Shown in pieces: positions 1 through 51,690 of a DNA stretch of 51,690 nt. How positions within the stretch are numbered: position 1 is the first letter of the stretch; every line of letters starts with the position of its first letter. The notes below the pieces were generated by a model. The model was not told the origin of the DNA. It was given only the letters and a program-made list of their open reading frames with translations, and did no database searches. This DNA comes from Acidobacteriota bacterium (lineage in GTDB: Bacteria; Acidobacteriota; Terriglobia; Versatilivoradales; Versatilivoraceae): contig JAJDUG010000065.1 of assembly GCA_022826755.1 (NCBI GenBank), positions 1 through 51,690 on the forward strand. Reading direction: 5' to 3'. Both the position numbers and the translations under genes were made by a program.

Positions 1-77
1 CCCCAGGTCCGGCGGCAACATCAACAGTTGCTTCGGCTGATACGGGCGAAACCTCGTCCCCATTCACCACCTCCCCG

Positions 78-1127
78 TCATCTCTCTGTGCCCCTTATTG
101 TATCATTCAGGCCTGCCCGGGTTTTCTGCGGCGCAGACTCCGAGGTCCCCACCGGTCCCTGGGTCGGGTCCAACCGGCTGATCACGGGATGCGGGACTAC
201 CGTAAAGGCGACCCCGTTGCTCGCCTGGCCTCCAACCCTCACCAGCACGTCGCCCGTCGTCACCCATCCGGGCACTGCAACCGTGATCGAGGTGTCGCTC
301 CAACTCCTCGTGGGCACCCACCTCTTGTTCATGGTGACCCGGCTGCTTCCCTTCGTCGCTCCAAAGTTGCTCCCCGTGATCGTGAACAGCCCCCCGACAC
401 CGGCCGCCGCCGGGCTCAGCCGCGTGATCACCGGCGCGGGCTTGCCGTCCGGGTCGTTGTCTTCCAAGGTCATCTCACAACTGTGCGAAAGGAATCCCTC
501 CGCGCTTACCTGGACGATGATCGTCTCGTTCCCTTCCCGGCCGCTATCGTCGCTGATAAATAGAGTTCCTTGCGCCGCCGTCTTGCCGGCCTCGATCGTC
601 AACGTCTCCGGCGCCACGTAGTCCCAATCGTTGGTCGCCGTCCCTCCATAGGTGACGCTCACCAACAACGCCCCGCTCCCTGTCCCTTCCCGGCTTACCC
701 CTATCGTGACGGATCCCGACGGCTCCCTGAGCCTGCGGTCCGAGCACGCCGCTCTCAGCCACGGAAGCCGCCTGTACTCCACTCCGTTGCTGGCCTCGCC
801 TCCCACCGTCACCACCACCGCGCTCGCTCCGAAGCCGAGACTCGTGGGCGGCAGCACCTCGATCCGGGTGTCGCTCCAACTCGAATAGCCTGACGCCTCG
901 GTCCCGCCGAAGGTGACCGTCGAGGTTCCCTTGCTTGCGCCGAAGCCCGTCCCGGTAACGGTCACCCCGTTGGAGACGCTGCCGCTCTCCGGCGAAATCG
1001 AGCTGATGACCGGCGCCGCCTGCGCTCCCAGGCCCAGCAGGCTCCACGCCACCGCCAGCAGCAGGGCCCTCCCCGGTCTCTGCGCCGGCTTCGCTCTCGG
1101 CGCCAGGGCCGGTTGTCCGTCTGTCAT
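78..1127 (-). CDS. Secreted IPT/TIG and Calx-beta repeat protein, C-terminus truncated
   Basis: The 349-residue product has a Sec-type hydrophobic segment at about residues 20-38, ending in AQA. An IPT/TIG fold follows (about 40-115, opening PVISSISP), then a Calx-beta-like segment (about 130-225, with SVTIGV, NDWDYV and ISDDSGREGNE) and a second IPT fold (about 232-310). A third IPT repeat opens with PVISRLDPTQGPVGTS and is lost after 16 residues, giving way to an unrelated tail of about 19 residues. Such proteins are normally extracellular, in adhesion or polysaccharide binding. The start is supported by GAGGG six bases upstream of the ATG. The gene diverges from the S24 repressor, and its promoter is overlapped by operator-like palindromes, so joint control is likely. 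The truncation suggests a deletion or recombination joint near position 140; whether the short form is functional is unknown. Confidence 0.72.
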   Translation of the reverse strand: MTDGQPALAPRAKPAQRPGRALLLAVAWSLLGLGAQAAPVISSISPESGSVSNGVTVTGTGFGASKGTSTVTFGGTEASGYSSWSDTRIEVLPPTSLGFGASAVVVTVGGEASNGVEYRRLPWLRAACSDRRLREPSGSVTIGVSREGTGSGALLVSVTYGGTATNDWDYVAPETLTIEAGKTAAQGTLFISDDSGREGNETIIVQVSAEGFLSHSCEMTLEDNDPDGKPAPVITRLSPAAAGVGGLFTITGSNFGATKGSSRVTMNKRWVPTRSWSDTSITVAVPGWVTTGDVLVRVGGQASNGVAFTVVPHPVISRLDPTQGPVGTSESAPQKTRAGLNDTIRGTER

Positions 1128-1179
1128 TGGGTCCCTCGCTGGAATCCCGGCATCGGGGTAGAGGTTGTAGTGGACATAA

Positions 1180-1271
1180 CGCCACTATTATGGCGGATAT
1201 GCCACCTGGGTCAATAAAAAGTGGCGCATATGCCATCTTTCTCATTAGTTTTTTCCGTGGCATAATTGCCA
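1180..1271. promoter_or_regulatory. Cluster of four operator-like palindromes
   Basis: Three 14-bp sites share the form TGGC-N6-GCCA: 1191-1204 (TGGCGGATATGCCA), 1222-1235 (TGGCGCATATGCCA) and 1258-1271 (TGGCATAATTGCCA). A fourth, inverted-sense site CGCCA-N6-TGGCG covers 1180-1195. Centre-to-centre spacing is 31 and 36 bp, about three helical turns. The rightmost site contains a CATAAT -10 box for the rightward gene, whose ATG begins only 5 bases later. The leftmost site contains the leftward -10. The arrangement fits autoregulation by the adjacent HTH/S24 protein; that pairing is inferred from position. Confidence 0.7.
1187..1214 (-). promoter_or_regulatory. Sigma70-type promoter for the IPT/Calx-beta gene
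   Basis: On the minus strand TTGACC (1214-1209) is followed after 16 bp by CATAAT (1192-1187), a five-of-six match to both consensus hexamers. It lies about 60 bp upstream of the ATG at 1127. The -10 box sits inside one palindrome (1180-1195) and the spacer inside another (1191-1204). A protein bound to either would block it. Confidence 0.6.
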
Positions 1272-1275
1272 AATC

Positions 1276-2085
1276 ATGACGTTCTCTGAAATCATCGAAA
1301 CCCACCTCAGACTAACCAAGGTCTCGCCTATCACTGCTGCAAGGCGTGCGGGGCTCAACAGGGATGCGATCCGGTCGGTATTGCGCGGACGGTCTCCGTC
1401 TGTGGATAGGGCCCAACAAATCTGTTCCGCCCTGGGCCTGGAGTTCTACGTCGGCCCGCCCCGCGAACCAGCGTCAACGCGTGGGGCGGAGCAGACTACC
1501 GAATATTCAGCCGGCACGAAGGATCAGATTGTGGAAGAGTTGCGAGGCGTGTTGGACCGGATCACCGGCACGCTGGACAAGGACTACGTTGAAGTTCCGG
1601 TGTACAGTGAGGAAATCACTGGGTTGTCCCAGAGTTTGAATCGTGCCACGGAGTGCCGTTTTCCCTATCACAGAAACTGGCTGGAAAGGTACGGGGTCGA
1701 CAAGGAGAGTTGCTTTATGGTCCGGGTGCGGGGGTGGTCCATGGCACCGACTCTTCCGGACAAGTGCTTTGTGTTGGTCAACGGCGCCGCAACGGAACTG
1801 CGGGACAACGCAGTTTTATTGGTCAGGCACCAGAACCGCGTTATGGTTCGCCGGGCTGAAGTAGACGACCGGGGAAGCTGGATGTTGAGCGGCGACGCTG
1901 ATCCCAGCCTCAAGCTGCAGCGGAAACCGGACGATTTAGTTTTCGGCGAGATTGTGTGGATGGCTCATCACGTCCGTATCCGCATGCAACCGGTGTCCAT
2001 CGCAGCACCTGCTGCCGCCAGCCCGCACATTAACCCGAATTCGTTTCCACCCCTGCCTTCCCCTCACATTCATCACCCACGGTGA
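1276..2085 (+). CDS. S24-family (LexA/CI-like) transcriptional repressor with substituted catalytic lysine
   Basis: The 269-residue protein has an N-terminal helix-turn-helix (about residues 3-58, containing ARRAGLNRDAIRSVLRGRSP), a linker, and a C-terminal S24 peptidase fold (about 105-235). Ser155 in RGWSMAPTL matches the LexA nucleophile. The residue 37 positions later, where LexA has its catalytic Lys, is Arg192 (VMVRRAEV). The S-to-K spacing of E. coli LexA (119 to 156) is also 37. Self-cleavage is therefore doubtful, and the protein may act as a plain dimeric repressor. The architecture is common for phage-type and alphaproteobacterial repressors. There is no Shine-Dalgarno sequence: the -10-like CATAAT ends 9 bases before the ATG, implying a leaderless mRNA. 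A 25-codon micro-ORF follows after 4 bases. Confidence 0.85.
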   Translation: MTFSEIIETHLRLTKVSPITAARRAGLNRDAIRSVLRGRSPSVDRAQQICSALGLEFYVGPPREPASTRGAEQTTEYSAGTKDQIVEELRGVLDRITGTLDKDYVEVPVYSEEITGLSQSLNRATECRFPYHRNWLERYGVDKESCFMVRVRGWSMAPTLPDKCFVLVNGAATELRDNAVLLVRHQNRVMVRRAEVDDRGSWMLSGDADPSLKLQRKPDDLVFGEIVWMAHHVRIRMQPVSIAAPAAASPHINPNSFPPLPSPHIHHPR

Positions 2086-2089
2086 CACT

Positions 2090-2167
2090 ATGGACAATCT
2101 GTTGAAGCTGCTTTTTGCACTGATCAAGTTAGCCGTGCTGTTGCCGCTGATTGCGCTTTTCGCATAG
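2090..2167 (+). CDS. Hydrophobic 25-residue micro-ORF downstream of the S24 repressor
   Basis: An ATG 4 bases after the repressor stop opens a 25-codon frame ending in TAG. The peptide starts MDNLLKLLFALIKLAVLL and is almost entirely hydrophobic, with Lys at positions 6 and 13. It could form a single membrane helix. A hairpin follows directly after its stop. The tight spacing suggests co-translation with the repressor. The role is unknown: small membrane peptide, toxin-like or holin-like products are possible, and chance is not excluded. No convincing ribosome-binding site is seen beyond GGTG within the preceding stop region. Confidence 0.4.
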   Translation: MDNLLKLLFALIKLAVLLPLIALFA

Positions 2168-2170
2168 ATG

Positions 2171-2193
2171 GCTGTCTCGGGTTTTTGGACAGC
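2171..2193 (+). terminator. Hairpin after the repressor/micro-ORF unit
   Basis: GCTGTC (2171-2176) and GACAGC (2188-2193) form a 6-bp stem with an 11-base loop, beginning 3 bases after the micro-ORF stop. The T-run lies in the loop rather than after the stem, so intrinsic termination is only tentative. Confidence 0.3.
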
Positions 2194-2737
2194 GTTCAGC
2201 GCCATATGGGACGCTCTGTGACATCTTGCATTCTGTTGTCATTATCTTGTCAGTCACTTACACCACTTCACACCTTTAAAAACCTGCCTTTTTCGTGTAA
2301 GTCCCTTTTTTAACTGCCATTTAAACAGCTCTGTAAAAGCGCCAAACCAAGTGCGGCAGAGTTCCATTTTTTTGTTTGTCGTCCATACCGCCAAGCTATA
2401 ACGTTGCTGCGCCTTTTGCCGCTTCGGCGGCCACAGCACCTGCCCACAGGTGCAAGCCCGAAGGGAGCGGTGGAAGCATCGGAAGGAAGAGGATGCGGGC
2501 GGGACGCCCGCGCTCCCGGGGGGCACGACCCATCCCGGTAACAACTCCCGCACCCTCCCGAATTTTGAAAAAAGGCGCTGTTGTTTCAGGCAAATCAAAG
2601 GACCATGCCTTCGTGGCCTTGCGATCCCGTCACGGATCACCTCAGCGCCTTGGCGGCCCTTCGTCGTCCGTCGTGTAACTTCGTGGATCACTCATTTCTG
2701 TTTTTTCCGGCAATTACCCATGGCCGGCCTGGCGCCT
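2194..2737. other. Gene-free AT-richer stretch with dispersed repeats
   Basis: No convincing gene is present. The left part (to about 2400) is clearly AT-richer than its surroundings and contains the inverted pair ACTTACAC (2256-2263) / GTGTAAGT (2295-2302). The right part holds one copy of the GCGGGCGGGACGCCCGC palindrome family (2495-2511). It also holds a CTTCGTGG-rich block (about 2609-2692) of the kind often scattered between genes. The only sizeable frame here is built from these repeats. Confidence 0.6.
2495..2520 (+). repeat. Dispersed palindromic element, copy A
   Basis: The core GCGGGCGGGACGCCCGC (2495-2511) is a 7-bp perfect palindrome around GGA, followed by GCTCCCGGG. The same core recurs at 26119-26144, 26299-26324, 34250-34275 and 34401-34426. 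It is always in gene-free DNA. Confidence 0.85.
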
Positions 2738-3778
2738 TCAGGGCCGGGGCGTGAATTCGTGCCTGGGTTTGACCGACCGATTGAAGGGGAAAGGAGGCCA
2801 GTATCCCTGGATCATGCTGGAGAGGGCCTCGGTCACGCCCCGGCGAAGGTCCTCGCCCGACTCCACCGAGCTGGATCCCTGATGGGGTGTGAGCACCACG
2901 TTGTCCAGGCTTCTGAGGGGACTGTCGGCCCCCAGGGGCTCCTCCTCGGTCACGTCCAAGGCGGCGCCGCCGATCCGCCGTTCCCTCAGGGCCTGGATCA
3001 GCGCCTCCTCGTCCACCACTCCGCCCCGGCTGGTGTTGACCAGGAACGCCGAGGGCTTCATCAGACTCAACTCCGGAGCGCCGATGAGATGCCGGGTCCC
3101 GGCACTCAGGAAGGTGTGCAGCGAAACCAGGTCCGACTCTCTCAGGACCTGTTCCAGCGACATCAACTCCACGCCCGCTTCAGCGGCCGACCGGGGATCC
3201 ACGTAGGGGTCGGTAGCCAGGATGCGCATGCCGAACCCGCCCAACCGGGGGACCATGTGCCGGCCGATGTTTCCGAACCCGACCAATCCCAGGGTCAGGC
3301 TGCTGATGCGGCGCAGCGGGTGCTCCAGCGGTGGTTTGTCCCAGCCTCCGGCCCTCACGTGACGGTCCAGAACAACCACGCGCCGGGCGGATGCCACGAC
3401 CAGGGCCGCCGCGTGGTCGGCGACTTCCTCGACGCAGTAGTCGGCCACGTTGAAGACCACGATGCCGCAGTCGGTGGCGGCCTCGACGTCGATGTTGTCC
3501 ACGCCAATTCCGTAGCGGCCCACGGCCCAGCAATCGGGCAGTGCTTGCAGGACTCTTCGGGTAATGGGTGTGAACAAGCCCTCGGTCAGGATGATCCTGG
3601 CCCCGGCGCAAGCTCGAATGATCTCCTCCTCGGTTTGCGCCGACAGCAGAACCAACTCCCCTCCCAGATCCTCCACGGCTTTCCTCTCGGCCGCATAGAG
3701 ACGGTCCTTCTCCTTCTGCGGACGTTCGCAGTCCACGTTCACGACTCTGACGGGCTGTTCTCCCTGTTGGCTGGCCAT
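2738..3778 (-). CDS. D-isomer-specific 2-hydroxyacid dehydrogenase
   Basis: This 346-residue NAD-dependent oxidoreductase belongs to the phosphoglycerate/hydroxypyruvate/glyoxylate reductase family. A nucleotide-binding Rossmann motif GFGNIG lies at about residues 166-171. The catalytic triad of the family is visible: Arg in NTSRGG (about 249), Glu in TEEEPL (about 279) and His in TPHQG (about 296). The N-terminal substrate-binding half contains GRYGIGVDNID, typical for the family. Length is normal for members without an ACT regulatory domain, so serine-biosynthesis PGDH with a regulatory tail is unlikely; the substrate is undefined. The start at 3778 has AAGGAG about nine bases upstream. The gene diverges from the Oar-like receptor. 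Confidence 0.9.
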   Translation of the reverse strand: MASQQGEQPVRVVNVDCERPQKEKDRLYAAERKAVEDLGGELVLLSAQTEEEIIRACAGARIILTEGLFTPITRRVLQALPDCWAVGRYGIGVDNIDVEAATDCGIVVFNVADYCVEEVADHAAALVVASARRVVVLDRHVRAGGWDKPPLEHPLRRISSLTLGLVGFGNIGRHMVPRLGGFGMRILATDPYVDPRSAAEAGVELMSLEQVLRESDLVSLHTFLSAGTRHLIGAPELSLMKPSAFLVNTSRGGVVDEEALIQALRERRIGGAALDVTEEEPLGADSPLRSLDNVVLTPHQGSSSVESGEDLRRGVTEALSSMIQGYWPPFPFNRSVKPRHEFTPRP

Positions 3779-4114
3779 GTTGTTCGCTCCTTGCTAAGTG
3801 TCGATGATTTCGTCTGTTCCGATCCGAATTCGAGTACCCACGCCGGAGCATTGTACCCGAGCCCGGGGCAATCGGAAGAGTGAATCGGGTGGTGTCGCCA
3901 TTGGCGGACCAGGGTGTGCGAATGGTTGTCCTGTGCCCGGATGATTTCCCCATTCCTGCGTCACCTGCTCGAAATTCGGGCGCCGGTTGCAATGGCGTTG
4001 AACATGATGCACAATCGAGGCAGATGGAGTTGTCGTCTTGGGGCGGGTACCGGGGCGGGTACCTGAAGATGGGACTCACTCATCCTTCCGTTTGCTTCCC
4101 TGCCTGCGGTAGTT
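3779..4114. other. Divergent intergenic region with a tandem 12-mer
   Basis: The 336-bp gap between the dehydrogenase (leftward) and the TonB receptor (rightward) has no supported gene. It contains a perfect tandem duplication of GGGGCGGGTACC at 4040-4063, about 50 bp upstream of the receptor ATG. No clear sigma70 promoter was recognised. Confidence 0.55.
4040..4063 (+). repeat. Perfect tandem 12-bp repeat
   Basis: GGGGCGGGTACC occurs twice head to tail at 4040-4051 and 4052-4063. Each unit ends in the palindrome GGTACC. The position upstream of the receptor gene makes a regulatory role possible but unproven. Confidence 0.7.
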
Positions 4115-7100
4115 ATGGCCGCCTTGATCAAGTCTCGCGTGTCAAGTTCGGGTCAGGGTGGCCCCAGGAGGCGTGCCGTGTTCGTTAGACCCTTTGCAAT
4201 TCCAGGCTTTGCGGGTGGTGGGAGTTTGGTTGCCTTTGCCGTGGTGCTGCTTGCGGTGGCCATTCCCGCCGCCGGCCAACTGTTGACCTCCCGCGTGGAT
4301 GGGAGGGTGCTGGATCAGACCGGCGCCGTGGTGCCCGGCGTGACGGTGACCTTGACCGACGCCGCCACCAACGTGGCCCGGGAGACCGCCACCAACAGCT
4401 CCGGTCTCTACGTGTTTCCCAACGTCTCCCAGGGAACCTATAGCGTCGAAGTCGCCGCGGACGGCTTCAAGACGGCCCTGGTCGAAGACGTTCAGGTTGC
4501 GCTGGGCGCCCCCGCCAACGTCGACATCGTGGTGGAGGTGGGCGTGGTGACCCAGACGGTGGTGGTGACGGCGGCTGAAACTCAATCCGTGATGAATGAG
4601 GTCAACGCCGAAATCAATACCAACCTCAACCGGGAGCAGGTCAAGGATCTTCCCCTGAACGGGCGGAGCGTGACCCAGTTGGCCCTTACCCAGGCCGGCG
4701 TGACCAGCCCGGGCGGGGCGCGCTCGGCCGCCATCAACGGCGGCAGGGGCACCTTCAACAACTTCACCCTGGACGGAATCAACAACCAGGACACCTTCAT
4801 CCGGACCGACGCCCTCTTCGGAATCATACCGGTGCAGGAGAGCTTCATCGAGGAGGTGAGCATCACCACCGCCAACGCCGACGTGGATGCCGGCCTGGGA
4901 AGCTCCCAGACCCAGTTCGTGACCCGCTCAGGGGGCAACGCCTATCACGGTGAGGTCTTCTACTACCACCGCAACGATGCCCTCAACGCCAACGACTACT
5001 TCAACAACGCCGCAGGTATCGACAAGGAGCGGGTCTTCATCCACCAGTTCGGCTTCAACGTGGGCGGTCCCATCCTGAAGGACAAGCTGTTCTTCTTCGT
5101 CAACTACGAGGAGGAGCGCAGCCCCGGTACGGCATCGGTGGTCCGCACCGTGCTGACGGAATCGGCCCGGGCTGGCGATTTCAGCTACGTCAGGCAGGAC
5201 AACGGACAGATCGCCACGGTGAACCTCTTTGACCTGTCCGGATTCAGCCCCGACCCGGCCATCGCCTCCCTGGTGGACGTGACCCCGCTGCCCAACGACA
5301 GCAGCGTGGGGGACGGAAGAAACACTTCCGGCTATCGCTTCAACAGCATCAACAAGAGCGATTCCGACTGGTTCGTGCTGCGGGGAGACTACGAGATCAG
5401 TCCCAGCCACTCCTTCACCGGGACTCTCCACCAGTTTGGCCTGGATACTCCCAACTCGGTGTTCAACGGCATCGGCTCCGTCTTTCCGGGTCTGCCCGGC
5501 GCCGGGCAGAGTTCCAAGCGCAGGCTGGGTTCCTTTGCCCTGACCAGCCTGTTGAAGCCCAATGTCACCAACGAGGCCAGGGTGGGCTACCAGACCTCGA
5601 GTCCCCGGTTCTTCACCAACGAGACCTTTCCCCCGGGCTACCGGCTGTCGCTGGGGGGCGGTTTCAGCAACCCCGTCCGGAGTTTTATGGCTCAGGGTCG
5701 CGATACCCGCAACGTGGACATCATGGATCACATTTCCTGGGTCAAGGGGAACCACACCGTCAAGGTGGGCGGAAGCGTTCGCCTGACCCAGGTGGATCAG
5801 TTCAATGACGCCGGAACCGTCCCCACCTACTCCCTGGGGTTCGGTCCCGGAAACCCCGATCCCCTGGTACCCGATATTTTCCCCGGGGGGATCGCCTCCG
5901 GCGAGCTGGGCGCCGCCTCCGGACTCCTGGGCACCCTGGGGGGATTTATCGACAGCGCCGATCAGACGTTCAACGCGGCCTCGCCCTTCTCAGGCTTTGT
6001 CGACGGGGCCTCCAACACCAACCTGCTCAAGCAGAACTTCGTCAACTTCTACATGGGAGACACCTGGCGGATCACCCGCTGCCTGAGCCTGAACCTGGGT
6101 TTTCGCTGGGAATATCACTCGGTTCCGGATGAGGCCAGGGGGCTGGCCCTGTTGCCGGTGGGCGGCTGGCAAGCGGTGCTGGACCCGGATGCCGTGGTGG
6201 ATCTGGCCGGCTCCACCAACGGAAGGCCCTTCTACACCGGCGACGGCAACAACTTCGCTCCCAACATCGGCATCGCCTTTCAACCAGGCCCCGGCCACAA
6301 GACCGTCATCCGCGCCGGCTACGGCATCAACTACGTGGTCGACAACGGCTTGACCACGGTGCTCAACGCCCTGCGGGGCAACGACGGCCTGAGCCAGTCG
6401 GTGAGCCTGTCGGGACTCAGCGGCACCGTCAGTGGCGGCGGGCTGGTGCCCATTCCGGTTCCCGAGTTCCGGATTCCCCGCACCGCCCGGGACGGAATTC
6501 TGGCCGATTCCGGAGCCGCCCTCTTTACCATCGATCCCGGGATGCGCACCCCCTACGTGCAGCAGTGGAACATCGGGGTGCAGCACAGGCTCATGCGGGA
6601 CACCGCTGTTGAGGCGCGCTACGTGGGCAACCATGGCGTCAAGCTGACCCGCGCCATCGATCTCAACCAGGTGATGCTGCCCCCGGACTTCATCGAGGAC
6701 TTCCGGCGAGCGCAACGCAACCTGGCCGCCAATGGGGATCCCAGGATCGGTGAGCCGCTGCAGATCTTTCCGCAACTGGGTTTTGCCGGCTTCCTGCAAT
6801 CGGGGGGCGTCCAGAACTGGATCCGCAACGGGGAGATCGGCCAGTACATCGGCGCTTTTCTGGCCATCAACCGCATTTTCTTCTTCAACGGCGAGGGAGG
6901 CGAGCGCTTCGGGGCTACCCTGCCCGCCAGCTATTTCCTGCGTAATCCCAACGCCTTCGTGAGCGACGTGGTGGGAAACAACGCCTTCTCCAAGTACCAC
7001 GCCCTGCAAGTCGAGATCAGGCGGCGCTTGCGCTCGGGCCTGACGGGCCAGTTCAACTACACCTGGGGGAAGGTGCTGACCAATTTCTCAGGCAGCCAGT

Positions 7101-7810
7101 CCAACTTCCGCGGACTGTTCGACAACGCCCAGCCGGAACTGGAGATCCTGCGTCCCGATTTCGACATCACCCACACCTTCAACGGCAACTGGGTGTGGGA
7201 GATCCCCTTGGGCGCCGGACGCCGCTGGATGAACAGCGGCAGCATCCTGGACACCATCGCCGGCGGCTGGGACCTCAGCGGATTCTTCCGGATGCGTTCA
7301 GGGGAGGCGGTCAACATCATCTCCCAAAGAGGAACCATCAATCGGGGAGGTTCCAGGGCCCTGACCAATACCGTTCACCTGGAGGGGATCGATATCAAGG
7401 CTCTGCAGACCAAGACCGGGGCCCACCGCCACCCGGACGGCCGGGTGACCCTGTTCGATTCGAGCCTCATTGACGACGGCGGCTTCGGAAATGCCAACGT
7501 ATTCAAGAATCCGGCAATGCTGCAGGCGGGCAGCCTGGGCCTGTCCCCCGTGAGCGGGCCCTGGTTCACCACCCTGGACGTGGGCCTGCGAAAGAGCATT
7601 GCGCTGCCCTTCACGGAAGAGTCGCGGTTGCAGCTTCGGGTGGATGCCTTCAACGTTCTCAATCACACCAACTTCGCCGTTACCAGTACGTCGGAAATCA
7701 GTGGCCTGGGGATCTCCAACATCCACAACCCCAACACCACCGACTTCGGCCTGATCAGCTCGGCCTTCTCCGCCCGCACCCTCCAGGTGGGTCTGAAGAT
7801 AGAGTTTTAG
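4115..7810 (+). CDS. Oar-like TonB-dependent outer-membrane receptor with carboxypeptidase-regulatory domain
   Basis: The 1231-residue product has a signal segment (about residues 35-55, ending IPAAGQ) and a CarboxypepD_reg-like beta-sandwich (about 57-140, GRVLDQTGAVVPGVTVTL...). A TonB plug region follows (about 145-280, with LPLNGRSVTQLALTQAG and FTLDGINNQD), then a large beta-barrel. The last residues end in Phe (KIEF), as outer-membrane barrels do. This domain order and length are characteristic of the expanded receptor family in Acidobacteriota. The family imports or docks large ligands such as oligosaccharides or peptides, but the ligand is not readable here. The ATG at 4115 has no strong Shine-Dalgarno sequence. 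A hairpin lies shortly after the stop. No SusD-like partner is adjacent. Confidence 0.92.
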   Translation: MAALIKSRVSSSGQGGPRRRAVFVRPFAIPGFAGGGSLVAFAVVLLAVAIPAAGQLLTSRVDGRVLDQTGAVVPGVTVTLTDAATNVARETATNSSGLYVFPNVSQGTYSVEVAADGFKTALVEDVQVALGAPANVDIVVEVGVVTQTVVVTAAETQSVMNEVNAEINTNLNREQVKDLPLNGRSVTQLALTQAGVTSPGGARSAAINGGRGTFNNFTLDGINNQDTFIRTDALFGIIPVQESFIEEVSITTANADVDAGLGSSQTQFVTRSGGNAYHGEVFYYHRNDALNANDYFNNAAGIDKERVFIHQFGFNVGGPILKDKLFFFVNYEEERSPGTASVVRTVLTESARAGDFSYVRQDNGQIATVNLFDLSGFSPDPAIASLVDVTPLPNDSSVGDGRNTSGYRFNSINKSDSDWFVLRGDYEISPSHSFTGTLHQFGLDTPNSVFNGIGSVFPGLPGAGQSSKRRLGSFALTSLLKPNVTNEARVGYQTSSPRFFTNETFPPGYRLSLGGGFSNPVRSFMAQGRDTRNVDIMDHISWVKGNHTVKVGGSVRLTQVDQFNDAGTVPTYSLGFGPGNPDPLVPDIFPGGIASGELGAASGLLGTLGGFIDSADQTFNAASPFSGFVDGASNTNLLKQNFVNFYMGDTWRITRCLSLNLGFRWEYHSVPDEARGLALLPVGGWQAVLDPDAVVDLAGSTNGRPFYTGDGNNFAPNIGIAFQPGPGHKTVIRAGYGINYVVDNGLTTVLNALRGNDGLSQSVSLSGLSGTVSGGGLVPIPVPEFRIPRTARDGILADSGAALFTIDPGMRTPYVQQWNIGVQHRLMRDTAVEARYVGNHGVKLTRAIDLNQVMLPPDFIEDFRRAQRNLAANGDPRIGEPLQIFPQLGFAGFLQSGGVQNWIRNGEIGQYIGAFLAINRIFFFNGEGGERFGATLPASYFLRNPNAFVSDVVGNNAFSKYHALQVEIRRRLRSGLTGQFNYTWGKVLTNFSGSQSNFRGLFDNAQPELEILRPDFDITHTFNGNWVWEIPLGAGRRWMNSGSILDTIAGGWDLSGFFRMRSGEAVNIISQRGTINRGGSRALTNTVHLEGIDIKALQTKTGAHRHPDGRVTLFDSSLIDDGGFGNANVFKNPAMLQAGSLGLSPVSGPWFTTLDVGLRKSIALPFTEESRLQLRVDAFNVLNHTNFAVTSTSEISGLGISNIHNPNTTDFGLISSAFSARTLQVGLKIEF

Positions 7811-7864
7811 TCGGCAAATCTCAACGTAGGCGATGGACGGTTGCGCCATCGTCGGCCAGGCTGG

Positions 7865-7889
7865 AACCCCGGGCTTTCCGCCCGGGGTT
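7865..7889 (+). terminator. Perfect GC hairpin downstream of the Oar-like receptor
   Basis: AACCCCGGGC (7865-7874) and GCCCGGGGTT (7880-7889) form a perfect 10-bp stem with a five-base TTTCC loop, 55 bp after the receptor stop. The weak TTGCCTGTTTCC that follows is T-rich but not a T-tract. It may serve as a terminator, or it may be a dispersed hairpin repeat. Confidence 0.5.
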
Positions 7890-8000
7890 GCCTGTTTCCC
7901 CGGCGCCCGCAGCCGCGCCGGCGGCCACCGAGTCGCACCGCCCCGAAACCGGCTGCTGCTCCAAGGAATGGCCAACTGCCGTCAGTTCCTCCCATCCCGA

Positions 8001-8029
8001 TTGTTTTCCTGAAACAACTCGCGTAGAAT
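8001..8029 (+). promoter_or_regulatory. Sigma70-like promoter for the symporter gene, leaderless layout
   Basis: TTGTTT (8001-8006) and TAGAAT (8024-8029) are separated by 17 bp. The ATG of the symporter is at 8040, 10 bases after the -10 box, and no Shine-Dalgarno sequence precedes it. A leaderless transcript is the simplest reading. Confidence 0.45.
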
Positions 8030-8039
8030 ACGCGCCCAT

Positions 8040-9308
8040 ATGGACACCGCACCCGGCCAACCCTGGCACAAGAAGCTGCACTGGCGGATCGCGATAGCGA
8101 TGCTGCTCGGCATCGTTGCCGGTCTGATCGGCGGGGAGCCCCTGGCCGACAAGGTGGGCTGGCTGGGAGACCTCTTCATCCGCATGCTGAAGATGATCAT
8201 CGTGCCCCTGGTGCTGACCTCGATCATTACGGGCGTCGCTTCGGTCGGGGCGGGGGCCGGCCTGAAGCGTCTGTTCGGCAAAACCCTGGGCTACTACGTG
8301 ATGACCAGCCTGACTGCCTGCCTGGTGGGCCTGGTGCTGGTCAATACCATCCGCCCCGGAGTCGGCGCCGACATGGGGAATGCCGAGGTCGAGAAGGTGC
8401 CCGATCTCACCGTCATCCAGTCTCCGGTGGACCTGATTCTGGATATGGTCCCCGAGAACATCGTTTCGGCGGCCGCCGAGCCCAACATGCTTTCGATCAT
8501 CTTCTTCGCGATCGTGGTGGGCATCAGCATCAGCAGCCTCCAGCAGCGATACCGCGAGCCCTTGCTGAATTTCTTCGAGGCGGGCTTCGAAGCCATGATG
8601 CGGCTGACCGGCGGCATCATTCGCATCGTGGCTCCGCTGGGAGTGTTCGGTCTGATCGTGCGCCTGGTGGGCACCACGGGCCTGGGCGCCTTCAAGGCTC
8701 TGGGGCTTTATGCCCTGATGCTGGTCTGCGGCCTGACCATACACCTGTTCCTCACCCTGCCGCTGGTCCTGCGATTCCTGGGCGGGATCAATCCCATAGT
8801 GCACTTCCGAAACATGGTCGAGCCGATCGTGATGGCCTTTTCCACCAGTTCGTCGGGCGCCACCTTGCCCGTCACCATCAATGCCGTTGAAAACAAGGTC
8901 GGCGTTTCCAACCGGGTCAGTTCCTTCGTGCTGCCGATGGGGGCCACCGTCAACATGGACGGTACCGCGCTCTACGAGTGCGCGGGGGTGCTCTTTATCG
9001 CCCAGGCGATGGGGGTTTCACTGGGTCTGGAACAGCAGTTGCTGGTGGTGTTCACGGCGCTGTTGGCCTCCATTGGAGCGGCGGCCGTGCCCTCCGCCGG
9101 ACTGGTGGTGATCTTCATCGTGCTGGAGGCCGTCAACCTCAGGGGACCTCAGGTGGAACTGATCGTGGGAGCCATGCTGGCGGTGGACCGTCCGCTGGAC
9201 ATGTACCGCACCGTGGTCAACGTCTTCAGCGATTCCTGCGGCGCCGCCATCATCGCGCGCTCCGAAGGCGAGACCGGAGTGGATGAAGCGGTTGCGCCTG
9301 CGTCCTGA
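8040..9308 (+). CDS. Dicarboxylate/amino acid:cation symporter (DAACS, SLC1 type)
   Basis: This 422-residue polytopic inner-membrane protein is homologous to GltP/DctA. The family fingerprints are in order: FSTSSSGATLP (about residues 264-275, first re-entrant loop), NMDGTALYE (about 303-311, cation site), AAAVPSAG (second re-entrant loop) and DRPLDMYRTVVNVFSDSCGA (about 382-400, substrate-binding helix 8). These proteins import glutamate, aspartate or C4-dicarboxylates with Na+ or H+. The Asp and Arg in DMYRT fit an acidic amino acid or dicarboxylate substrate, but the exact one is not certain. The length is normal. A leaderless promoter is proposed immediately upstream. Confidence 0.93.
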   Translation: MDTAPGQPWHKKLHWRIAIAMLLGIVAGLIGGEPLADKVGWLGDLFIRMLKMIIVPLVLTSIITGVASVGAGAGLKRLFGKTLGYYVMTSLTACLVGLVLVNTIRPGVGADMGNAEVEKVPDLTVIQSPVDLILDMVPENIVSAAAEPNMLSIIFFAIVVGISISSLQQRYREPLLNFFEAGFEAMMRLTGGIIRIVAPLGVFGLIVRLVGTTGLGAFKALGLYALMLVCGLTIHLFLTLPLVLRFLGGINPIVHFRNMVEPIVMAFSTSSSGATLPVTINAVENKVGVSNRVSSFVLPMGATVNMDGTALYECAGVLFIAQAMGVSLGLEQQLLVVFTALLASIGAAAVPSAGLVVIFIVLEAVNLRGPQVELIVGAMLAVDRPLDMYRTVVNVFSDSCGAAIIARSEGETGVDEAVAPAS

Positions 9309-9446
9309 GAGCGGCTGCCGATCCGGGTCCGCAGTCGCCGTCACGGCTGAGATGGACCCGGAAAAACATGGCGGTACTATGGGAGTTCATATAAAATCGT
9401 TTGCTTGTCAGCAAGTCTGACGTTCCTTGAAGACCAGCGAGGCGCT

Positions 9447-9962
9447 ATGCAGAAAGGGAATAACTCTGGAATGGAATCCCAATCCTTGTCGTCGGCACCC
9501 GAACCGTTGATTCCCGGGCCGCCTGCCCAATCGTCTCCCGCAATTCCGGCTGCAGCCAGAACCGTCCGTGCAAAGGCCGGTAGAACCGCGGCCATAGGAA
9601 AATCGCTGGTACTCACCGGAACCCTTACCGGCCAGGAGGACGTCTTTATCGACGGAACCGTGGAAGGGACCGTCGAGCTACCGGACAGCGACCTGACCAT
9701 CGGTCCCAACGGAAACGTGAAAGCCAACATCAAGGCCAGGAAGATCACGGTATTCGGGAGAGTTACCGGGAAGATGTTTCCGGCGGAGAGGATCGAGATC
9801 CTCAAGACGGCAACAGTCAGAGGCACGGTAAAGACACCTCGAATCGTGGTCGAGGAGGGCGCGGTCATAGATGGAAAGATCGAGTCCCTCGGACAAGACA
9901 TGAACTTCGCGGGGGCCAAGAAAACGAAACCCCTGATCATTCGACAGGAAAACCGCGGTTGA
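9447..9962 (+). CDS. Bactofilin-family cytoskeletal protein (first of a tandem pair)
   Basis: About 171 residues. A disordered Ser/Pro/Ala-rich N-terminus (about 50 residues) precedes a bactofilin (DUF583) right-handed beta-helix core of about 100 residues, seen as repeating motifs such as GTLTGQEDVFIDGTVEGTV, ANIKARKITVFGRVTG and GTVKTPRIVVEEGAVIDGKI. A charged tail with Lys/Arg follows. Bactofilins polymerise without nucleotide and organise cell-wall enzymes, stalks or polarity. The ATG at 9447 is chosen because GAGG stands four bases upstream; an in-frame TTG at 9405 is a weaker alternative. A second bactofilin begins 19 bases after the stop. Confidence 0.87.
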   Translation: MQKGNNSGMESQSLSSAPEPLIPGPPAQSSPAIPAAARTVRAKAGRTAAIGKSLVLTGTLTGQEDVFIDGTVEGTVELPDSDLTIGPNGNVKANIKARKITVFGRVTGKMFPAERIEILKTATVRGTVKTPRIVVEEGAVIDGKIESLGQDMNFAGAKKTKPLIIRQENRG

Positions 9963-9981
9963 ACCCACCAGGCGCCGTCAA

Positions 9982-10377
9982 ATGACAACAGCCAACATAG
10001 GAGAATCCATCAGATTCGAGGGAACGCTCAGTGGGCTCGAAGACGTTGTTGTCGATGGGGACGTGAAGGGCAGCATCCGGCTTCCGGCATGCAGCCTGAC
10101 CGTCGGCCCCAGCGGGCGGATCGATGCCGACATCGAGGCCGGAAACCTGACGGTTCTCGGTCACATCACAGGGAATATCGTTTGCCTGGAACGCATGAGG
10201 CTTTGCAATACCGGTTCGATCGATGGGGACGTGAGGGCGCCGCGGATCCTCATTGAGGATGGAGCCGTCGTCCGTGGCAGAATCGAAGTAGCGAAAACGT
10301 CACCGGCGTCCGAAGCCGTGCCGCAGGCCAAGTCTGCTTTCCCTTCCGCTCAAGCCGCGCGCTCCGCCGATTCCTGA
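9982..10377 (+). CDS. Bactofilin-family protein (second of a tandem pair)
   Basis: The 131-residue product is nearly all bactofilin core, with IRFEGTLSGLEDVVVDGDVKG, ADIEAGNLTVLGHITGN and GDVRAPRILIEDGAVVRGRI. It lacks the long N-terminal disordered arm of its upstream paralogue and ends in a short Ala/Ser/Pro tail. The two genes are 19 bp apart on the same strand and almost certainly co-transcribed, so mixed filaments are plausible. The core similarity suggests an old duplication. No peptidase or peptidoglycan hydrolase gene of the sort sometimes found beside bactofilins is present. Confidence 0.86.
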   Translation: MTTANIGESIRFEGTLSGLEDVVVDGDVKGSIRLPACSLTVGPSGRIDADIEAGNLTVLGHITGNIVCLERMRLCNTGSIDGDVRAPRILIEDGAVVRGRIEVAKTSPASEAVPQAKSAFPSAQAARSADS

Positions 10378-10468
10378 GCATCCTGCCGGGGCATTCCGCC
10401 ATCTCCTCCCCGTGGCGGTTGAGATTCTCAAGACCAGCAGAGAGAAACGCAATCCCCACATTGCTAAT

Positions 10469-10726
10469 ATGGGTTTTGTGAAGACGACGATTGATATCCA
10501 TGACGAGTTGCTGGCACACGCCAAACAGCACGCCAGGAAAAAAGGGTGTTCGTTGCGTTCCGTGGTGGAGGACGGCCTCCGTCAATTGCTCTCCCTGCCT
10601 GAATCACGGAACCGGTACCGGTTGCCGGATCTGAGCACCGGAAATCCGGAGGCTGCCGACCCGCTGGAGGCCTATTCGTGGCAGGACCTGCGTGGAATGA
10701 TCTACGGAGAGCCGGAGAGACCTTGA
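10469..10726 (+). CDS. VapB-type ribbon-helix-helix antitoxin, orphaned
   Basis: About 85 residues from the ATG at 10469. The first 45 residues form a ribbon-helix-helix/DUF2191-type DNA-binding fold (VKTTIDIHDELLAHAKQHAR...SLRSVVEDGLRQLL). The C-terminal arm (YSWQDLRGMIYGEPERP) resembles the toxin-wrapping tail of VapB proteins. In a normal vapBC operon the antitoxin stop overlaps the toxin start. Here the overlap survives (TTG at 10723 against TGA at 10724-10726), but the toxin frame stops after 11 codons. An upstream in-frame GTG at 10412 would add 19 residues that do not look like the family. Now it may be a remnant or a free regulator. Confidence 0.75.
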   Translation: MGFVKTTIDIHDELLAHAKQHARKKGCSLRSVVEDGLRQLLSLPESRNRYRLPDLSTGNPEAADPLEAYSWQDLRGMIYGEPERP

Positions 10727-10758
10727 TTGCGGTCGATACGAACTTGCTGGCTCCGTAA
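10723..10758 (+). pseudogene. vapC (PIN-domain toxin) 5' stub
   Basis: A TTG overlapping the antitoxin stop opens the peptide MIAVDTNLLAP and then TAA. IAVDTNLL is the conserved first strand of PIN-domain ribonucleases, with the first catalytic Asp. Everything after it is missing, and the following DNA is a GTGGGAGCG hairpin repeat. A deletion or repeat insertion removed the toxin body. The call rests on this short match plus the vapBC-style overlap. Confidence 0.6.
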
Positions 10759-10771
10759 TTTCGGCGTTTGA

Positions 10772-10814
10772 GTGGGAGCGCCTCGGCTCCCGCCGCTTCA
10801 CAAGCCGCTCCCAC
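10772..10814. repeat. Inverted repeat after the vapC stub
   Basis: GTGGGAGCG (10772-10780) and CGCTCCCAC (10806-10814) form a perfect 9-bp stem with a 25-base loop. It marks the point where the toxin gene is lost. The rest of the gap to 10962 has no gene and contains CTTCGTGTCCCTTCGTGG (about 10877-10894), a motif also seen in inverted sense near 51020. Confidence 0.6.
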
Positions 10815-10962
10815 CTGACTGTTTCAATTCCGGCTTCTGTCCCCCCTGGTTTTTCCTGGTGTCACTTCGCCGTTCTTCGTGTCCCTTCGTGGAAGCCCCT
10901 TTTTTCTTTCCTGTCCTACCCATCCCGCCCTCCCCACCAGCGCGGTGGTGACGAGTTCAAGA

Positions 10963-13632
10963 TCAGAAGAATCGCATGGTATAGGTCAGTCGGACGCCGC
11001 GGCCGATCTCCGGAGCCAGGTCCTTGATGAAGGAGGAATGGTTGCGGTAGAGCCGGTCGCTCAGGTTGAAGACCTTGACGGAGAACTGATGAGCCAGGTG
11101 CTGCTGGGCGAAGGTGTAGGAGGCCTTCAGGTTCATCACGGCGTATCCCGGGGTGCGGGTCTCTCCGGTAAAGGTCTGGTGCTGCTGTGCGGCCACAATC
11201 AGCTCGGGCGAGACCCGGAAGCCCAGGTGGTTGAAGTCGAAGCCCAGCTTGCCTCGAAGCGGAGGAATTCTCGGCAGCGGCGTGCCCAGGTCGGTCTCCT
11301 GGGCGTCGACGTAGTCCGCTCCGAGGTTGAGCCAGAGCTTGGGATTCAGGTTGATGCCGAGGTTGGCCTCTGTTCCCATGAAGCGGGCATTGAGCTGGGT
11401 AAATTCGATCACCGGCAGCCCAGCTTCGACTACTCCGGGAGCAAAGGGAAAGATGAAGTTGTCGAAGTTGTAGTAGAAGAGGTTGAGTTCTCCTCTCAGA
11501 TTCCGGCTGTTGTGTCGCAGGGACATTTCGATGCCGTCGCCGGTTTCGGGGCGAAGAGCCGGGTCGCCTATCTCGAAAGACAACGTCCCCGCATGGGGAC
11601 CGTAGTTGTAGAGTTCCTCCAGGGACGGAGCCCTGAAGGAGTGCGAGTAGTTGACGACCAGCGATCCTCCACTCCAGGTGTCCACCTGAAGGCCGGCTGA
11701 CGCCGATGCTCCGGTAAAGGTCCGGCGCACGGCCTCGGGGATTTCCTCGCCTTCTTCGGCCTCGTGTTCGTGCTCGTCCTGGCCGTCCCCCTCGCCTGCA
11801 TGATCTCCCCCCGGGTCGGCTAACCCAGGCCGGTAGCGCTGGGTCTCCAGGCGGCCGCCAAACTGGAACCGCGCGGTCTCGAAGTCCAGTTCCTCCAGGG
11901 CAAAAAGGGCGAATCCGGTCTGATCGATGGGGGGCGACAGCGCTTCCTCCCCGACCGCCGAGTATTCTCGATCCAACCCCCAGAAGCCGAAGCGACCGCT
12001 CAGGGGTCCTGCCTTTTTCTGCTCGAAGACTCCCCGATAGACGAATTCCTGCTGGTCAAACGTGGTGCCGACATGTTGCGCCCCGCTCTCGAAGAACTCG
12101 ATCTCCTTGTGATTCCAGTCTGTCAAGTTCAATTTGAGAACGAATTCGTCGATCGCCGTCCCCAGGTCCCTCAATCCCCCGGTGACGCGGAAGTTCCGGC
12201 GCCGTGAGTCGAGAAGGATGCGTTCGATCTCATCCTCGCCGTGTCCGTGCTCGTCGCCTTCCTCGTCGTGGTCTTCATCCTCCTCGTCGTGGTCGTGATC
12301 CTCGTCCTCGTCGTGGTCCTCATCTTCCTCGTCGTGGTCGTGATCCTCGTCCTCGTCGTGGTCCTCATCCTCCTCGTCGTGGTCGTGATCCTCGTCCTCG
12401 TCGTGGTCCTCATCCTCCTCGTCGTGGTCGTGATCCTCGTCCTCGTCGTGGTCCTCATCTTCCTCGTCGTGGTCGTGATCCTCGTCCTCGTCGTGGTCTT
12501 CATCTTCCTCGTCGTGGTCGTGGTCCTCGTCCTCGTCGTGGTCCTCATCCTCCTCGTCGTGACCGTGCTCGTCTTCCTCGTGACCGTGGTGTCCGTGGAA
12601 CTCCTGCGCGAAGGGGACACCGTAGGTGCCGTCGTCGAACTTGGCTTCTACGCTGAAGAAAGCCTTTTTCCCGTACCAGCCCAAGCCTCCGCCGCCGTTT
12701 CTGAGTTTAGAGCGCGAATTGTAGATCTTGCCCTGTTCCGGCGCCCTGTAGTCATGGGTTCGAATGCCGCCGCCACGGCCCCAGATCATCCATTTGCCGA
12801 TTCCATACTCCAGACCGGCGCTGCCCCCACCCAGCGCATTGGCGGTGCCGGCCGCTCCGGTCACGAATCCGCGAAACCCCTTGTGAGCATGACGGTGAGC
12901 TTCGTGGTGGCGACTGATGGCATTGACGGTGCCGCCCATGGCATTGCCGCTGTAGAGCAGGGTCGCCGGTCCCTTGACGATTTCCAGCCGCTCCAGTTGC
13001 GCGGGATTGATCAACTCGCCGTGATCGCCCGACTGGGACGAAAGCGTACCTGTCCGGATGCCGTCTTCCATGATCAGCACCCGGTCCCCGTCAAAACCCC
13101 GCACGATCGGCCGGGCGGCGCCCGGTCCGAAGCCGCGCTTGGCAATCCCGGTGCCGACTCTGTGGTCCAGCATCTCCCCCAGTGAGACATCGGTCGATTG
13201 ACCCAGTTCATGGGGCCCGATCGATTCCACGCTCTGAAAGGATTCGAAGGTCGTTTCCCGCTTCTCCGATCCGGTCACCGTGATCTCATACTGGGGGGGC
13301 GCCAACACCAGCAGGAAGTCGGCTTTGGCCTCGCGACCGGCCTCGACGATCACCGTGGCGGAGGCTTCGGTAAACAGGCTGTCGAGATGGGACTCAACCG
13401 TGTATCTGCCGGGAGGGACTTGCTGGAACCCGTAGCTTCCATCATCCTGGCTGAGGGTGCTTCGACCCAGCTCCACAATTGTCACGCTGGCGCTGTGCAG
13501 GGGATCCCCGCTGGCCTTCAGAGAGACGTTGCCCGTCAGGCTGCCGTAGGTTTGTGCCTTGAGAGCAGTATTGGTCGCCATTGAAAGAGCAGCCACGCCC
13601 ACGAGTGCGAGCAACCCCGGTCGGATGCGCAT
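10963..13632 (-). CDS. ZnuD-like TonB-dependent receptor with His/Asp/Glu metal-binding repeat
   Basis: The 889-residue outer-membrane receptor has a signal peptide (cleavage near ALKAQ, residue 27) and a CarboxypepD_reg domain (about 30-115). The plug runs from about 120 to 245 (VTGSEKRETTF, VRGFDGDRVLIMEDGIRTG, IVKGPATLLYSG), and the barrel ends in a terminal Phe (YTMRFF). Between about residues 340 and 470 a surface-loop position is filled by an extreme His/Asp/Glu run, six exact-length 15-residue units such as HDEEDEDHDEDEDHD. His- and acid-rich loops in this receptor class (ZnuD) gather Zn(II), so zinc or another divalent metal is the likely cargo; this is inferred. The ATG has AGGAGG seven bases upstream. 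No ABC zinc importer is adjacent. Confidence 0.88.
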   Translation of the reverse strand: MRIRPGLLALVGVAALSMATNTALKAQTYGSLTGNVSLKASGDPLHSASVTIVELGRSTLSQDDGSYGFQQVPPGRYTVESHLDSLFTEASATVIVEAGREAKADFLLVLAPPQYEITVTGSEKRETTFESFQSVESIGPHELGQSTDVSLGEMLDHRVGTGIAKRGFGPGAARPIVRGFDGDRVLIMEDGIRTGTLSSQSGDHGELINPAQLERLEIVKGPATLLYSGNAMGGTVNAISRHHEAHRHAHKGFRGFVTGAAGTANALGGGSAGLEYGIGKWMIWGRGGGIRTHDYRAPEQGKIYNSRSKLRNGGGGLGWYGKKAFFSVEAKFDDGTYGVPFAQEFHGHHGHEEDEHGHDEEDEDHDEDEDHDHDEEDEDHDEDEDHDHDEEDEDHDEDEDHDHDEEDEDHDEDEDHDHDEEDEDHDEDEDHDHDEEDEDHDEDEDHDHDEEDEDHDEEGDEHGHGEDEIERILLDSRRRNFRVTGGLRDLGTAIDEFVLKLNLTDWNHKEIEFFESGAQHVGTTFDQQEFVYRGVFEQKKAGPLSGRFGFWGLDREYSAVGEEALSPPIDQTGFALFALEELDFETARFQFGGRLETQRYRPGLADPGGDHAGEGDGQDEHEHEAEEGEEIPEAVRRTFTGASASAGLQVDTWSGGSLVVNYSHSFRAPSLEELYNYGPHAGTLSFEIGDPALRPETGDGIEMSLRHNSRNLRGELNLFYYNFDNFIFPFAPGVVEAGLPVIEFTQLNARFMGTEANLGINLNPKLWLNLGADYVDAQETDLGTPLPRIPPLRGKLGFDFNHLGFRVSPELIVAAQQHQTFTGETRTPGYAVMNLKASYTFAQQHLAHQFSVKVFNLSDRLYRNHSSFIKDLAPEIGRGVRLTYTMRFF
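12286..12555 (-). repeat. Six 45-bp tandem repeats encoding a His/Asp/Glu loop
   Basis: Six consecutive 45-bp units, almost identical (differing at third positions such as TCATCC/TCATCT and GTGATCC/GTGGTCC), occupy 12286-12555. Degenerate half-units lie on both sides. Each encodes 15 residues of alternating His, Asp and Glu on the minus strand. The length is a multiple of three, so copy-number change would lengthen or shorten the loop without breaking the frame. Confidence 0.9.
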
Positions 13633-13948
13633 CGTTTCCTCCTCGTTTCCTGCAAAACCATTGCAGCCGCCAGATTAGGCGTACGTCCGCCGGCAGGCGA
13701 GTCTAAAGTCACCAGCGGGCGCTTTGGCTGAATGAGCGGGATAAGTGTCTTGGCATGGTTGTCGAGTGCCGGTGGGAGGCGCATTCCTCCTGACCTGCGG
13801 GGCGCTCCTGCGGTAACCTGTTATCGGGGTTCCGGCCCTGCGATGGTTCCGCGCTCGGACCGGAGGGTTTAGTATGGGGACGGTTCGATTGACTTCGTTG
13901 CACTCCCTCCGCAACCTGCGCGCTGTCCGGAAGGAGGCTTGAGACCAA
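13633..13948. other. Divergent intergenic region, no gene seen
   Basis: The 316-bp region between the ZnuD-like receptor (leftward) and recD2 (rightward) contains no supported reading frame. AAGGAGG at 13931-13937 is the recD2 ribosome site. AGGAGG on the minus strand near 13640 serves the receptor. I could not recognise a Zur- or Fur-type operator. Confidence 0.5.
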
Positions 13949-16177
13949 ATGCCATTTTCTTCCTCGGGAAAAAAGAGCCGATCAGGGCCCGTAGCTTCGC
14001 CGCCGCCGGCTCCCGAACGACTCGAAGGCTCCATTGAGCGGGTGACCTTCTTCAGCGAAGAGAACGGGTTCTGCGTACTTCAGGTCAAGGTGAAGGGGCA
14101 ACGGGAGCTGGCGACCGTGGTGGGTTCGGCGCCGGCCGCCAACTCCGGAGAGTGGCTCAGCGCCGAAGGCGCCTGGGTCATCGACAAGAATCACGGACGC
14201 CAGTTCAAGGCCGGCCAACTCAGATGCATCCCGCCCACCACCGCTGAAGGCATCGAAAAGTACCTGGCCAGCGGCATGGTCAAGGGCATCGGACCGGTGT
14301 ACGCTCGCAAGCTGGTGCAGAAATTCGGCGAGGAGATCTTCGAGATCATCGAGGAGCACCCGGCCTGCCTGGAGGCCGTGGAAGGCATCGGACCGGGCCG
14401 AAGAAGACGCATTACCCAGGCCTGGTCGGATCAGAAGGCCATCCGGGAGATCATGCTCTTCCTTCACTCTCACGGTGTGGGAACCCGGAGGGCCACGCGG
14501 ATCTACAGAACCTATGGATCCAACGCCGTAGCCCAGGTCCGGGAGAATCCCTACAGGTTGAGCCAGGACGTTACGGGTATCGGGTTCAAGACGGCCGACC
14601 AGATTGCCGCCAATGTCGGAATCTCGCGGGAGTCGGCCCTGCGGGCCCGGGCCGGTCTCAACCACGTTCTGCTGGAAGCGACCCAGGCCGGCCACTGCGC
14701 GCTTCCTGCCTCCCAGCTCCACCAGGAGGCCGTGAAGGTCCTTGAAATCCCTGAAAGCATCGTGGAAGAAGCGCTGGCGTGGATGATCGCTCAGGGACAA
14801 CTGCTGCGGGAAAGCCTCGATGGGGAAGACCTGATCTTTTTGCCGCACCTGGCGAGCGCCGAGAGGGTCATCGCGGCCGGAATCGGCCAGTTGGCCCGCG
14901 GGCGGGCCGACTATCCGCCGATCGAACTGGAAAAAGCCATTGCCTGGTGCCAGCAGCGCTCGGGCAAGATCCTGGCGGAGAGTCAGAGAGAGGCTCTGGT
15001 CCAGGCCCTGAGCCACCGGGTTCTGGTGATTACGGGGGGACCGGGCGTGGGCAAGACCACCCTGATGAACTCGATCCTGATGATCCTCAGGGCCAAGAAA
15101 GTGAAATGCCTGCTGTGCGCTCCCACGGGCCGGGCGGCCAAGCGGCTTTCCCAGGCCACCGGAATCGAAGCCAAGACCATCCACCGCATGCTGGAGGTCA
15201 TTCCGGCCACGGGTCGATTCGCCAGAAACCGGCGAAACCCCCTGAAGTGCGACCTCATGGTGGTCGACGAGTGTTCCATGCTGGATGTCCCGCTCATGAG
15301 CCATCTGCTGGCTGCCCACCCCCCCGGCGGCTCGCTGATTATGGTCGGAGACGTGGACCAGCTTCCCTCGGTGGGGCCGGGGATGGTGCTGCACCATGTG
15401 ATCGCCAGCGGGGTGGTGCCGGTGGTTCGTTTGAAAGAAGTCTTTCGTCAGTCGAGAGACAGCCGGATCATCACCGCCGCTCACGAGGTCAATCGCGGCA
15501 AGGCGCCGTCTCCGGTCTCGGGCTCTGCTCCCGACTCGGACTTCTACTTTCTGGAGAGGGAGGAACCGGAGCAGATCACGGGGCTCCTGTCGAGGTTGGT
15601 CCAGGAAAGGATCCCCAGGCGGCTGGGTGCCGACGCCATCCGGGACATCCAGGTGCTCTGTCCCATGCACCGCGGGTCGCTGGGGGCACGGGAGGTGAAC
15701 CGGAGGCTGCAAGATCTCCTCAATCCCGCTCGGCCGGGACGGGAGGAGGTCGAGAAGTTCGGATGGAATTTCCGTGTCGGGGACAAGGTCATTCAGATGG
15801 AGAACAACTACGACAAGAATGTCTTCAACGGCGACATGGGACGAATCGAAATGGTAGACCCGCTGGACAAGGGCGTGGCCATCCGATTCGAGAGCCAGAA
15901 GGTGATCTACGATTTCAACGAGCTGGACCAACTGGCTCCCGGGTATGCCATCTCGGTACACAAGAGCCAGGGTTCGGAGTTCCCGGTGGTGGTCATTCCC
16001 CTGGCCATGCAGCAGTATCTGCTGCTCCAACGCAACCTGATCTACACCGGCATCACTCGGGGGAAAAAGCTGGTGGTGGTCATCGGGCAGGTCCGTGCCC
16101 TGCAGGCGGCGGTCAGGAACAACAAGCAGGAACGCCGCTACTCGGGACTTCTCAGCCGACTGAAGTGTGAAGTGTGA
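13949..16177 (+). CDS. recD2: RecD2-type ATP-dependent DNA helicase
   Basis: The 742-residue protein has the RecD2 layout: an OB-like N-terminal domain (about 22-100), helix-hairpin-helix motifs (GIGPVYARKL, GIGPGRRRRI, GIGFKTADQIA, about 115-235), then a superfamily 1B motor. Motor motifs are Walker A GGPGVGKTT (about 362-370), Walker B VVDECSM (about 437-443), motif III GDVDQLPSVGPG (about 466), motif IV VFRQS (about 498), motif VI-type SVHKSQGSEFPVVV (about 668) and YTGITRGKK near the end. RecD2 acts as a 5'-3' helicase in recombination and repair in bacteria lacking RecBC. The length is typical. AAGGAGG precedes the ATG by 11 bases. The last codons (KCEV) fall in a TGTGAAG heptanucleotide repeat, so the original C-terminus may have been altered. 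Confidence 0.95.
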   Translation: MPFSSSGKKSRSGPVASPPPAPERLEGSIERVTFFSEENGFCVLQVKVKGQRELATVVGSAPAANSGEWLSAEGAWVIDKNHGRQFKAGQLRCIPPTTAEGIEKYLASGMVKGIGPVYARKLVQKFGEEIFEIIEEHPACLEAVEGIGPGRRRRITQAWSDQKAIREIMLFLHSHGVGTRRATRIYRTYGSNAVAQVRENPYRLSQDVTGIGFKTADQIAANVGISRESALRARAGLNHVLLEATQAGHCALPASQLHQEAVKVLEIPESIVEEALAWMIAQGQLLRESLDGEDLIFLPHLASAERVIAAGIGQLARGRADYPPIELEKAIAWCQQRSGKILAESQREALVQALSHRVLVITGGPGVGKTTLMNSILMILRAKKVKCLLCAPTGRAAKRLSQATGIEAKTIHRMLEVIPATGRFARNRRNPLKCDLMVVDECSMLDVPLMSHLLAAHPPGGSLIMVGDVDQLPSVGPGMVLHHVIASGVVPVVRLKEVFRQSRDSRIITAAHEVNRGKAPSPVSGSAPDSDFYFLEREEPEQITGLLSRLVQERIPRRLGADAIRDIQVLCPMHRGSLGAREVNRRLQDLLNPARPGREEVEKFGWNFRVGDKVIQMENNYDKNVFNGDMGRIEMVDPLDKGVAIRFESQKVIYDFNELDQLAPGYAISVHKSQGSEFPVVVIPLAMQQYLLLQRNLIYTGITRGKKLVVVIGQVRALQAAVRNNKQERRYSGLLSRLKCEV

Positions 16178-16221
16178 AGTGTGAAGTTTGAAGTGTGAAG
16201 GGTGGAGAGTGGAGAGTGGAG
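16166..16221 (+). repeat. Heptanucleotide tandem repeat at the recD2 stop
   Basis: Eight consecutive 7-bp units: five of T(G/T)TGAAG (16166-16200), then three of (G/A)GTGGAG (16201-16221), followed by a G-run. The array begins inside the recD2 coding end and supplies its stop codon. Copy-number change by slippage would shift or move that stop. Confidence 0.85.
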
Positions 16222-16240
16222 AGGGGGGGTCACCGTTACC

Positions 16241-17407
16241 ATGTTTACCATTTCAAGGCCGCGGCGCCAACCGCTTGGCCGAAACCAATCCCACGAAGTC
16301 GTTCCTGGAGAAACAACGTTCCGGGTGCCGAGGTCGACCAGGACCAGAAAACCGCCGCTCAGATCGGGAGGACCTTGGAGGGGCCGCGCCGCCATTGCGT
16401 TGGCCGGTGTTCTCGTCTGGTTGCTGCTTGGCGTCTTCCACCAGGGAGCCGAACGATACGTGGCCATCGACAACGTCTGTGCCTGGCCCAACCTGACCCT
16501 GATGCCGGACGGAAGCGTGGTGGCAACCATCTTCAACCGGCCCTATCACGGGTTGGGTGTCGGTGACGTGGAGTGCTGGGCCAGCCGGGACGGCCGCCTC
16601 TGGGAAAAGCGGGGCAGCCCGGCCGTTCGCGAGGGGGAAAGCAATCGGATGAACGTGGCCGCCGGATTGGCTCATGACGGATCCCTGGTGGTGCTGGCCT
16701 CCGGATGGGGCGGACGGGATTTCCGGGAAAAGATTCTGCCCACCCTGGTGGCGCGGTCGTCGGATGGCGGCAGGAGCTGGAGTCGATCCTCCGCCGTGCG
16801 GTTGCCGGAGGGGGTGGAATTCCTGATTCCCTTTGGAGACATCGTTCAAGCAGAAGGCGGGCTGCTGGCAGCCAGTTTCTACCATGAGATTCCAGGGGAA
16901 GCCAACGCCTTTGTGTTGTTCAGTCGGGACGACGGGCGGAGTTGGGGGGAAGCCGTCAAGATCGCGCCCCATGACTACAACGAGACGGCCCTGGTGCGGC
17001 TGAGCCCCCGTCGCTGGCTGGCCGCCTCCCGGAGTCACGCCGACGGCCACCTGGCGCTCCATGTCTCGGAAGACGAGGGGAAGCACTGGGCCAGGTCGGG
17101 ATTGCTGACACTGCCCGGGCACCATCCGGCCCACCTGCTGGAGATGGCCGACGGGCGCGTCCTCCTGACCTACGGGATTCGGGAGAAAGGGCACCACGGC
17201 ATCGGCTACCGTACCAGTAAGGACGAAGGCCGAACCTGGAGTCGTCCCACCCGGATCGTCAACCTCGAAGAAACCACCGACGGAGGATATCCCGCGACCG
17301 TCCAGATGGCTGACGGAAGCCTGCTGACCGCCTACTACAGCAACCGGATCCCCCAGCACCAGCGCTACCACATGGGCGCGGTGCGCTGGGAGCTGGAGAC
17401 GGAGTAG
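16241..17407 (+). CDS. Asp-box (BNR) beta-propeller, sialidase-like exported or membrane-anchored protein
   Basis: About 388 residues from the ATG at 16241. An Arg-rich N-terminus is followed by one hydrophobic segment (about residues 52-67, AIALAGVLVWLLLGVF) acting as signal anchor. A propeller follows with clear Asp-box motifs S-x-D-x-G-x-x-W: SSDGGRSW, SRDDGRSW, SEDEGKHW and SKDEGRTW, plus the degenerate SRDGRLW. This is the sialidase/neuraminidase fold. A canonical RIP arginine motif is not evident, so true sialidase activity is unproven; many such proteins act on other glycans or are unassigned. It ends 10 bp before the convergently transcribed Old-Yellow-Enzyme gene. An earlier in-frame start at 16202 lies in repeat DNA and is not preferred. 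Confidence 0.75.
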   Translation: MFTISRPRRQPLGRNQSHEVVPGETTFRVPRSTRTRKPPLRSGGPWRGRAAIALAGVLVWLLLGVFHQGAERYVAIDNVCAWPNLTLMPDGSVVATIFNRPYHGLGVGDVECWASRDGRLWEKRGSPAVREGESNRMNVAAGLAHDGSLVVLASGWGGRDFREKILPTLVARSSDGGRSWSRSSAVRLPEGVEFLIPFGDIVQAEGGLLAASFYHEIPGEANAFVLFSRDDGRSWGEAVKIAPHDYNETALVRLSPRRWLAASRSHADGHLALHVSEDEGKHWARSGLLTLPGHHPAHLLEMADGRVLLTYGIREKGHHGIGYRTSKDEGRTWSRPTRIVNLEETTDGGYPATVQMADGSLLTAYYSNRIPQHQRYHMGAVRWELETE

Positions 17408-17417
17408 CTTCTGCTGC

Positions 17418-18866
17418 CTATCCTCGCCGTTTTCGGGAGCGGGCTTCCTTGATGACGGGTCCGTAGACCTCCTTGTCGAAAGGAGGGCAGCCGGTGGGGT
17501 GTTGGCCCCAGGGATGGGTCTTCTGGCGCATGAGGTAGGTGCAGAAGGTCAGGGTCTTGCAGGTGGTGGCCGCATTCAGGACTCCTCGGGTGAGGATGTC
17601 GGCGGGAAGATCGGGATAGGCCAGGGCTCCACGGCCGATGCCCATGATGGTTGCCCGGCCGTCCCGAAGGTTGGCCGCCCCGGCGTGATGCTGCCAGTGC
17701 TGCAGCCAACTGTAGCCGGTGCCCACGATGGGCAGGTCGGGGAAGGCCTGCTGGATTTCACCGCACAGCCTGAAGTGCCGGTCCACGCCGATCAGGGGAT
17801 GCTCCGGGGTCTGGTAGTTGCCCTCGTCCGGCTTATCGAAGGGGCGCCCGATGTGGGGATTGGTGTAAGGGTTTCCCATGGAAACATTCACCAGGTCCAC
17901 CCCTGATTGCTTCAGAAGCGCGATCACCTGCTTGGGTTCGGTGAGATCGGGTTCCAGAGGTCTCTGTTCATTGACGCCGAACCCGTAGCGGTAGGGCAGG
18001 GTACAGGGCCAAGGCTCGCCCCTGCCGTTGTCCGCTCCGGTCCGGTAGGGGAGCCCGTCGAAGACCCCGAGACGGGAAGCCAGCAGGAATTGTTTGTGGG
18101 TGGCCGCTTTGATTTTCTCAATGGTGTTTCTCAGAAAACGAGTCCGGTTGCTCAGACTCCCACCGTACCTGCCCTTCCTGGTCTTGGCCCCCAGCAGTTC
18201 ATTGCCGAAGTAGCCGTGGGTCAGCTTGATGTCGATCCCGTGAAACCCGATGGCGGCGGCCAGGCCGGCTGCCCGGGCGTAGGCGTCTTCCAGCCGTTCG
18301 ATGGAGGCGTCGTCCATCAGGGGATAGTCCGGCGGCAGGGGGACCCGCTTGGACGCATCCAGGTAGGTCAGGCGGTCCAGGATGGGGTGGCGGTGGCAGA
18401 TCAGGGGCCGGGGATGGCTGTAGCGCCCCGAGTGGGTCAGTTGAAGGATGACCACCAGGTCGTCCACCGATCCATGGACCTTCCGGTGGGCGGCCAGGGT
18501 TCGGTCCAATAGCGACCGTAGCGACTTGGCGGTGGCCTGGTTGAGCAGCAACTGCCTGGGATTGGCTCTGCCTTCGGGGACCACGGCAGTGGCTTCGAAC
18601 CAGATCAGCTTGGCGCCGCCTCGGGCAAATCGATCGTACCGCCGGAAGGTGAGTTCATCCGGTTCACCCAGGGGGGTGCCGTCGCACCCCTCCATGGGAT
18701 GGATGGCCAGGGAATTGCCGGCCTGGTAATGGCCGATGCGAACCGACCGTCCCAGCAGGTTCCTGACCCGCCGGGTGTCGGGTTCCAGGCGCAGGTCCAG
18801 CTTGAGTTGCCGGGCTTCCCGATCCAGCTCCTCCAACGATTGGTAATGGAAATAGCCTCGGGGCAT
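17418..18866 (-). CDS. NADH:flavin oxidoreductase / Old Yellow Enzyme family
   Basis: This FMN-dependent TIM-barrel ene-reductase-like enzyme has 482 residues. Family landmarks are HPMEGCDGT near residue 57, QLTHSGRYSHP (about 145), the substrate/FMN segment THGYFGNELLGAKTRKGRYGG (about 213-233) with the usual YGGSLSNRTRF, and VGTGYSWLQ and MGIGRGALAYPDLP near the phosphate site. The cysteine cluster that binds 4Fe-4S in dienoyl-CoA reductases is not seen, nor is the extra flavin domain, so it is a single-domain OYE with a long C-terminal extension. Its ATG overlaps the stop of the upstream FAD-oxidoreductase gene by one base (TGATG), so the two are translationally coupled. No signal peptide is visible, whereas its partner carries a Tat signal. 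Confidence 0.88.
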   Translation of the reverse strand: MPRGYFHYQSLEELDREARQLKLDLRLEPDTRRVRNLLGRSVRIGHYQAGNSLAIHPMEGCDGTPLGEPDELTFRRYDRFARGGAKLIWFEATAVVPEGRANPRQLLLNQATAKSLRSLLDRTLAAHRKVHGSVDDLVVILQLTHSGRYSHPRPLICHRHPILDRLTYLDASKRVPLPPDYPLMDDASIERLEDAYARAAGLAAAIGFHGIDIKLTHGYFGNELLGAKTRKGRYGGSLSNRTRFLRNTIEKIKAATHKQFLLASRLGVFDGLPYRTGADNGRGEPWPCTLPYRYGFGVNEQRPLEPDLTEPKQVIALLKQSGVDLVNVSMGNPYTNPHIGRPFDKPDEGNYQTPEHPLIGVDRHFRLCGEIQQAFPDLPIVGTGYSWLQHWQHHAGAANLRDGRATIMGIGRGALAYPDLPADILTRGVLNAATTCKTLTFCTYLMRQKTHPWGQHPTGCPPFDKEVYGPVIKEARSRKRRG

Positions 18867-20563
18867 CAGGGTATTTTCAGGTATTCGAGATCCAGCACCT
18901 GTCCCTGCCGCCGCAGGATTTCCTGGAGCCGGCTCACCGGGACCTGGCGCGGCTGGAGATGCTGCTCCAGGGCCAGGTGGGCGGCAACGCCGGCGGCCTG
19001 ACCCAGCGCCATCCAGGTCGGTTCCGTGCGGATCGAGGAGTATGCCAGGTGGCTGGTGGAGGCGGCCACCGGGACGATCAGTCCGTCCACCCGCTCCGGA
19101 ATCATGATGCGATAGGGGATCTGGTAGGGCCGGGTGCTCTCCAGCATGTACAGATACCCCTCCAGCACTGCGGTGTCCCCGGGCTGGCGCTTGCGCACCG
19201 GAAAGCTGTCGATGGGAAACTCGCCCACGGCCACGGCATCCTCGAAACGGCCGGCCTCGGGCCTGGCCTGGTTCCGGCTGACATCCAGTTCCGTAAGCGT
19301 GTAGTGGCCGACCAGGCGGCGCGCCTCGCGAACGTAGAGCTGAAAGGGAAAGTGCCCGTTGTCGGTGAACTCGTCCAGGGGCAGGTGATATTGCCCTGCC
19401 ATGCGGCGATGAGCCGGAGGCGCCTCCGGGTCCTGTTGCAGGAACCACAGCAGGCCCAGGGTCAGTTGGCGAATCCTGGCCTGAATTTCCCGCCGGACCT
19501 CCCAGCCGCCCTCGACATAGCCCTGGTTCTCCTCGGCAAAGGGAAATCCCAGGGGCCGGGGATTCATGTTCACATCCGTTTTGCGGTTGGGAATCTCGGA
19601 AACGGACAGGGCGCGTACCAGCGTGTTGAAATGGGCCGGATAGTATCCTCGACCCGGCTTGAAGCGCTCGGGGCCGGCCAGGCGCCCCTGCTCGAGATCT
19701 TCGAAGTAACCCAGGTAAGGGGAGCGGTCGTAGTCGAGGGGGGGCTCGCTCAAGGGATGGGCGTTGCCCGGGTCGGTTGTAAGGCAGAGACGATAGGTGT
19801 AGGCCGGCAGGCGCCGGTCGCCTTCACCGGTGGACCCCGGCAGAAACATCCGCTTGCGGTAGTCGAAATAGATCACTCCGGCATGCGGTTCGCCGAATTC
19901 TTCCCGGGATTCCCGGCCCAGCCGGTAGCGGGCTCCGGCGGAGGCATAGACGTCTCCTTCGTAGGTGGCATCGATCACCAACCGGGCCGGGAGCCGCCGT
20001 TGGACTCCGGTTCGACGATCCTGGACCACCACCCCGCATGCGGTTCCCTCTCGAGTGATGGCGGACTGGAAGCGGTGGGACTTCAGCAGGCTGATGGAGG
20101 GCTGCTCTTCCACCATCCGGTCGAAGGTGGCTTCAGCCACCGAGGGTTCGTAGGTGTAGCCCCCGCGGCACGAGCGGACATTGTCCGAGTCGGGACCGTA
20201 CTTTTCCAGGTAGTGCCGGTGGACGCGCTCGACGAATTCGGCGAAAAACCCCCGTATGGCCGCGCGGTTCTCGATGTCGCTCTTGCCCAGGCCGCTGGCG
20301 GACATGCCGCCCAGGTGGGCGTGATCCTCCACCAGCGCCACCGAGCGTCCCATGCGCGCGGCGGTCACGGCCGCGGCAATCCCCCCGGGGGTGCCTCCCA
20401 CGACCACGCAGTCGAATGGCCTCGATGGCGGGGCGCCGCCGGGCTCCGCACCGGTGTCGGACCCGGTCCGGCTGGCAGCCAGTCCTGCCCATAGGCCGGC
20501 GCCGGCCATCGACGCGGCGTGCAGGAAGCTTCTGCGGCTGGTTGGCTGTCCCGAGTCGTTCAT
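18866..20563 (-). CDS. Tat-exported FAD-dependent oxidoreductase (FAD_oxidored family)
   Basis: The 565-residue protein has a twin-arginine signal (TSRRSFLHAASMAGAGLWAG, residues 8-27). An FAD-binding Rossmann motif follows (VVVGGTPGGIAAAVTAARMG, about 49-68), then LVEDHAHLGGMSASGLGKSD and a second FAD contact VIDATYEGDVYASAGARY. The C-terminal closing motif MALGQAAGVAAHLALEQ completes the flavoprotein. This family includes proteins annotated as xanthan-lyase-like or sugar-linked dehydrogenases in Planctomycetes and Acidobacteria; the substrate is not established. The ATG at 20563 is chosen because it places the Tat motif at the N-terminus, although its Shine-Dalgarno is weak. The gene is coupled to the downstream OYE gene. 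It lies downstream of the ankyrin gene, with a hairpin between. Confidence 0.88.
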   Translation of the reverse strand: MNDSGQPTSRRSFLHAASMAGAGLWAGLAASRTGSDTGAEPGGAPPSRPFDCVVVGGTPGGIAAAVTAARMGRSVALVEDHAHLGGMSASGLGKSDIENRAAIRGFFAEFVERVHRHYLEKYGPDSDNVRSCRGGYTYEPSVAEATFDRMVEEQPSISLLKSHRFQSAITREGTACGVVVQDRRTGVQRRLPARLVIDATYEGDVYASAGARYRLGRESREEFGEPHAGVIYFDYRKRMFLPGSTGEGDRRLPAYTYRLCLTTDPGNAHPLSEPPLDYDRSPYLGYFEDLEQGRLAGPERFKPGRGYYPAHFNTLVRALSVSEIPNRKTDVNMNPRPLGFPFAEENQGYVEGGWEVRREIQARIRQLTLGLLWFLQQDPEAPPAHRRMAGQYHLPLDEFTDNGHFPFQLYVREARRLVGHYTLTELDVSRNQARPEAGRFEDAVAVGEFPIDSFPVRKRQPGDTAVLEGYLYMLESTRPYQIPYRIMIPERVDGLIVPVAASTSHLAYSSIRTEPTWMALGQAAGVAAHLALEQHLQPRQVPVSRLQEILRRQGQVLDLEYLKIP

Positions 20564-20657
20564 GGACGAAATCCGGCGCCCCTTTGAAAAACACAGTCTG
20601 ATCAGCTTTCCGGGATGAGCAGCAACGAGGGGCCTGGACCCGGCCAGTGATAGCAGG

Positions 20658-20699
20658 CCAGACGCCCGCCGCCCCGGCGGGTCACCTCCAGGCGTCTGG
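20658..20699 (-). terminator. Nested GC hairpin 3' of the ankyrin gene
   Basis: CCAGACGCC (20658-20666) pairs with GGCGTCTGG (20691-20699). An inner stem CCCGCC / GGCGGG (20665-20670 with 20676-20681) sits inside. It starts about 20 bp past the ankyrin stop on the minus strand. No T-run follows, so it may be a terminator or mRNA-end stabiliser. Confidence 0.45.
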
Positions 20700-20720
20700 G
20701 GGGCTTGCCCATAAAACGAA

Positions 20721-23700
20721 TCAAAAAAGTGCCTCGTACAATCGCCGGTAGGCGTCGAAACTCTTGAGCAACTCCCTGTCCTTGGCGTAGTCCCAGGGAG
20801 TCTTGCCCTTATTGTCCCGAACCTTGGGGTCGGCCCCGGCGTCCAGCAGCCCGGCGAGGATAGCGGGATTTCTGTTGTATCGCGCCGCCCCGTGCAGGGG
20901 AGTTTCGCCATCCTCATTGCGCGCATTGGGGTCCGCTCCAGCGTCCAGCAGCGCGGCGATAATGGCGGGATTCCTGCTGCCCCGGGCCGCGCGATGCAGG
21001 AGAGTGTGGCCTGCATCGTTTCGTGCCTCGGGGTCGGCGCCGGCCTCCATGAGCGCAGCCATTACGGCGGGATTTTCGTTTCCCGAGGCTGCGCAATGCA
21101 AGGGGGTCCAGCCATCCTGGTTGCGCGCATTGGGGTCCGCTCCGGCGTCTACCAGGGCGGCGATCCAGGCAGGATTGCTGTTACCCCTGGCCGCAGAATG
21201 CAGGACCGTGTCTCCATTCCCGGTCCTTGCCTCGAGATCGACGCCGGCGTCTACCAGCGTGGTGAGGACGCTGAGATGCACGTTGCTTCCGGCCGCGCTA
21301 TGCAGCAGGGTTTCGCCAAACTCGGTCTTCGCCATGGGGTTGGCGCCGTTCTTCAGCAATGTAGCGATGACCGCAGCGGTCACGTCCGGATCCCTGCTGT
21401 CCACAACCGCCTGATGCATGGGTGTCTCGCCGCTAATGTCCCGAGCGTTGGGATCAGCGCCGGCGGCGACGAGCACGCTGATGACGGAGGGATTCTTGTT
21501 GTACCTGGCGGCCCGATGCAGAGGGGTTTCGCCCGACCTGGACGCTGTCTTGGGATCGGCGCCGGCCTCCACCAGCAAGGTGATGACGGCGGCGTTCCTG
21601 TTACCTGTGGCCGCCTCATGCAGGGGTGTTTGGCCATATCTGGTCTTCGCCGTCGGATCGGCGCCGGCTTTCAGCAACTCGCTTATCCACACGGGGTCCC
21701 GGTCCCATCCGGCCGCACTGTGCAGGGGCGTTTCACCATGATCGTCCGGCACATTCAGGTCGGCGCCGGACTCGATGAGCGCCGCCACGATGGCCGGATT
21801 CTCGCTGCTGAGCGCCGCCCGATGCATGGGAGTCCATCCGTTCTCCCTCCGCGCCGATAGATCGGCCCCGGCTGCCACCAGCGCAACGATGACCTCGGGA
21901 TTGTCATTGCCGCTGGCTGCCAAATGCAGGGGGGTGTCGCCGTAATCATCAGCCGCCTTGGGATCGGCGCCGGCCTCCAGCAGCGTGGCGATGACTTCGG
22001 GATTGTCATTGCCACTGGCCGCCCTGTCCAGAGGGGTGCGGCCACGTTTGTTCCGGGTCTTGAGGTCTCTGCCGCCATTCAGGAGCGCGGCGATAACAGT
22101 GGGATTCCTATTGCCATCGGCTGCCACATGCAGCGGCGTGTCGCCGTCCTTGTTCCTGGCCTCCAGATCTGCGCCGGCCCCCAGCAGCGCGGCGATGACG
22201 GTGGGATTCCAGTTGTTGCCGGCCGCCACATGCAGGGGGGTGTTGCCGTCATCGTCCCGTGCTCCGGGATCGGCTCCGGCCTCCAACAACGCGGCAACGA
22301 CACTGGGGTTCCTGCTGTCCCTGACCGCCCGGTGCAGCGGAGTGCGACCGTCCTCGTCTCGTGCCGCGATTTCGGCTCCGGTCTCCAGCAGCTTGGCGAT
22401 GATACTGAGGTTCCGATTGTACCCAACGGCCGTGTGCAGGGGTGTGTTGCCGTCCTCATCTCCGGCTTGGATGTCGGCTCCGGCCTCCAAGAGCGATGAG
22501 ATAATGCTGAGATTCTTGTTGGTTCGCACTGACCAGTGCAGGGGGGTCTTGCCCTTCTCGTCCCGCACCTCGATATTCGCCCCAGCCTCCAGGAGCGCCG
22601 TGATGACAGCAGGATTCTCACTGCCGCCGGCCGCTCTGTGCAGGGGAGTGGCCTCACTGTCCTTGTCCCGCGCCTCAAGGTCTGCACCGGCTTCCAGCAG
22701 GGCAGCGGTGATGGCAAGCTTCTCGTTTCGGTGGGCCGCATGATGCAGCGGAGTATTTCCATGATCATCCCGCGCCTTGATATCCGCTCCGGCGTTGATC
22801 AATGCGGTGACGACGGAGGGGTTCCAGATGCGCCGGGCCGCCCGATGCAGGGGCGTTTCGCCGTCCTCATTGCGCGCTTTGATATCCGCTCCGCCCTCGA
22901 GGAGCGCGGCGATGACGGCAGGTTCCCCCGCCTCATGCAGGGGAGTGTTGCCAATCCCGCTCCGCGCCCTGAGATCGGCACCGGCTTGCAACAGCGCCTC
23001 GGTCACTGCAGGATTCCTGTTGCTTCCCGCCGCATAATGCAAGGGCGTTTGTCCCCGTTTGTCTTGTGCTTTGAGATCGGCGCCGGCGTCCAGAAGGGTG
23101 GTGATGACCTGGGGATTTCGGTTTGACCAGGCCGCAGCGTGCAGGGGTGTCATGCCAGCGTAGTCTCGCGCCTCGATATTCGAACCGGCCTTGACCAGCG
23201 CGGCGACTGCAGCCGTGATAATGGACAAATTTCGGTTCCCCATTGCCGCGCCATGCAGCGGCGTCCAGCCCCGCTTGTCGCGCGCCTTGACATCGGCGCC
23301 GGCGTCCAGGAGTGCGGCAAGAACAGCAGGATTCCTGTTGCTCCCGACGACTCTATGCAGAGGAGAACGGCCATTCTTGTCCTGCGCATTGATGTCGGCG
23401 CCGGCGTCTACGAGGGCGGTGATCACAGCGGGACTCAAATTGTGGCCGGACGCCTGGAGCAGGGGGGAGCTGCCACCCTTGTCCTCTGCATTGATATCGG
23501 CGCCAGCCTCCAGGAGCGCCGCGATGATGGCCGGATTCCGGTTGCGTCCGGCCGCCGAATGCAAGGGTGTAACGCCATTCTTGTCCTGCGCCTGGATATT
23601 GGCGCCGGCCTCCAGCAGCGTATTGATCACGGCAAGAGTCTGGTTGCGTCCGGCCGCCCGGTGTAGGGGGGTTTCGCCATCCTCGTCCTGCGCCTCGATG

Positions 23701-24068
23701 TCGGCGCCGGCATCCAGGAGCAGGGTGATCACAGCAAGATTGGTTGTGTAGGGGGCCGCCTCGTGAAGGGGGGTTGTGCCGTAGTCGGTCCGAGCCTGGA
23801 TATCCGCTCCGGCCTCCAGCAGCACCTTGACGATGGCGGGATTCCGGCTACGCCTGGCCGCATGATGAAGCGGGGTGTTGCCATCCTTGTCCCGTGCCCT
23901 AAGTCCTGTGCCTGCCTGGAGACAGGCGGTAACTTCCTGGACCGTTGCCACACTGAAGTAATCTCTCGTATTCCAGTCGTCACAGTCTGCCGCCGACATC
24001 GGGACGGCCAGGAAAGCCAGGTGAAGGCCGATCGCCGCTACGAGCCGGAACGCGTCGTTTATCTGCAC
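20721..24068 (-). CDS. Exported ankyrin-repeat protein with 31 repeats
   Basis: About 1115 residues from the GTG at 24068. A signal peptide (FRLVAAIGLHLAFLAVPMSA-AD) and a short capping region precede 30 complete ankyrin repeats and a C-terminal cap (GKTPWDYAKDRELLKSF). The unit is 34 residues, one more than the usual 33, of the form G-x-T-P-L-H-x-A-A-x-x-N-R-N-P-x-V-I-x-x-L-L-x-A-G-A-D. Repeats 7 and 25 are 38 residues (a four-residue insertion in the second helix) and repeat 10 is only 30. The GTG is preferred because GGGGAGG lies five bases upstream; an ATG at 24092 and a TTG at 24119 are in frame without such a site. Periplasmic or secreted protein binding is likely. The closest repeats (19 and 20) point to internal duplication. 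Confidence 0.88.
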   Translation of the reverse strand: MQINDAFRLVAAIGLHLAFLAVPMSAADCDDWNTRDYFSVATVQEVTACLQAGTGLRARDKDGNTPLHHAARRSRNPAIVKVLLEAGADIQARTDYGTTPLHEAAPYTTNLAVITLLLDAGADIEAQDEDGETPLHRAAGRNQTLAVINTLLEAGANIQAQDKNGVTPLHSAAGRNRNPAIIAALLEAGADINAEDKGGSSPLLQASGHNLSPAVITALVDAGADINAQDKNGRSPLHRVVGSNRNPAVLAALLDAGADVKARDKRGWTPLHGAAMGNRNLSIITAAVAALVKAGSNIEARDYAGMTPLHAAAWSNRNPQVITTLLDAGADLKAQDKRGQTPLHYAAGSNRNPAVTEALLQAGADLRARSGIGNTPLHEAGEPAVIAALLEGGADIKARNEDGETPLHRAARRIWNPSVVTALINAGADIKARDDHGNTPLHHAAHRNEKLAITAALLEAGADLEARDKDSEATPLHRAAGGSENPAVITALLEAGANIEVRDEKGKTPLHWSVRTNKNLSIISSLLEAGADIQAGDEDGNTPLHTAVGYNRNLSIIAKLLETGAEIAARDEDGRTPLHRAVRDSRNPSVVAALLEAGADPGARDDDGNTPLHVAAGNNWNPTVIAALLGAGADLEARNKDGDTPLHVAADGNRNPTVIAALLNGGRDLKTRNKRGRTPLDRAASGNDNPEVIATLLEAGADPKAADDYGDTPLHLAASGNDNPEVIVALVAAGADLSARRENGWTPMHRAALSSENPAIVAALIESGADLNVPDDHGETPLHSAAGWDRDPVWISELLKAGADPTAKTRYGQTPLHEAATGNRNAAVITLLVEAGADPKTASRSGETPLHRAARYNKNPSVISVLVAAGADPNARDISGETPMHQAVVDSRDPDVTAAVIATLLKNGANPMAKTEFGETLLHSAAGSNVHLSVLTTLVDAGVDLEARTGNGDTVLHSAARGNSNPAWIAALVDAGADPNARNQDGWTPLHCAASGNENPAVMAALMEAGADPEARNDAGHTLLHRAARGSRNPAIIAALLDAGADPNARNEDGETPLHGAARYNRNPAILAGLLDAGADPKVRDNKGKTPWDYAKDRELLKSFDAYRRLYEALF

Positions 24069-24298
24069 GGGCACCTCCCCTCGTAATCCCATCGGTCTTG
24101 TCGCCTGTTCCCCGGGCAAAGCCCTCGATGGTTCCCTGCAGGGTCGGCGGCCAATGATATGACCGGTGAGTCCTTCGCTATTTTAACCCGGTTTTCTCAC
24201 CAGCAGCCTGTTGTGTTTCGGCACGGTGAAGATGCCCGAGGCAACGTTGGCGCCCGGAGCCTCCTTTGGCAACCATGAAGTGTTGTATGCTTCCGCCC

Positions 24299-26038
24299 AT
24301 GGGCAAGTTCTCCATCTTCGATTACCTGGTGATCGGGATCTACCTGGCCTCGATGGTGGTCATGGGAATCCTCTTCTCCGGCAGGCAGAAGAGCCTCAAG
24401 GAGTATTTTCATGCCGGCGGCAATCTGCCCTGGTGGGCGGTGGGCATCTCGCTGATTGCAACCCACCTGAGTCCGATCAGCTACCTGGCTCTTCCCGGCT
24501 GGATCTTCGAAAGGGACACCCGCAGCTCCATTACGGGGGGCTTGATCGAGTTCCTGATGGTTCTTCCGACCGCCGCCCTCTGGATTCCGATCTGGGCGCG
24601 CCTGCGAGTGCTGTCGATCTACGAATACCTGGAGAGACGGTTTCATCCCGCCGTGCGGTCGATCGGCGCCATTCTGTTCATCGTCTATACCGTCTTCTGG
24701 CTTTCCACCGCCCTGGTGGCGGCTTCCAAGGGATTCGAATCGGTGAGCGGTTTCGACGGGCGGCTGTGCCTGCTGGTCATCGGACTGCTGGGCGCCTTCT
24801 ATACCGTCCTGGGCGGGATGAGGGCCGTCATCTGGACCGATGTGGTCCAGTACGTGGTCTTTGTAGGCGGCTACCTCATGATCGCCATCGTTCTTCTGAG
24901 CACCTTCGACCCGATGGAGATCTGGACCCTGGCCTCGAACCAGATTTCCGAGCGCACCGGCCATCCCCACACCAAGCTCATTTCCCATGAATGGAGCATG
25001 GCGGTGGAGGGGACCATCTGGGTATTGCTGTCCGGTGCGCTGGTGCGTGCGTTGGCCTTCGGAACCAATCAGATAACGGTGCAGCGCCTGCACGCCACCA
25101 GGGACAGGCGCACCATGTTCAAGGCCTTGCTGGCCAACGCCGTCACCGGCTACGGCTTTGTCCTGTTCACGGTGCCGGTGGCCTGGGGATTCGTGGCCTA
25201 CTACTCCCAGCATCCGGAACTGAAGCGGGAAATCACCCATCCCGACATGGTGCTTCCCCACTTTGTCCTGCTGAACCTGCCGCTGATCATGCGCAGCCTG
25301 GTGATGGGAGGGGTGTTGGCGGCCCTCATGTCGACATTCGACTCGGCCCTGAACTCCATGAGCAACGTCACCAACCATGACTTCTACCGGCGCTACCTGG
25401 AGCCGAATCGTCCCGAGGGCCATTACGTCAGGGTGGCCAAGCTCCTCACCCTGGGTTTCGGCCTGGTCTTGCTGGGGTTTGCCCTCTCTCAATACGACCA
25501 GCAGAGTGGCACCGCCGGGGAACATTTTACGCGGCTGACGAGCCTGGTTTCAGCTCCCATCGGTGCGTTTTTCGTGTTGGGCATCTTGTCCAGGAGGGTC
25601 AACACTCCAGGCGTCCTGTGCGGTGCGGTGGCGGCCATTGCCCTGTCGCTGGGGTTCAACGGCTTGCCGCCCATGGTTCAGCCCGTCCTCAACAAGACGA
25701 CTTTGTTTACGGTTGAGTCCGGCGTGGGGGACGATCTGGATAGGGGTGTGATCTCCGGCAGGCTGGCGCGGACGTTCAGATCCCACGGAATCGTGGTCAG
25801 GAGCGATGCGGCCGTCTTGGCCCGGGAAGAAAGACGCCGCTGGCAGATAAGAAACGGAGAGCTCTTCTACTTCCTGGACAGGGAGGGCGGAGTGGTGACG
25901 GTGGCCCATGAGCCCATAAGCTGGATGTGGATTCCGGTGCTGAGCATGGTGTTGAACCTGCTGGTGGGGTACCTGGCCAGCTTCCTGTTCACGCGTCCGC
26001 CCCCGGAGAGGCTGGCCGGGCTCACCCTGCGAGGGTAA
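24299..26038 (+). CDS. Sodium:solute symporter (SSS/SLC5 family)
   Basis: This polytopic inner-membrane transporter has about 579 residues. It begins MGKFSIFDYLVIGIYLASMV, a typical first helix, and has the family motifs GRQKSLKEYFHAGGNLPWWA, GISLIATHLSPISYLALPG, VYTVFWLSTALVAASKGFE and LMSTFDSALNSMSNVTNHDFY with the sodium-site serines. Members import sugars, sialic acid, proline or other solutes with Na+. The position among glycan-related genes suggests a sugar-type substrate, as inference only. A hydrophilic stretch of about 75 residues (from TTLFTVESGVGDD to VTVAHEPISW, roughly 475-550) is inserted before the last helix and looks like a small extramembrane domain. Upstream in-frame ATGs at 24266, 24275 and 24287 are possible but do not fit the family start. 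Confidence 0.9.
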   Translation: MGKFSIFDYLVIGIYLASMVVMGILFSGRQKSLKEYFHAGGNLPWWAVGISLIATHLSPISYLALPGWIFERDTRSSITGGLIEFLMVLPTAALWIPIWARLRVLSIYEYLERRFHPAVRSIGAILFIVYTVFWLSTALVAASKGFESVSGFDGRLCLLVIGLLGAFYTVLGGMRAVIWTDVVQYVVFVGGYLMIAIVLLSTFDPMEIWTLASNQISERTGHPHTKLISHEWSMAVEGTIWVLLSGALVRALAFGTNQITVQRLHATRDRRTMFKALLANAVTGYGFVLFTVPVAWGFVAYYSQHPELKREITHPDMVLPHFVLLNLPLIMRSLVMGGVLAALMSTFDSALNSMSNVTNHDFYRRYLEPNRPEGHYVRVAKLLTLGFGLVLLGFALSQYDQQSGTAGEHFTRLTSLVSAPIGAFFVLGILSRRVNTPGVLCGAVAAIALSLGFNGLPPMVQPVLNKTTLFTVESGVGDDLDRGVISGRLARTFRSHGIVVRSDAAVLAREERRRWQIRNGELFYFLDREGGVVTVAHEPISWMWIPVLSMVLNLLVGYLASFLFTRPPPERLAGLTLRG

Positions 26039-26118
26039 CCGCCCCCACCCCCGGCAACCCGGCAGATTCATCGAAAAGGACCGACCATTGGTGCGACGAT
26101 GTCATGGGGTGAAGCCCA

Positions 26119-26144
26119 CCCGGGAACGCGGGCGTCCCGCCCGC
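26119..26144 (-). repeat. Dispersed palindromic element, copy B
   Basis: CCCGGGAACGCGGGCGTCCC followed by GCCCGC is the reverse complement of the family core. The neighbouring sequence up to about 26225 (GGCACGGCCT...ATCTCCGCCACC) matches, in reverse complement, the left flank of copy D at 34 kb. The repeat unit there is thus about 100 bp. Confidence 0.85.
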
Positions 26145-26298
26145 ACAAACCCTGGCACGGCCTCGCCCATCTCCGCCACCGGAATCAACCGGAGACGGCG
26201 CCCTGGATCTTCTTCGGTCGGGCCGATGCGGTTCCCGCCGGCAGGGCGGCCGGCTGCACCATCGCAGGGAAACCGAGCGGCAACCCAAGTGAGAGAAT

Positions 26299-26324
26299 GC
26301 GGGCGGGACGCCCGCGCTCCCGGG
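26299..26324 (+). repeat. Dispersed palindromic element, copy C
   Basis: The forward core GCGGGCGGGACGCCCGC plus GCTCCCGGG lies 154 bp from copy B in opposite orientation. Its left flank (GGGAAACCGAGCGGCAACCC...) resembles the flank of copy E rather than that of B or D. Two sub-types are therefore present, and each inverted pair joins one of each. Confidence 0.85.
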
Positions 26325-26558
26325 GGTGTCGTCCCGATGGTGCGTTGGAGGGTTTCCCGCGGAGATTTCTCTGAAAGCCGCCCTCCACAATGGTGCGGAT
26401 GAGACGAGTGTGAAACGGAATTTTTCGGGAATGGGGGCGGAACCGGGCCCACGGACCTGTCCTGTATGGGCTCTGCGGCCCGTGTCGGAGCTGTGATAGG
26501 CTGAGAAGGGCTCCCCGGGACGGGGAAGTCCGGAGGAAGCCGTAACCGAAGGACAACC

Positions 26559-27578
26559 ATGTCCAGCTACCTCTACATTCCCCTGATCGCCGAGCAAAAG
26601 TTCCTGATCTTCGGGATGGATGAAGACTCCGGCAAGCTCCGGCTGAACCGGCAGATCCAGTTGTCGGCGCGTCCCTACCAACTCTGCGCCGATCCCCGTC
26701 AGCGATATCTCTACCAGCAGCTTCGCAGCGAATCCTACAGTGGGGTGGCCAGCTTTCGCGTCGATCCCGCCAGCGGGGATGTGACCCAGATCGGCGAGGT
26801 GGAGCTGGAAGCCGATGCCTGCTACGTGGTCACCGACCGCGGCGGGCGCTTTCTGCTGGCCGCCTACCTGATTGCCGGAATGGTGACGGTTCATCCGATT
26901 GGCAGCGACGGCGCCGTGCGCAGCCCCGCTTGCGACTGGCGAATCACCGAGATCTACGCTCACTCCATCCTGACCGATCCGTCCAATCGATTTGCGTTTG
27001 TCCCCCACGTGGCTCCGACCGACGCCATTCACCAGTTTCGCTTCGATCCCACCAGCGGCAGTCTGCGCCCCGGTCGGGTCCCCAGGATCGCAACCAGGCC
27101 GGGTCGCGGGCCCCGGCACCTGGCCTTCCATCCCTCGGGGAGGGTGGTGTATGCGAACGAGGAGCAGTCCTCCAGCGTCGGGGCCTATAGCCTGGACCAC
27201 TCCAGCGGCAACCTCACCCCGCTTCAGTCCTTGTCGACCCTTCCCCCCGGAGGCTTCCGGGGAAAGAACAGCACCGGGTCGGTCCGGGTCCATCCCGAGG
27301 GAAAGGCCGTCTACGTCTCCAACCGCGGTCACAACAGCATTGCCGCCTTTGCCGTGGATGCCGCAACCGGACTGCTTTCGCCGCTGGGTTGGGTCCCCAG
27401 CCAGCCGATCCCCAGGCCCTTGGGCATTACCCGGGATGGTCGCTTCTTTTTTGCCGGCAGCGACGAATCCGGCCGGCTGACCAGCTATCGGATCGATGAA
27501 CGTGGAATGCTGGAACCCCTCGAAACCTATGAAGTCGGGGAATCGGTCTCCTGGATCCTTCCCCTGGCCTTTAATTGA
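26559..27578 (+). CDS. Lactonase-family (6-phosphogluconolactonase-like) seven-bladed propeller
   Basis: The 339-residue protein, without a signal peptide, has the YbhE/PF10282 repeat pattern: FRVDPASGDVTQIGEVE, FRFDPTSGSLRPGRVPR, YSLDHSSGNLTPLQSLS, FAVDAATGLLSPLGWVP and YRIDERGMLEPLETYEV, each a beta-propeller blade. GRGPRHLAFHPSGRVVYANEE and GNTGSVRV-type blades with conserved His and Asn/Asp follow the family pattern. Members hydrolyse 6-phosphogluconolactone or other sugar lactones; many homologues are unassigned. GAAGGA lies five bases before the ATG. The next gene (GH32/43-like propeller) starts 48 bp downstream on the same strand, so co-transcription is likely. Confidence 0.85.
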   Translation: MSSYLYIPLIAEQKFLIFGMDEDSGKLRLNRQIQLSARPYQLCADPRQRYLYQQLRSESYSGVASFRVDPASGDVTQIGEVELEADACYVVTDRGGRFLLAAYLIAGMVTVHPIGSDGAVRSPACDWRITEIYAHSILTDPSNRFAFVPHVAPTDAIHQFRFDPTSGSLRPGRVPRIATRPGRGPRHLAFHPSGRVVYANEEQSSSVGAYSLDHSSGNLTPLQSLSTLPPGGFRGKNSTGSVRVHPEGKAVYVSNRGHNSIAAFAVDAATGLLSPLGWVPSQPIPRPLGITRDGRFFFAGSDESGRLTSYRIDERGMLEPLETYEVGESVSWILPLAFN

Positions 27579-27626
27579 ACGGGAACCAGGAGTGCAGGTT
27601 CCCAAGAAGATGAACGGAGCGCCCTT

Positions 27627-29060
27627 ATGGGAAATGAGACAGTGCTCGAAGTGGGGAACAGCCGGCAGCTTTTCATCGATGAATGGATCGTGGAGGAGAC
27701 CCGAAACCTGGGCCGCACCCTGAACCAGCCCGCCAAGTATGCGGGCAATCCCCTCATGTTTCCCCTCTATCCCTGGGAAGGCCGACTGGAGCTGTATGGC
27801 ACGGTCTGGCGGGAGGAGGAAACCGGCCAATTCCGGATGTGGTATACGGGATTGGGGAACATGGGAGTCACCCCCATGGGCAAGAGGAATGAGACCCGGT
27901 GGGGGTTCATGGGGTTCGACCCCGAGCAGTTACTCTACAGCATGGCCTACGCAACCTCGGACGACGGTATTTTCTGGGAACGGCCCAACCTGGGCCTGGT
28001 CGAGTACGAAGGTTCCAGGGACAACAACCTGGTGCTGCTGAACGCCGCCGGCGGCAACGTCATCCGGGACCCGCGCGACCCCGATCCGGCCCGGCTGTAC
28101 AAGTCTCTCTTCTATGAGTCCCGCGATCCGGACGGCACCTCCAACGAGGGAGACGGTGTTTCAGTCGCCTTCTCGCCCGACGGCCTGAAATGGACCAAGC
28201 ATCCGGGCAACCCCGTCATCACCCGGGCCAGCGACTCCCACACCCTGCTGGGTTGGGACGAGAACCACCGCCAATACGTGGCCCATTGCCGCCCCTCGGT
28301 CCACGAGGGCGATCCAACCCGCCGGATCGGGCGCGCGGTCAGCCAGGACTTCATCCATTGGAGCCTTCCCCAGGAGATCGTGGTCCCCGACGAGCAGGAT
28401 CCCCCGGGCCTGCAGTTCTACCAAATGCCGGTCTTCAAGTACGAGGGTCTCTATATCGGTCAGCTTGAGGCCTACCATACCCCACCGGAGGAGCCCCATA
28501 TCCGCTTTTTCGGGACCATCGACATCCAGCTTGCAGCCAGCCGGGACGGCATCCGGTGGGAGCGTGTGGGCGACCGCAAGCCCTTCATTCCCAACGGTCC
28601 GCCCGGCAGCATCGACTCGGGAGAGGTCTACATGGCCAATGCTCCGGTCAGGGTGGGGGACGAGCTCTGGTTCTATTATTCGCCTTCCGCCATCGAGCAC
28701 GGCCCCACCGGACGCAGCGGGCCCATCTGCCTGGCCAAGCTGAGGCTGGACGGATTCGTCTCGGTGGACGCGGGTGAGGACATGGGGACCCTGATCACCC
28801 GGCCGTTTACCTGCGAGGGTGACTCGCTGGAAATCAACGCCCAGGCCCGCGGCGGCCTGGTAGCCGTGGCCGTCCTGGACGCGGAGGGGACCCAGTACCC
28901 GGGCTTCGGCAAGATCGACTGCGCCGCATTCGACAGCGACTCGGTCCGCCACGCGGTGACCTGGCGCCACGCTTCATTGGGAAGCTTGAAAGGGAAGGTC
29001 ATCCGCCTCAAGTTCTATCTGCGGAACGCCCGGCTCTACTCCTTCAAACTGGGGGGCTGA
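27627..29060 (+). CDS. GH32/GH43-like five-bladed propeller protein (paralogue of the 47.3-kb gene)
   Basis: The 477-residue protein has no signal peptide. The N-terminal 370 residues show the glycoside-hydrolase clan F/J style pattern of beta-propeller blades: LFIDEWIVEE, GQFRMWYTG, MAYATSDDGIFWERPNLG, SVAFSPDGLKWTKHPGNPV, GRAVSQDFIHWSLPQEIV and LAASRDGIRWERVG. A C-terminal beta-sandwich domain (about 375-477, GDSLEINAQARGGLVAVAVL to ARLYSFKLGG) follows. A close relative is encoded at 47256-48734, sharing DNNLVL/RNNLVF, the VTWR motif and the terminal RARLYS. Catalytic acids cannot be assigned with confidence. GGAG lies eight bases before the ATG. It is followed 29 bp later by a dioxygenase gene, suggesting one operon with the lactonase. 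Confidence 0.72.
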   Translation: MGNETVLEVGNSRQLFIDEWIVEETRNLGRTLNQPAKYAGNPLMFPLYPWEGRLELYGTVWREEETGQFRMWYTGLGNMGVTPMGKRNETRWGFMGFDPEQLLYSMAYATSDDGIFWERPNLGLVEYEGSRDNNLVLLNAAGGNVIRDPRDPDPARLYKSLFYESRDPDGTSNEGDGVSVAFSPDGLKWTKHPGNPVITRASDSHTLLGWDENHRQYVAHCRPSVHEGDPTRRIGRAVSQDFIHWSLPQEIVVPDEQDPPGLQFYQMPVFKYEGLYIGQLEAYHTPPEEPHIRFFGTIDIQLAASRDGIRWERVGDRKPFIPNGPPGSIDSGEVYMANAPVRVGDELWFYYSPSAIEHGPTGRSGPICLAKLRLDGFVSVDAGEDMGTLITRPFTCEGDSLEINAQARGGLVAVAVLDAEGTQYPGFGKIDCAAFDSDSVRHAVTWRHASLGSLKGKVIRLKFYLRNARLYSFKLGG

Positions 29061-29089
29061 GGAGGGCAGTCCGCGCCAGGAGTGTGGAA

Positions 29090-29953
29090 ATGGCCATTGG
29101 CCTCAGGAAGCTGCATCCGTTGATCGGGGCCGAGGTCACCGGGGTCGATCTGGCCGGGCCGCTGGACCAGGCCACCGCGGAAGCCATCAGGAACGCCTGG
29201 AGCCGCTACGGGGTGCTTCTGTTCCGGCGGCAGCCGATTACCGATGAGCAGCAGGTGGCCTTCAGCCGCCACTTCGGGTCGCTTGAGATCTTTCCCCAGG
29301 CAGCCAACCGTTCCCAGGCGGTCCCGGAGATCTTCCGCGTCACCAACGTGGGCGACGACAACCGCATCCGGCCGGTCGACTCTCCCGGCGCCCGCTACAG
29401 CACGCTGATTTGCGTCTGGCACACCGACAGCAGCTACCGTCGAGTGCCCAGCAAGGGGGCGGTGCTGCATGCCATCGAGGTGGTCAGCAAGGGCGGCGAC
29501 ACCCTGTTTGCCAACATGTGCCACGCCTACGAGGAGATGCCCCGCGAGCTGAAAACGAGGATCGCGGGGCTGAGGGCGCGTCACAGTTTCCAATATTCCC
29601 GCCAACTTCGCCGCCTCCCCCCCATGGATCCGGCCGAGGCGGCCCAGGTGCCGCCGGTGGACCATCCCCTGGTCCGCCGCCTCCGGGACGGGCGCCTCTC
29701 GCTCTACGTCAGCGCCACCTACATGGAGCGCATCCTGGAGCTACGCAAGGTCGAAAGCAGGAAACTCATCGACGAACTGATGGCCTGGGCCACCCAGGAC
29801 CCGTTTGTCTACCGGCACCGCTGGCATCCCCACGACGTCCTGATGTGGGACAACCGCTGGTGCATCCACGTGGTGACTCCCTTCGACCACGGGGCCGAAC
29901 GCCGGGTGATGCACCGCACCACCATCGCCGGCACCGAACCGGTGGAAGGATAG
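29090..29953 (+). CDS. TauD/TfdA-family Fe(II)/2-oxoglutarate-dependent dioxygenase
   Basis: About 287 residues. The 2-His-1-carboxylate iron triad is visible: H111 and D113 in WHTDSSY and the distal H260 in WDNRWCIHVVTPFD. The 2-oxoglutarate-binding Arg is in ERRVMHRTTIAG (about 273-276). The N-terminus (PLIGAEVTGVDLAGPLD) and VLLFRRQPITDEQQVAFSRHFG are family hallmarks. These enzymes hydroxylate taurine, 2,4-D, sulfonates, phosphonates or other small acids; the substrate is not readable here. The ATG at 29090 is preferred because AGGAG stands seven bases upstream; a GTG at 29084 is the alternative. It lies 29 bp after the propeller gene and is probably co-transcribed. Confidence 0.92.
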   Translation: MAIGLRKLHPLIGAEVTGVDLAGPLDQATAEAIRNAWSRYGVLLFRRQPITDEQQVAFSRHFGSLEIFPQAANRSQAVPEIFRVTNVGDDNRIRPVDSPGARYSTLICVWHTDSSYRRVPSKGAVLHAIEVVSKGGDTLFANMCHAYEEMPRELKTRIAGLRARHSFQYSRQLRRLPPMDPAEAAQVPPVDHPLVRRLRDGRLSLYVSATYMERILELRKVESRKLIDELMAWATQDPFVYRHRWHPHDVLMWDNRWCIHVVTPFDHGAERRVMHRTTIAGTEPVEG

Positions 29954-30013
29954 GTCGGCACTTCCGGCCTCTCTTCGAATCCCTCCAATGGAACAGGAAT
30001 CCGTTGGACGTCT

Positions 30014-30041
30014 TTGTGTGGCGCGTTCCGGGTGCGATAAT
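30014..30041 (+). promoter_or_regulatory. Promoter directly upstream of the dinB GTG
   Basis: TTGTGT (30014-30019) and GATAAT (30036-30041) are 16 bp apart. The proposed GTG start at 30048 begins six bases after the -10 box, exactly where transcription should start. A leaderless message is implied. No LexA box could be recognised. Confidence 0.45.
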
Positions 30042-30047
30042 CATGCC

Positions 30048-31337
30048 GTGAAAACCCTGTGCCGTGACTGTGGCAACCAGCCGTCCCCCGAGGCCGAAAC
30101 CTGCCCGGCCTGCGGATCGGCACGCATCGTGCGGCACAATGAGCTTCATGGCCTCACCATCGCCCATCTCGACTGCGATGCCTTCTACGCCACCATCGAG
30201 AAACGCGACCGGCCGGAGTTGCGGGACCTTCCGGTGGTCGTCGGCGGGCACCACCGGGGCGTGGTGGCCGCATGCTGCTACATCGCCCGTGCCCGGGGCG
30301 TGCACTCGGCCATGCCGATGTTCAAGGCCTTGAAAGCCTGTCCCGACGCCACGGTCATCAAGCCGGACATGAAAAAGTATGCTGCGGTGGGACGCCAGGT
30401 TCGGGCGATGATGCGCGACTTGACCCCCCTGGTGGAACCGCTCTCCATCGACGAGGCTTTCATGGACCTCGGCGGCACGGAGGCTCTGCACCGCTGCAGC
30501 CCGGCGACGACTCTGGCGGCGCTGGCGCGCCGCGTGGAGGAGGAGCTTTCCATCACCGCCTCCATCGGGCTCAGCTACAACAAGTTTCTGGCCAAGATCG
30601 CCTCGGACCGGGACAAGCCGCGCGGTTTCACCGTGATCGGACGAGCCGAGGCCAGAACCTTTCTCTCCGACAAGCCCGTCAGCCTGTTGTGGGGGGTGGG
30701 GAAGGCGATGCGCCGGCGGCTCAGCCAGGACGGCATCAGGCTGGTTGGCGAGCTGGCCCGTATCGACGAGGCCGAGCTTGTCGCCCGATACGGCAAGATC
30801 GGGCGGCGGTTGTGGTTGTGCGCGCGGGGCGAAGACGACCGCCGGGTCGACCCCGAGAGCAAGGCCAAGAGCCTGTCGTCGGAAACCACCCTCGACAGGG
30901 ACACCGCCGAGTTGGCCGGGCTGCGCCCGATCCTGTGGCAGCTTGCCGAGACGGTGGCCCGCCGCATGAAAAAGGCCGGCATCGCCGGCAAAGGCGTCAC
31001 GCTGAAACTCAAGACCGCCGACTTTCGCATCCTGACCCGCAGCCGCCGGCTGCAAAGTGCTACTCGGTCAGCCGAAGAGCTGTTCCGGGCCGCCGAACCC
31101 CTGCTGGTTCGGGAAACCGACGGACGTGCCTTCCGCCTGATCGGCATCGGCGTTCATGACCTTGTTGAAGCCGGGCAGGTTGTCCAAGGGGAACTCTTCG
31201 GCGGCATTGGGTCGACCGAAAGCAAGGTCGAGAAGGCGCTGGACGCGGTGCGGGAAAAGTTCGGAAGCGCCGCTATCGTCAAGGGCCGAGGCCTCGGTAT
31301 CAAGCTTGAGCGGCAGGGACCCTCAAAAGTCGAATAG
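30048..31337 (+). CDS. dinB: DNA polymerase IV (Y family) with N-terminal zinc ribbon
   Basis: About 429 residues from a GTG start. The first 30 residues carry a zinc-ribbon with CRDC and CPAC (Cys5, 8, 19, 22), then the Y-family palm: IAHLDCDAFYA (first metal-binding Asp pair), GVVAACCYIARARGVHSAMPMFKA, and LSIDEAFMDL with the second catalytic acids. The helix-hairpin-helix region (LLWGVGKAMRRRL) and the little-finger domain follow. The C-terminus contains VQGELFGG, close to a clamp-binding motif. The added N-terminal zinc ribbon is a feature I associate with alphaproteobacterial DinB, so transfer is suspected. An ATG at 29988 would add 20 residues without family similarity. Function is error-prone bypass synthesis. 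Confidence 0.92.
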   Translation: MKTLCRDCGNQPSPEAETCPACGSARIVRHNELHGLTIAHLDCDAFYATIEKRDRPELRDLPVVVGGHHRGVVAACCYIARARGVHSAMPMFKALKACPDATVIKPDMKKYAAVGRQVRAMMRDLTPLVEPLSIDEAFMDLGGTEALHRCSPATTLAALARRVEEELSITASIGLSYNKFLAKIASDRDKPRGFTVIGRAEARTFLSDKPVSLLWGVGKAMRRRLSQDGIRLVGELARIDEAELVARYGKIGRRLWLCARGEDDRRVDPESKAKSLSSETTLDRDTAELAGLRPILWQLAETVARRMKKAGIAGKGVTLKLKTADFRILTRSRRLQSATRSAEELFRAAEPLLVRETDGRAFRLIGIGVHDLVEAGQVVQGELFGGIGSTESKVEKALDAVREKFGSAAIVKGRGLGIKLERQGPSKVE

Positions 31338-31353
31338 GTCAACCGGTCTTCGA

Positions 31354-33945
31354 CTATCTGAATGCGGAACCGAAGGAATAGCTGAGGCGAGCGTAGAAGT
31401 AGGCGCCGTTGAATCCGAAGGGAGAGCTCTCGCTGTACCGTTCGCCGACGTTCAGCGCTATAGGGTTTTCATCCGGGTAGGTGTTGAAGACGTTCCGGCC
31501 GCCGATTGCGAGGGTGATGTCCCGTTTGAGGGAGTAGGCCACCTCCAGGTCCAGCAGGTGCTTGCCCCTGGAGGTGTGTGCGTTGTCGAAGTCGAACCAA
31601 CTGCCGTAGTAGCTGAACCTGCCTAGAAGCCGCAGTCTTTCCTCCCGTGCCTTGTGTTTGACGGTAAGGCTGTGCCGGGTTTCCGGAAGCCCTTCCTGCA
31701 GCGAACGAAGCCGACTTTGGCTGAGGGTGTCGGAATTGAAGTCCGTCACCTTCGTATCCGTGTGGTTGAGCAGGAAGCTGAAATCGGTGTGCCCGCCCAG
31801 TTGCGGAGGCGACCAGGTTGCGATCACATCGAGTCCTGCGGTCCTGGTTGCGAAGTCGTTGGTGAAAAAGCGGAAGTTCTGCAGGTTGGAGGCGCTGGTG
31901 ACTCCTTCGGCGACCAGGTCGTCAACCTCCTCCGGCCTCAGACTGTAGAGCTGAGTCAGGGTCAGGCGATCCTCCACGTCGATGCGGAAAAGATCCGCGG
32001 TCAGTGTGAACGGTCCCCGCTCCAGGATTCCGCCCAAGGCGAAATTCCGCGACCTCTCCGGTTGCAGAGGGTTGCCGCCTCTCAGCCTGGCGACCGCGGA
32101 GGTTGACGGAATGGTTCCGTTGTTGACCAGGTCCATGAGCGCAAGATCGAATTGGGTCGATACGTTGAATGCGTTCGACTGTCCTGGTGTGGGAGCGCGG
32201 AAGCCGGTGCTCAGACTGCTCCGCAGGGAGAAAGACTCGACCAGGCGGAGACGAGCCGAGACCTTGCCGTTCAAGGTGCCGCCAAAACCCTGGAAATCCT
32301 CAAAGCGCAGCGCGCCTCCGGCGGTCCAGGCATCGTCATCTCCCTGAAACTCGACGTCTCCGTACACCGCGTAGTTGGATCGGTTCCATTTGCCGGCCGC
32401 AATTTCGCTGAAACCGGGAAAACCGTTGGAGGCAGCGCTGAATCCCTGCGGAGCCAGCGGGCCGATCCGGAACGACTCAAGCTGGCCCATACCGATCTCG
32501 AACTGTTCGTTGCGCCATTCGAAACCGCCGGCCAGGTTGGTCTTGCGGTTCAGCGGGTACGAAAGGTCGAGGTTGAAATTCAGTTCCCTTTGGGTGTACT
32601 TGCCGGGGTTGAAATCGGTAGGCGAGTCGGGTCCGAGCGAGGCATTCACCGTGTGGAAGATGAAGAAGTCTGCCGCGTTGCTGCCGGCGCTCAGGCTGAC
32701 GTCCCAGTTGATGGCGTTCCCGGTCTGCCCGCGGAACCCGCCCACCAGCGAGGCATCCAGCGTCTCACCACCGAATTGGGGGGTGAAACCGCCGGGAAAG
32801 CGTTCCTGGAAAGAGAAGCAGTCGGGGTCTTCCAAGACCCTTTTCAGCGCCGCCGGATCCGGCACGTGGTCTACAACGCGAACCTCGGGGCAGCCGGCAG
32901 AGCCGTCGAGCACGCCGTCCTTGGCGTCCAGCAGGTCGCCGATGAGGAGTGTCCGGCCCCTGTCGGCGCTGAAGACGCCGGCGCGGGTATTGGGGTTGCG
33001 GAAGAAAAAGCCGCCGGTAACTTTCTTCTAGGCATAGTTGGCATGGCCGTAGAACTGGGTGCTTCCGAACACGTTCCCGAAATTGGCCCACAGCTTGACA
33101 TCGTCATCGATGTCGGGTGATCCCCAGATCTGGGCCGGGTGGCGAACGTTGGTGTTTCCCCGGGAAATCAGGGCCGTGGCATCGGCCCGCTGCACACTGC
33201 GGTCGGTCGGCTTGCTGGTGGTGAACTCACCGCTGAGATTGAGGAAGCCGAATTGACCCCAGGGCAGACCCAGGTTGCCGGCGGCGCTCCAGCTCTCTCC
33301 GTCACCGGCGGTGTAGGCTCCGGTTCGTAACTCGACAGTGCCGCCTTGGCGGGCATCCTTGAGTTGGAAGTTCATCACACCCGCAATGGCATCCGAACCG
33401 TACTGGGCGGAAGCACCGTCACGCAGCACCTCGACCTGGCGTAGAGCAATGGCGGGAATCACCGAAAGGTCAGGACCTTGGGCGCCGGTAGCAGGGCCGC
33501 CACCGCCCCAGTGGATGACCGCCGCGCGGTGGCGCCGTTTGCCATTGACCAGCACCAGGGTGTGGTCCGGGGCGAGGTTGCGCAGGCTGAGCGGTCGCAC
33601 GATGGTGGAGGCGTCGCTGATGGGCTGGGTGTTGACGTTGTAGGACGGCGCCAGCGTGCGAAGCAGGTTGCTCAAGTCGGTATCGCCCTGGCTGCTGAAG
33701 TCCTGGGAGCTCATCACGTCCACCGGCACCATTGACCTGGTGACTGAACGCGGCTTGGCGCGACTGCCGATGACGACAATCTCTTCGGTGATGACTTCAA
33801 GAAGCTCGGACTCTTTTTCCTGTTTCCCCGATTGAGCCTGGTCTTCCCGGCTGTCAGTCTGCTGAGCAAGCGCCTGGAGCGCCACCACCTGCAGCAAGAG
33901 CGCGGTCAGCCTCGACAAGCGGTAGAGAGGGTTGGGTTTCAGCAT
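31354..33945 (-). pseudogene. TonB-dependent receptor interrupted by one in-frame TAG
   Basis: Reading from 33945, a signal peptide (LTALLLQVVALQALAQ) and a complete plug (VVIGSRAKPRSVTRSMVPVD, VLVNGKRRHRAAVIH, VEVLRDGASAQYGSDAIAGVMNF) lead into barrel strands, up to FYGHANYA and a TAG at 33030-33028. In the same frame the barrel continues without a gap (KKVTGGFFFRNPNTRAGVFS) to a C-terminal Phe-containing end (RLSYSFGSAFR). The total would be about 863 residues, normal for this family. TAG most simply derives from a GAG Glu codon. At least six neighbouring genes use TAG as a real stop (for example at 7808, 17405 and 31335), so recoding is unlikely. Nonsense mutation, sequencing error or readthrough remain. 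The cargo is unknown. Confidence 0.85.
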
Positions 33946-34123
33946 GTCTTGGTGGTTCCGGTCCCGGAAGCATAGAGAGTATCCACTATTTCAAAGAGCC
34001 CTTTGCAAAATTCTTCGGTAAGCGGGATTTGTAGGCGGGAAGGGTTGTGATCCCCGGGAGGTGGCGTTTGCCCCCCCAATCCGCCCAACGTCGTTCAAAA
34101 GCTCAAGTTGTGCCAGCTCCCCC

Positions 34124-34406
34124 CCCCCCGTGAGGGGGAGTCGACAAGGGCGAAGCCCCCCGGGATTGGTAAGGCCGAATGAAAGGCAAGGCCCCGCTAC
34201 CGATCGATCCAAGTGGCGGAGATGGCCAAGGCCGTGCCGGGAAAATGGTGCGGGCGGGACGCCCGCGTTCCCGGGTGGGCATCAACCACACAACAATGCG
34301 GGAACATGATTTACGTCACGCCCAGGAATGGGGCAAGGGGCTGTTTGCAAACCTCAGAATCACTCCCCCCGTGAGGGGGAGTCGACAAGGGCGAAGCCCC
34401 CCCGGG
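34124..34406 (+). repeat. Direct repeat pair of 41/42 bp
   Basis: Copies at 34124-34164 and 34365-34406 share GTGAGGGGGAGTCGACAAGG, then GCGAAG, a C-run and GGG, preceded by a C-run. They differ by one C. The second copy runs directly into palindromic element E. The 200 bp between them hold element D. Confidence 0.85.
34250..34275 (+). repeat. Dispersed palindromic element, copy D
   Basis: The forward family core, with GTTCCCGGG after the palindrome. Its left flank (GTGGCGGAGATGG, then AAGGCCGTGCC) is shared with the reverse complement of the copy B flank. This defines a longer related unit. Confidence 0.85.
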
Positions 34407-34426
34407 AACGCGGGCGTCCCGCCCGC
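34401..34426 (-). repeat. Dispersed palindromic element, copy E
   Basis: The reverse-orientation core, 125 bp from copy D and forming an inverted pair with it. The right flank resembles the flank of copy C in reverse complement (GAGCGG...AACGGAA next to ATGCGGGC). Confidence 0.85.
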
Positions 34427-34595
34427 ATGCTATTCCGTTGCGTACCGCTCAGTCTCCCTTCTTCACTCTCCACTTGCACTTGTCTTGCGGCCCCGGGTGG
34501 TTCCAACTCGTTGCTTTCCCTATCGAACTGCAATAGCATGACCCCGCCTACAGGTCGCACCCGAAAGATAACTCCCCCGATTGCCGAATCCACCG

Positions 34596-35954
34596 ATGAA
34601 GAATCCTCGCCCGGTCCCAAGCTCCCGTTGGTTGACCTCCATCGGCGGGGTTGGATTGCGGCTATGCTCGGGTTCGGTCCAGTTTGCCGGTTGGTGCGCA
34701 GTCCTTGTCTTGAGCTCGGGCCTGTCGATCTCTGCCGCGGATCCCCTGGATTGGCCTCAGTGGCGGGGTCCCGGCCGCGCCGGGGTGTGGTCCTCGGTCC
34801 AACTGCCGCAGCGGCTCGGCCCGGGTGCGGTCGAGAAGCTCTGGAGCAGCAAGGTCGGCGGCGGGTTTTCGGGCGTGGTGGTTGCCGGGGATCGGGTGCT
34901 GACCATGGACCGGGTCGGGTCCGGGGAAGAGGAACGGGTGCTCTGCCTGAACCGGAAGGACGGCTCCCTCCTTTGGACCCACAGCTATCCGGCGCCCTAC
35001 GGGGACCTGGATTGGGGCAAGGGTCCCCGGGCCACCCCCGCGGTCGAGGGCGGGGAGGTCTTTACCCTGGGAGCCGTCGGCAGGGTCGCCTGCCTCCGCC
35101 TCTCGGACGGCAAGCCGCGCTGGAGCCTGGATCTACAGAAACGCTTCGGCGGGAAACAACCGACCTGGGGGCACTCCGCCTCGCCCCTGGTCGTTGGAGA
35201 CCTGGTCTACCTGCAGGCCGGAGGGCAGCGCGGCGCCAGCGTGGTGGCCCTGGACCGGCAGACAGGCAGGGAACGCTGGCGCGCCCTGCAGGACCGTCCC
35301 GGATACTCCTCGCCTGTCATGGCCAAGGTTGGATCAACCAGGCAGTTGCTGGTGTGGACGGCCGATCGGCTGGTGGCTCTCGACCCGCGGACAGGAGAGG
35401 AAATCTGGGGGGTGCCCTTCCGAACCAGCAGCTACGACGTGGCCATCATTTCACCGGTGTTCGACGGCAGCCGGTTGTTCGTCTCGGGTTACTGGGACGG
35501 CGCCCTGGCCTGTGGCTTGCAGCACGGGCAGGGTCCGGTGGAGCTGTGGCGGTCACGCAGGTTGAGCTGCCTGATGTCCACGCCGCTCTGGTCAGGAGAC
35601 CACCTCTACGTCCTGGACAAGCGGGACGGCCTGCAGTGCATCCACTGGCCCAGCGGGCGGGTGGTCTGGTCCGACCAGCACCGTCTCACCCCCAGGGGAA
35701 GGAACCCTCACGCGGCCCTGGTATGGGCGGGGAAAGACCATTCCGGCACAGAGGCCGGGGGATCAGCCATGGCCGTCAACGCCGTGGGTGAGCTGGTCCT
35801 GCTGAACCTGACCCCCGAGAGGTTCGAAGACCGGGGGCGGGTGAAGATCATCGAAGCGGGCGACGTGCCTCTTTGGGCCCACCCGGCCTTTTCGGGCCAG
35901 GAGGTTTACGTTCGCAGCCAAAAGGAGCTGGTCAGTGTCCGAATATCGCCCTGA
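34596..35954 (+). CDS. Exported PQQ-like beta-propeller repeat protein
   Basis: About 452 residues from the ATG at 34596. A signal segment (VQFAGWCAVLVLSSGLSISAA, about residues 29-49) precedes DWPQWRGPGRAGV, the usual opening of this family. Propeller blades of the PQQ/quinoprotein-like type follow: CLNRKDGSLLWTHSY, CLRLSDGKPRWSLDL, ALDRQTGRERWRALQ and ALDPRTGEEIWGVPF. It lacks a PQQ-dehydrogenase catalytic domain and a haem motif, so it is probably a binding or scaffold propeller, not an enzyme. This type commonly accompanies PSD1/DUF1501 genes in Planctomycetes and Acidobacteria. It is the first gene of a plus-strand run with the PSD1 (129 bp later) and DUF1501 genes. No clear ribosome site is seen. 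Confidence 0.82.
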   Translation: MKNPRPVPSSRWLTSIGGVGLRLCSGSVQFAGWCAVLVLSSGLSISAADPLDWPQWRGPGRAGVWSSVQLPQRLGPGAVEKLWSSKVGGGFSGVVVAGDRVLTMDRVGSGEEERVLCLNRKDGSLLWTHSYPAPYGDLDWGKGPRATPAVEGGEVFTLGAVGRVACLRLSDGKPRWSLDLQKRFGGKQPTWGHSASPLVVGDLVYLQAGGQRGASVVALDRQTGRERWRALQDRPGYSSPVMAKVGSTRQLLVWTADRLVALDPRTGEEIWGVPFRTSSYDVAIISPVFDGSRLFVSGYWDGALACGLQHGQGPVELWRSRRLSCLMSTPLWSGDHLYVLDKRDGLQCIHWPSGRVVWSDQHRLTPRGRNPHAALVWAGKDHSGTEAGGSAMAVNAVGELVLLNLTPERFEDRGRVKIIEAGDVPLWAHPAFSGQEVYVRSQKELVSVRISP

Positions 35955-36083
35955 CGGGTGGGGGACGCTATGCCAACCGCAGTTGCACCGCTCTCCCCAC
36001 GACCGCCACACATCGGGAAGGAAGCCTGCTTTGGTATAGAATACCTGGTGTCGCAATCGACCCCATCAATCCCGGGAATCGCC

Positions 36084-39000
36084 ATGTCATTTCGTTTTCT
36101 GCCGCTTTCGGTCCTGATGGTCGCCTGCGCGGTCAATGCATCCGGGCAGGTATCGGAATCCGCACGGATCGAGTTCTTCGAGAAACAGATCCGGCCCCTG
36201 CTGGTGGAGCATTGCCAGGTGTGCCACGGACCCAGGCTGCAGCAGGGAGGCCTGCGCCTGGATTCGGCCGAGTTTTTGCGTCAGGGGGGCCAGTCGGGTC
36301 CGGCGGTGGTGCCGGGTGAAGCGGAGAAGAGCCGCCTGATTCAGCTTGTGAGGGGTTCCGGGGACCTGCAGATGCCTCCCACCGGACCCCTGTCGGAGAG
36401 TCAGGTCTCTGCCCTGGAGCAGTGGGTTCGAGACGGCGCCGCTTGGCCACAACCCCGGGCGGTCCGCAAGCAGACAACGGAGCGGCAGAGCGGCGTGGTT
36501 GCCCGGTCCCCCGCCGACGGGGAGTTGGCGGCCGGGCTGCAGGCCTGGCTGAAGGCCGACGCCATCCAGCTCAAGGAGGACGAGACCCTCAAGACCTGGG
36601 AGGACGCCGGCGGACGCGGCAACCATTGGAAGGTTTCCCCGGTGGAGGGACACGGGGGCGGGGCCGCGGCGCCGGAATGGATTGCCGAAAGCCGGGTGCA
36701 CGGCAAGCCGGCCCTGAGGTTCGACGGGAGGAATCGCCTGGAGGGTCCCGACAGCATTCTCTCCAAGGGGGCGGAAACTTCCGGGACCGTGTTTGCGGTG
36801 GCCCGCTTTGAATCGCAAGACAGGAGTAATGGGGCGGAAGGGAGCGGTGCCGCGCCGGGTGGCAAGCGCCCCTGGATCATCGCCATGACCCTCGAGCCCG
36901 GGGCAGAGGACGGCGCCACCCGCTATTTCCTCAACGGACGCCATTCGGAGGGTTTCCCGGCGGTCCAATCCCTGCTGAACCAGGTTGCCTCAGGCGGGAT
37001 CTCCTTTCGTGGAGACCTGGCGGAAGTGATCCTCTACGACACCGCCCGAACCGAAGCCGAGCGACGGTCGGTGGAGGCCTACCTGGGGGGCAAATACGAC
37101 ATCCTGCTCCCCTGGAACCCGCGGGAGACCGCTGCCGAGTTCACCGAGGAAGAGAAGTCCTTTTGGGCCTTCCAGCCAGTGACTCCCAGGGAGACTCCGG
37201 CAGTAGGCGACCGGACGTGGCCCCGCACCTGGCTGGACCGATTCATCCTTGCCGGCCTGGAGGCCAAGGGCCTGCGGCCGGCTCCCGCCGCGGACCGCCG
37301 CACGCTGATTCGCCGGCTCTACTTCAACCTGCTGGGTCTGCCCCCGGAACCCGCTGAGGTCGAAGCCTTTGTCAACGACCCCTCGCCCCAGGCCTATGCG
37401 AACCTGGTGGAGCGCCTGCTGGACTCGCCCCACTACGGCGAGCGCTGGGCCCGTCACTGGCTGGACGTGGTCCGCTATGCCGACACCACCGCCCATGACG
37501 GCAACTACATCATGCGCTACGCCTACCGCTACCGCGATTACGTGGTGCGGGCCTTCAACCGGGACAAGCCCTACGATCGGTTCATCCTGGAACAAATTGC
37601 CGGGGACCTCCTCTCGGGAGACGCCGACTGGCGGGCCTTCCGGGACCGGACGGTGGCCACCGGGTTCCTGGTGCTGGGTCCCAAGGCGCTGGCGGAGCAG
37701 GACAAGAAGAAGTTCCTGTTTGACGTGGCCGACGAGCAGATCGACGTTACGGGGCGCACCTTCCTGGGCCTGACCCTGGCCTGCAGCCGCTGCCACGACC
37801 ACAAGTTCGATCCCATTCCCACCGCCGACTACTACTCCCTGGCCGCCATCTTCAAGGGTACCCGGACCATGGCCGACCTGGAGTTCGCCTCCAAGTGGCA
37901 GGAATGGTCCCTGGCGAGCGAGCTGCGCAAGCGCTACCCGGACCGGTTTCCCGCTCCCGTACCCAGCCTGGCTCCCTTGGGCGAGGCCAGCCAGTCCAGC
38001 ACCAGGTGCCAGGCCACGGCCGACAAGGCGATCGACGGGGTCTTCAACAACCGCCAGGAGACCGGCGAGGGCGACGCCAGCCCCTGGTGGGAGGTGAAGC
38101 TGGCCGAAAGCGGTCCCATCGGCATGGTGGTCCTGTGGAATCGGGTGGATGCCGAATTCAAGCGCCTCTCCAACTTCCGGGTCTCGGTGCTGACCGATGA
38201 GCGGCAGGAAGTGTGGAATCGGGTGTATTTCCCGGAGGGTCCGGATGCCGAGGAGTTCCCGACCCCGGCCGAGGGATTTCGCATTTGCCCGCCTCGGGGA
38301 ACCGCCGGCCGGATCGTGCGGGTGGAACTGCTGGGGCCTCGGGAAGATGAGACCTCCTATCTGCATATGGCGGAAGTGGAGGTGTTTGCCGGCGGGGACT
38401 GCTCCAGGCCGCCGCCGGATCCGCTGACGGTGATGGCGGTCAAGGACGGGGGTCCGGCTCCCATGCGGATCCTGGTCCGCGGAAACCACCACAATCCTGG
38501 CAAGCTGGTCCCCCGTCGTTTTCTGCAGATCCTGGATCGGGGCACAAACGGGATCGTCGACAGCGACCAGAGCGGACGCCTGGAGCTGGCCCGCTTCATT
38601 GCCAGCCCCGACAACCCCCTGACGGCGCGGGTGATGGTCAACCGGATCTGGCAGTGGCACTTCGGGACCGGCCTGGTGGCCAGCAGCGACAACTTCGGGA
38701 CCCTGGGGGACCGGCCGTCCCACCCGGAGCTGCTGGATCGATTGGCGGCCTATTTCGTGGAGTCGGGATGGTCCGTCAAGCAGTTGCACCGGCTGATCCT
38801 GAACTCCAGCGCCTACCGGATGCAAAGCGGCATTTCCAACCCCGCTGCCGAGGTTGCGGATGCCGGCAACCGCTTGCTCTGGAGGTTCCCGCGCCGCCGA
38901 CTGGAGGCGGAAGCGCTGCGAGATGCCATCCTGGCCCTCAGCGGGCGGCTGGACCGGACCATGGGCGGGTCCATCTTCGACTACAAGGGCAAGTCCGCGG

Positions 39001-39482
39001 TGGACGACTATTACCGCGGCCTGTTCTCTGCCGGGAAGGGGGGCTACGGCTTCGACGCCTACCGCAGCGGGCGTCGCAGCCTCTACCTGCCGGTGGTGCG
39101 AAATCAGCTCTTCCCCATGTTCCAGCTCTTCGACTTTGCCGATTCCAACGCCGTCACCAGCCGGCGCGGCGACTCCACCGTGGCCCCCCAGGCCCTGTTC
39201 CTGATGAACAGTCCCTTCGTCATGGAGCAGGCTCGCCATTTCGCCGAGGACCTGCTCTCCCGGGAGGGCGCCGATGACAGAGAGCGGGTGGAACTGGCCC
39301 ATCGCAAGGTTCTGGCGCGGCCTCCCTCCGACCGGGAGACCGAGCAGGCGCTGGCCTACCTGGCAGCCTACCCCCGGGCAGAGGGGACGGCGCAGGAGGA
39401 GAATGCGGAGGCCCGGCAGGAGGCTTGGGCCAGTTATTGTCAACTACTGTTCGGCCTCAATGAATTCATGTATATTGAGTGA
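36084..39482 (+). CDS. PSD1-type (DUF1549/DUF1553) c-type cytochrome protein with LamG-like and F5/8C-like domains
   Basis: About 1132 residues. After a signal peptide (LSVLMVACAVNASGQ) comes a cytochrome-c-like PSCyt1 region with haem motif CQVCH (Cys44) and MPPTGPLS. A LamG/concanavalin-like domain follows (about 147-336, GLQAWLKADAIQL...LRFDGRNRLEG), then DUF1549 (about 380-620) with CSRCHDHKFDP (Cys567). Next is an F5/8-type-C-like carbohydrate-binding segment (about 637-770, ATADKAIDGVFNN...WWEVKLAESGPIG). DUF1553 closes it (about 816-1110, NPLTARVMVNRIWQWHFGTGLV). The function of the family is not settled; the insertions suggest glycan contact. The ATG at 36084 places the signal peptide first. 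Its stop overlaps a GTG that is in frame with the next gene. A second, shorter PSD1 gene lies at 44275-47112. Confidence 0.9.
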   Translation: MSFRFLPLSVLMVACAVNASGQVSESARIEFFEKQIRPLLVEHCQVCHGPRLQQGGLRLDSAEFLRQGGQSGPAVVPGEAEKSRLIQLVRGSGDLQMPPTGPLSESQVSALEQWVRDGAAWPQPRAVRKQTTERQSGVVARSPADGELAAGLQAWLKADAIQLKEDETLKTWEDAGGRGNHWKVSPVEGHGGGAAAPEWIAESRVHGKPALRFDGRNRLEGPDSILSKGAETSGTVFAVARFESQDRSNGAEGSGAAPGGKRPWIIAMTLEPGAEDGATRYFLNGRHSEGFPAVQSLLNQVASGGISFRGDLAEVILYDTARTEAERRSVEAYLGGKYDILLPWNPRETAAEFTEEEKSFWAFQPVTPRETPAVGDRTWPRTWLDRFILAGLEAKGLRPAPAADRRTLIRRLYFNLLGLPPEPAEVEAFVNDPSPQAYANLVERLLDSPHYGERWARHWLDVVRYADTTAHDGNYIMRYAYRYRDYVVRAFNRDKPYDRFILEQIAGDLLSGDADWRAFRDRTVATGFLVLGPKALAEQDKKKFLFDVADEQIDVTGRTFLGLTLACSRCHDHKFDPIPTADYYSLAAIFKGTRTMADLEFASKWQEWSLASELRKRYPDRFPAPVPSLAPLGEASQSSTRCQATADKAIDGVFNNRQETGEGDASPWWEVKLAESGPIGMVVLWNRVDAEFKRLSNFRVSVLTDERQEVWNRVYFPEGPDAEEFPTPAEGFRICPPRGTAGRIVRVELLGPREDETSYLHMAEVEVFAGGDCSRPPPDPLTVMAVKDGGPAPMRILVRGNHHNPGKLVPRRFLQILDRGTNGIVDSDQSGRLELARFIASPDNPLTARVMVNRIWQWHFGTGLVASSDNFGTLGDRPSHPELLDRLAAYFVESGWSVKQLHRLILNSSAYRMQSGISNPAAEVADAGNRLLWRFPRRRLEAEALRDAILALSGRLDRTMGGSIFDYKGKSAVDDYYRGLFSAGKGGYGFDAYRSGRRSLYLPVVRNQLFPMFQLFDFADSNAVTSRRGDSTVAPQALFLMNSPFVMEQARHFAEDLLSREGADDRERVELAHRKVLARPPSDRETEQALAYLAAYPRAEGTAQEENAEARQEAWASYCQLLFGLNEFMYIE

Positions 39483-39514
39483 GAGCGGAGCGTATCCTTT
39501 CCGAGATTACCGGC

Positions 39515-40966
39515 ATGAATGACTCTTCGGCAGCGCACCCGGCTTTCCTTCCCGGACCGGTTTCCCGGCGCCATCTCCTGCGCCAGGCCGCCTGCGGATT
39601 CGGCTACCTGGCCTTCGCCGGACTGTCCTCGCTGGAAGCCCGGGCCGCGCGGGCGCCGTCCAGGGATCTCAATCCCCTCAGGCCCAAGTCGACCCATTTC
39701 CGGCCCAGGGCCAAGCGGGTCATCTTCCTCTTCCTGCACGGTGGCGTCTCCCACATCGACACTTTCGATCCCAAGCCCATGCTGACCCGGATGCATGGCA
39801 AGCCCTTGCCCTTCCCCAAGCCGGAGGTCACCTTTGCCGAGACGGGGAACCTGTTGAAGTCTCCCTGGGAATTCCGGCAGTACGGGGAATGCGGCCAACC
39901 GGTGAGCGAGCTCTTTCCCCATATCGGCACCTGTGTGGATGACCTCTGCATGATCCATTCCATGGTGGGAGACTTTGTCTCCCACGGGGGCGCCGCCCTG
40001 CAGCTCCACACCGGGGACGGGATCCTGATCCGGCCGAGCATGGGGTCCTGGATCCTCTACGGCCTGGGAACCGACAACCACAACCTCCCCGGGTTCATCA
40101 ATATCTCCCCTCCCTACATCCATGGCGGGGGCCAGAACTTCGGATCGGCCTTTCTGCCCGCGGTCTACCAGGGAACGGGGATCGGCGATGGCGCCACCCA
40201 GTTCGTCGAGGGTGAGATACCCAACCTGAAGGGCGAGGGAAGGGATCTGGCGGTGCAACGCAGGCAACTCGACCTGATGGGAGCCTGGAACCGGCGGCAC
40301 TTGGGATCGACCGCCTACGACGCCCGTCTGGAAGCCCGCATCCAGGCCTTCGAGCTGGCCTTCCGCATGCAGCGCCATGCGCCCGAAGCCCTGGATTTCT
40401 CCAAAGAGTCCAAGAACACCCTGGATCTCTACGGCATCGGTGAGGAACCCACCGACGAGTATGGGCGCCAGTGCCTGCTGGCCCGTCGGCTGGCCGAGAG
40501 GGGAGTGCGTTTCGTGCAGGTTTCCCACAGCTACCCCAGAAACTACTGGGATCAGCATTCCAAGTTGCGCGAGGGCCACGAAAGGAACGCCCGCAAGGTC
40601 GACAAGCCCATCTCCGGACTGCTCAAGGACCTCAAGGGCCGGGGATTGCTGGAGGACACCCTGGTCATCTTCGGCACCGAGTTCGGGCGATCACCGGCCG
40701 TGCAAGGGGATGACGGGCGCGACCACAACCCCACCGGGTTCACCATCTGGATGGCGGGCGGCGGGATCAAGCCCGGGATCCGCTACGGCGCCACCGACGA
40801 GTTCGGCTGGTATGCCGTGGAAAACAAGATGACCTTCAACGATTTTCACGCCACCGTGCTCCACCTGATGGGCCTGGACCACACCAGGCTCACCTATCGC
40901 CACGCCGGACGCGACTTCCGCCTGACGGATGTCGCCGGCGAGGTGCCGCAGGAAATTCTTCTGTAA
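39515..40966 (+). CDS. DUF1501 Tat-exported protein (partner of the 36-kb PSD1 gene)
   Basis: About 483 residues. A twin-arginine signal (SRRHLLRQAACGFGYLAFAG) precedes the DUF1501 fold, related to the alkaline phosphatase/sulfatase superfamily: KRVIFLFLHGGVSHIDTFDPKP (about 62-83), the repeated HxGD-like segments SHGGAALQLHTGDG, VIFGTEFGRSPAVQGDDGRDHNP and a C-terminal FNDFHATVLHLMGLDH. Metal-binding Asp and His residues are present in these motifs, but the reaction is unknown. The ATG at 39515 is preferred for the signal. An in-frame GTG at 39479 overlaps the PSD1 stop (GTGA) and could allow coupling. It ends 19 bp from the convergent minus-strand operon. Confidence 0.9.
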   Translation: MNDSSAAHPAFLPGPVSRRHLLRQAACGFGYLAFAGLSSLEARAARAPSRDLNPLRPKSTHFRPRAKRVIFLFLHGGVSHIDTFDPKPMLTRMHGKPLPFPKPEVTFAETGNLLKSPWEFRQYGECGQPVSELFPHIGTCVDDLCMIHSMVGDFVSHGGAALQLHTGDGILIRPSMGSWILYGLGTDNHNLPGFINISPPYIHGGGQNFGSAFLPAVYQGTGIGDGATQFVEGEIPNLKGEGRDLAVQRRQLDLMGAWNRRHLGSTAYDARLEARIQAFELAFRMQRHAPEALDFSKESKNTLDLYGIGEEPTDEYGRQCLLARRLAERGVRFVQVSHSYPRNYWDQHSKLREGHERNARKVDKPISGLLKDLKGRGLLEDTLVIFGTEFGRSPAVQGDDGRDHNPTGFTIWMAGGGIKPGIRYGATDEFGWYAVENKMTFNDFHATVLHLMGLDHTRLTYRHAGRDFRLTDVAGEVPQEILL

Positions 40967-40985
40967 CCGGCAGGAATTCTTACAG

Positions 40986-42701
40986 TCAGTATTCGATGGG
41001 ATGGTCTTCGAAGTGTCGATGGCGTCGATACCGGATGCGGCAGTCGACACGCAGCAGGGCCAGGCGGCCGGCGATGTCGGGGTCTCGTCTGAGGAGCTTG
41101 ACCGTCAACCGGTTTCGGCCTCGCCTGGGGTAGCGGGCGGGGTCGAGATGGTAGTCGTAGGCATACCCGTAGGGCGTGATGGAATGGGTGCTGGACTGCT
41201 GATCCACCAGCCGGTAGGTCATGTCCACCTTCCGGAGAATGGATTCGGGCAGCTCCTGTTCATTGAGATGGACCTCGACCCTATCGTAGTTGGGGAGGAT
41301 TTCCCGGAAGCGGACTCGCAGCACCACCGACTTGACGCGCCCCAATCGGCGCCAGCGCTGCAGGTCGTCGGCCACCCGGAACGACACCCGAACGGAGTCT
41401 CCAGGATCCAGCTCCCTGGGGAGCTGGATGTCTCTTCCGGGCAGCCAGCCGGCCGTGGCCTCGTCCCGGATGTCGGAGCGCACCAGGTAGTGCTTGTCGG
41501 ACTGGGCCAGTAGCTCGGGGTGGCCCAGCAGGCGCAGCGCTTCATACTCCCGCGGGGTCCAGGGCCATCCGTTGGGAGCCCAGACATGGTCGGCAATGGC
41601 GAAGCCGTCCACACCCTGAGCGTAGGCGTTGGCGGCGGCGGCCCGGATCATGTCGGGGGTGGCGCTGCGGGCGAATTGCCGATAAAGGTTGGTGTGGAAG
41701 GCGAAGTAGACCCGGCATGGGGTGCCCCGGGTCAGGGCCACCACTGGGGCCAGATCGACGTCCTGGTCCACGCCCTCTTCCTCGGTGAAGCTGCTCTCGC
41801 AGAAGAGCCCGTCCACCAGCTTTTGCGAGACCCACAGGCCGACTTCGTATCCCACCAGTTTCCAGGCATCGGGGTGAGCCGGAATGCGCAGGTAGATCGG
41901 CTTGGGGCGTTTCTGAAGGTCCCCGGCCCGGTCGGCCACTCGGCGCAGTTCCCGCAGCCATTGGGTGAGCAGCGGGGCCAGCCGGTCGACTTCGCTGAAC
42001 CGGCAGTAGGGCATGGCCGAGGTCAGGTTCAGCTCGACCCCGTCGGTCTCGTAATCGGAAAGCACCTCCGACAGAAGACGGAAGCGCTCCTCTCGAACCT
42101 CGGCGTGGAGAAAGCTGAAGCGGGTCTTCAGGAGGCCGGCGGCCCTGGGGTCGGGATCCTCGCCCACCTGGAAGTGGGGATTGTCCAGGGTGAAGGCCGA
42201 CCAGCGCCCCAGGTTCCGGTGGGTTTGCCGGTTGCCGCTGTGAAGACTGATCCAGGTGCTGGGGATCATGCGGATGCCGTGATGGTGGCAACGGTCGCAG
42301 AGGAGCTTCAGCGGATCGTGACCGTCGGCGATCAACCGGCGCAGGACCCGTGCCGTTCTGCCCCAGACGTAGTGGTCCCACCGCTGGACCGTATCCCCCC
42401 ACATGTCGGTCACTCGACTGGGATAGAGAACCGTCCCATGGGCTCCGGCCGCGAACAGCACCAGGGCGTCCACGCCGCTTCCGGCCAGTTGATCGGCGAT
42501 GGTGCCGTGATCCTCCGGGGTGATAGGCGGCTCGAAGCTGTCCAGCCCCCCGACGTGGCGTCCGTCGTTGAAGAGGAAGACCCGTGGCGGGGCCTTCGGA
42601 TCCCGACGGACCGGTTGGGCTGCCGAACCGCCGGCCGTCGGAGCAGCCGGAACTGCCGAGAGACCGGTGGCCCGGGTTTGCAAGAATTTTCTGCGGTTCA
42701 T
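40986..42701 (-). CDS. Tat-exported TIM-barrel-like protein, possible glycoside hydrolase
   Basis: The 571-residue protein starts MNRRKFLQTRATGLSAVPAAP, a twin-arginine signal. The central 400 residues look like an alpha/beta barrel: VFLFNDGRHVGGLDSF, GVDALVLFAAGAHGTVLYPSR, LLCDRCHHHGIRMIPSTWISLH, YETDGVELNLTSAMPYC, PIYLRIPAHPDAWKLVGYEVG and YAQGVDGFAIADHVWAPNGW. This pattern is seen in GH10-like or uncharacterised glycosidases, with acids at strand ends (YETDGVELNL) that could be catalytic. A beta-rich C-terminal region (about 430-571) follows, with VRVRFREILPNYDRVEVHLN. The gene is third in the minus-strand operon, 72 bp after the DUF1501 gene. The family assignment is uncertain; the Tat signal is clear. 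Confidence 0.65.
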   Translation of the reverse strand: MNRRKFLQTRATGLSAVPAAPTAGGSAAQPVRRDPKAPPRVFLFNDGRHVGGLDSFEPPITPEDHGTIADQLAGSGVDALVLFAAGAHGTVLYPSRVTDMWGDTVQRWDHYVWGRTARVLRRLIADGHDPLKLLCDRCHHHGIRMIPSTWISLHSGNRQTHRNLGRWSAFTLDNPHFQVGEDPDPRAAGLLKTRFSFLHAEVREERFRLLSEVLSDYETDGVELNLTSAMPYCRFSEVDRLAPLLTQWLRELRRVADRAGDLQKRPKPIYLRIPAHPDAWKLVGYEVGLWVSQKLVDGLFCESSFTEEEGVDQDVDLAPVVALTRGTPCRVYFAFHTNLYRQFARSATPDMIRAAAANAYAQGVDGFAIADHVWAPNGWPWTPREYEALRLLGHPELLAQSDKHYLVRSDIRDEATAGWLPGRDIQLPRELDPGDSVRVSFRVADDLQRWRRLGRVKSVVLRVRFREILPNYDRVEVHLNEQELPESILRKVDMTYRLVDQQSSTHSITPYGYAYDYHLDPARYPRRGRNRLTVKLLRRDPDIAGRLALLRVDCRIRYRRHRHFEDHPIEY

Positions 42702-42773
42702 TCGGGACCGGGATGTGGGGGATTCAATCGAGGACCGTGGTGGAGAGGTCCGTTGGGGACGCTGGGGTGCAGG

Positions 42774-44237
42774 CTAGGCCAGGATCTTGTGAGCCACCAC
42801 TCCCGCCACGTCGGTCAGGCGGAAATCGCGGCCACCGTAGCTGTAGGTCAGTTTTTCGTGGTCGATTCCCAGCAGGTGGAGCATGGTGGCGTGAAAGTCG
42901 TGAATGTGCATGCGGTCCTCGACCGCGTGGTAGCCGAACTCGTCGGTGGCTCCGTAGGCAATGCCGCCCTTGACTCCGCCGCCGGCCATCCAGATGGAGT
43001 AGCCGTAGGGGTTGTGGTCCCGCCCGTCCCCGTTCTGGGAAACCGGGGTGCGACCGAATTCGCCGGCCCAGATGACCAACGTGTCTTCCAGCAACCCCCG
43101 CCCCTTGAGGTCCTTCAGCAAGCCGGCGATGGGCCGGTCGACCTGCCGGGCGTTGTCGGTATGCTTGGCGTAGAGCTCGCCATGCTGATCCCAGCCGACC
43201 CCGCCGGGCATGTAGGTGTGTGTGCACTGAATGTAGCGGACGCCTCTTTCGGCCATGCGCCTGGCCAGCAGGCATTGCCAGCCGAAGTCGGCGGTCAGCG
43301 GGTCGTCCAGTCCGTAGAGCTTCCTGGTGGGTTCCGACTCCTTTTCCACTTCAAAGACTTCCGGAGCTGCCGCCTGCATCCTGAAGGCCAGCTCGAAGGC
43401 CTGAATGCGGGCTTCCAGCTCGGGGTCGTGCCGGCGCAGCAGGCGGTGACGCCGATTGATGTTCTGCAGCATGTCGAGCTCGTAGCGGGCCAGCTCGGGT
43501 GAGTAGCGCTTGTTCAGGAGGTAGCGGATGGGCTCCTTCCGGACATCCTTGACGTAGAGCCCTCCATGTCCGACGGCGGTGCCCTGATAGGCCCCCGGCA
43601 GGAAGGCCGAGCCCCAGTTCTTGGCGCCGCCGTGGGAGAGGGCCGGCTTGATCATGATGAATCCCGGCAGGTTCCGGTTCTCCGTTCCCAGTCCGTAGAC
43701 GACCCAGGAGCCCATGCTGGGCCGCACGAACGTGCTGGTGCCGGTGAAGGTCTGGAGCATGGCCGCGCCGTGGTCGACGCCCTCCCCAACCATGGAACGG
43801 ATGACGCAGAGGTCGTCGGCGCAGTCGCGGACGTGGGGAAAGAGATCGCTGATGGGGAGTCCGCTCCGGCCCCCGGGCCGAAACTCCCAGGGAGACTGCA
43901 TCAGCGGCCCCGCCGGGTTCTCGTCGTCGAAGGCCAGGGGCCGCTCGATGGGAAGCGGTTTGCCGTGGTCGCGGGTCAGGCGCTCCTTGGGATCCAGAAT
44001 GTCGATCCCCGAAGGCCCTCCGTGCATGAAGAGGAAGATGACCCGCTTGGCTCTGGGCTTGAAATGGGGTGGTCGCTTGGCCAGCGGGTTTCCCGAGGAC
44101 GAGGCCAACAGCCCCGATTCCTCGGCAAGCAATCCGGCCAGACCCAGAAATCCGAATCCGCCGGCCGAAGCCCGCAGCATGGCGCGCCTGGAAACCGGCA
44201 CCTGGAGTTTTCGGTAAAGGGAACGGAGATCGCTCAT
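42774..44237 (-). CDS. DUF1501 Tat-exported protein (partner of the 44-kb PSD1 gene)
   Basis: About 487 residues. A Tat signal (VSRRAMLRASAGGFGFLGLAGL) precedes KRVIFLFMHGGPSGIDILDPK and the same DUF1501 motif series as the gene at 39515: ADDLCVIRSMVGEGVDHGAA, RPSMGSWVVYGLGTENRNLPG, VIWAGEFGRTPVSQNGDGRDHNP and HDFHATMLHLLGIDHE. It is a clear paralogue, and gene order (PSD1 then DUF1501) is conserved between the two operons, on opposite strands. ATGs at 44237 and 44249 are both possible; the first is taken, and GGA about seven bases upstream is weak. The stop is a TAG. Enzymatic activity is unproven. Confidence 0.88.
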   Translation of the reverse strand: MSDLRSLYRKLQVPVSRRAMLRASAGGFGFLGLAGLLAEESGLLASSSGNPLAKRPPHFKPRAKRVIFLFMHGGPSGIDILDPKERLTRDHGKPLPIERPLAFDDENPAGPLMQSPWEFRPGGRSGLPISDLFPHVRDCADDLCVIRSMVGEGVDHGAAMLQTFTGTSTFVRPSMGSWVVYGLGTENRNLPGFIMIKPALSHGGAKNWGSAFLPGAYQGTAVGHGGLYVKDVRKEPIRYLLNKRYSPELARYELDMLQNINRRHRLLRRHDPELEARIQAFELAFRMQAAAPEVFEVEKESEPTRKLYGLDDPLTADFGWQCLLARRMAERGVRYIQCTHTYMPGGVGWDQHGELYAKHTDNARQVDRPIAGLLKDLKGRGLLEDTLVIWAGEFGRTPVSQNGDGRDHNPYGYSIWMAGGGVKGGIAYGATDEFGYHAVEDRMHIHDFHATMLHLLGIDHEKLTYSYGGRDFRLTDVAGVVAHKILA

Positions 44238-44274
44238 GTTCGGATCCATCAGTTGACCGCTGCAGGCTAGGCGC

Positions 44275-47112
44275 TCAATCCACGTACATGAATGCATTGG
44301 ACGACAACAGTGCCTTGCAGTAGCTCTGCCAGCCCTGGAGCCGGCTCTCGGCGCCCGGCGCGCGCTCCTGGAATCCCTGGATGTATTTCAGGGCCTGGTC
44401 CAGCTCTGCACTCTCAGGGTGTCGACTCAGGGTCCTGAGATGGGCAAGGTTCAGCCGCTCCCGGTCACTCGAGTTCGGGTCCTTCAGCAGAAGCTCCGCC
44501 AGCCCGCGGGAGCGTGTCTCCACGAATTGGCTGTTGAGCATGAACAGGGCCTGGGGAGCCACGTTGGTCTGGAGGCGCTCTCCCGAGGAAGTGGTGGCGT
44601 CGCCGAAGTCGAACAGGTTGAGCAGCGGGGGCAGATTGGCGCGTCGCAACGGCAGATAGATGGTGCGGAGGCGCTGGGTCTCCGGATCCACGCTCAGCCG
44701 CTCACTGCTGTTCTCCGGCTGGTATCCGGTCCCGCTCTGCAAGGTGCCCCCCATCTTCAGGTCGAGCGAGTTGTCCAGGGCCAGCATGCCGTCGCGAATT
44801 TCCTCCACCTTCAGCCGCCGCCTGGGGAAGTGCGACAGCCAGAGGTTCCTTGGGTCGGTCCGGGCCGTCAACTCCGACTGCGAGCTTGCCATCCGGTAGG
44901 TGCGTGAACGCATGATCAAGCGGTGGAGGTGTTTCAGCGACCAGCCGTTCTCCCTGAACTCCCGGGCCAGAAAATCCAGCAGCAAGGGATGGGTGGGGGC
45001 ATCCCCCTTGGCTCCAAAGTTGTCGGGCGTCCTCACCAGGCCCTGGCCGAAATGCCAGTGCCAGACCCGGTTGACCATCACCCGGGCCGTGAGCGGGTGC
45101 TCCGGCTGAGTGAGCCAGCGGGCCAGTTGCAGGCGGCCGCTGCCCTGACTCGCCTCCATGGGCCGGCACCGGGTGTCGAACACCCTGGGCGAGACCTTGG
45201 GAGCTTCCTCGCCCGGACTGGCGGGATCGCCTCGGACGAAGACCTTCTGCTCGACCACCTTTCCGTCCTCCACGGCGTTGGCCATGTCCGGTTCCGGAGG
45301 CAATTCCTTCTCCAACTGCTCGATCTCTTGCTGGAGCCGCACGATGGTTTCCCTGTGTTCTTCGGAGAAGAGTCGGGTGTCGCTGGGCTTGAGGATAAAG
45401 GGCGTCTGATAGCTGTCGTCCCTCGGATTGCCCTGCAGATAGACTTCGTGGAAGAAGCGGTCCCTTCCGGGGATGAACTTGGGTCGATCCTCCTTGGCTG
45501 CGTCCGGCCCGGCCTTCTCGACGCGCTGCCGCCAGGCCTCCAGTTCCCGCTTCCACTCGTGGAGGCGCTGTCGGAATTTCTCCTGATAGTCCTTGGCGAT
45601 CGAGGCGCGCTGGTCCTCTCCGGACCGCCGCCAGGCCAGCAGGTGGGGGCGGAACCCCTGGCCGGGCTTGAGATAGCCGGCCCAGCGTTGGAGGATCGAT
45701 TCTTTCAGATCCAGCTTGCGCGACAGCTTCGCCGGATCGGCTCCCTGGGCGTTTACCCGATGGGCGGCCAGCATGTAGTCGGCCAGCCGCCGGCTTTCGG
45801 CCTCCGCGAAGCGTTCCTTTTCCTTTTCCACCAGCTTCCCCTGGGCTTGCCTGCGATCGTCGATTTTCTTCTTGTGATCGAGATAGACCTGGTGCTCTTC
45901 GGGAAGAACCAGGGGCTTCATGAACATTTCGGAGACATGGGCGGTCGGGTCCACGAAGCTGCGGGTGCTGGCGAAGACGGAGATCAGGGAGTAATAGTCC
46001 CGGGTCAGGATGGGATCGAACTTGTGGTCGTGGCAGCGGGCACAGGTGATGCTCAATCCCAGAATGCCCTTGGAGACCACGTCAAGCTGCTCGTCGTAGA
46101 CGTCATAGACCATCCGGATCTTGTCCTGCTGGGCGATGGCCTTGGGCCCCAGGGCCAGAAACCCGGTGGCGATGATCCTGCGCCGGTCGGTATCCTGGTT
46201 GCCTGTCCTGGGCAGCAGGTCTCCGGCGATCTGTTCCAGGATGAACTGGTCGTAGGGAAGGTCCCGGTTGAAGACATCGATCACGTAGTCCCGGTAACGC
46301 CAGGCATGAGGGTACTTGTGGTCCTCGTCGTTGCCGGTGGAGTCCGCGTAGCGGGCCACGTCCAGCCAGTGCCGGCCCCAGTGCTCCCCGTATCGGGGTG
46401 AGTCGAGCAGGCGCCCGATGACTTTGTCGAAGGCATCCGGGGAGGTGTCGTTCAGGAAACGCTCGATGTCCCGGACGGCGGGCGGCAGACCGGTCAAGTC
46501 GAAAGTGGCTCGCCTCAACAGGGTCAGCTTGTCGGCCGGAGGCGCCGGTTCCAGGCCTTGCTCTTCCAGCTTGGCCAGTATGAAACGGTCGATGGGCGTC
46601 CTTGCCCAGTCCTGGCGGGTTACCGGCGGCGGCTCGGGATCGGCTACGGCTTGGAAAGACCAGAGGGCAGTTGAGCCCTTGGAGTCGGTTCCCGCTTCCT
46701 CGCCCGTGCCGGAAGAAGATTCGGGCCAGGGTGCTCCCAGCCTGACCCAGGTGTCCAGGTCGGCTATTTCGGAGGGGTCCAGCTTGCCGGCCGGTGGCAT
46801 CTTGACCGCGTCCTGGTAGCGGACGGCTCTGAGGAGGCGACTCTGAGAGGGAGATTCCGCTGAGATCAGAGGGCTCCCCGCCACCCCCTGGCGGAACCCT
46901 TCCGCGGTGGAGAGATCCAGTCCGGCGGTTGCCAGCTCGGAGTTGTGGCAGGCCGCGCAGTGCCGGACGATCAGCGGCCGGATCTTTCTCTCGAACAGTT
47001 CCTCCGCCTGCGGTGCCTGGCCCCGGGCCGGGGCGGCGAGACCGCAGAGGGCCAGCGCCGGCAGGAGAAATGCCGCCATGCGGGAGGGATGAATCAGGCT
47101 CGATCGATACAT
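44275..47112 (-). CDS. PSD1-type (DUF1549/DUF1553) c-type cytochrome protein
   Basis: The 945-residue protein has a signal peptide (AAFLLPALALCGLAAPARGQ), PSCyt1 with haem motif CAACH (Cys52) and MPPAGKL, and DUF1549 (about 150-390) with LDVARYADSTGNDEDHKYP and CARCHDHKFDP. A long charged helical stretch (about 400-600, EEHQVYLDHKKKIDDRRQAQ...) is probably coiled coil. DUF1553 follows (about 680-940, HPLTARVMVNRVWHWHFGQGLV). It lacks the LamG and F5/8C insertions of its 36-kb paralogue. Both proteins end in a SYC...NEFMYIE / NAFMYVD signature. The DUF1501 gene starts 37 bp downstream on the same strand. It diverges from the propeller gene at 47256 over 143 bp. Confidence 0.9.
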   Translation of the reverse strand: MYRSSLIHPSRMAAFLLPALALCGLAAPARGQAPQAEELFERKIRPLIVRHCAACHNSELATAGLDLSTAEGFRQGVAGSPLISAESPSQSRLLRAVRYQDAVKMPPAGKLDPSEIADLDTWVRLGAPWPESSSGTGEEAGTDSKGSTALWSFQAVADPEPPPVTRQDWARTPIDRFILAKLEEQGLEPAPPADKLTLLRRATFDLTGLPPAVRDIERFLNDTSPDAFDKVIGRLLDSPRYGEHWGRHWLDVARYADSTGNDEDHKYPHAWRYRDYVIDVFNRDLPYDQFILEQIAGDLLPRTGNQDTDRRRIIATGFLALGPKAIAQQDKIRMVYDVYDEQLDVVSKGILGLSITCARCHDHKFDPILTRDYYSLISVFASTRSFVDPTAHVSEMFMKPLVLPEEHQVYLDHKKKIDDRRQAQGKLVEKEKERFAEAESRRLADYMLAAHRVNAQGADPAKLSRKLDLKESILQRWAGYLKPGQGFRPHLLAWRRSGEDQRASIAKDYQEKFRQRLHEWKRELEAWRQRVEKAGPDAAKEDRPKFIPGRDRFFHEVYLQGNPRDDSYQTPFILKPSDTRLFSEEHRETIVRLQQEIEQLEKELPPEPDMANAVEDGKVVEQKVFVRGDPASPGEEAPKVSPRVFDTRCRPMEASQGSGRLQLARWLTQPEHPLTARVMVNRVWHWHFGQGLVRTPDNFGAKGDAPTHPLLLDFLAREFRENGWSLKHLHRLIMRSRTYRMASSQSELTARTDPRNLWLSHFPRRRLKVEEIRDGMLALDNSLDLKMGGTLQSGTGYQPENSSERLSVDPETQRLRTIYLPLRRANLPPLLNLFDFGDATTSSGERLQTNVAPQALFMLNSQFVETRSRGLAELLLKDPNSSDRERLNLAHLRTLSRHPESAELDQALKYIQGFQERAPGAESRLQGWQSYCKALLSSNAFMYVD

Positions 47113-47255
47113 GCGGACGGTCTGCTTCGCAATCGGGATCCGACAGGATGCTCCTCGCAGTATACCGCGATGCGGACCCTGAAGAAAGAGGTCAGGGCAT
47201 TCCGGCGATTGTTGTATGCTCCTGGCAGTCCAAACGCGAATGCGGGAGGCAGTTC

Positions 47256-48734
47256 ATGACCTACAAGCCGTTCCGGCTGGGAAGCCGCAGGCACGTCTTT
47301 GTGGATTGGGACCTGATCGAGCCGGGCTACGGTCTGTCGTTCGGCGGCCGGCGGCCCGAAAGCTGGGAGATGCCCTACGGAGTTCGCCTGAGGGCCCATC
47401 CGCCGCGCCTGGACCGCTTTCCCCTGGTGACGGCCGGCAAGCCCTGGGAGGAGGGAAACGCCCGGACCGGCCTGGGGGTTTACAGCACGCTGCTGGAGGA
47501 TGAAGGACGCTGGAGGCTTTACTACGACAGTGGAGACCTGAGCGGCGAGCTGGATGTGGACGAGGACGTGGGAACCCAGCGGGTAATGGCTTATGCCGAG
47601 TCCGGCGACGGAACCCATTGGGTCAAGCCGGAACTGGGGACGGTGACCTTCCGGGGATCGCGCCGCAACAACCTGGTCTTCGGCCTGGATGCCTCGCCGG
47701 GTAGAGATGCCCACGGGGCGACCGTCTTCAAGGATCCTTCGGCGCCTCCCTCGGAGCGTTACAAGATGGTCCATCTGGGCTCTCACCAGGGCCGTTTCTG
47801 CGTCTTCGGAGCGCTCTCCTCCGACGGGTTGCGCTGGAGAATGATCGAGGAGCCATTGATCGCGAACTACCTCAGCGATACGCAGATCGTGGTCGACTAC
47901 GATCCGGACAGGAGAATTTACGTCGGCTACTTCCGAGGCTGGACGGCCCACGAGCACGGAACCTCCCACGCCCGCCGCATCATCAGCTACGCGGAGACGG
48001 ACCGTTTCGAGCACTGGCCGGTTCCCCGGCCGCTGGTGGGTATCGACATGCACGACGGCCCCGACACCGACATCTACACCAACTCCTATGCGCGCTGGCC
48101 CGGAGCCGACGCCCACCTGATGTTTCCCGCTTTCTACCGCCACTCGGGCGATTTCTCCGAGGTGCACCTGATGACCAGCCGGGACGGCCTGAACTGGCAG
48201 AGACCCCTGCGGCACCCGATCATTCCGGCGGGCGAGCCGGGTTCGGAAGCCGAGGGAGGCGCCTATGCCGGCTGCGGCCTGGTCAGCCTGACCCCCGGGG
48301 AGTGGTCGCTGCCTTACTCGCCGCGGCGCGGCACCCACAACCAGCTCTTCTTCGACAACTCCCGTCCCGAGACCGGGGTGCTGACCGCCAACTGGCGCCG
48401 GGACGGGTTTGCCTCCCTGGAAGCGGAGTCCCTGGGCGGGTGCTCCACGCTGATCCTGGCCTTCACCGGGTCGCGCCTGGTGCTCAACGCCTGGACCCGA
48501 TTCGGCGGAGAGATACGGGTGGAAGTGGCCGACGCGGCCGACGACAACCGCAGGACTCATGCTGCCCCCCTTCCCGGACGCGCTTTCGAAGACTGCGATC
48601 CCATCTCCGGCGACCACCTCGACCACACCGTCACCTGGAGGGGGGAGTCGGATCTCTCCGACTGGACGGGACGGCCGGTGCGGTTGCGCTTCCGGATGCG
48701 CCGGGCCAGGCTCTATTCCCTTCGCTCTGTCTGA
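47256..48734 (+). CDS. GH32/GH43-like five-bladed propeller protein (paralogue of the 27.6-kb gene)
   Basis: About 492 residues, no signal peptide. The blade pattern is [76 protein letters not shown] and [19 protein letters not shown], with a C-terminal sandwich ([20 protein letters not shown] to [10 protein letters not shown]). It is related along its full length to the gene at 27627. The ATG at 47256 has GGGAGG about six bases upstream; longer in-frame extensions overlap the divergent PSD1 promoter region. The PQQ dehydrogenase gene starts eight bases after its stop, so the two are translated together. Carbohydrate binding or hydrolysis is likely, but the active acids are not certain. Confidence 0.72.
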
Positions 48735-48742
48735 CAAGGACC

Positions 48743-50947
48743 ATGGCGATCCGCCCACTGCTGGCCTGTTCTCTGGCCGTTGCGGCCTCAGTCGCCTGGG
48801 TCCCTCTCGCCCGGTCCGGGCAATCCGGCCGCGGCCTGCCTGAGGCGGGCTACGACCAGTGGAACGCCTACGGAGGCGGCCACCGGCAGATCCGCTACTC
48901 CCGCCTCGCCCAGATCAACCGCAACAACCTGCACCGATTGCGGGTCGCCTGGACCTACGATACGGGGGATGCCTTTCCGGGTTCGGAGATGCAATGCAAC
49001 CCCCTGGTGGTGGGTGACCGGTTGTACGCCGCCAGTCCCCGCGGGCGCGTCTTTGCGCTTCAGGCGGCCACCGGCAGGGAGATCTGGTCCTTCCGGCCGG
49101 CCGTTCCGGGCGGGACTCCCCGCGACAGGGTTCGCATTCGGGGATTGATGTACTGGAGCGGGCACGGCCAGGCCCGGATCTACTTTTCCTACCGGCACCG
49201 GTTCTATGCCCTGGACGCGGCCACCGGCAGGCTTTGCCCGGACTTCGGGAACCGGGGAGCCATCGACCTGAGGGGCCACCTGGGGCGGCCGCCCGATTCG
49301 CTCACCGTTTCTCTGACCACGCCCGGGGTGGTCTACCGGGATCTGCTCATTCTCGGCAGCACGGTGGGCGAGAGCCTGCCCAGCGCCCCCGGGGACATTC
49401 GGGCCTATGACGCCCGCAGCGGCAAGCTGCGCTGGAGGTTCCGAACCATTCCCCGTCCGGGCGAACCGGGCCACCGAACCTGGCCCGGGGAGGCCTGGAA
49501 AACCGCCGGCGGGGCCAATAGCTGGGCCGGGATGAGCCTGGATGAGCAGCGCGGCCTGGTCTACGTTCCCACCGGATCGGCGGCATTCGACTTTTTCGGC
49601 GGGAACCGTCCGGGCCACAACCTCTTCGCCAACTCGTTGCTCTGCCTGAAGGCTGAGACCGGCGAGCGGGTATGGCACTTTCAAGTGGTCAGGCACGATG
49701 TCTGGGACCGGGACCTGCCGGCACCGCCCAACCTGGTGACGGTGTTGAGGAAGGGCAGGCTGGTTGACGCCGTGGCCCAGATCACCAAGTCCGGACACGT
49801 CTTCACCTTTGAACGGGAGACCGGCCGGCCGCTGTTCCCGCTCAGGGAAGTCAAGGTTTCCGTTGCCGGCGTCCCGGGCGAGCGGTTGGCCGCCACCCAG
49901 GTCCTTCCGGCGAAGCCGCCGCCGTTCGCCCGCCAGCATCTGACGGAAGACCTGTTGACCGATCGCACTCCGGAAGCGCGCCGGGAGGTGTTGAAGCGCT
50001 TCCGCAAGCTGCGCAACGGACCCCAGTTCACCCCTCCCAGCCTGGAGGGGACGGTTCTCCTTCCGGGTTTCGACGGAGGCGGACAGTGGGGCGGGGCGGC
50101 TTTCGATCCGGAATCGGGACGGTTGTACGTCAACTCCAGCGAGATGGCCTGGATCCTGCGGCTGGTGAAGGGGGAAGCGGCCGACGGTCCTTTCACGGCC
50201 CGGCAACTCTACCGCTGGAACTGCAGCGGCTGCCACCGGCAGGATCGTAGCGGCACGCCCCCGGAGTTTCCCTCGTTGGTGGGCCTGGAACAGCGCCGTT
50301 CGGAGGAGATGGTGCGCCGGACCCTGCGCCAGGGCGGGGGGCGCATGCCGGGCTTTGCCCACCTGGGGAAAGAGGCGCTGGAGGCTATCCTGGGGTTTGT
50401 GCTCCACGGGAGGGAATCTTCCGTTCCGGCGGACCGGGCCGGCAGGCCTCTCTACCAGTTGCCCTACAGGCATGACGGTTACAACCGCTTCCTTGATCCG
50501 GAGGGCTACCCGGCGGTGAAGCCGCCTTGGGGAACCCTCAACGCCATCGATCTCGACAAGGGCGAAATCGTCTGGCGGGTTCCCTTGGGTGAAATCCCGG
50601 AACTGGCGGCAAGAGGGATGGCGCGTACCGGATCGGAAAACTACGGCGGCCCTATAGTGACGGCGGGCGGGCTGGTGTTTATCGGCGCCGGCAACTTCGA
50701 CCGCAAGTTCCGGGCCTTCGACAAGACCGATGGACGCCTCTTGTGGGAAGCTCTGCTGCCGGCCTCGGGAAACGCAACCCCGGCAACCTTTGAAGTGGCG
50801 GGGCGCCAGTTCGTGGTGATCGCGGCAGGGGGAGGCAAGAGCGGGGCCCCCTCGGGAGGAAGCTACGTCGCTTTCGCCCTGTCTGAAATAACAGAAAACA
50901 GAGCTATCCACAAAGGAAAACGGCGAACCACGAATGGACACGAATGA
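48743..50947 (+). CDS. PQQ-dependent dehydrogenase with embedded cytochrome-c domain (quinohaemoprotein)
   Basis: About 734 residues. A signal peptide ([25 protein letters not shown]) is followed by [24 protein letters not shown], the standard opening of eight-bladed PQQ dehydrogenases. W-motif blades include [28 protein letters not shown] and [15 protein letters not shown] c-type haem segment [11 protein letters not shown] (Cys494) with PGFAHL as possible Met-free ligand region interrupts the propeller at about 490-560. The final blade [18 protein letters not shown] follows. Such enzymes oxidise alcohols or sugars in the periplasm and pass electrons through haem. The last residues (KRRTTNGHE) derive from a dispersed repeat, so the true C-terminus was modified. 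It starts eight bases after the preceding stop. Confidence 0.88.
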
Positions 50948-51130
50948 ACACCAATAAACTGATTGATGAGGTGTTGCTGGGCAGGAGTGAGACCCGAAAT
51001 CGAGGGGTTATCGACGAAGGGACACGAAGTCATAGCAAGGTAGCAAAGTTGCAGAAGTGTTTTGGTGCCGCTTGCCGTTCGAGCGAGTCCAACTGTATTC
51101 GTGTAAATTCGTGTTCATTAGTGGTTCGTC
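50922..51130. repeat. Imperfect inverted repeats of 30 bp flanking about 150 bp
   Basis: The right copy (51101-51130), reverse-complemented, matches the left copy (50922-50951) at 25 of 30 positions; both share CGAACCAC, AATG and ACACGAAT. The interior has no supported gene but contains CGAAGGGACACGAAG (51015-51029), the same motif found inverted near 10880. The left repeat forms the 3' end of the PQQ dehydrogenase gene. Confidence 0.75.
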
Positions 51131-51202
51131 TTTTGTTAACGATCGGCTGGTTTTTCTATGAATGATCTACCCGCCGGGCTGAGGGGGCGACTTGTCCGAA
51201 GA

Positions 51203-51499
51203 TCAGCCAGGCTCCCGGCGGCTTCCCGGGGCGGCGACCGGCCCCACCGCCGCTTCATCGCTCCAGCCCGTCTGCAACGGCCGCTCGATGCCCGCCGGCC
51301 AGGGAAGTCCTTCAGGCCAGTGCTCGGTAAACCACAGCAGGGCCCGTTCGTAGCTGCCGACGGTGAAGTCCCGCCCCGCCCGGATTCTGGCAATGCGCCC
51401 CCCGTGGTTGAAGACAAGGCTCGAGACCCGCGACTGGCTGAGTTTCACTCTCCGGCAATAGCACTCGAACAGGGTCAGGAGAACCTCTCGGTGAGTCAT
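51203..51499 (-). CDS. Small putative DNA-binding protein (helix-turn-helix-like)
   Basis: The 98-residue protein starts MTHREVLLTLFECYCRRV. The segment LSQSRVSSLVFNHGGRIARI looks like the recognition part of a helix-turn-helix. Then come RAGRDFTVGSYERALLWF and TEHWPEGLPWPAGIERP, an arrangement I associate with small alphaproteobacterial regulators. A Pro/Ala/Arg-rich tail closes it. No ribosome site is obvious. A 5-6-5 palindrome (51511-51526) lies 11 bases upstream of the ATG, a position typical of an autoregulatory operator. Function is inferred only; the protein family is not named with confidence. Confidence 0.55.
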   Translation of the reverse strand: MTHREVLLTLFECYCRRVKLSQSRVSSLVFNHGGRIARIRAGRDFTVGSYERALLWFTEHWPEGLPWPAGIERPLQTGWSDEAAVGPVAAPGSRREPG

Positions 51500-51510
51500 T
51501 CCGCTACTAT

Positions 51511-51526
51511 ACGGTAATAAAACCGT
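51511..51526. promoter_or_regulatory. Operator-like palindrome upstream of the small regulator
   Basis: ACGGT-AATAAA-ACCGT, perfect 5-bp arms, lies 11 bp before the minus-strand ATG at 51499. It has the same 5-6-5 geometry as the CGCCA-N6-TGGCG site at 1180-1195 but a different sequence. Confidence 0.5.
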
Positions 51527-51550
51527 GATTCAAGTGCTTTTTCTCTTCCC

Positions 51551-51577
51551 GAGCCTTTTGCAAAACTCGGCAAAAGG
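51551..51577. repeat. Repeat copy with short hairpin, related to 33996-34013
   Basis: GAGCCTTTTGCAAAACTC (51551-51568) matches the motif at 33996-34013 at 16 of 18 positions. CCTTTTGC (51554-51561) and GCAAAAGG (51570-51577) are perfect inverted arms. It could be the end of a mobile element, but no transposase is seen. Confidence 0.55.
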
Positions 51578-51667
51578 TGGAATTTTGATGTGTTGAGAGG
51601 CAGGTGAGGGTAGGTGAATGGAGGGGTAAGACCACTCCCTGATGTATCATGAAGGTGACCAAACCAC

Positions 51668-51690
51668 ATGATGAAGGAGATTGAACTTGC
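51668..51690 (+). CDS. Possible 5' end of a gene running off the window
   Basis: ATGATGAAGGAGATTGAACT opens an uninterrupted frame (MMKEIEL) to the last base. AAGGTG stands about 12 bases upstream. Only seven codons are visible, so nothing can be said of its product. Confidence 0.25.

Follow-up and report, generated by a model that had tools for sequence, protein, structure and literature searches.

The 148-bp gap (1128 to 1275) between a phage-type repressor gene and the divergent gene for a secreted IPT/TIG protein, in the stretch of Acidobacteriota DNA analysed here (the window, 51,690 nucleotides), is probably an immunity switch that the bacterial chromosome captured from a Mu-like transposable phage and whose leftward promoter now serves the IPT/TIG gene. 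The captured switch is partly decayed. The locus would offer a clear example of how the decision circuit of a transposable phage can come to control a bacterial surface protein. Its features, from left to right, are as follows.

1-144, minus strand: start of an IS1182-family transposase element, the contig ending inside it (IS1182 transposase matches)
138-1127, minus strand: 5' part of the IPT/TIG secreted-protein gene (PF01833, 2.1e-22)
1170-1185, no strand: O1, putative operator, imperfect dyad GTGGACATAACGCCAC (read from the sequence and the layout in family loci)
1187-1214, minus strand: predicted leftward promoter, TTGACC (1214-1209)-N16-CATAAT (1192-1187) (promoter scoring)
1191-1204, no strand: O2, putative operator, exact TGGC-N6-GCCA, TGGCGGATATGCCA (dyad clustering in the gap)
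1222-1235, no strand: O3, putative operator, exact TGGC-N6-GCCA, TGGCGCATATGCCA (dyad clustering in the gap)
1239-1266, plus strand: predicted repressor promoter, TTCTCA-N16-CATAAT (promoter scoring; position of the last dyad in family loci)
1258-1271, no strand: O4, putative operator, exact TGGC-N6-GCCA, TGGCATAATTGCCA (position, and layout as in family loci)
1276-2085, plus strand: HTH and S24 repressor, 269 aa (Pfam, phrog, homologue alignment, AlphaFold)

The repressor and its phage relatives

An S24/HTH repressor had been proposed from the sequence alone, and matches to Pfam (PF00717, 3.7e-11; HTH_3, 1.5e-4) and to the phrog_4 'transcriptional repressor' family (1.2e-16) agree with that assignment. 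An AlphaFold model is confident for the HTH (pLDDT ~95) as well as the S24 domain, and its best matches among solved structures are the lambda and 186 CI repressors and LexA. Relatives were gathered from public genomes and IMG/VR; a scan of genome contigs with a single-protein query returned nothing and the same scan with an alignment query found relatives. The repressor of Thiobacimonas phage vB_ThpS-P1 is homologous to that of the window (25% over 89%), and repressors of P. aeruginosa phages, e.g. LPB1 and JBD24, also match it. In phages and MAGs alike, the S24 relatives are divergent from a small gene of the phrog_7669 family, past which MuA and/or MuB are found in many of the loci; one such prophage, in a congener (G003, locus L060), carries phage Mu transposase domains and MuB. 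By homology and gene context, these relatives serve transposable phages of the Mu type as immunity repressors, and such comparisons establish a phage origin for the window repressor, which has no orthologue in the genus (best match, 34%).

The phrog_7669 family is listed as of 'unknown function' and is without a Pfam match. Across from a Mu-like S24 repressor, the first gene is regularly one of its members (e.g. L060:7937-8191, L066:5814-6107, and L065:2736-2963), and two members weakly match the HTH profile built from the repressors (8e-5 and 0.0016). The family probably constitutes the Ner/Cro-like antirepressor of these Mu-like phages, which would give it a suggested role.

Like the self-cleaving S24 proteins LexA, CI, and UmuD, the window repressor has the catalytic Ser (Ser155; Ser in 97/97 aligned homologues), but unlike these, and unlike the repressors of Mu-like phages, it lacks both the catalytic Lys and the Ala-Gly site. 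The Lys, kept in 95/97 homologues, is replaced by Arg192, and the cleavage motif, near-universally (A/S)AG among the aligned homologues with Ala in the motif column of 92/97, reads Ile-Thr-Gly. Among homologues in which both positions are readable, it is the only case to have lost both. As general knowledge of LexA and CI would predict, loss of the catalytic Lys and the Ala-Gly motif should block RecA-stimulated cleavage. Because both are lost, the window repressor is probably not SOS-inducible, and its derepression, if it is indeed RecA-insensitive, would therefore depend on a different signal or on the repressor itself being lost. Only one further S24 homologue, L085 (VXRL01000084.1), has exchanged the catalytic Lys for Arg, and its Ala-Gly motif is intact.

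Probable operators and promoters in the gap

The sequence-only reading had described four palindromes in the gap. Its three TGGC-N6-GCCA sites, O2 to O4, are all exact. Its fourth, CGCCA-N6-TGGCG, is present as letters at 1180-1195 but is composed of the facing halves of two neighbours, O1 and O2; the true fourth site is the imperfect O1, whose centre lies 20 bp, or two helical turns, from that of O2. When the 148-bp gap was shuffled by dinucleotides, at least three dyads sharing a half-site at N6 spacing arose in 2 of 20,000 shuffles, and a corresponding cluster with spacers of 2 to 10 permitted arose in 3 of 3,000; within the 51.7-kb window, the cluster of at least three N6 dyads is unique to the gap. 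A regulon built on the same sites was considered and rejected: the genome contains two other exact copies of TGGCNNAWWTGCCA, both inside open frames, and no extragenic copy beyond the locus.

Promoter-like matches number 3 in 201 bp, vs 0.4 in shuffles. Both of the promoters proposed earlier were recovered where expected. The leftward one has its -10 within the 1180-1195 palindrome, with O2 positioned between its -35 and -10 and sharing two bases with the latter; by layout, it is the predicted counterpart of the Mu-type early promoter. The repressor promoter has a weak -35 (TTCTCA, 1239-1244) and a -10 (CATAAT, 1261-1266) that lies inside O4 and ends 9 nt ahead of the repressor ATG at 1276, so that the repressor would have a near-leaderless start, with its TSS near 1273. 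Both promoters are very probably under the control of one protein.

The same layout is conserved across the family. In a sample of 32 family gaps, with the window left out, dyads of 12-16 bp with 4-bp arms and spacers of 4, 6, and 8 bases occurred at 3.5, 3.9, and 5.0 times the shuffle frequency, respectively. Most family gaps carry several dyads with one half-site, and in most family loci the final dyad coincides with the repressor start or lies immediately ahead of it. A leftward sigma-70-like promoter scoring at least 8.7 was present in 53% of 34 gaps, a set that includes the window and one phage, vs 14% of shuffles.

A short ORF of 17 codons, MSTTTSTPMPGFQRGTQ, lies at 1124-1177 on the minus strand; it starts ~3 nt past the predicted leftward TSS, and its end overlaps the IPT start as ATGA. 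It is possibly a leader peptide with coupled translation, or else a product of chance.

Recognition helices and half-sites

Half-sites vary among the loci, following the recognition helix of the repressor:

helix LP(E/G)NA(V/I)RYVLEG: half-site TCGCTA
helix LP(A/P/S)DAIRNV: half-site TCGGTA
helix GNPYFLYG: half-site TTGG
helix G(A/S)PDLIREM: half-site GGGAT

For 22 loci, modestly thinned for relatedness and compared with our own alignments and dyad calls, pairs with 7/12 identical helix residues had an arm sharing of 0.28 vs 0.03 for the others (permutation, 0/5000), and C-terminal-domain identity bore no relation to shared half-sites among the same 22 thinned loci. A rule would follow for the repressor family of these phages, in which the sequence of the recognition helix predicts the operator half-site. 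The best helix match to the window is that of L086, from an alphaproteobacterial MAG (LPRDAIRSVLTG vs LNRDAIRSVLRG). L086 bears TGGCATAAATGCCA, a TGGC-N6-GCCA dyad almost identical to O4 of the window, ahead of its repressor start, but its remaining dyads are GTCGA, not TGGC. Because half-sites covary with the helix and L086 carries the matching site, the TGGC-N6-GCCA sites are very probably the operators of the window repressor. Together with the Mu-like identity of the homologues and their common operator geometry, this covariation upholds the earlier suggestion of a phage-type immunity region.

The output gene

The divergent gene had been read as encoding a surface protein of IPT/Calx-beta type. 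Pfam supports IPT/TIG (2e-22), and the protein has a signal-peptide-like start (by eye); the Calx-beta part found no Pfam match and reflected appearance, and the gene of the proposed surface protein is interrupted. Since the first codons of an IS1182-family transposase lie within bases 1-144, the break by an IS1182-type element falls near codon ~330; the element also breaks the assembly. MGTRFRPYQPKQLLMLPPDLG matches annotated IS1182 transposases, the IPT ORF runs on to position 78 and thereby gains 20 IS-encoded codons, and window 1-144 recurs as the end of another contig of the genome (G000:C36:25572-25715). A homologue at G002:C754, 57% identical to the window protein, has an open frame of >1200 aa.

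In family loci, phrog_7669-A-B occupies the place taken in the window by the IPT gene. No phrog_7669 match was found at the locus next to the window repressor, nor any match to MuA or MuB within the window, whose left end lies inside the IS; with MuA and MuB absent from the window and the neighbours host-type, a prophage in place was ruled out.

A prophage remnant beside a bystander, i.e. an immunity region that regulates itself alone while the IPT gene, adjoining by accident, has its own control or none, would be compatible with the lack of any further phage gene nearby, with the missing Ner-like neighbour, and with the finding that most IPT genes of the genus have no switch. This explanation is unlikely: the IPT gene starts ~53 nt from the predicted leftward TSS without an intervening gene, and parts of the switch are shared by two further IPT loci in another genome of the genus (G002), one of them with phrog_7669 directly before the IPT gene.

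Recurrence in the genus

The genus genomes compared are MAGs or assemblies, among them Ca. Versatilivorator vitaminiformans m_rhlh7; near relatives of the source bacterium presumably live in sponges, and our literature search found no paper on 'Versatilivorator'. At G002:C700, an intact phrog_7669 ORF (3.6e-14) directly precedes an IPT gene, with a short HTH relic on the side of phrog_7669 opposite the IPT gene. At G002:C754, the homologue of the window's IPT gene is accompanied by decayed traces of both regulators, the HTH relic being in the expected place and on the expected strand. The HTH relics are weak when taken alone (E of 0.03-0.05 for C754 and about 1-2 for C700); the two switch regions are 64% identical over 385 bp (E=2e-32), and TGCA-N6-TGCA dyads are present in both. 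Sequence comparison thus places switch parts at two G002 IPT loci, and stages of the capture process would be visible within one genus: an intact Ner-like gene (C700), relics (C754), and a solo repressor (window).

Neighbouring genes are unlike at the window, C700, and C754, and host-type by eye. A search found no switch at 13 other genus loci with large repeat or TIG-type genes; the pairing of switch and IPT gene is therefore rare. In the wider phylum, phrog_7669 occurs in a few other genomes, with no IPT gene in the flanks read, and IPT homologues of the wider class are large TIG-type repeat proteins with no switch parts in the short flanks examined. Synteny of the window with its nearest relative, G006, starts at 2418 (94% DNA identity over 2418-5348), so that the switch and IPT gene represent either an insertion relative to G006 or a loss there. 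Near the break at 2418 lies a short, GC-rich repeat (2494-2523), a second copy of which is found in G006.

It is tempting to speculate that the three genus sites reflect a recurrent cassette of a Mu-type immunity switch plus an IPT gene, encoding a phage-toggled surface protein, an idea that we consider rather improbable. If true, an infecting or resident Mu-like phage with the same repressor/Ner specificity could toggle the surface protein.

Mechanism and known systems

In the favoured reading of a captured Mu-like switch, a dimer of the S24/HTH repressor would bind the four dyads O1-O4, of GTGGC-N6-GCCAC type. Occupancy of O1-O3, which sit beside or across the -10 and -35 elements of this ex-early leftward promoter, would shut off transcription that in the phage leads into ner-A-B and in the window would lead into the IPT/TIG gene for a secreted surface protein. 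Occupancy of O4 would cover the -10 of the near-leaderless repressor promoter and result in negative autoregulation. With no Ner partner, the locus would function as an autoregulated off-switch, not as a two-way switch. With its output gene broken and no Ner arm left, the locus has a doubtful present-day function.

Those same losses, along with K192R, the lost Ala-Gly motif, and decay at both G002 loci, would be expected of a dead relic in which the IPT gene was once under the switch and nothing is controlled now. We regard this as rather improbable, given an intact repressor frame with confident HTH and S24 domains, three perfect operators, and two intact promoters. Least credible by far is an ordinary, non-phage LexA-like host regulator with a local operator, to which the LexA-like fold and a paralogue (L002) whose chromosomal position is conserved across the genus might point, but against which stand the phrog_4 and phrog_7669 families, the Mu-like gene context of the homologues, and the restriction of the operators to the window locus.

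In the B3-like P. aeruginosa phage Fc02, the repressor and ner are divergent and both promoters lie in the gap between them (PMC9936078). The window resembles the Mu-like immunity regions of Fc02 and vB_ThpS-P1 in its short gap with both promoters and genes facing away, its HTH-S24 repressor of phrog_4, and a dyad array over the divergent promoters, one member of which lies at the repressor start. It differs in having an IPT/TIG gene as output and no ner, A, or B. Because ner and A-B are missing, the window is not itself a Mu-like immunity region; it descends from such a region, and its expected behaviour is that of the repressor half.

The reuse of phage switches by bacteria is already known, and the nearest precedent is a Listeria cI-cro-like locus that controls the secreted proteins Mtz and Tim, as established by RT-qPCR and deletion tests (PMC8235301). 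Both loci pair a chromosomal, phage-derived repressor with a divergent secreted-protein gene. In Listeria, however, the regulators are an XRE CI/Cro pair that repress each other and the output is metzincin/TIMP-like, whereas the window keeps a lone S24 repressor with a putative IPT/TIG output. A Mu-type regulator has also been recruited to host gene control in the case of Mu Ner and host SfsB/Nlp (PMC8987985); there the Ner homologue was recruited, and in the window the repressor and operator region. Our literature search found no description of a Mu-like phage switch paired with a secreted surface gene.

Members of phrog_7669 were present in 7/7 genus genomes examined. One such gene lies at the far end of the window (51272-51499, minus strand); its probable partner is L002, the S24 paralogue conserved in the genus, whose gene is located at the end of contig C16; contigs C23 and C16 are therefore probably adjacent.
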